From: a virus
Virus record (IMG/VR): IMGVR_UViG_3300037847_002379
Location: 1-21,697 of that record
Length of the DNA: 21,697 nucleotides
Direction: 5' to 3' (one strand)
Under the pieces are notes generated by a model. It saw nothing but the letters and a program-made list of their open reading frames with translations. It had not been told where the DNA came from and did no database searches. Made by a program: the position numbers and the translations under genes. Numbering within the stretch: the stretch's first letter is position 1; every line of letters begins with the position of its first letter. This document shows, piece after piece, positions 1-21,697 of the stretch.

Positions 1-530
1 TTCCAGATATCAATAAACTTTCTTAGTAGATGTGCTTCAGATTGACACTTTACATAAGTAACATCTTCTCTTGTATTGTTATAGTCACCACAACCCAATA
101 CAATAATCTTATCATCAACTTGTACAGTGATGGCTGTTATAGGTTTAGTAGCTTCTTCAATTGAAGGAAAGCCTTCGTCAGCTGCAACCTCAATATCTAT
201 GTTAAGCACTTTGATAAGATTGACATCATAATCTATATCATCAGGATATGCATCATTAAGATATAGGTATAGCTGATTGGTAAGACCATATAAGTTGAAA
301 CCAGACACTTTGTTGTAGTTCTTATAGAACTCTCTCATGTCGTGGATGGAATCAAAGTCCATCTTTTCAACATTCTTACCTTTGATAGTTTTCCAACCAG
401 TAGGTTGTCCACTACTTTCAACAAACATATATGGCTTATAACGAACAGTATCGGTGAACCGCTTTCCGTTCTCATAGCCAATAACTAAGATTTTAGACTT
501 GTATAGCCAAGCGCCAGTATAGAATTTCAT
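1..530 (-). CDS. 43: DNA polymerase gp43, N-terminal part (runs off the window)
   Basis: This is the start of the family B replicative DNA polymerase of T4-like phages, which copies the phage genome with the gp45 clamp and carries 3'-5' proofreading. I translated 176 residues by hand from the ATG at 530. The N-terminus follows T4 gp43 (a ...KRFTDTVRYKPYMF... segment matches the T4 ...GKERTREVEYLPTMF... region). The exonuclease I motif NIDIE places Asp112 and Glu114 at the same numbers as the T4 exonuclease residues. The polymerase domain lies beyond the window. It follows RegA, Hsp20 and lysozyme in gene order but is separated from them by a terminator at 566-592 and has its own promoter at 537-565. 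There is no clear Shine-Dalgarno within 10 nt of the ATG. Identity is by recognition of family sequence; I am very sure. Confidence 0.95.
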   Translation of the reverse strand, partial: MKFYTGAWLYKSKILVIGYENGKRFTDTVRYKPYMFVESSGQPTGWKTIKGKNVEKMDFDSIHDMREFYKNYNKVSGFNLYGLTNQLYLYLNDAYPDDIDYDVNLIKVLNIDIEVAADEGFPSIEEATKPITAITVQVDDKIIVLGCGDYNNTREDVTYVKCQSEAHLLRKFIDIW

Positions 531-536
531 TATTAG

Positions 537-565
537 ATTATCTCTCTTTTGAGATATTTAGTCAA
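537..565 (-). promoter_or_regulatory. Sigma70-type promoter for gp43 (TTGACT-N17-GATAAT)
   Basis: On the minus strand TTGACT (565-560) is followed after exactly 17 nt by GATAAT (542-537), each hexamer one base off the sigma70 consensus. It sits directly after the terminator at 566-592 and directly before gp43. The expected start of transcription, about 7 nt past the -10, falls at or next to the A of the gp43 ATG (530), so the message would be leaderless or nearly so. The same spacing and -35 recur upstream of hsp20, folE and the DUF3310 gene. Confidence 0.7.
539..556 (-). promoter_or_regulatory. Small stem-loop just upstream of the gp43 start
   Basis: The minus strand reads TATCTC, a 6-nt loop AAAAGA, then GAGATA: a perfect 6-bp inverted repeat ending 8 nt before the gp43 ATG. 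It overlaps the spacer and -10 of the gp43 promoter. It could be an operator for a DNA-binding protein or, in read-through RNA, a translational operator. T4 gp43 is known to repress its own translation by binding a hairpin just ahead of its start codon. The parallel is an inference; the loop sequence differs from the T4 one as I remember it. Confidence 0.4.
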
Positions 566-592
566 CAAAAAAAAAGGAGGCCGAAGCCTCCT
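566..592 (-). terminator. Intrinsic terminator with TTCG loop
   Basis: The minus strand has AGGAGGC (592-586), the loop TTCG (585-582), then GCCTCCT (581-575), followed by an unbroken run of nine T including the last stem base (575-567). This is a perfect 7-bp GC-rich stem with an extra-stable UUCG tetraloop and a U-tract, the textbook layout of a rho-independent terminator. It begins 3 nt after the stop of the 34-codon ORF at 596-700 and ends the hsp20-lysozyme transcription unit before gp43. Confidence 0.93.
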
Positions 593-595
593 GTT

Positions 596-700
596 TTACA
601 TGCACAAGTCCTCATAGAGGGTTGTGTGTTTTCTGTGGACACTGAGATCACCATATCTCGGTTTAAGTCTGCCTATTATCCATTCTATTATTGACATCAT
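596..700 (-). CDS. 34-aa micro-protein, last gene before the terminator
   Basis: This short ORF starts with MMSIIEWIIG and ends YEDLCM. It opens with ATG at 700 overlapping the stop of the upstream 56-aa gene (ATGA), with a second ATG at 697. A GGAG lies 4 nt before the first ATG and 7 nt before the second, so 697 (33 aa) may be the true start. It stops 3 nt before the terminator stem. The N-terminus is hydrophobic (IIEWIIG) and the rest basic and polar. I do not recognise it. The tight junctions and ribosome site argue that it is translated, but a chance ORF cannot be excluded at this length. Confidence 0.5.
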   Translation of the reverse strand: MMSIIEWIIGRLKPRYGDLSVHRKHTTLYEDLCM

Positions 701-867
701 ATAGCTCCATAGCCAGGAACATTTTTCACTGACTTCATTTCTGGTTTATAAGTTTTTTCAATTCCTTTTCTAGAATCATAAAATTGTTTTGTTCTTCGAC
801 GGGCTTCTGCCTCTCTAGCAACTGCGACGGATTCGCAGAAATTTTTGAACCAACGGCTTACGGACAT
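697..867 (-). CDS. 56-aa basic hypothetical protein
   Basis: The ORF starts at ATG 867 with MSVSRWFKNFCESVAVAREA and ends PGYGAI. An AAAGGAG lies upstream but at a long spacing of about 13 nt. The middle is a charged, probably helical stretch rich in Arg and Glu (AREAEARRR), and the protein is basic overall. It follows the 86-aa gene at 915 after a 47-nt AT-rich gap and is coupled by ATGA to the 34-aa ORF. No family is recognised. Position between lysozyme and gp43 is a common place for small unconserved phage genes. Confidence 0.6.
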   Translation of the reverse strand: MSVSRWFKNFCESVAVAREAEARRRTKQFYDSRKGIEKTYKPEMKSVKNVPGYGAI

Positions 868-914
868 AAAAGTTTATTAACTCCTTTGTTAAAAAAATTA
901 AATTGTAAAAAGTA

Positions 915-1175
915 CTAAACTGCGAGGTCTACATTTTGACCTAGGAAACCTAAAGGTGCCGGCTTTGGAGCTCCAAGCTGGTTATACAAGTAAACAACAA
1001 CTGTTCTCTGTGTGATAACCTTCTTAGTACGAGCATCTTCAACCGTTTCAACATACTCTACTCCTTGTTTACCAAAAAATGGAGTCGACTTGTATTTTAT
1101 TTGGTCCAAAGGCTTCTTTGGTAATGTAGCTCTTTCATCAATTACACTGTAAACATTATCAACTGGACTTATCAT
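915..1175 (-). CDS. 86-aa hypothetical protein downstream of lysozyme
   Basis: I chose the ATG at 1175 (MISPVDNVYS), which overlaps the lysozyme stop by a few bases. A TTG at 1190 in the same frame would add five residues (MGRKY) but is a weaker start. The protein has no signal peptide or membrane segment and no cysteine. It looks like a small beta-rich domain (repeated V/T/Y-rich stretches such as ITQRTVVVYLY) with a Pro/Gly-rich tail (PKPAPLGFLGQ). I do not recognise the family. It is probably co-transcribed with lysozyme. A minor structural or lysis-associated role would be a guess. Confidence 0.65.
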   Translation of the reverse strand: MISPVDNVYSVIDERATLPKKPLDQIKYKSTPFFGKQGVEYVETVEDARTKKVITQRTVVVYLYNQLGAPKPAPLGFLGQNVDLAV

Positions 1176-1182
1176 ATATTTT

Positions 1183-1629
1183 CTACCCAACCGCTTTCAT
1201 TCTCTCTATAAGTCTATTGGCTCTATTTGGAACTTGTTCAGCCCACTTTGAGTCTAACATTTGAGCAGCAGCTTCTTGCCAGTTTTCAGCAGCAACTGCC
1301 TCTCTGAGTTTCTTAAATTTTTTAAGTCTTGGTCCGCCCAAGTTAAATAACATATTTGCTAGAATCAATTGTACTTCATCAGGCTTTTCATAATAACCTG
1401 GAAATATACCTTCTATTTCTTTTATAACAATTTTTATATCGTCTTCAAATGCTTCAAAAACTCTTTCTGGAGGAACTGCAGTTCCAACTTTGTACATATG
1501 CTCTGGATCTTTTTTGTTAACCAGATGTCCTATTCCAAACGTTGGTTTACCAAGATGATCTAAGTAAATTGCATCTACTCTTCCCTCATCTTCTTCCAAT
1601 TCTACTCTAAGTTTTACTACATCAACCAT
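1183..1629 (-). CDS. e: T4-type lysozyme (endolysin, GH24)
   Basis: This is a muramidase that cleaves the N-acetylmuramic acid to N-acetylglucosamine bond of peptidoglycan to release progeny. At 148 aa it is close to T4 lysozyme (164 aa). The catalytic triad is readable: Glu15 (in DEGRV), Asp24 (in YLDHLG) and Thr30 (in KPTFGIGH), with the same spacing as Glu11/Asp20/Thr26 in T4. A later NMLFNLGG segment also matches the family. There is no signal peptide, so a holin elsewhere is expected to let it reach the wall. The ATG at 1629 has an AAGGA ribosome site 6 nt upstream. A stem-loop and a late-promoter-like TATATATA sit immediately upstream (1646-1674). Confidence 0.93.
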   Translation of the reverse strand: MVDVVKLRVELEEDEGRVDAIYLDHLGKPTFGIGHLVNKKDPEHMYKVGTAVPPERVFEAFEDDIKIVIKEIEGIFPGYYEKPDEVQLILANMLFNLGGPRLKKFKKLREAVAAENWQEAAAQMLDSKWAEQVPNRANRLIERMKAVG

Positions 1630-1645
1630 GTTATTTCCTTTTGAA

Positions 1646-1674
1646 GGGGCAGAATACCTCTGCCCCTATATATA
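1646..1674 (-). promoter_or_regulatory. Stem-loop plus late-promoter-like TATATATA ahead of lysozyme
   Basis: Between hsp20 and lysozyme the minus strand has TATATATA (1674-1667), then GGGGCAGA (1666-1659), loop GGTAT, then TCTGCCCC (1653-1646): a perfect 8-bp GC-rich stem. No T-run follows, so it is not an intrinsic terminator. TATATATA is one base off the T4 late -10 box TATAAATA; transcription from it would start inside the 5' arm and destroy the hairpin. In T4, early transcripts of gene e fold into a hairpin that blocks translation while late transcripts start within it. Here the Shine-Dalgarno lies just after the stem rather than within it. Confidence 0.5.
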
Positions 1675-1676
1675 AG

Positions 1677-2153
1677 TTACGCTTCTACAAGAAGCTCTTT
1701 TTCTTCGTTTGAAGTCAGATTTCCTAATTCAATCTTTCTAGGTTTCATGGCTTCTGGTATTTTTCTTTCTAATTTTAGAACCAGAATTCCATTTATGATA
1801 TCACCTTCAACGACTTCAACATAGTCTGCCAACGTGAATGCTCTTTGAAACTTGCGAGTCCCGATCCCTTTATGTACAAAGGATTCTTCTTCCGCACTTT
1901 CTTTTTTCTCACCACGGATTGTGATAACATTTTCTTTGACTTCAACATCTAACTCCTCTCTTGTAAATCCGGCAACAGCCAATTCTATAGTGAAGGTGTC
2001 ATCTCCTGTCTTGATAATATTGTAAGGAGGATATGACTGATTATGTGGTTCTAGTCTATGCACCGATTGCAATTGGTCGAATAGTCTATCAAACCCAACA
2101 CTAGTTTTGAAAAACGGATCATTGAAATTTAGAGGGAATAAGTGTGTTACCAT
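1677..2153 (-). CDS. hsp20: Hsp20 / alpha-crystallin small heat-shock protein
   Basis: This is an ATP-independent holdase chaperone with an alpha-crystallin domain, commonly carried by marine T4-like phages and thought to protect or assemble phage proteins. It has 158 residues from ATG 2153, preceded by a strong AAAGGAG; the longer in-frame ORF up to 2201 lacks such a site. The N-terminus is IbpA-like (LFPLNFNDPFF..., GFDRLFDQL). The crystallin domain spans about residues 42-132, with AVAGFTREELDVEVKENVIT and the G-x-L motif in NGILVLKLERKIPE, followed by a basic then acidic tail. Its own promoter lies at 2211-2239. The neighbours are RegA upstream and lysozyme downstream. Confidence 0.93.
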   Translation of the reverse strand: MVTHLFPLNFNDPFFKTSVGFDRLFDQLQSVHRLEPHNQSYPPYNIIKTGDDTFTIELAVAGFTREELDVEVKENVITIRGEKKESAEEESFVHKGIGTRKFQRAFTLADYVEVVEGDIINGILVLKLERKIPEAMKPRKIELGNLTSNEEKELLVEA

Positions 2154-2210
2154 TGTATGCTCCTTTCCAGCAAGCAATTGTTTACAGCCCACTATTGGCA
2201 CTGTAATATT

Positions 2211-2239
2211 AATATAAGCCTTTTGCGCTACAAAGTCAA
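2211..2239 (-). promoter_or_regulatory. Sigma70-type promoter for hsp20 (TTGACT-N17-TATATT)
   Basis: TTGACT (2239-2234) overlaps the regA stop codon and is followed after exactly 17 nt by TATATT (2216-2211). The expected transcript start is near 2204, giving a leader of about 50 nt to the hsp20 ATG at 2153. The -35 is embedded in the longer string GTTGACTTT, which recurs at the other candidate promoters in the window. Confidence 0.7.
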
Positions 2240-2637
2240 CGCTTTTTGCCTATATTATATTTAGGTATCAATTCCCATTGGTCTTTATCTTTGAATGGAA
2301 TTATTTTTGTTTGATTCAAAGGTGCAACGGGATTTGAAGTTTGTTCTGGATTTTGTAGTTGAACAAGGCCCCACTCACTCAAAAGATTTGCAATGGTGTT
2401 TCGCCTTGCTATATCCTCTTCAGAAAAGTTAGTTGGTTTACCGTCTAATGCAAACAATTCTTTAAAATGTACTATGTAATACTTTTGTTGTTTATGGAGA
2501 ATGTGGCAGCTTTGATAAAGTGCTCTATTCTTTCGAGATGCTACACCAATTCTAGTTAGTGTCTCTTTAACCTTTAAAAAATCTTCATCCTGGGTGAGCG
2601 TCACCTCGACCATAGAATCAACAGATCCTACGCTCAT
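2236..2637 (-). CDS. regA: RegA translational repressor
   Basis: RegA binds ribosome-binding sites of early phage mRNAs and shuts off their translation, including clamp and clamp-loader genes and its own. The sequence is immediately recognisable: EDFLKVKETLTRIG, ALYQSCHILHKQ, YYIVHFKELFALDG and the C-terminal WELIPKYNIGKK all parallel T4 RegA. I list the ATG at 2637 (133 aa), which has GAGG 8 nt upstream and overlaps the end of gp62. The homologous start is probably Met9 at 2613 (MVEVTL, matching T4 MIEITL), which has a poorer ribosome site, so the first eight residues are doubtful. Gene order gp62-regA is conserved with T4. Confidence 0.95.
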   Translation of the reverse strand: MSVGSVDSMVEVTLTQDEDFLKVKETLTRIGVASRKNRALYQSCHILHKQQKYYIVHFKELFALDGKPTNFSEEDIARRNTIANLLSEWGLVQLQNPEQTSNPVAPLNQTKIIPFKDKDQWELIPKYNIGKKR

Positions 2638-3025
2638 CTTTTGTTCCTCTTAAAACTTTGTTTTTGATTGAATTAATTTGTTCAGAGGACAGGACTTTGA
2701 GTGCCTGCTCAGCCTTTTTATTACTATATCCATAGTACAACTTTATAATCTCCAAGTCTTCACTATCCTCATTTTTTACCCACTTAGCAAATCGCTTCTT
2801 AGGTCTAACAGTATTTAGAAGAAACTCATATTGGAGAAGATTATCTACATCTGCAAACATATTCATCTGATTAGCTGCAAATAATGTATCTGGAAAGTAA
2901 GATAATGCTTTATTAGCAAAGTATGGTATGTATCCAGCTTCAGCTAACTCATCATTATCTGTTCCACGCATAATGTTCTTTTTCTTGTGATTTATATCAT
3001 TTACATAATCAAATGGATTAGACAT
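2618..3025 (-). CDS. 62: Clamp loader small subunit gp62
   Basis: gp62 partners gp44 to form the ATP-driven loader that places the gp45 clamp on DNA. I chose ATG 3025 ([19 protein letters not shown]), which overlaps the ferredoxin stop as TAATG; the longer in-frame ORF up to 3076 adds residues from inside the ferredoxin gene. The 135-aa protein shows the expected ANKALSYFPDTLFAANQMN region and TVRPKKRFAKWVK, followed by a helical C-terminus, as in cyanophage gp62. It is unusual that gp62 is separated from gp44 by four accessory genes, since in T4 they adjoin. The family is small and divergent, but the pattern fits well. Confidence 0.9.
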   Translation of the reverse strand: MSNPFDYVNDINHKKKNIMRGTDNDELAEAGYIPYFANKALSYFPDTLFAANQMNMFADVDNLLQYEFLLNTVRPKKRFAKWVKNEDSEDLEIIKLYYGYSNKKAEQALKVLSSEQINSIKNKVLRGTKDERRIC

Positions 3026-3360
3026 TATCCTGGTTCCTCTGAGAGTAGTTCTCTTTTGTTTGGCTTTCCATCCCACTCTTCATGGTCAGGCAGCGGATCT
3101 TTCTTTTCTGTAATCTGTGGCCAGATTTCACTATATTTTGTATTGATATTCATCCAATACTCTAACTCAGTTCCTTCAAGATTACTATCTGGTACTATGG
3201 CATCTACTGGACATTCTGGTTCACAAACACCACAATCAATACATTCATCTGGATTGATTACAAGAAAGTTTTCTCCTTCATAAAAGCAATCAACTGGACA
3301 GACTTCTACACAATCTGTATGTTTACATTTTATGCAGTTTTCGTTTACTAAGTACGTCAT
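3025..3360 (-). CDS. fdxA: 7Fe ferredoxin, FdxA type
   Basis: This is a small electron carrier with one [3Fe-4S] and one [4Fe-4S] cluster. All seven expected ligands are present: Cys9, Cys17 and Cys50 for the 3Fe cluster and Cys21, Cys40, Cys43 and Cys46 for the 4Fe cluster, with additional Cys12 and Cys25 as in many FdxA proteins. The motifs [21 protein letters not shown] and [18 protein letters not shown] and the C-terminal tail with [13 protein letters not shown] and EPG match proteobacterial, especially alphaproteobacterial, FdxA nearly throughout; length (111 aa) is also normal. It starts by ATGA overlap with the TauD-like gene and ends by TAATG with gp62. This looks like a host-derived auxiliary gene. 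Cyanophage ferredoxins known to me are the plant-type 2Fe-2S kind, so this one stands apart. Confidence 0.95.
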
Positions 3361-4238
3361 ACATTATCTACTCCGTGCGCTAGCCTCCACATGAGTCTAT
3401 CTTGCATTCTATCATAAAACCATCTCTTGTGCAATGTGATATCCTGGTCTGACAACACGATGTCACCATCATCCCAATAATGATGATACATATACTCATC
3501 TTTAAGTATGTGCTTAGTAAGATACTCGTGTTCTTCATTAAAGTCAACTCCTGTAATGAATTCATCACGATACTTAAACTCAAATACTTGATGGAAAGGA
3601 AAGAACAACCCAGTTCTTCCATATTTTTCTTGCACTAATGGCCAAACAACATCACGATTGATATGGTCAAGAAAGCTAGGATCATCTGAATAATTACCTC
3701 TCTTGTGACCACATATACAATACAACTCTTTATAATATTCTTTCTTCTCTTCAGGTAGATCATCATATGCATCAGCCATATTGAGCCAACTTGTTTTACT
3801 ACCTTTAGATCCATAGACACTATACAAAGTAACAAAAGAATGTCTTTGATGATTAGATGCCTTGTTACAATGCCAATCTAACTCTCTATCGTGTCCAAAG
3901 AACCCTGTCTGTCTACCTTCTATAAGTTTACCTGTAACTCTCATTACTCCTGGTGCAGCACTATAATCTAGATATCTTTGTCTTCTTGTAGGTGATTCAA
4001 TTCTATCAGCCCAGTCTTTTCTGGCATCTTCAGAGTTAGGATCTTCATACAAATCTAACTTTGCTGTGTAACCTTCGAGATCACCAATGGTATGACACAT
4101 TCTCTGTAAGTCTGTTGCATCTAAGTTTGGATGACCCTTTACAACAACAACTTGGTTTTCAACAAGAAGTTTACCAATGTTCAACAACTCTTCAACTGAT
4201 GCATTCTTTATACTATCTATTTTACATTCAACAAACAT
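3357..4238 (-). CDS. TauD/TfdA-like 2-oxoglutarate oxygenase (altered metal motif)
   Basis: This 293-aa protein resembles TauD/TfdA-family Fe(II)/2-oxoglutarate dioxygenases: an N-terminal [19 protein letters not shown] segment, a metal region at about residues 121-126 (DWHCNK), and a C-terminal TLHKRW with nearby Arg residues that could supply the distal His and 2OG-binding Arg. The family facial triad is HxD/E...H. Here the first pair reads H123-C-N125, so Asn replaces the acid, if the alignment by eye is right. Substrate is unknown. It overlaps the end of the upstream SGNH-like gene by 22 nt and is coupled by ATGA to the ferredoxin gene. Function could be a small-molecule, protein or sugar modification. 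Confidence 0.75.
3519..3547 (-). promoter_or_regulatory. Weak promoter candidate inside the TauD-like gene (TTGACT-N17-TATCTT)
   Basis: GTTGACTTT with TATCTT at 17-nt spacing lies in the 3' third of the oxygenase gene, about 160 nt before the ferredoxin ATG. The -10 has four of six consensus bases. It could give a ferredoxin-gp62-regA transcript. Confidence 0.3.
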
Positions 4239-5260
4239 TCATCAACCTTATCTTCTATTTCATACGAGAGAGCTTCATGACTATGAGGTCCTTGATGCAT
4301 ACCATCTCTAGCAAAGTCAGTAAAGTGTGCGGTATTTATTTTTTTTCTAGTAGCTGTCATAGCAGAAGCCATATTGTTATGAGTCATCCATATCAACTTT
4401 GCTCCATTAGTATGACATAACCAACTTATAGCTTCTTTATGTTTGGTATATCTTAACACAGATGGTTCCTTAGAAAACAAAGACATTCTTGTAAACCAAT
4501 CCATATCATCTTTTGACATATCTGTTTGTTGGTTTCTCATATTAATCATAAGATGTCCTTTTTGAACACTCATGAATAAATTGACCCAGTCACCTAACTT
4601 AGGATCAAACATCTCAGCTCTTGAACTAGCCCAAGGATATGTTACTATAACCATTTCTGGTTTAACTGCACCAATATATCCTTTTAGTATTCTGTAGTAT
4701 GTCTCAAGGCCTTGGCCTGGACATCCAAAGTTCAAATACCTTTTCTCAGGCCATTTTCTATTGTGTAGATGCCACGACCACGTCTGTTCTAAATTAACGC
4801 CAACACCGAAAGTGATAGAACAACCAAGATACATAATACCACCCTGGTCCGAAAAGAAATCCTCCATCTGTCCATTGTCTTGCTTTCTGAATCCATTGTT
4901 GTTAAAACTATATTTTATCTCCTTGTCTTTCCAATGCTCAATCTTAGGACCCATTATTGGATCTGCTAAGTTCTTTGCAAATCTTGACTCTGAGTCTGGA
5001 GGTAACCAACTGATGGTCTTATTCCTCCATTGAAAATTATTTTGTATAATATTTTGTGGAAACTGACTTCCGTAATTGAAAGTCCAATTCTCATCATGAG
5101 GTTCATCTATAATAGGATGAAGATCTATAGCTTGAGCAGTGTTTCCATTGTATTCATTTTTTCTAGTTAGACCAGTATCACCGGCCCATTTCTTCTGTCG
5201 ATCTGAGTTCTGCCAACTCTCCACGCTCTCCCACAGAGCTTTCCTCAATTCCTCGAACAT
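4217..5260 (-). CDS. SGNH/GDSL-hydrolase-like protein, copy 2
   Basis: This 347-aa protein has the block order of SGNH hydrolases: block I YLGCSITFGVG (Ser148), block II YLNFGCPGQG, a TYPWASSR segment where block III is expected, and a C-terminal DFARDGMHQGPHSH that could hold the catalytic Asp/His. It is a clear paralog of the protein at 7012-8034; both share WTY/WSW after block I, YYRILK, KP.(L/M)V, YPW..(T/S)R and FARD. Block I reads GCS instead of GDS. No signal peptide is visible. It starts at ATG 5260 inside the 3' end of the zinc-ribbon gene. Substrate unknown; surface polysaccharide esterase or a structural SGNH fold are both possible. Confidence 0.65.
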   Translation of the reverse strand: MFEELRKALWESVESWQNSDRQKKWAGDTGLTRKNEYNGNTAQAIDLHPIIDEPHDENWTFNYGSQFPQNIIQNNFQWRNKTISWLPPDSESRFAKNLADPIMGPKIEHWKDKEIKYSFNNNGFRKQDNGQMEDFFSDQGGIMYLGCSITFGVGVNLEQTWSWHLHNRKWPEKRYLNFGCPGQGLETYYRILKGYIGAVKPEMVIVTYPWASSRAEMFDPKLGDWVNLFMSVQKGHLMINMRNQQTDMSKDDMDWFTRMSLFSKEPSVLRYTKHKEAISWLCHTNGAKLIWMTHNNMASAMTATRKKINTAHFTDFARDGMHQGPHSHEALSYEIEDKVDECLLNVK

Positions 5261-5381
5261 AACCTTCTCTTCCCATAACTACTAAACATTCACCACAAAC
5301 TGCATATTCATAATCTGCTCCTTGCAAACAAACAGCTAACTTATCATTTAAAATTTCACCGTTACATACGTTGCAGATCAT
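5178..5381 (-). CDS. Small zinc-ribbon protein
   Basis: This 67-aa protein begins MICNVCNGEILNDK and carries two CxxC pairs (CNVC and CGEC about 26 residues apart), the hallmark of a small zinc-binding ribbon. I chose ATG 5381, just after the gp44 stop, because GGAAA lies upstream; an ATG at 5396 would add MEIKD. The last third overlaps the next gene (SGNH copy 2) by about 83 nt in another frame and is low in complexity (Glu, Arg, Gly), so only the N-terminal 45 residues are independent. Possible roles are DNA or protein binding. Not a known T4 gene. Confidence 0.6.
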   Translation of the reverse strand: MICNVCNGEILNDKLAVCLQGADYEYAVCGECLVVMGREGYVRGIEESSVGERGELAELRSTEEMGR

Positions 5382-5386
5382 ATCTT

Positions 5387-6325
5387 TTATTTCCATTCTA
5401 GTTCTGCCATCATTTCAGTCAAACACGCTACTAAGTTTATCTCTTGATCAGCTACAAATGCAGCTTTATGTTGATAGTCAGCTAGTATTAGTACTAGCTG
5501 TGGTATACTATTTGGCTTCAAGTAGGTAGAACTGTTGTCGTAGATTAAGCGAAAGATAGACGTTGAATCATTGTCGCTATTTAGTCCAACCCACTTACGC
5601 ATCTCAGTAAAGTTTTTATCCTTAATATATTGTACCAATGCCTTAAAATTATCATCAGATAATGAAACCAATATACCACTATCAATACTACCTGATACAC
5701 TATATCTCTGAAGCTCGTTAAGTACTCTTCTCCAATCAGGAAAGTGCATTTGTAATAGTTCTGCAACTACCTTTTGGTCAGCTTGTATATTGTTGTCTTC
5801 TAAGATCTTCATCACTCTCTTGAAGAATGATTGTGCCATCTTAGGTTTCTCTTTATTAGGAATCTTGAAATGGATCACACTACATCGAGAATGTAGAGGT
5901 TCAATAATCCTATTGACAAAGTTACAAGTAAGTATGAAGCCACAGTTCTTACTGAACTCTTCCATAAAGTTTCTTAGAGCTGGTTGAGTAGACTGTGCAT
6001 TAAGATAGTCAGCCTCATCTAAGATAACATACTTTCTACCACCAGAGAAACTAACCGAAGAAGCAAATGTCTTGATATCATTTCTTAATGTATCAATATT
6101 ACCAGACATACTACCATTTACTACAATGTAGTCAGAGTCTAGCTGCTCAAGCATAGCTTTAGCTACAGAAGTCTTACCGACACCAGGACCACCAGTAAGT
6201 AACAAGTTAGGTACATTCTGTTGATCTACAAATGTCTGGAATGTCTCTTTAATTTGTTGAGGTAATATACAATCGTCTATCGTCTTAGGACGATACTTCT
6301 CGACCCACAAATAATCATCACGCAT
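5387..6325 (-). CDS. 44: Clamp loader ATPase gp44
   Basis: gp44 is the AAA+ large subunit of the sliding-clamp loader, an RFC relative. At 312 aa it is close to T4 gp44 (319 aa). Visible motifs: N-terminal LWVEKYRPKTIDDCILP (RFC box II), Walker A GGPGVGKT at 45-52, Walker B ILDEAD ending at residue 106, sensor 1 LTCNF around 132-136 and the SRC arginine-finger motif at 146-148. It lies directly after gp45, as in T4, but is followed by a four-gene accessory cassette rather than gp62. Confidence 0.97.
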   Translation of the reverse strand: MRDDYLWVEKYRPKTIDDCILPQQIKETFQTFVDQQNVPNLLLTGGPGVGKTSVAKAMLEQLDSDYIVVNGSMSGNIDTLRNDIKTFASSVSFSGGRKYVILDEADYLNAQSTQPALRNFMEEFSKNCGFILTCNFVNRIIEPLHSRCSVIHFKIPNKEKPKMAQSFFKRVMKILEDNNIQADQKVVAELLQMHFPDWRRVLNELQRYSVSGSIDSGILVSLSDDNFKALVQYIKDKNFTEMRKWVGLNSDNDSTSIFRLIYDNSSTYLKPNSIPQLVLILADYQHKAAFVADQEINLVACLTEMMAELEWK

Positions 6326-6334
6326 ATATCACCT

Positions 6335-7009
6335 TTAAGAGAATTGACTATTAGACTCAACAGCAATCCAGTATGTTATCTTTGGTCCTTGCTCATTGCA
6401 AGAAGTAAACTGAGATATACCTTTAGAGGTAATCTTACACAGATAATCAAATGCCATCAGCTTCATATTCTCTGCTTTGAATATAAAACTGAAAGTATGA
6501 TCTGTATCATTACTTCCAAGTGTTTGTGTATACCTATCAGATGTTGGATCATTACTATTGATAGCTTCAAGAGTTATATTGTCTCTACCACTAATAGCAA
6601 TCTCTGGTAGCTGCATTATGTTAGCTGCTCTCTGAACTGCATTCATCTGATCCCATTTGATTTGTATATCCAAGTCAGGATCAGGTATCTCAATAGATTC
6701 CTTCGTTGGAGTAACAATCATAGATGGATCTGCAAACGTGTATGAAACACTCTTTCCAGCATCAGAGATTTCCAAGACATCTTCTTTAAAGTTATATGTG
6801 GGAGTTTCAAAAAGGGAAACTACACCCAAAAATCTTGAGAGGTCATAGATAGCTCCATCAGACGGAAACGTATCATCCAATGTAGCTCTAGCCATGATGC
6901 TCTTCTGAGGAGACATCGTTGCTAATGCATTACCTTTCTTAAAAGCAATTGAAGGATTAATCATAGAAAAATTCTTCAGTATATTCACAGTATCATTACT
7001 AAATTTCAT
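6335..7009 (-). CDS. 45: Sliding clamp gp45
   Basis: gp45 is the trimeric DNA sliding clamp that gives processivity to gp43 and, in T4, activates late transcription through gp55 and gp33. This 224-aa protein matches the family length (T4 228 aa) and opens with MKFSNDTVNILKNFSMINPSI, typical of phage clamps. Other family-like parts include the FADPSMIVTPTKESIEIPDPD region and a C-terminal KITYWIAVESNSQFS. It sits two bases after an SGNH-like gene, with GAGG near the end of that gene serving as its ribosome site, and precedes gp44. Confidence 0.95.
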   Translation of the reverse strand: MKFSNDTVNILKNFSMINPSIAFKKGNALATMSPQKSIMARATLDDTFPSDGAIYDLSRFLGVVSLFETPTYNFKEDVLEISDAGKSVSYTFADPSMIVTPTKESIEIPDPDLDIQIKWDQMNAVQRAANIMQLPEIAISGRDNITLEAINSNDPTSDRYTQTLGSNDTDHTFSFIFKAENMKLMAFDYLCKITSKGISQFTSCNEQGPKITYWIAVESNSQFS

Positions 7010-7011
7010 AA

Positions 7012-8034
7012 TTACCTCATAATGTAGTTAAGTGCCTCTGTCAGAACCTCAGCATTGTGATTGTGAGTCTCTCTTCCATAATGCACCAAGTCTCTTGCAA
7101 AGTCATTTTCATGTACTTGATGTACATACTTGTTATTGATCAATTGCAAGTCATCATCAACGTCATTCATATCTTCTTCAATAGCATACAACTTAGCACC
7201 AACATCATGACACAACCATTTGATTGCATCCAATGCTTTATACCATCTAATGTAAGATGTAGCAGTGTGAAAATATTCAATTGTCGCCTCTGAATTCTGT
7301 TCTTCAAGTCTTCGTCTTCCCAACTTATTGATAGATTGCATCTGCCAACAGTTGTGATTTAAGTCCCATTGTTCAGTTCTTGTTGCATGCCAAGGATAAG
7401 ACATAACAACAAGATTGGGTTTGATTTCATAAATGTATCGTTTTAGTATTCTATAGTATGAATCCACACCATAGCCTGGCATTCCCATATTAATATATCT
7501 TAGGTCTTTAGTCAACTCACAATTGTAATGAGCTTTGTATGTCCAAGATTCTTTTAGTGGTAAGCCTACTGCCATTGTATGACTATCACCAATATAGATT
7601 GCACCTCCAGTTTCAGAGAGATAGTCAACTGATGAACCATCATGTCTGAATCCTTGTATATTGATAAGATACTCAATTTCTATTGGTTCATCTTGAGCAT
7701 CTAACCAACCATTATCTCTCATCAGTCCTTTTGTATGAGGATCTGACATATGTTTTTCTATATGTCCTAGAGTGTCAGTAGGATACTCTATTGCAGATGT
7801 TGGTAAGAATCTACCAAGAGCTGCCTTCATATTCTTTTGATGTGATGTGGTTTGATTGAATGCAAACATATTATCTGCATATATTCTTTTGTTAGATATA
7901 GTCTTCAGAGGACCTCTCTCAATACTATTATCCTTGATAAGTCTCATTCCAAGCGCTTTGAGTGCTTTGATTACATCCCAATCAACATCATTATTGTACC
8001 TATCTGGCTCTCTTCCTTTTTTCCAGTTAAGCAT
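7012..8034 (-). CDS. SGNH/GDSL-hydrolase-like protein, copy 1
   Basis: This 340-aa protein has a canonical block I YIGDSHTMAVG (Gly149-Asp150-Ser151), block II YINMGMPGYGVDSYYR, the shared VVMSYPWHATR segment, and a C-terminal FARDLVHYGRETHNH that could supply Asp and His. SGNH hydrolases are usually esterases or lipases acting on acyl groups of sugars or lipids. It is paralogous to the protein at 4217-5260. The roughly 120-residue N-terminal part is not recognised. It starts inside the end of the glycosyltransferase gene, suggesting a shared carbohydrate-related role, and ends two bases before gp45. No signal peptide is evident. Confidence 0.7.
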   Translation of the reverse strand: MLNWKKGREPDRYNNDVDWDVIKALKALGMRLIKDNSIERGPLKTISNKRIYADNMFAFNQTTSHQKNMKAALGRFLPTSAIEYPTDTLGHIEKHMSDPHTKGLMRDNGWLDAQDEPIEIEYLINIQGFRHDGSSVDYLSETGGAIYIGDSHTMAVGLPLKESWTYKAHYNCELTKDLRYINMGMPGYGVDSYYRILKRYIYEIKPNLVVMSYPWHATRTEQWDLNHNCWQMQSINKLGRRRLEEQNSEATIEYFHTATSYIRWYKALDAIKWLCHDVGAKLYAIEEDMNDVDDDLQLINNKYVHQVHENDFARDLVHYGRETHNHNAEVLTEALNYIMR

Positions 8035-8980
8035 TGTTTACTCGTTTGTTAGCCTCCTCTGCCTTTTGTTGTTTCTTTTCTAACTCAGATATAGGTGAGC
8101 CTTTCTTATGTCCAATCAAACTCTTATCTGCAGTTGCAGAGGCACCAATAGATGCAAGAGCATGTAAACTACCTCCATACACAAAGCTACCAACATGAGC
8201 AAGTTTAACCCATGGACACAACCAAATTTTCAAACCAGCTTTGATAGCCCATTGACAGAACATATAGTCTTCAGATAGATATCTCCTTGACTCTGGATCA
8301 ATCAGAGCTTGAAAGTACATCATGATTTCTCTTGAACCATCAAAGTGTTCAGTTCTTACATGGTCAGGTCTATACTTGAATCCACCAGGAGACAACTCAG
8401 AATCATCCCAATATGCATCTTTGAACTTTTGTAGAGTCTTTTTAGTAAACATCATAAATCCAGTACCACCTTCTAACACAGGAGCTGGTACATCTAAACT
8501 AATCTCTTTTGTACCTGGCACAGGATTGAATACATAATCACCAACAAAGTTATCTAAGATATTAGGATCTTCATCTGCTTGTCCTTGATCCACAGCAGCC
8601 TTGATCTTCTCCCAAGCAATACATTTTTTAGGATATGGTGAACATAGTATATCGTAATCATCTTCTCCATCTTCAGCATGATCCTGAAGTGCCATCATCG
8701 ATATGACATCATTAGCTTCAAAACCAATATCAGCATCAATAAAAAGCATATGGGTACAATCACTTCGCATAAATTCATCACAACAGTAGTTCCTTGCTCT
8801 AGTTATCAACGATTCGTTAAACAAATAGTAATACTTGAGTTCTATGCCATAATGCATACAAAGTGCAGATAAGTCATTAGTAGACTTACAGAACATACCA
8901 GCACATTGTCCACCATACATAGGAGTTGCTACAAAGAGCTTTCGTTTGCGCAAATCTTCTATTTCAATTTTTATTTCCAT
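8027..8980 (-). CDS. GT-A type glycosyltransferase
   Basis: This 317-aa protein looks like a nucleotide-sugar-dependent glycosyltransferase of the GT-A fold. The N-terminal KLFVATPMYGG strand-loop, LITRARNYCCDEF, and MLFIDADIGF with the metal-binding DAD at residues 82-84 are typical, and a later EDYMFCQWAIKAGLKIWLCPWVKLAHVG matches the acceptor-side E-D and terminal His common in this group. The tail is lysine and glutamate rich. Such proteins are frequent in marine T4-like phages; substrates (phage DNA base, virion protein or host surface sugar) are unknown. It is coupled by TAATG to the upstream gene and overlaps the SGNH-like gene downstream. Confidence 0.8.
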   Translation of the reverse strand: MEIKIEIEDLRKRKLFVATPMYGGQCAGMFCKSTNDLSALCMHYGIELKYYYLFNESLITRARNYCCDEFMRSDCTHMLFIDADIGFEANDVISMMALQDHAEDGEDDYDILCSPYPKKCIAWEKIKAAVDQGQADEDPNILDNFVGDYVFNPVPGTKEISLDVPAPVLEGGTGFMMFTKKTLQKFKDAYWDDSELSPGGFKYRPDHVRTEHFDGSREIMMYFQALIDPESRRYLSEDYMFCQWAIKAGLKIWLCPWVKLAHVGSFVYGGSLHALASIGASATADKSLIGHKKGSPISELEKKQQKAEEANKRVNNA

Positions 8981-9483
8981 TAATGTGTACTTCCAGCATA
9001 CTTAGCATCATGAGCAGATCCACTACCATAACTACCAGCGTATTGATTCAATGACTCAGCTTCAAATAACAAGAACTGTCCAACGCGAGTACCTTGTTTG
9101 ATTGCAGCATTACCAACATTAACATGCAAAGCACCAGCCATCACACCGCTGTAGCCAGAATCATATAAACCACTGGTAATAAAGATACCATTCCTATTGA
9201 GTGTAGACCTTGTGATAACAAATCCTGCTTCATTTGGTCCAATAGTAATCTCTCCTTCCATTATAATCTCATATGTACCAGGCTTGAGATTGAACCAACC
9301 GTCATTATCAGGAGTAATCTGTGAACTTCCTCTATGTGATTTACCCTCTTCACTTATCATGAACTCTCTTGAATTCATTTCAAATACTTTATCAATCCTC
9401 AGATCAATAGCATTAGGCTGTACTTGATCTGGAGTATACGGACTAAGGCTAGACTCAGACTTTATACTACATATGTGGAGCAT
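8980..9483 (-). CDS. dUTPase / dCTP deaminase superfamily protein
   Basis: This 167-aa trimeric-type nucleotide enzyme would lower dUTP or make dUMP precursors for dTTP synthesis. Family signs are VQPNAIDLRIDKVFEM (the S/Q-P-x-S-V-D-L-R pattern), GFVITRSTLNRNGI (RSSL/RSGL motif), SGLYDSGYSGVMAG (motif with the dUTPase-like Asp-x-x-Tyr-x-G) and GTRVGQFLLFE. I do not see the catalytic Glu that dCTP deaminase has in its TLE motif (here GALHV), so a dUTPase or a diverged enzyme is as likely as a deaminase. It overlaps the DUF3310 gene by 17 nt and has AGAGGA upstream. Confidence 0.8.
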   Translation of the reverse strand: MLHICSIKSESSLSPYTPDQVQPNAIDLRIDKVFEMNSREFMISEEGKSHRGSSQITPDNDGWFNLKPGTYEIIMEGEITIGPNEAGFVITRSTLNRNGIFITSGLYDSGYSGVMAGALHVNVGNAAIKQGTRVGQFLLFEAESLNQYAGSYGSGSAHDAKYAGSTH

Positions 9484-9799
9484 TCTGTTTGTCCTCTGTA
9501 AAATGTTGTAATAATGTTATATAATGTATAGCTTTCATAAGATCTTTCTTGTTATGACCACCTTTCTTGCCATACCTCATCAAATACTTGATAGCAGTAT
9601 CACGAGTAGTAGTGGCAGCACTACCAAGTGTATTCCACACATCAGTAGTCTGTATCTCACCATCTCCAACATAATGACCTTTATACGTTGAAGCAATATA
9701 GTCTTTTACTTGTTCGAGAAAGTCACCTTCTCCATATCTAAATGTTTCATTATCCATAAGATCTTTCTCTATCTTTTCCCAGAGCTCACCTTGCACCAC
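9467..9799 (-). CDS. DUF3310 (SaV-like) protein
   Basis: This 110-aa protein has the conserved C-terminal pattern of DUF3310: AIKYLMRYGKKGGHNKKDLMKAIHYITLL. These small proteins are common in phages, sometimes labelled nucleotide kinase-like, but the true function is unknown to me. The start is GTG at 9799 with an AGGAG about 7 nt upstream, overlapping the end of the TGT-like gene; the first codons are GTG GTG. A consensus sigma70 promoter lies 47 nt upstream at 9846-9874 inside the preceding gene, so this gene probably heads an operon running toward gp45 and gp44. Confidence 0.8.
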   Translation of the reverse strand: MVQGELWEKIEKDLMDNETFRYGEGDFLEQVKDYIASTYKGHYVGDGEIQTTDVWNTLGSAATTTRDTAIKYLMRYGKKGGHNKKDLMKAIHYITLLQHFTEDKQNAPHM

Positions 9800-10619
9800 G
9801 ACATAACTCCTCGATGTAATCTATATTCTTTTTTGCTATATCTAGATTATACGAGCTATTATGATAAAAGTCAACTTCTACTTCAAACTTTCCATTGACT
9901 AATCCTGTTGGACTATTATCAAACTGTATACCATTGAGACCTGCCCATACAGCTGCAGAACTATCCCATGTATCAATAAAGTCAGCATAAGGACCCATGA
10001 GTGCAATCTCATTTGGACCTTCTGTCATTCCAAGAAAGTGTACTTTTTTACTCAACAAGTTTGGTAACAAACCTTTCTCTTCAATCAACCTCATAAAATG
10101 ATATCTTGAAAGATATTTTTGTAGTTTGTTATGTTTCTCACATTCATACGCAAGAGGAATATTGAGTATTGAGAATGCAATGTAATCAACATCGTTGTTA
10201 GCTAGAGCCCACTTATAACCAAATAACAAACCATCTACATCTCCAGGTTCTGACTGGGGACAGAAGAATGTTTTGAGATCCTCTTTCTTCAACTGAGGAA
10301 TCATCTTTTCAGCTGCATCAATAGTTTTAGTAAATGGTTCTCCAGGATAGTCTGACATAACAACATAGTCAGCATTACACTGCCATGCCATCTCAATCAG
10401 CTTTTCTGTTGGATACATTGGATTGCCTTGCTTATACATCTCAAAGGCACTATTGTCCATAATGATAGTGTGTCCATTATCATGCAGATTACTATAGAAG
10501 TCTGCATAACCTGGATCTTCTTCGACTAGATGTGCAAGGACTAGATGAGTACGAGGTTCTTCTACAGGAAACAATTCCTGTAAGTACTCTGTAGGACTAA
10601 TATGACAAAAATCAATCAA
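9786..10619 (-). CDS. TGT/DpdA-like deazaguanine base transferase
   Basis: This 277-aa protein reads as a TIM-barrel of the tRNA-guanine transglycosylase family, to which phage and bacterial DpdA (insertion of 7-deazaguanine bases into DNA) belongs. Signals: HTIIMDNSAFEM with Asp55 in the position of the TGT DSG/DNG loop, CPQSEPGD with Gln122, KVHFLGMTEG, and ADFIDTWDSSAAVWAG with Asp216/Asp219 as possible nucleophile. No C-terminal zinc site is evident. The neighbours FolE, QueD, QueE and a QueD-like protein make deazaguanine, which strengthens the call. The start is TTG at 10619 with AAGGA about 11 nt upstream, overlapping the upstream stop. Motif matching is by eye; another TIM-barrel role is possible. 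Confidence 0.6.
   Translation of the reverse strand: MIDFCHISPTEYLQELFPVEEPRTHLVLAHLVEEDPGYADFYSNLHDNGHTIIMDNSAFEMYKQGNPMYPTEKLIEMAWQCNADYVVMSDYPGEPFTKTIDAAEKMIPQLKKEDLKTFFCPQSEPGDVDGLLFGYKWALANNDVDYIAFSILNIPLAYECEKHNKLQKYLSRYHFMRLIEEKGLLPNLLSKKVHFLGMTEGPNEIALMGPYADFIDTWDSSAAVWAGLNGIQFDNSPTGLVNGKFEVEVDFYHNSSYNLDIAKKNIDYIEELCRGAR
9846..9874 (-). promoter_or_regulatory. Strong intragenic sigma70-type promoter (TTGACT-N17-TATAAT)
   Basis: Inside the 3' end of the TGT-like gene the coding strand has TTGACT (9874-9869), 17 nt, then a perfect TATAAT (9851-9846). This is the best promoter match in the window. Transcription should start near 9839, about 40 nt before the GTG of the DUF3310 gene. The -35 lies in GTTGACTTT, which here encodes Val-Asp-Phe. 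Confidence 0.75.
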
Positions 10620-11112
10620 CTTTTATTTTTCCTTCATAATAACCAATTGCACCGTTTTCACCATCCTCAGATACTTCAATCCTCATATATCTACCAGGAT
10701 AGTGATCACCTATGTATTTAGCTAAGTCATCAGCAATCATCTCACAACTTTTATAGTCTAGTTGTAGAGTACCTTCATCATAACGTTTTTCAAGCTCTCT
10801 TTTGAACAGGATAAATTCTATCTCACGATCATCGTGAAAGACCTGAATCTCAACTCTGAACTTAAACATATGTCTATGAGGATTAGCTAAGAACTCAACA
10901 CCAGGCATATCTTTTGCATCTGGCCAACAATGTATACCTTCTTTCTGAAAGGTAACATATATCCATTTGCTTGGATACTTTCTGAACTTAGTTGTACTTG
11001 TAGTTGTAACAGTGAAGGTATTGTTGGCTGGTAAACTAACTCCTTCTGGTACTGTTACTATGTCATAATCTGCACTATGGCTTGCTACTGTAAATATTTC
11101 ATTGTTCGTCAT
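10612..11112 (-). CDS. QueD-like T-fold protein (second, diverged)
   Basis: This protein of about 166 aa resembles the 6-pyruvoyltetrahydropterin / 6-carboxytetrahydropterin synthase fold. An HRH pair (NPHRHMFKFRVEIQV) fits the zinc-binding HGH, an earlier GIHCW could give the first His, KSCEMIADDLAKYI parallels the TGCEGIADFLYEYI of the other QueD here, and RIEVSEDGENGAIGYYE fits the C-terminal Glu motif. The Cys four residues before HGH in QueD appears to be Leu, so the canonical chemistry may be lost or altered. Start is uncertain: ATG at 11112, 11121 or 11142. The N-terminal 45 residues, rich in Thr and Val, are not recognised. It overlaps the TGT-like gene by 8 nt. Confidence 0.55.
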   Translation of the reverse strand: MTNNEIFTVASHSADYDIVTVPEGVSLPANNTFTVTTTSTTKFRKYPSKWIYVTFQKEGIHCWPDAKDMPGVEFLANPHRHMFKFRVEIQVFHDDREIEFILFKRELEKRYDEGTLQLDYKSCEMIADDLAKYIGDHYPGRYMRIEVSEDGENGAIGYYEGKIKVD

Positions 11113-11413
11113 TGTATTCATCACCACTTTTTCCATCACCATCTAATGTCATTTCTTCGATTACTGCTCCAGTAAAGTCTGAGTCTACTAGATGACTCTT
11201 ATCAAGTAACATAGTGTTCTGTAATGAACTAGCCCATGTAGTACCTTCTTGATGAAAAGCAAACTCATTATTACTGTCATAGTATCTACCATCTTTATCA
11301 AATACTCTGGTAACAGTCTTCTTAGATACAGTACCAGAATACATCTCATAGGTAACCAGTTCTTGTCTAAGCAAGCCTGGCCAACCTTTGTTTATAAGTG
11401 CTGTATGGCTCAT
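11099..11413 (-). CDS. 104-aa hypothetical protein
   Basis: I do not recognise this protein. It begins MSHTALINKGWPGLLRQELV, has a middle region rich in Tyr, Lys and Thr (SKKTVTRVFDKDGRYYDSNN) that looks beta-stranded, and ends in an acidic tail (DGDGKSGDEYNDEQ). There are no cysteines, signal peptide or membrane segment. It is translationally coupled on both sides (ATGA with the GIY-YIG-like gene upstream, overlap with the QueD-like gene downstream), so it sits inside the deazaguanine gene group and may act with it, but that is context only. Confidence 0.7.
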   Translation of the reverse strand: MSHTALINKGWPGLLRQELVTYEMYSGTVSKKTVTRVFDKDGRYYDSNNEFAFHQEGTTWASSLQNTMLLDKSHLVDSDFTGAVIEEMTLDGDGKSGDEYNDEQ

Positions 11414-11856
11414 AAATTCATCTCCGTTGATGCAGTGCCTCTATAAGACTTCAACTTGTTTTCCATCTTCCATTTGTTATCTTGAGCACTTTTGAAAGTA
11501 CGAATCAGAATATCTTCTGAGATATCTTCAGGCATTAGAAAGAACTCACTGATACCACCCATGCCATCTAGTGAGCCATCTTGTAAGTCAAAATGTTCTT
11601 CTAATCTGAAGTCCTTGGGACATAATGCGTGGAAGGTATGTTCCATCCCAACTGCCGCAGCTCTTGCAAGACTGTAGGTTTCAGAAGAAAATTCGATACA
11701 AGCCAGTATTTCTTTTTCGAAGATATCGTACTGTTCTTTCGTACCATACCTGTCACCAAATCTTTCTTCAAGAAGTCTTTCTTTACCCCACTTAGAGATA
11801 CCAATCTTATATGCTTCAGCACCGTTACATTTCCACTTCGTCAAATACACATTCAT
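11410..11856 (-). CDS. GIY-YIG / T5orf172-like protein
   Basis: This 148-aa protein starts at ATG 11856 with GGGAG 6 nt upstream (a TTG at 11862 is the only alternative). The N-terminus MNVYLTKWKC...AYKIGISKW followed by an Arg and the downstream E-H-T-F-H (GMEHTFHAL) and GISEFFLM resemble the T5orf172/MUG113 branch of the GIY-YIG nuclease superfamily, in which VY...KIGIS, a catalytic Glu and a SEwF motif recur. If so it may cleave DNA, but the match is loose and catalytic activity is uncertain. It lies between FolE and an unknown protein. Confidence 0.55.
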   Translation of the reverse strand: MNVYLTKWKCNGAEAYKIGISKWGKERLLEERFGDRYGTKEQYDIFEKEILACIEFSSETYSLARAAAVGMEHTFHALCPKDFRLEEHFDLQDGSLDGMGGISEFFLMPEDISEDILIRTFKSAQDNKWKMENKLKSYRGTASTEMNL

Positions 11857-11873
11857 ATACAACTCCCTTTGAG

Positions 11874-12584
11874 TTAGTTAAGTATAGACAGTCCTCTCGC
11901 AATGTTAAGAAACTCACGACGGACCTCAGAATTAGTTTCTTCAAAGGCACCGTTGACAGCTAAGGTACAAGTACTAGATCCAGTATCTTGAATACCTCTA
12001 CTCTTTACACAGTAATGAACTGCTTCAAGATATACAGCAACATCTGGTGTACCAGTTACAAAAGATATAGTAGCTGCAATCTGTTCAGTCAATCGTTCTT
12101 GTACTTGAGGCCTCTTAGAGAAGAACTCTACAATACGATTTAGTTTAGATAATCCAAGAACCTTATCTCTTGGAATATATGCAACACAAGCCTTACCATC
12201 TATCACAACTAAGTGATGCTCACAGTTAGACTGTACGTTTACATTTCGTTCTACTACAAAAGAATTAGGAGAGTTTCTTTTACTCTTTGCCATCTTATTC
12301 TCAATTGTAGTACATTTAGGAAACTGGTCATAATCCAATCCCCAGAATATTTCTTTGACCCACATCTTAGCTACACGGTTAGGTGTGTCCATCAGTGAGT
12401 CATCAGTAAGATCCAAGCCAAGTGTTGCTAATGCACCAGCTATGAATGTTCTTATAGATTCAATCTTATCTTTTTCGTCTACACCTACTAGATCAGTCAT
12501 AGGTGTTTCGAGACCAATCTGTCGAAGATGCTCTCGTACTTTCTGACCCAACACAGGGTCAGACTTATAGTCAGGATGACTCAT
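11874..12584 (-). CDS. folE: GTP cyclohydrolase I
   Basis: FolE converts GTP to 7,8-dihydroneopterin triphosphate, the first step to folate and to 7-deazaguanines. With ATG 12584 (MSHPDYK, preceded by GGGAGA) it is 236 aa. Zinc ligands are clear: Cys121 and His124 in SNCEHH and Cys192 in HYCVKSRG. MDTPNRVAKMWVKEIFWGL and LGLSKLNRIVEFFSKRPQVQERLTEQIA are family hallmarks. A longer ORF to 12620 reads into the PRTase gene and lacks a better ribosome site. A candidate promoter lies just upstream at 12619-12647. In company with QueD and QueE its likely purpose is deazaguanine synthesis. Confidence 0.96.
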   Translation of the reverse strand: MSHPDYKSDPVLGQKVREHLRQIGLETPMTDLVGVDEKDKIESIRTFIAGALATLGLDLTDDSLMDTPNRVAKMWVKEIFWGLDYDQFPKCTTIENKMAKSKRNSPNSFVVERNVNVQSNCEHHLVVIDGKACVAYIPRDKVLGLSKLNRIVEFFSKRPQVQERLTEQIAATISFVTGTPDVAVYLEAVHYCVKSRGIQDTGSSTCTLAVNGAFEETNSEVRREFLNIARGLSILN

Positions 12585-13056
12585 TACTTTTCTCCCACGG
12601 GAATACAATCCATTCATCATTATCTACTTTTCGAGGACTAAAGTCAACATTGAAGGTTGAGTTATATCTACTCCACATTGAAACAGTTTTTACATTTACT
12701 TTCATACTTTCATAACTTTGAGTCCAATGTCTTCTAATCCACTTGTGAATCTGGTTAAATGTTTTACCAGAGTCATTGATATCATCTACAATAAGTATTT
12801 GATGGCCTTTTTCAAGAACTCTTTCTGGCAATGGATCTTTTTGAGCACCATCTCTGTTTTGCCATCTTATAGGAATGTTTTCAATTCCTAATGCATGAGA
12901 AAGATACACTCCTGGAACCAAGCCACCTCTAGCTATTGAGATTACAGTATTAGGAGTCCATTTAACTCCTGGTGATGTAGCCTCAGATCGAGCTTGGACC
13001 CACTCAACAACTTGGCTTATGTCCTTCTCGAAGTCTCTGTGCTTGTAGTATATCAT
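12571..13056 (-). CDS. Phosphoribosyltransferase (type I PRTase)
   Basis: This 161-aa enzyme has the type I PRTase PRPP loop ILIVDDINDSGKTF (residues 87-100) and a PPi loop in SIARGGLVPGVYLSHAL (40-55), resembling hypoxanthine/xanthine/guanine PRTases and similar phage proteins. It would join a base to PRPP, or the reverse. The base specificity cannot be read; guanine salvage is the simple guess, a deazaguanine base an attractive but unsupported one given the neighbours. It is coupled by ATGA to the 71-aa protein and overlaps folE by 14 nt. Confidence 0.85.
   Translation of the reverse strand: MIYYKHRDFEKDISQVVEWVQARSEATSPGVKWTPNTVISIARGGLVPGVYLSHALGIENIPIRWQNRDGAQKDPLPERVLEKGHQILIVDDINDSGKTFNQIHKWIRRHWTQSYESMKVNVKTVSMWSRYNSTFNVDFSPRKVDNDEWIVFPWEKSNESS
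12619..12647 (-). promoter_or_regulatory. Sigma70-type promoter upstream of folE (TTGACT-N17-GATAAT)
   Basis: Inside the 3' end of the PRTase gene TTGACT (12647-12642) is followed by 17 nt and GATAAT (12624-12619), the same hexamers as at gp43. The expected start near 12612 leaves a leader of about 28 nt before the folE ATG at 12584. The -35 is again within GTTGACTTT, encoding Val-Asp-Phe. Confidence 0.65.
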
Positions 13057-13268
13057 TGTAAATAATTGTCAAGTGCCTCTAGTTTATCAAGAGCTTCAGC
13101 AAGTTTAGCTAACTGCTCATCGACTGCTGCAACTATATCAGAATGTTCTCCTATACCAGCAGGATTTTCCATATAGATATCAATATTAGTTCTAGCTTCT
13201 GCTGCTTGTGCCTCATACTTGAGTTTCAAAGCATGAGATATACTTTCATCTAGTGATGCCTTAATCAT
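13053..13268 (-). CDS. 71-aa helical hypothetical protein
   Basis: I chose ATG 13268 (MIKASLDESISHALKLK), preceded by GGAGA and overlapping the QueD stop; a GTG at 13298 in frame would add ten residues from within QueD. The sequence is rich in Ala, Glu, Leu and Lys with a heptad-like C-terminal half (VDEQLAKLAEALDKLEALDNYL), so one or two alpha helices, perhaps a coiled coil, are expected. There are no catalytic motifs. It is coupled by ATGA to the PRTase gene. A small adaptor or oligomerising protein would be a guess. Confidence 0.7.
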   Translation of the reverse strand: MIKASLDESISHALKLKYEAQAAEARTNIDIYMENPAGIGEHSDIVAAVDEQLAKLAEALDKLEALDNYLQ

Positions 13269-13734
13269 CGAACTCTCCGTCTTCTCTGTGACCAACACGC
13301 ATAGCCATGTTACTTACTGTTTCACGGACTTCTACCTTACAGCACCATACTCTTGTACCTGGTTCCCAGTTAGGTAGGAATATTGTATTTATATATTCAT
13401 ACAAGAAGTCTGCAATACCTTCACAACCAGTTTTTTCAACTTCTGTAATCTTTGCAAGACCAAGCTCTCCAAGTTTAAGTAAATGTTCTCTGTCAGGATC
13501 ATCTTGTGCAACAAGTAGTGTATGGTCAAACCAATCTTCAAGATTACCTTTTAGAGGTTTTAGTCCACCAAAGTCCACAACCCAGTTACGAGCATCAAGG
13601 TCATTAGTCTCAAACTCAAAGTGAAACGATAAAGCATATCCATGTATCAGATTACAATGAGAGTCAGCTCTCCATTGTCTATATGCCACAGGACCTAGAT
13701 GTGTGTATGTTTTAGTACTAATATATTTTGCCAT
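13261..13734 (-). CDS. queD: 6-carboxytetrahydropterin synthase (QueD)
   Basis: QueD converts dihydroneopterin triphosphate to 6-carboxytetrahydropterin, step two to 7-deazaguanine. This 157-aa protein shows SHCNLIHGYALSFHFEFE with Cys27 four residues before His31, VVDFGGLK, WFDHTLL (Asp70-His71), GCEGIADFLYEYI and VEVRETVSNMAMR with the terminal Glu. Compared by eye with E. coli QueD, two zinc-binding His positions (His16 and His33) appear to be Tyr (AYR and HGY). As I recall, cyanophage QueD proteins share this pattern. The ribosome site AGGAGA is clear. The next gene encodes a small helical protein. Confidence 0.9.
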   Translation of the reverse strand: MAKYISTKTYTHLGPVAYRQWRADSHCNLIHGYALSFHFEFETNDLDARNWVVDFGGLKPLKGNLEDWFDHTLLVAQDDPDREHLLKLGELGLAKITEVEKTGCEGIADFLYEYINTIFLPNWEPGTRVWCCKVEVRETVSNMAMRVGHREDGEFDD

Positions 13735-13742
13735 GTTATCTC

Positions 13743-14333
13743 CTACCTATAAAAGTCATGAATGCCAGAAGTTCTGTCACGCCAAACTTTCTGGTAGTCT
13801 TCATCTTGGATCTTACAATTACCACTTATTGAAATACGAACATCTGCAGACGTGTTTGGTGTCGTATAATGGTTAAGCCAAGATGGAAAGATAACCAATC
13901 GACCAACTCTTGGAGTGATCTCATGGTTGTTCATCTGCATATGACTTACCATTTGGAATCTTAGTCTACCTCCATACTTCTCATCAGGTAGTAAAGGATA
14001 GTATACCCAAGATAAAAATAAGTTCTTGTGATCTCTTTCATTACGATGACTGTGTATCATTGTAGATTGATTCTCTACAAGAATGTGTGCCCAGATCTCA
14101 GATAGATAGTATCTATCATCAATATTAGAATGCACAACAGTCATCACCTTATCTGTTAGTTTTGTTATTTCAGGATCATCAGGAATCCTTGAGTCCTCAT
14201 ACCCAGTTGCATTTGGACTCTCATCAATCTTTCTGTGCGCCCATGACATGCATAGCTCACTAATCTTTCTGTTGTCAAGATCCTTACCAATCTCTGTATG
14301 TAAAACTTTAGTACATGATACTGTCTCAAACAC
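13743..14333 (-). CDS. 2OG-Fe(II) oxygenase
   Basis: This 196-aa protein matches a phage-rich group of 2-oxoglutarate/Fe(II) oxygenases (resembling TIGR02466 as I recall it): MIHSHRNERDH, LSWVYYPLLPDEKYGGRLRF, VGRLVIFPSWLNHYTTPNTS with the distal His, and DVRISISGN with the 2OG-binding Arg. The metal motif near the first His reads HSH rather than HxD, so the third ligand is unclear. The start is GTG at 14333, with GGGGG about 10 nt upstream, overlapping the QueE stop. Its place between queE and queD suggests it could tailor a base, but protein hydroxylation is equally possible. Confidence 0.8.
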   Translation of the reverse strand: MFETVSCTKVLHTEIGKDLDNRKISELCMSWAHRKIDESPNATGYEDSRIPDDPEITKLTDKVMTVVHSNIDDRYYLSEIWAHILVENQSTMIHSHRNERDHKNLFLSWVYYPLLPDEKYGGRLRFQMVSHMQMNNHEITPRVGRLVIFPSWLNHYTTPNTSADVRISISGNCKIQDEDYQKVWRDRTSGIHDFYR

Positions 14334-15237
14334 CTATTAAGTTCCCCCACAAATAACAGTGCACTCTTGCACTTACGTTGTATCCTCTTTTGAATGCTTT
14401 TTCCGCAATTTCTCCAGCGCCAGCCTCTTGTTGCTCAGCCAGAGCCCCCACTGGCATAATCCAGACAGGATAATCAATACCATTGCGCCGAAAATCAGAT
14501 AGAACATCTTCCATCTCCTCCCATTGTCGTTCATTAGGACCGAGGACAAACTTTAGTTGTCCATGCTTAGATAACATTCTATAGGATTTCAACACATCAG
14601 GCTTTATAGCCTTGTCTGGTTTCTCTCCAGACACAGTCTCTAGTTTAGGACTGATAGAGAAGAACAACTCTTCATCATACAATCCTTTGTTCTGAAAGAA
14701 TTCAATAAATGCTGATGTTAGTGGTTGTGTCCCATTAGTTTCAAATGTTACACTAGCAGGCATGTTGTAGTTTCTTGCCTTGAATTCTCTCAGTATTTCT
14801 GGTACAGCTTTCTGCGCATGCTTCATAAGAGGCTCACCTCCAGTGAAACACATATGCTGCCATACACCATTAGGATGTTTAAACAATCCTTCTGGATTGC
14901 TTTCATTCTTCATCATATCTATGATACGATCAACAATCTCTTCTGGTGTACCTTTTCGTTGTAGATGTTTATACTTCTTACTCCAAGAGTATGAACTATC
15001 ACATCCTTTATGGAACACTGGAAGATCTTCTAGTGACTCAAAGTTATTAGGATCAATGTCTTTGTATGGTAACTCATATGTAGATGGATCAGTTGGATCC
15101 TTCTGCATAAAGCCATCACACTGCAAGTTACATAGAAAGAACCTAAACCATGCTGTCGGTACTCCAGTATACTTTCCTTCACCTTGTATAGAATGAAAGA
15201 TCTCACTGTAGTGGTAGACTGAGCTTCGTTCTGCCAT
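14326..15237 (-). CDS. queE: 7-carboxy-7-deazaguanine synthase QueE (radical SAM)
   Basis: QueE converts 6-carboxytetrahydropterin to 7-carboxy-7-deazaguanine with S-adenosylmethionine and a [4Fe-4S] cluster. This 303-aa protein has the QueE start YSEIFHSIQGEGKYTG, cluster cysteines Cys36 and Cys40 (CNLQC) and probably Cys79 (GCDSSYSW), the radical-SAM FTGGEP at 131-136, TFETNGT and FFSISPKLE. The gap between the second and third cysteines is 38 residues (through DPTDPSTYELPYKD), much longer than in bacterial QueE. It needs a reductant; a ferredoxin is encoded 11 kb downstream. It starts 35 nt inside the peptide deformylase gene. Confidence 0.92.
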   Translation of the reverse strand: MAERSSVYHYSEIFHSIQGEGKYTGVPTAWFRFFLCNLQCDGFMQKDPTDPSTYELPYKDIDPNNFESLEDLPVFHKGCDSSYSWSKKYKHLQRKGTPEEIVDRIIDMMKNESNPEGLFKHPNGVWQHMCFTGGEPLMKHAQKAVPEILREFKARNYNMPASVTFETNGTQPLTSAFIEFFQNKGLYDEELFFSISPKLETVSGEKPDKAIKPDVLKSYRMLSKHGQLKFVLGPNERQWEEMEDVLSDFRRNGIDYPVWIMPVGALAEQQEAGAGEIAEKAFKRGYNVSARVHCYLWGNLIGV

Positions 15238-15808
15238 ATTTCTTTTTCCATTTCTTCAGTGCCATTTGCTTTTTCATCTTACTCACTTTCATGGTAAAGT
15301 CAACACCTTGTAAGTGATCAAACTCATGTTGAAATACTCTTGATGTTATTCCATCAAACTGTCTTGTAACATAGTCTCCGTATGGATCTTGAAATCTTGC
15401 TCTCATAAATCTTGGTCTAGTTATCTTCAAACTCATACCAGGATAAGAAAGACATCCTTCTTCCAATAGAATTTGTTCTTCACCAAAATATGTTATCCTT
15501 GGATTGAATACTGCATATGCAGGCTCTCCTTCTATCACAAACATTTGTAAAGGTAAACCAACTTGATTTGCTGATAAACCATAACCACCAAGTTTTCTCA
15601 TCAATTTGACCATAGATGCAGATAAGTTTGGTGCATCTATCTGAGGATTATTGAAGTCAAATTTTTCTAGTTCTGTACTATGTAGAAACTCATGTTTGAT
15701 CTCAAGTTCCATAGTTCCATCATCTTCATTGATCCATGGCTTGTAAGCATACCAAAATGGAACTGCTTCTTCACGTTTTTGTGTATCAAAACTTAATGTC
15801 TCTGCCAT
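15203..15808 (-). CDS. def: Peptide deformylase
   Basis: This enzyme removes the formyl group from the initiator methionine of nascent proteins, using a bound metal. All three motifs are present: GYGLSANQVG (75-84), EEGCLSYPG (116-124, Cys119) and QHEFDHLQG (160-168, His161 and His165 with Glu162). At 201 aa it is longer than many phage versions, with about 45 extra N-terminal residues and a basic C-terminus (KMKKQMALKKWKKKYGR). It starts by TGATG overlap with the cytidylyltransferase. Phage deformylases are known auxiliary genes of marine T4-like phages. Confidence 0.95.
   Translation of the reverse strand: MAETLSFDTQKREEAVPFWYAYKPWINEDDGTMELEIKHEFLHSTELEKFDFNNPQIDAPNLSASMVKLMRKLGGYGLSANQVGLPLQMFVIEGEPAYAVFNPRITYFGEEQILLEEGCLSYPGMSLKITRPRFMRARFQDPYGDYVTRQFDGITSRVFQHEFDHLQGVDFTMKVSKMKKQMALKKWKKKYGRTKLSLPLQ
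15276..15303 (-). promoter_or_regulatory. Weak promoter candidate upstream of queE (TTGACT-N16-TAAGAT)
   Basis: Within the 3' end of the deformylase gene GTTGACTTT is followed, after a 16-nt spacer, by TAAGAT (four of six consensus bases). It lies about 39 nt before the queE ATG. I list it because of the shared -35 nonamer, with low confidence for the -10. Confidence 0.3.
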
Positions 15809-16239
15809 CAGAATCTATACTCCTGACTAAATGTTTCTTTCACATCTTTTATTCTATCTCTCAGGCTAGTAGTACTAAAGTTATGTCTACGTTTGTTATA
15901 GTATGCTTCTCTTATACCTTTACCTGTATAATCTTTTTCATCGTAATCTTCACCAATGATACGAACATCTATTGGCAAGTGTTCTAATAATACTACAAGC
16001 TCTTCTTCTGTCTCATATGGAATAATTTCATCAACGTACTTAACAGCACTGAGTTGAATATATCTTTCCATATATGATTGTATAGGTTTGTTCTTATAGT
16101 TTGGTCTATCTTTTGTTGGATCTATTTGTAAAGCACATATCAAATGATCACATTGAGTTTTTGCTTCTCTAAGCATTAAGATATGGCCAGCATGCAACAA
16201 ATCAAATGATGATGCTGTAAAGCCTACCTCTACCTTCAT
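15808..16239 (-). CDS. Cytidylyltransferase-like nucleotidyltransferase
   Basis: This 143-aa protein belongs to the HxGH nucleotidyltransferase superfamily: GFTASSFDLLHAGHILMLREAK with HAGH at 16-19, the family-typical SYMERYIQLSAVKYVDEIIPYE and a C-terminal FSTTSLRDRI (the ISTT-like motif). It resembles glycerol-3-phosphate cytidylyltransferases and RfaE/HldE-type domains, which activate a sugar or polyol phosphate as a CDP or ADP derivative. The true substrate is unknown. It is coupled by ATGA to a 54-aa membrane protein upstream and by TGATG to peptide deformylase. It could feed the glycosyltransferase at 8027-8980. Confidence 0.88.
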   Translation of the reverse strand: MKVEVGFTASSFDLLHAGHILMLREAKTQCDHLICALQIDPTKDRPNYKNKPIQSYMERYIQLSAVKYVDEIIPYETEEELVVLLEHLPIDVRIIGEDYDEKDYTGKGIREAYYNKRRHNFSTTSLRDRIKDVKETFSQEYRF

Positions 16240-16400
16240 ACTATTTCCTCTGCAATACCTAATAACTCAGCTATCAAAAACATTCCTCCTCCTATTCCTA
16301 ACCATCCTAACATTAGGAAACCTGCACCTATCATTCTCATTACACTCTTAACCAAACTGATGTAAAAGTGAGCCTTACCTGGATCTTTTGCTGCTACCAT
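16236..16400 (-). CDS. 54-aa small membrane protein
   Basis: This ORF is short but well supported: it starts at ATG 16400, overlapping the gp46 stop as TAATG, stops with ATGA overlap at the cytidylyltransferase start, and exactly fills the gap. It begins MVAAKDPGKAHFYISLVKSV and continues with one long hydrophobic, Gly-rich segment (about residues 23-50, including LMLGWLGIGGGMFLIAELLG) that would span the membrane once, with a short acidic end. No family is recognised. A role in membrane targeting or as an accessory to neighbouring enzymes is a guess. Confidence 0.75.
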   Translation of the reverse strand: MVAAKDPGKAHFYISLVKSVMRMIGAGFLMLGWLGIGGGMFLIAELLGIAEEIV

Positions 16401-18115
16401 TATGCTACCATCCTACTAAAGTTTTTATGCTTTTCAAATCTAATTACATTAGTAAACTTATCCACCAACTGTTCTGTCTTATGAGTTATAATGAACACGT
16501 TGGTATCGCTTACAATGTCCATGACAATCTTCATGAACTCATCTGTGCCTGTTGTATCTAAGCTACTGTCAAACACTTCATCCATGATCAATAGATTGGT
16601 GTTAGCACTGTTCTTGAGCTTAGCAATAGCTCGCCAAGCAAACAATAAGGAAAGGTCTATTCTCATCTTTTCACCTTCACTGAATGATGCATAGCTAAAC
16701 TCATCACGATATCTTGACTTGATAGTTTCGTTGAAGTTCTCGTCCAGTTCAAACTGTACAAAGAAATCCATAGCAGCCAAGTATTTGTTAATTAACTTAT
16801 TTATAATAGGAATATACTGCTTTATGATACGACTCTTGATTCCAGTATCTCTCAACAGCTTAGTACCAACATCCATTACATTCTTCTCTTGAACTTTTCC
16901 AGAATGTAATTCGTACAGTCTATCCATCTCAATCTGTTCACCAGTTATCTTATCTTCTTCATCTTTGATTAGCTTATCATTATCAACAACTTCTGTTACT
17001 TGCTTTTCAAGGTCTTGTATCAACATTGTCTTACTATTGATAAGCGATTGTTTATCTATAACTTGATGTTGTAAGTCACTGATCTCCTTTTGTATCTCAT
17101 TGATCTGTTTCCATCGTTCTTCTTTTTCAGATATATGCTTTCTCAGATCTTCAATACCAGAGTTAATATTAGATGCAGCAGTCTCTTCTTTTGATATCAT
17201 CCATTGCTTATGTTCTTCTTCAATCTGCTGCTGACACGTTGGACATTCGTCTTTATTATGAAAGAAGTCAATAGTATGTTTATGACGATCGTGTTTGCTA
17301 AGGAGTTTATCAAGAATCTTCTCACCTTCTTTAATGTCTTTGTTGACTCTTTCTTCATCACCTTTCCGTTCTTCAAACTCGCTTATAGTCTTAGAAAGTT
17401 TTTTCACATCAGACTCGAGTTCATCAACCTCTTTCGAGGCACTTTTGATAGACTTTTTCTTTCTTGCTATGTCATCGGATTGTGCTTGTCTTAATGACTC
17501 TATATGCTGATGTAAAAGACTAATACGATTTTCAATAAGGCTTCTTTCGTACTCAAGTTTTTGTAACTCATCTTTATTCTCAGATACTTTATCCTTCAAT
17601 ATAGATGACATGATAGAGAAGATACCAATGTCAAGTAAGTCCTCTATAACTTCTTTTCTATCTTTAGTTGCCATCTGCATGAATGGAACAAAGTTACTTG
17701 ATCCAAGTACTACTATCTGTTTGAAAGACTTGAATGTAACTTTCAATATCTGTTTCTCAAGTACCTCTTGATAGTCTCTTGCATTAGCTTCTTGGTTCAG
17801 TAACTTACCATTCTGCCATACTTCAAAGAACCTTGGCTTGAGACCTCTTCGTACAAGATACGTTTGCTTACCAATCCTGAACTCACATTCAACTTCCATA
17901 TGGTTAGTGTTGACAGAGTTAACTAACTGTGTAGTAGCAACAGCACGAAATGCTTTACCATACAATGCATAACACAATGCATCGATCATAGTAGACTTAC
18001 CAGCACCATTATCACCAATAACCAAAGTAGCTTTGTTACTATCAAACCTTACTTCAGTCTGAGCATCACCGTAAGAAACAAAGTTCTTCCAGCGTACAAA
18101 CTTAAACTCAATCAT
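16400..18115 (-). CDS. 46: Recombination endonuclease subunit gp46 (Rad50/SbcC-like)
   Basis: gp46 is the SMC-like ATPase that partners gp47 to resect DNA ends for recombination-dependent replication and host DNA breakdown. At 571 aa it matches T4 gp46 (560 aa). Motifs: Walker A GDNGAGKS at 34-41, a long coiled coil of roughly 180-400 interrupted by the zinc hook CPTC near residue 293, the ABC signature FSEGEKMRIDLSLL near 481 and Walker B LLIMDEVFD near 508. Its start overlaps gp47 as ATGA. Its last codons (MVA) recur as the start of the next gene. Confidence 0.97.
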   Translation of the reverse strand: MIEFKFVRWKNFVSYGDAQTEVRFDSNKATLVIGDNGAGKSTMIDALCYALYGKAFRAVATTQLVNSVNTNHMEVECEFRIGKQTYLVRRGLKPRFFEVWQNGKLLNQEANARDYQEVLEKQILKVTFKSFKQIVVLGSSNFVPFMQMATKDRKEVIEDLLDIGIFSIMSSILKDKVSENKDELQKLEYERSLIENRISLLHQHIESLRQAQSDDIARKKKSIKSASKEVDELESDVKKLSKTISEFEERKGDEERVNKDIKEGEKILDKLLSKHDRHKHTIDFFHNKDECPTCQQQIEEEHKQWMISKEETAASNINSGIEDLRKHISEKEERWKQINEIQKEISDLQHQVIDKQSLINSKTMLIQDLEKQVTEVVDNDKLIKDEEDKITGEQIEMDRLYELHSGKVQEKNVMDVGTKLLRDTGIKSRIIKQYIPIINKLINKYLAAMDFFVQFELDENFNETIKSRYRDEFSYASFSEGEKMRIDLSLLFAWRAIAKLKNSANTNLLIMDEVFDSSLDTTGTDEFMKIVMDIVSDTNVFIITHKTEQLVDKFTNVIRFEKHKNFSRMVA

Positions 18116-19173
18116 TCAACAGCCAATGCTTCATTATATAAACCATGCATAAGATTCTTCAGCTCTTTCTTATTGTTCTTCAGATCCAAGCTCTCAATAT
18201 ATCCATCAAGTATAGTAATCGTATCTTGAGCTTCATCTATTATATCTTCGTCATCTTCAAGGTCTAAGTTGAGATGATCATCAACTACTTGTAGATGTAT
18301 AGGATCATACTCTTCCATAGCTGATATCATGTTATCAAACAATACAGGATTATTCTTCTCTTTGATAATCAACTTAATGTAAGAGTCTTTGAGATCATCA
18401 TGTAAGAATGACTGTATATCTTCATAAGTAAGATTGGTATCATCATACCAAACCTTATGGAATAGTGTACGCTGGTTTGGTATAAAAGTCAACTCTCTTG
18501 TTGCAGTATCATAGATATGAAAACCTTTGACATCATCATAACATGACCACGTCATCTCATAAGCTGTACCAAGATATGTTACATTACCAGATGTACTTCT
18601 GTGATGAAAGTGACCACTATAGACTTGGTCAAACTTCTCAAATGCTTTTGGATTACAACCTTCATAGTTTGGCATACCTCTATACATTTGAAAACCAGTC
18701 AGCTCAAGATGTCCAAAACATACTTGAGCTTTTGTCTGCTCAATCATAGACCACGTCTTCTCTTCATTATCCTTACATATCCAAGGTACAAGAAGAATAT
18801 CAAGACCATCTATATTGATCTCTGTTGGTTCACTGTACTCAATAATGTTATCATATCCATCAAGTAGTAGATTGATACTGTTAACTTCCAATGTGTTCTT
18901 GTAAGTTATATCATGATTACCAACAATAGTATACATCTTCATGTTGCGTTGATACAGTGGTTCAAACAACATCTCTTTAGCTGCCTTGAGTGATGTATAT
19001 GAGATGAACTTACGTCTATCAAACGTATCACCCAAGTTAACTATCTCTTGTATTCCATGCTCATCAATGTAAGGAAAGAATACTTCATCATAAAACTTCC
19101 TTTGGAATGCTGCAACCTTTTGATTATCATTGCGAGCTCCAAAGTGAAGGTCAGTCAATAATGCAATCTTCAT
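18112..19173 (-). CDS. 47: Recombination nuclease subunit gp47 (Mre11/SbcD-like)
   Basis: gp47 is the metallophosphoesterase nuclease that acts with gp46. The 353-aa protein has the five phosphoesterase motifs in order: TDLHFGA (Asp8, His10), NLGDTFDRR (Asp49), VGNHD (Asn86-His87-Asp88), FGHLELTGF and SGHFHHRS. Length agrees with T4 gp47 (339 aa). Upstream gp55 ends three bases before its ATG; downstream gp46 overlaps by four. The order gp55-gp47-gp46 is the T4 one. Confidence 0.97.
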   Translation of the reverse strand: MKIALLTDLHFGARNDNQKVAAFQRKFYDEVFFPYIDEHGIQEIVNLGDTFDRRKFISYTSLKAAKEMLFEPLYQRNMKMYTIVGNHDITYKNTLEVNSINLLLDGYDNIIEYSEPTEINIDGLDILLVPWICKDNEEKTWSMIEQTKAQVCFGHLELTGFQMYRGMPNYEGCNPKAFEKFDQVYSGHFHHRSTSGNVTYLGTAYEMTWSCYDDVKGFHIYDTATRELTFIPNQRTLFHKVWYDDTNLTYEDIQSFLHDDLKDSYIKLIIKEKNNPVLFDNMISAMEEYDPIHLQVVDDHLNLDLEDDEDIIDEAQDTITILDGYIESLDLKNNKKELKNLMHGLYNEALAVE

Positions 19174-19176
19174 TTT

Positions 19177-19713
19177 TTAGAAATACTTTTCGACGCCTTT
19201 TGCTTGCTTACGTTTTTCTTTTGTCTTCACTTCTTTAGCTTCAAAGTTCTTGACAAAGTCATTCATATAGTCACTACCAATCTCAACATTGTTACCAATG
19301 CCCTTGTCATCTCCTTCAACCAATGAGTTAAACAACACTGATTGTTCTAGTGACTTGTGTTTTATATACAATTGTTTCTTTTCTTTTTGTATCCTTCTCA
19401 GAAAAGCATAGTAGATAATCTGAGTGAAGTATGCAAATGGGTTGTTAGACTTCTCTGGATCAAAGTTATGTATATAACTAACACAGTTCTCAATACCATC
19501 ACTAATCATATCATCCTTGAATGTATAATTAGCAAAGTTTGGTTTAGTTGCTAACCTATTAGCGATCTGAAGTAAGCAACGTCCAACGTAGTTTGGTACT
19601 TGTGGTTTAATATCTCCTGTTTGTTCTGCTTCGTCAACAGCTTTTTTATACTCGACCATAACAGCGTACAATTGCTTGTTATCGACATAGTGTGCTTTCT
19701 TTGCCTTAGCCAT
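19177..19713 (-). CDS. 55: Late sigma factor gp55
   Basis: gp55 is the small sigma-family protein that directs host RNA polymerase to phage late promoters (TATAAATA in T4), activated by the gp45 clamp. This 178-aa protein matches T4 gp55 in length (185 aa). The sigma region 2-like segment includes FKDDMISDGIENCVSYIHNFDPEKSNNPFAYFTQIIYYAFLRRIQKEKKQ, the typical signature of this family and of sigma region 2.2-2.4. The tail is basic and glutamate rich. It is coupled to the upstream 126-aa gene as TAATG. Confidence 0.95.
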   Translation of the reverse strand: MAKAKKAHYVDNKQLYAVMVEYKKAVDEAEQTGDIKPQVPNYVGRCLLQIANRLATKPNFANYTFKDDMISDGIENCVSYIHNFDPEKSNNPFAYFTQIIYYAFLRRIQKEKKQLYIKHKSLEQSVLFNSLVEGDDKGIGNNVEIGSDYMNDFVKNFEAKEVKTKEKRKQAKGVEKYF

Positions 19714-20093
19714 TAATGATATGTTGTGTTAGCGTTTCCAACACCTAAGGCTTCTTCCATCCTCTCAACTTTAGTTGACTCAACAAGGTCTTCATTCTGT
19801 TTGTTCATTTCACTATATCCTTCTTTCAAGAATCTTTCATAATTATGAATTATATTTTCATGTAGATCATCAACAATTGTAATGACTTTATCTTTATGTA
19901 CTGCTACTAAGTTAGACTTATTGAAAAGTAACCAGTGAGAACATTGTATCCAAGTCATTCCATTTGCAGCTACTGTCCTGTATAAGATAACAGGATCTTC
20001 TAATAGAACATGCTCACCGTCATCTTCTACCACTCTAGTGATTAACTCTTCTCCATTCATTAACTTTATTAAACCATAATAGCCTGCTGGCAT
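19713..20093 (-). CDS. 126-aa conserved phage protein, Sm-like barrel possible
   Basis: The first 70 residues (GYYGLIKLMNGEELITRVVED..., VLLEDPVILYR, WLLFNKSNLVAVHKDKVITI) read as a compact five-strand beta domain whose LIKLMNGEELI opening resembles Sm/Hfq-like barrels. The remaining 55 residues are helical and polar. I recall similar proteins beside uvsW and gp55 in marine T4-like phages, annotated as hypothetical. An RNA-binding or transcription-related role would be consistent with the fold and with gp55 next door but is not demonstrated. It starts three bases after the uvsW stop. Confidence 0.75.
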   Translation of the reverse strand: MPAGYYGLIKLMNGEELITRVVEDDGEHVLLEDPVILYRTVAANGMTWIQCSHWLLFNKSNLVAVHKDKVITIVDDLHENIIHNYERFLKEGYSEMNKQNEDLVESTKVERMEEALGVGNANTTYH

Positions 20094-20096
20094 TTT

Positions 20097-21530
20097 CTAC
20101 TCCTTTAGCGTGTAGGTAAACACTTTATATGGAAACTGTTCATCATTATACAATTTTACTCTTTCTTGATAGTGCCTGGCGGTATAGTTAACCCACTTTC
20201 CTTTGGAAAGATTGTCCACGATGTCGTAAAGTCGACATCCCACACCATCTGGACTGCGCCGCAATCCTCTACCGATTGATTGCAGAACCCGAATCTTACT
20301 CTTTGAGGGGCTAGCGAACACGATGTTGTCCAACTTACGAATATTAACACCAGTGCTAAACGTACCATACGATGCAACAATGAGTGCTTTGTCCTCTTTC
20401 TCTACAATAGCTCTGACTTCATTTCTATCATCCCCAGATACACCTCCATGGATAAAGAAGACAGGTCTATCAAGTTGTTGTGCCATATCATACAACACCT
20501 TACCATGCTTCTCAACTAATGCATAAAGTAAAAGTGTGTTCCCTCTCAACTCTTTACATAAATCTATTAGGAAATCATTACGAGTTTTATTACCAATGAT
20601 ATAATTAACTTCATCTCTATAAGATGCTCTAGCCATCTGAGTCTTATTTTTACTCGTGTGATCTAGTATACAAATATTTATCTTCAATTCAGCTAAGTGC
20701 TTTTGTTCTATAAGTTCTGATGTGCTGACAACCTTTTCTACAGGACCAAACAATCCTTCAAGCACTAACTTATGTGTTTGTGAGTCATCTAATGTACCAG
20801 TGAATCCAAACCTGTATGGACAGTTGGTTAGCTTACTCATAATAGATGTAAGTGACTTAGCTTTGAACAAATGAGCTTCATCACCTATAACAACTTGGAA
20901 CTGTTCAAACCACTTTCTTGGCATCTTGTATATTGATTGCCACGTAGTTATTGTTATCTCAGAATCAATATCCTTACTAGCACCAGCAGTTATCTTATGA
21001 ATATCATCTTTGTATCCATATTCATGAAAGTCTGATGCAAGCTGTGCAACAAGTCCAGTAGTAGGAACTATGATTAACTTCTTCATTGGATAATATCTTG
21101 CAATCATATAGATGATCATAGACTTACCAGATGCAGTTGGAGAAATCATCATGGCTCTTTTATTTGTTATAGCATGAGCAACAGCATCCTTTTGATAGTC
21201 TCTTGGTTCCATTGTTAACTTCAAAGTCTTTGCCAAGTCATCTACATCTTCTGTTGAGAAAGGAGTTGTGTTGGTGAGCTTGTCATCAACTATACAATCA
21301 TACTTACGTACTTTGCAAAAGTCAACAATGTAATCTTTCAATCCTGTATACACTGTTCTTGTTACAGAGTTGAATAATCTTATCTTTCCATCCCAAACTC
21401 TGTTACGAACTTGAGGCATAAATTTTGCACCAGGTACATCAAACGTGAAAAAATCTGATAGCTCTTGAGCTACAGAAGAGTCACATCTGACCTGTAGATG
21501 CACGTCATCCTTATATACAATTTCTATCAT
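20097..21530 (-). CDS. uvsW: Helicase UvsW
   Basis: UvsW is a superfamily 2 RNA-DNA and branched-DNA helicase that removes R-loops and drives branch migration in T4 recombination. This 477-aa protein (T4 503 aa) has the small N-terminal UvsW domain (to about residue 90), motif I PTASGKS at 131-137, motif II DEAH at 217-220, motif III FTGTL at 243-247 and motif VI QSIGRGLRRSPDG in the C-terminal half. It overlaps the uvsY stop as ATGA. A low-confidence promoter match lies inside its 5' part at 21297-21325. Confidence 0.97.
   Translation of the reverse strand: MIEIVYKDDVHLQVRCDSSVAQELSDFFTFDVPGAKFMPQVRNRVWDGKIRLFNSVTRTVYTGLKDYIVDFCKVRKYDCIVDDKLTNTTPFSTEDVDDLAKTLKLTMEPRDYQKDAVAHAITNKRAMMISPTASGKSMIIYMIARYYPMKKLIIVPTTGLVAQLASDFHEYGYKDDIHKITAGASKDIDSEITITTWQSIYKMPRKWFEQFQVVIGDEAHLFKAKSLTSIMSKLTNCPYRFGFTGTLDDSQTHKLVLEGLFGPVEKVVSTSELIEQKHLAELKINICILDHTSKNKTQMARASYRDEVNYIIGNKTRNDFLIDLCKELRGNTLLLYALVEKHGKVLYDMAQQLDRPVFFIHGGVSGDDRNEVRAIVEKEDKALIVASYGTFSTGVNIRKLDNIVFASPSKSKIRVLQSIGRGLRRSPDGVGCRLYDIVDNLSKGKWVNYTARHYQERVKLYNDEQFPYKVFTYTLKE
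21297..21325 (-). promoter_or_regulatory. Promoter candidate inside uvsW (TTGACT-N17-TATGAT)
   Basis: GTTGACTTT followed at exact 17-nt spacing by TATGAT (five of six consensus bases) lies about 200 nt into uvsW. There is no gene start close downstream, so it may be a chance match or drive the 126-aa gene and gp55 from a distance. Confidence 0.3.
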
Positions 21531-21697
21531 AGACCGACTTTAAACTTTTCCCAATCAACAGCAGTCTTGATTTGATATCCTCTTACATTCAATGACTTTA
21601 CTATTGACTCTAAGAACTCTACTTTTTCTTTTGCATATGCAATTTTTAGATTGTGGTTTACAATGTCTTTATCAGACTCAATATACATTGGAATATC
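21527..21697 (-). CDS. uvsY: Recombination mediator UvsY, C-terminal part (cut by window edge)
   Basis: Hand translation of the last 56 codons gives a segment with ESDKDIV, KVEFLESIVKSLNVRGYQIK and AVDWEKFKVGL. It parallels the end of T4 UvsY (ADKDVL, ILLDFCSGALDAIKSRGFAIK, DMRAFEAGK) in order and spacing. UvsY loads the UvsX recombinase onto gp32-coated single-stranded DNA. It stops with TGA overlapping the uvsW ATG, and uvsW follows. The start lies outside the window, so length cannot be judged. Confidence 0.88.
   Translation of the reverse strand, partial: DIPMYIESDKDIVNHNLKIAYAKEKVEFLESIVKSLNVRGYQIKTAVDWEKFKVGL

Follow-up and report, generated by a model that had tools for sequence, protein, structure and literature searches.

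Ahead of the lysozyme gene of a distant, marine T4-like phage, a late-promoter-like octamer overlaps the 5′ arm of a GC-rich hairpin. On balance, we favour reading this site as an insulated late promoter for lysozyme, in which the hairpin would silence read-through RNA and would be absent from late RNA. Read-through RNA from the replication genes and hsp20 would contain the intact hairpin, downstream of the hsp20 stop codon and ahead of the lysozyme ribosome site, and would thereby be kept from yielding lysozyme. A late RNA polymerase of the gp55/gp45 type would initiate at about A1661, inside the 5′ arm; late messages, because they start there, would be unable to form the hairpin and would be translated. 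Octamer use, the existence of read-through RNA and silencing by the hairpin are all three steps that we infer from the sequence. The anatomy of the site, its rarity elsewhere in kin contigs, its conservation and the computed loss of folding on truncation are what the analysis shows.

The stretch analysed here (the window) is a virus record of 21.7 kb whose recognised genes lie on the minus strand. Around the site they run in the order gp62 (3076–2618), regA (2637–2236), hsp20 (2156–1677; PF00011, E = 7.3e-19; phrog_432), the site itself, lysozyme (1629–1183) and a 91-aa ORF (1190–915) that overlaps the lysozyme end and has no Pfam or PHROG match, with the replication genes upstream of the site co-directional with lysozyme. 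The lysozyme, of 148 aa, stands alone and is of the phage lysozyme (T4) type (Pfam PF00959, E = 3.1e-06) and shares 27% identity with T4 e over 139 aligned columns; its E15, D24 and T30, which we take to be the catalytic positions, are invariant in 10 of 10 aligned sequences. Since the window also encodes a gp55-type late sigma factor (19177–19713, minus strand; phrog_234, E = 1.4e-64) and a gp45-type sliding clamp, the late-transcription activator of T4 (6335–7009, minus strand; phrog_223, E = 7.9e-67), late transcription of the T4 type is to be expected. A megablast search with the window, whose scope may have excluded records very near to it, returned no near phage records. Rfam at gathering thresholds gave no match in the window or in 20 kin loci, and with lax limits over 1600–2320 the best match had an E of 0.55, far under its gathering score. 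Elsewhere in the window, an ORF run on the minus strand (11874–15237) resembles by eye a queuosine-type set (FolE-like, QueD-like and QueE-like).

The site occupies the gap between hsp20 and lysozyme. As an earlier note on this DNA had read it, a perfect 8-bp GC-rich hairpin precedes the lysozyme ribosome site: on the minus strand, the 5′ arm AGGGGCAG (1667–1660; A1667, GGGGCA, G1660) pairs with the 3′ arm CTGCCCCT (1652–1645; C1652, TGCCCC, T1645) in eight perfect pairs, six of them G–C, and a ninth pair, A1659–T1653, leaves a loop of five bases. The hairpin begins nine bases after the hsp20 stop codon (1679–1677). RNA from 1676 to 1620 folds at −16.8 kcal/mol (z −2.59), and one of 200 shuffles was equally good. 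Stems of this quality (at least 8 bp, at least six G/C, loop 3–9) arise 0.02 times per dinucleotide-shuffled window and were present in two of 100 shuffles, none of them adjoining TAWATA. The late-promoter-like octamer TATATATA (1674–1667, minus strand), expected to span −13 to −6, has seven of eight letters in common with the T4 late octamer TATAAATA and, together with the gp55/gp45 system, makes the site by sequence a candidate T4-type late promoter. The octamer had been placed just before the 5′ arm, which is right as to adjacency and off by one base as to order, since its last A (1667) is the first base of the arm. The Shine-Dalgarno sequence AAGGA (1640–1636, minus strand) lies outside the stem, a few bases past it, as previously noted; it begins five bases beyond the stem, with four bases between, and the lysozyme ATG follows at 1629. 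Downstream of the last G–C pair reads UUCAAAAGG, so that the site has the GC-rich stem-loop of an intrinsic terminator and lacks its U-rich tract.

The T4 late octamer spans −13 to −6, according to the excerpted text of PMC1524935. Counting six nucleotides past the octamer by this register puts the predicted late +1 at A1661 (minus strand), the penultimate base of the 5′ arm in the 8-bp stem. The expectation that a late transcript would start within the arm and lose the hairpin is upheld by prediction: the late leader from A1661 would be 32 nt long and folds at −3.8 kcal/mol vs −16.8 kcal/mol for the long form. The register is also consistent with the cultured pelagiphage HTVC008M, in which TAAATA-N5-ATG occurs 12 times; no other spacing between 0 and 15 exceeds three, and the reversed sequence has a single occurrence. 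This peak at spacing 5 fits a start six nucleotides past the octamer. The other loci pooled gave no spacing-5 peak (14 occurrences at spacing 5, up to 18 elsewhere). Of 19 late genes of HTVC008M, 13 have TAWATA in the 80 nt ahead of them, vs five of 17 others, both sets being hand-chosen. In T4 late promoters, the segment that follows the octamer is AT-rich, as the excerpted text of PMC2988020 has it; in the window, the corresponding segment from −5 to −1 is GGGGC. As an aside, TAAATA precedes the ATG by exactly 5 nt in twelve ORFs across HTVC008M and L177/L481/L482. A late mRNA from such a promoter would begin at the A of the start codon, and leaderless late messages are thus possible in HTVC008M.

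Conservation was assessed among 337 lysozyme-bearing sequences (window included), which gave 237 distinct upstream regions (60 nt or longer, the match having a start codon close by). Of these loci, 73 have T4 context, i.e. regA, gp62 or hsp20 upstream, and 164 lack it. We distinguished class A, an NNTAWATA octamer abutting a strong hairpin (arm at most 3 nt from the octamer), class B, a hairpin followed by an octamer, and class H, a hairpin without an octamer. The hairpin is indeed retained in relatives, a check that the earlier note had suggested: the T4-context loci comprise 23 of class A, 19 of class B, five of class H, eight with an octamer and no strong hairpin and 18 with neither next to lysozyme, vs 0, 4, 8, 11 (octamer alone) and 141, respectively, among the 164 others. 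The octamer in the 23 class A rows is TATATATA (eight rows), TATAAATA (six), AATAAATA (six), ACTAAATA (two) or AATATATA (one); a sister clade (L020/L099-L107), with lysozymes 70–74% identical, carries exact TATAAATA at the corresponding place. Across the same 23 leaders, folding energies of −16.8 to −23.3 kcal/mol drop to −2.0 to −8.9 on the predicted truncation. All 23 rows have a purine at the predicted +1, although they are not independent and their register is partly fixed by the selection rule for the arm.

The stem itself also points to conservation of pairing. In 19 hsp20-adjacent leaders (16 of class A, three of class H), the outer five pairs, AGGGG/CCCCT, are invariant and the inner three vary, pair 6 taking the forms C–G, G–C, A–T, T–A and G–T. 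All 56 of 56 cells pair across the seven distinct arm pairs, which none of 2000 shuffles reached; since the best-pairing 3′ arm was selected and relatedness is disregarded in the shuffles, the compensating pairs count as support, not proof. Arm pairs were counted by script, the MAFFT alignment of the lysozyme leaders misaligning the 3′ arms. In a lysozyme tree, class A occurs on either side of a long branch supported at 99 (quick method, SH-aLRT only), a branch at which, by the program's own warning, long branches meet. The 73 rows named for the tree are the T4-context set minus L042, L044, L045 and L074 plus four context-free class B rows; 71 rows entered it, since one row each of classes A and H was too short, and the 11 rows of its group Aup were assigned by hand.

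By its sequence, the arrangement is kept in relatives and is not universal. The class H loci with T4 context include L119, L120 and L122, those whose octamer has no strong hairpin beside it include L116 and L121, and in L023 and L124 the leader is a different one. The T4-like Phage C48C1, whose lysozyme is 49% identical, has no octamer-hairpin unit in the 120-odd bases preceding lysozyme, and the annotation of HTVC008M, which has hsp20, regA and clamp-loader genes, shows no adjoining lysozyme.

Within the kin contigs, the combination of octamer and hairpin is concentrated at lysozyme. We searched 269 kb, consisting of the window and 20 kin-contig stretches, among which are near copies, so that counts there are not independent. 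This set holds 21 perfect hairpins (at least 8 bp, at least six G/C, loop 3–9), 17 of which are the pre-lysozyme hairpin; three of the other four precede a T-run on one strand. Among its 464 TAWATA motifs, a directly adjoining hairpin at least as strong as −15 kcal/mol occurs in 22 rows, namely 20 (16 places) before lysozyme and two (one place, L195) before hsp20. A wider set of 3957 distinct motif contexts yielded 85 rows with a hairpin at −12 kcal/mol or better, and the layout is not exclusive to lysozyme, since it also occurs there before hsp20, a clpS-like ORF, small Cys-rich ORFs and other ORFs (labels of small ORFs by eye, except the matched hsp20 of L122). In five contigs (L038:4458, L046:4458, L064:4436, L067:4463 and L070:4463), AGTAAATA and a hairpin stand before a 102-aa ORF, ClpS-like by eye, soon after hsp20, and in six others (L261, L319, L321, L323, L382 and L388) the octamer overlaps a T-run hairpin before an ORF of 45–51 aa, Cys-rich by eye, upstream of lysozyme.

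The strongest competitor, which we nevertheless consider rather unlikely, is that the promoter sits inside a terminator: the hairpin would end upstream transcription, and the late polymerase, starting in the arm, would escape its own terminator. Class B loci speak for this, their T-run hairpin followed by an octamer at the lysozyme locus; L360, L362, L374, L381 and L391, for instance, have a terminator-like hairpin, TTTTTT and directly thereafter the octamer. On a terminator score of the d'Aubenton Carafa type, class B has a median of 50.1, and all 19 of the 19 rows scored out of 23 are above zero (17 of 19 rows with T4 context were scored and two of four without; for class H with context, five of five). 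Furthermore, 11 of the 18 T4-context loci with neither element next to lysozyme carry an octamer overlapping a T-run hairpin 166–455 nt upstream of it, and all 16 rows of such upstream hairpins, which come from 14 loci, score above zero; L110/L112/L113/L115 likewise score 30 to 49. Against it stand the window hairpin itself, with a borderline 3.4 vs 63.9 for the window terminator at 592–575, L201 of the sister clade (−5.5), L281–L288 (−22 to −35) and a class A median of 0.8, with 11 of 21 scored rows above zero out of 23 (L098 and L104 left out). Moreover, a terminator scan of the window did not have the pre-lysozyme hairpin among the hairpins it reported. The hairpin at 575–592 looks like a terminator on either strand; it has a UUCG loop, and its T run lies on the minus strand.

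It is improbable that the hairpin merely stabilises or processes the 3′ end of the hsp20 mRNA and is unrelated to lysozyme timing. Its closeness to the hsp20 stop codon and its retention in the three relatives without the octamer agree with such a role, yet in L281–L284 the end of the hsp20 match is 276–306 nt from the lysozyme start and a lysozyme-proximal hairpin still abuts the octamer.

Still less likely for the window is the T4 gene e mechanism proper, in which the hairpin would hide the Shine-Dalgarno sequence and AUG in read-through RNA. Gene type, an octamer in the 5′ arm and conservation of the hairpin are all as this would have them. The computed cost of opening the ribosome site was compared between long and late RNA (L115 late values were left out of this set, and for the late form of T4 e, taken from the downstream octamer, there is no Shine-Dalgarno value). 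The T4 e control behaves as published, opening of −13 to +4 costing 15.2 kcal/mol in the long RNA vs 1.1 in the late RNA. In the window, whose Shine-Dalgarno sequence lies outside the stem, opening the core costs 3.1 kcal/mol with the hairpin vs 4.9 without, so that the ribosome site is not buried, and direct burial as in T4 e was rejected here. The sister clade (L201, L202, L099, L102 and L107) behaves alike, its core being costlier to open in the late form (4.7 vs 7.0 for L201), which by this measure argues against a translation switch. In L281–L284, the stem does reach the Shine-Dalgarno sequence, and core opening costs 5.0–8.9 kcal/mol early vs 0.4–2.4 late in four of four folded (L288 was left out), an intermediate case in the opposite direction. 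The earlier note had proposed that blocking in the window would have to be steric. Wider opening costs make this possible (10.8 long vs 5.9 late for −18 to +15; 19.4 vs 9.2 for −30 to +15), and a block of this kind may operate; hairpins in sister lineages, meanwhile, look like terminators, and hairpin-to-ATG distances of 9 to 34 nt across the 23 class A rows mean that no fixed steric distance is kept.

A chance hairpin beside an AT-rich stretch can practically be dismissed, for although TATAWATA by itself is at chance frequency within the window (four seen vs 4.28 expected, two of the four being both strands of the site's own palindrome), such stems are rare in shuffled windows and the hairpin is conserved with changed sequence in relatives.

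The insulated late promoter therefore remains our preferred reading. In its favour are the 23 of 73 vs 0 of 164 class A loci, the purine at +1, the gp55 and gp45 genes and the hairpin-octamer order of class B in 19 of 73; against it count the 5 of 73 class H loci, the 8 of 73 with an octamer lacking a strong hairpin and the 18 of 73 with neither, the GGGGC after the octamer and a core site that is open in both RNA forms. For the form seen in the window, a block at the RNA level (of ribosome access or of re-initiation after hsp20) is somewhat likelier than termination because the U-tract is poor. Termination would coincide with the promoter-in-terminator explanation, so our confidences in the two overlap. 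Neither pure form fits, and the common factor is a barrier on incoming RNA that late RNA should lack. More generally, marine T4-like phages may carry an insulated late promoter in which the 5′ arm of a hairpin bears the octamer. Such a unit would serve lysozyme, hsp20 and a clpS-like gene, and its layout would slide among a terminator (U-tract forms), a ribosome-site block (L281–L284) and intermediates (the window); this we put forward tentatively, as somewhat short of probable.

The hsp20 leader has a structure of its own. A hairpin with a bulged G (YGCC-loop-GG) is conserved there in the window (2206–2156, minus strand), L117:1175-1247, L201:2404-2476 and others; downstream of it, before AGGAG, comes YUYGCU, a motif like the anti-Shine-Dalgarno sequence of ROSE RNA thermometers. 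The hairpin was found in 73 of 100 distinct hsp20 leaders, 66 of these also having the YUYGCU motif, vs 0 of 100 shuffled. Rfam at gathering thresholds had no match in the 20 kin loci already mentioned, and RNAalifold found no pair in a MAFFT alignment of 30 leaders in which the arms look misaligned, the hairpins having been counted by script; three leaders folded singly gave z of −0.8 to −1.3, little better than shuffles. The literature match on RNA thermometer, phage and hsp20 concerns a Sphingomonas protein.

Premature lysozyme would end an infection early. Syn9, S-PM2, P-SSM2 and P-SSM4 are listed among phages without an apparent gene e in the excerpted text of PMC3014915, and a pelagimyophage survey was, as its excerpt states, unsuccessful in predicting late promoters in the genomes surveyed (PMC7029224). 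A conserved octamer-hairpin unit would give both an anchor for late promoters and, for ocean phages, a lysis-timing device open to test; a single problem is met by several arrangements at this locus. Outside T4 and its close relatives, we found no description of such a unit in the excerpted open-licence literature (PMC3014915, PMC2988020, PMC7029224, PMC3037559, PMC1524935, PMC2984593, PMC9004378).

Compared with known systems, the site has in common with an intrinsic terminator followed by a promoter the GC-rich stem between genes, an order that the class B sister lineages show at this locus, but its U-tract is poor and its octamer, which overlaps the 5′ arm, does not come after the hairpin. 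With T4 I-TevI it would share a late promoter that adjoins the 5′ part of an inhibitory structure, as described in the excerpt of PMC3014915; in the structure-blocked starts of T4 soc, 49 and I-TevI covered by the same excerpt, however, the ribosome site itself is sequestered. The closest likeness is to T4 gene e (PMC3014915), with its T4-type lysozyme, its late octamer on the 5′ arm of a leader hairpin and its long RNA with the hairpin and late RNA without, the latter predicted here from an octamer placed such that late RNA would lack the 5′ strand. The two differ in that the T4 helix contains the Shine-Dalgarno sequence and AUG, whereas the window helix stops 4 nt short of the Shine-Dalgarno sequence and leaves both unsequestered, and in that the window stem is GC-rich and belongs to a distant marine T4-like phage. 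The parallel drawn in the earlier note thus holds for the layout (lysozyme type, octamer on the 5′ arm, co-directional replication genes) and in relatives, and fails for burial of the ribosome site; we regard the site as a variant of the T4 lysozyme timing arrangement.
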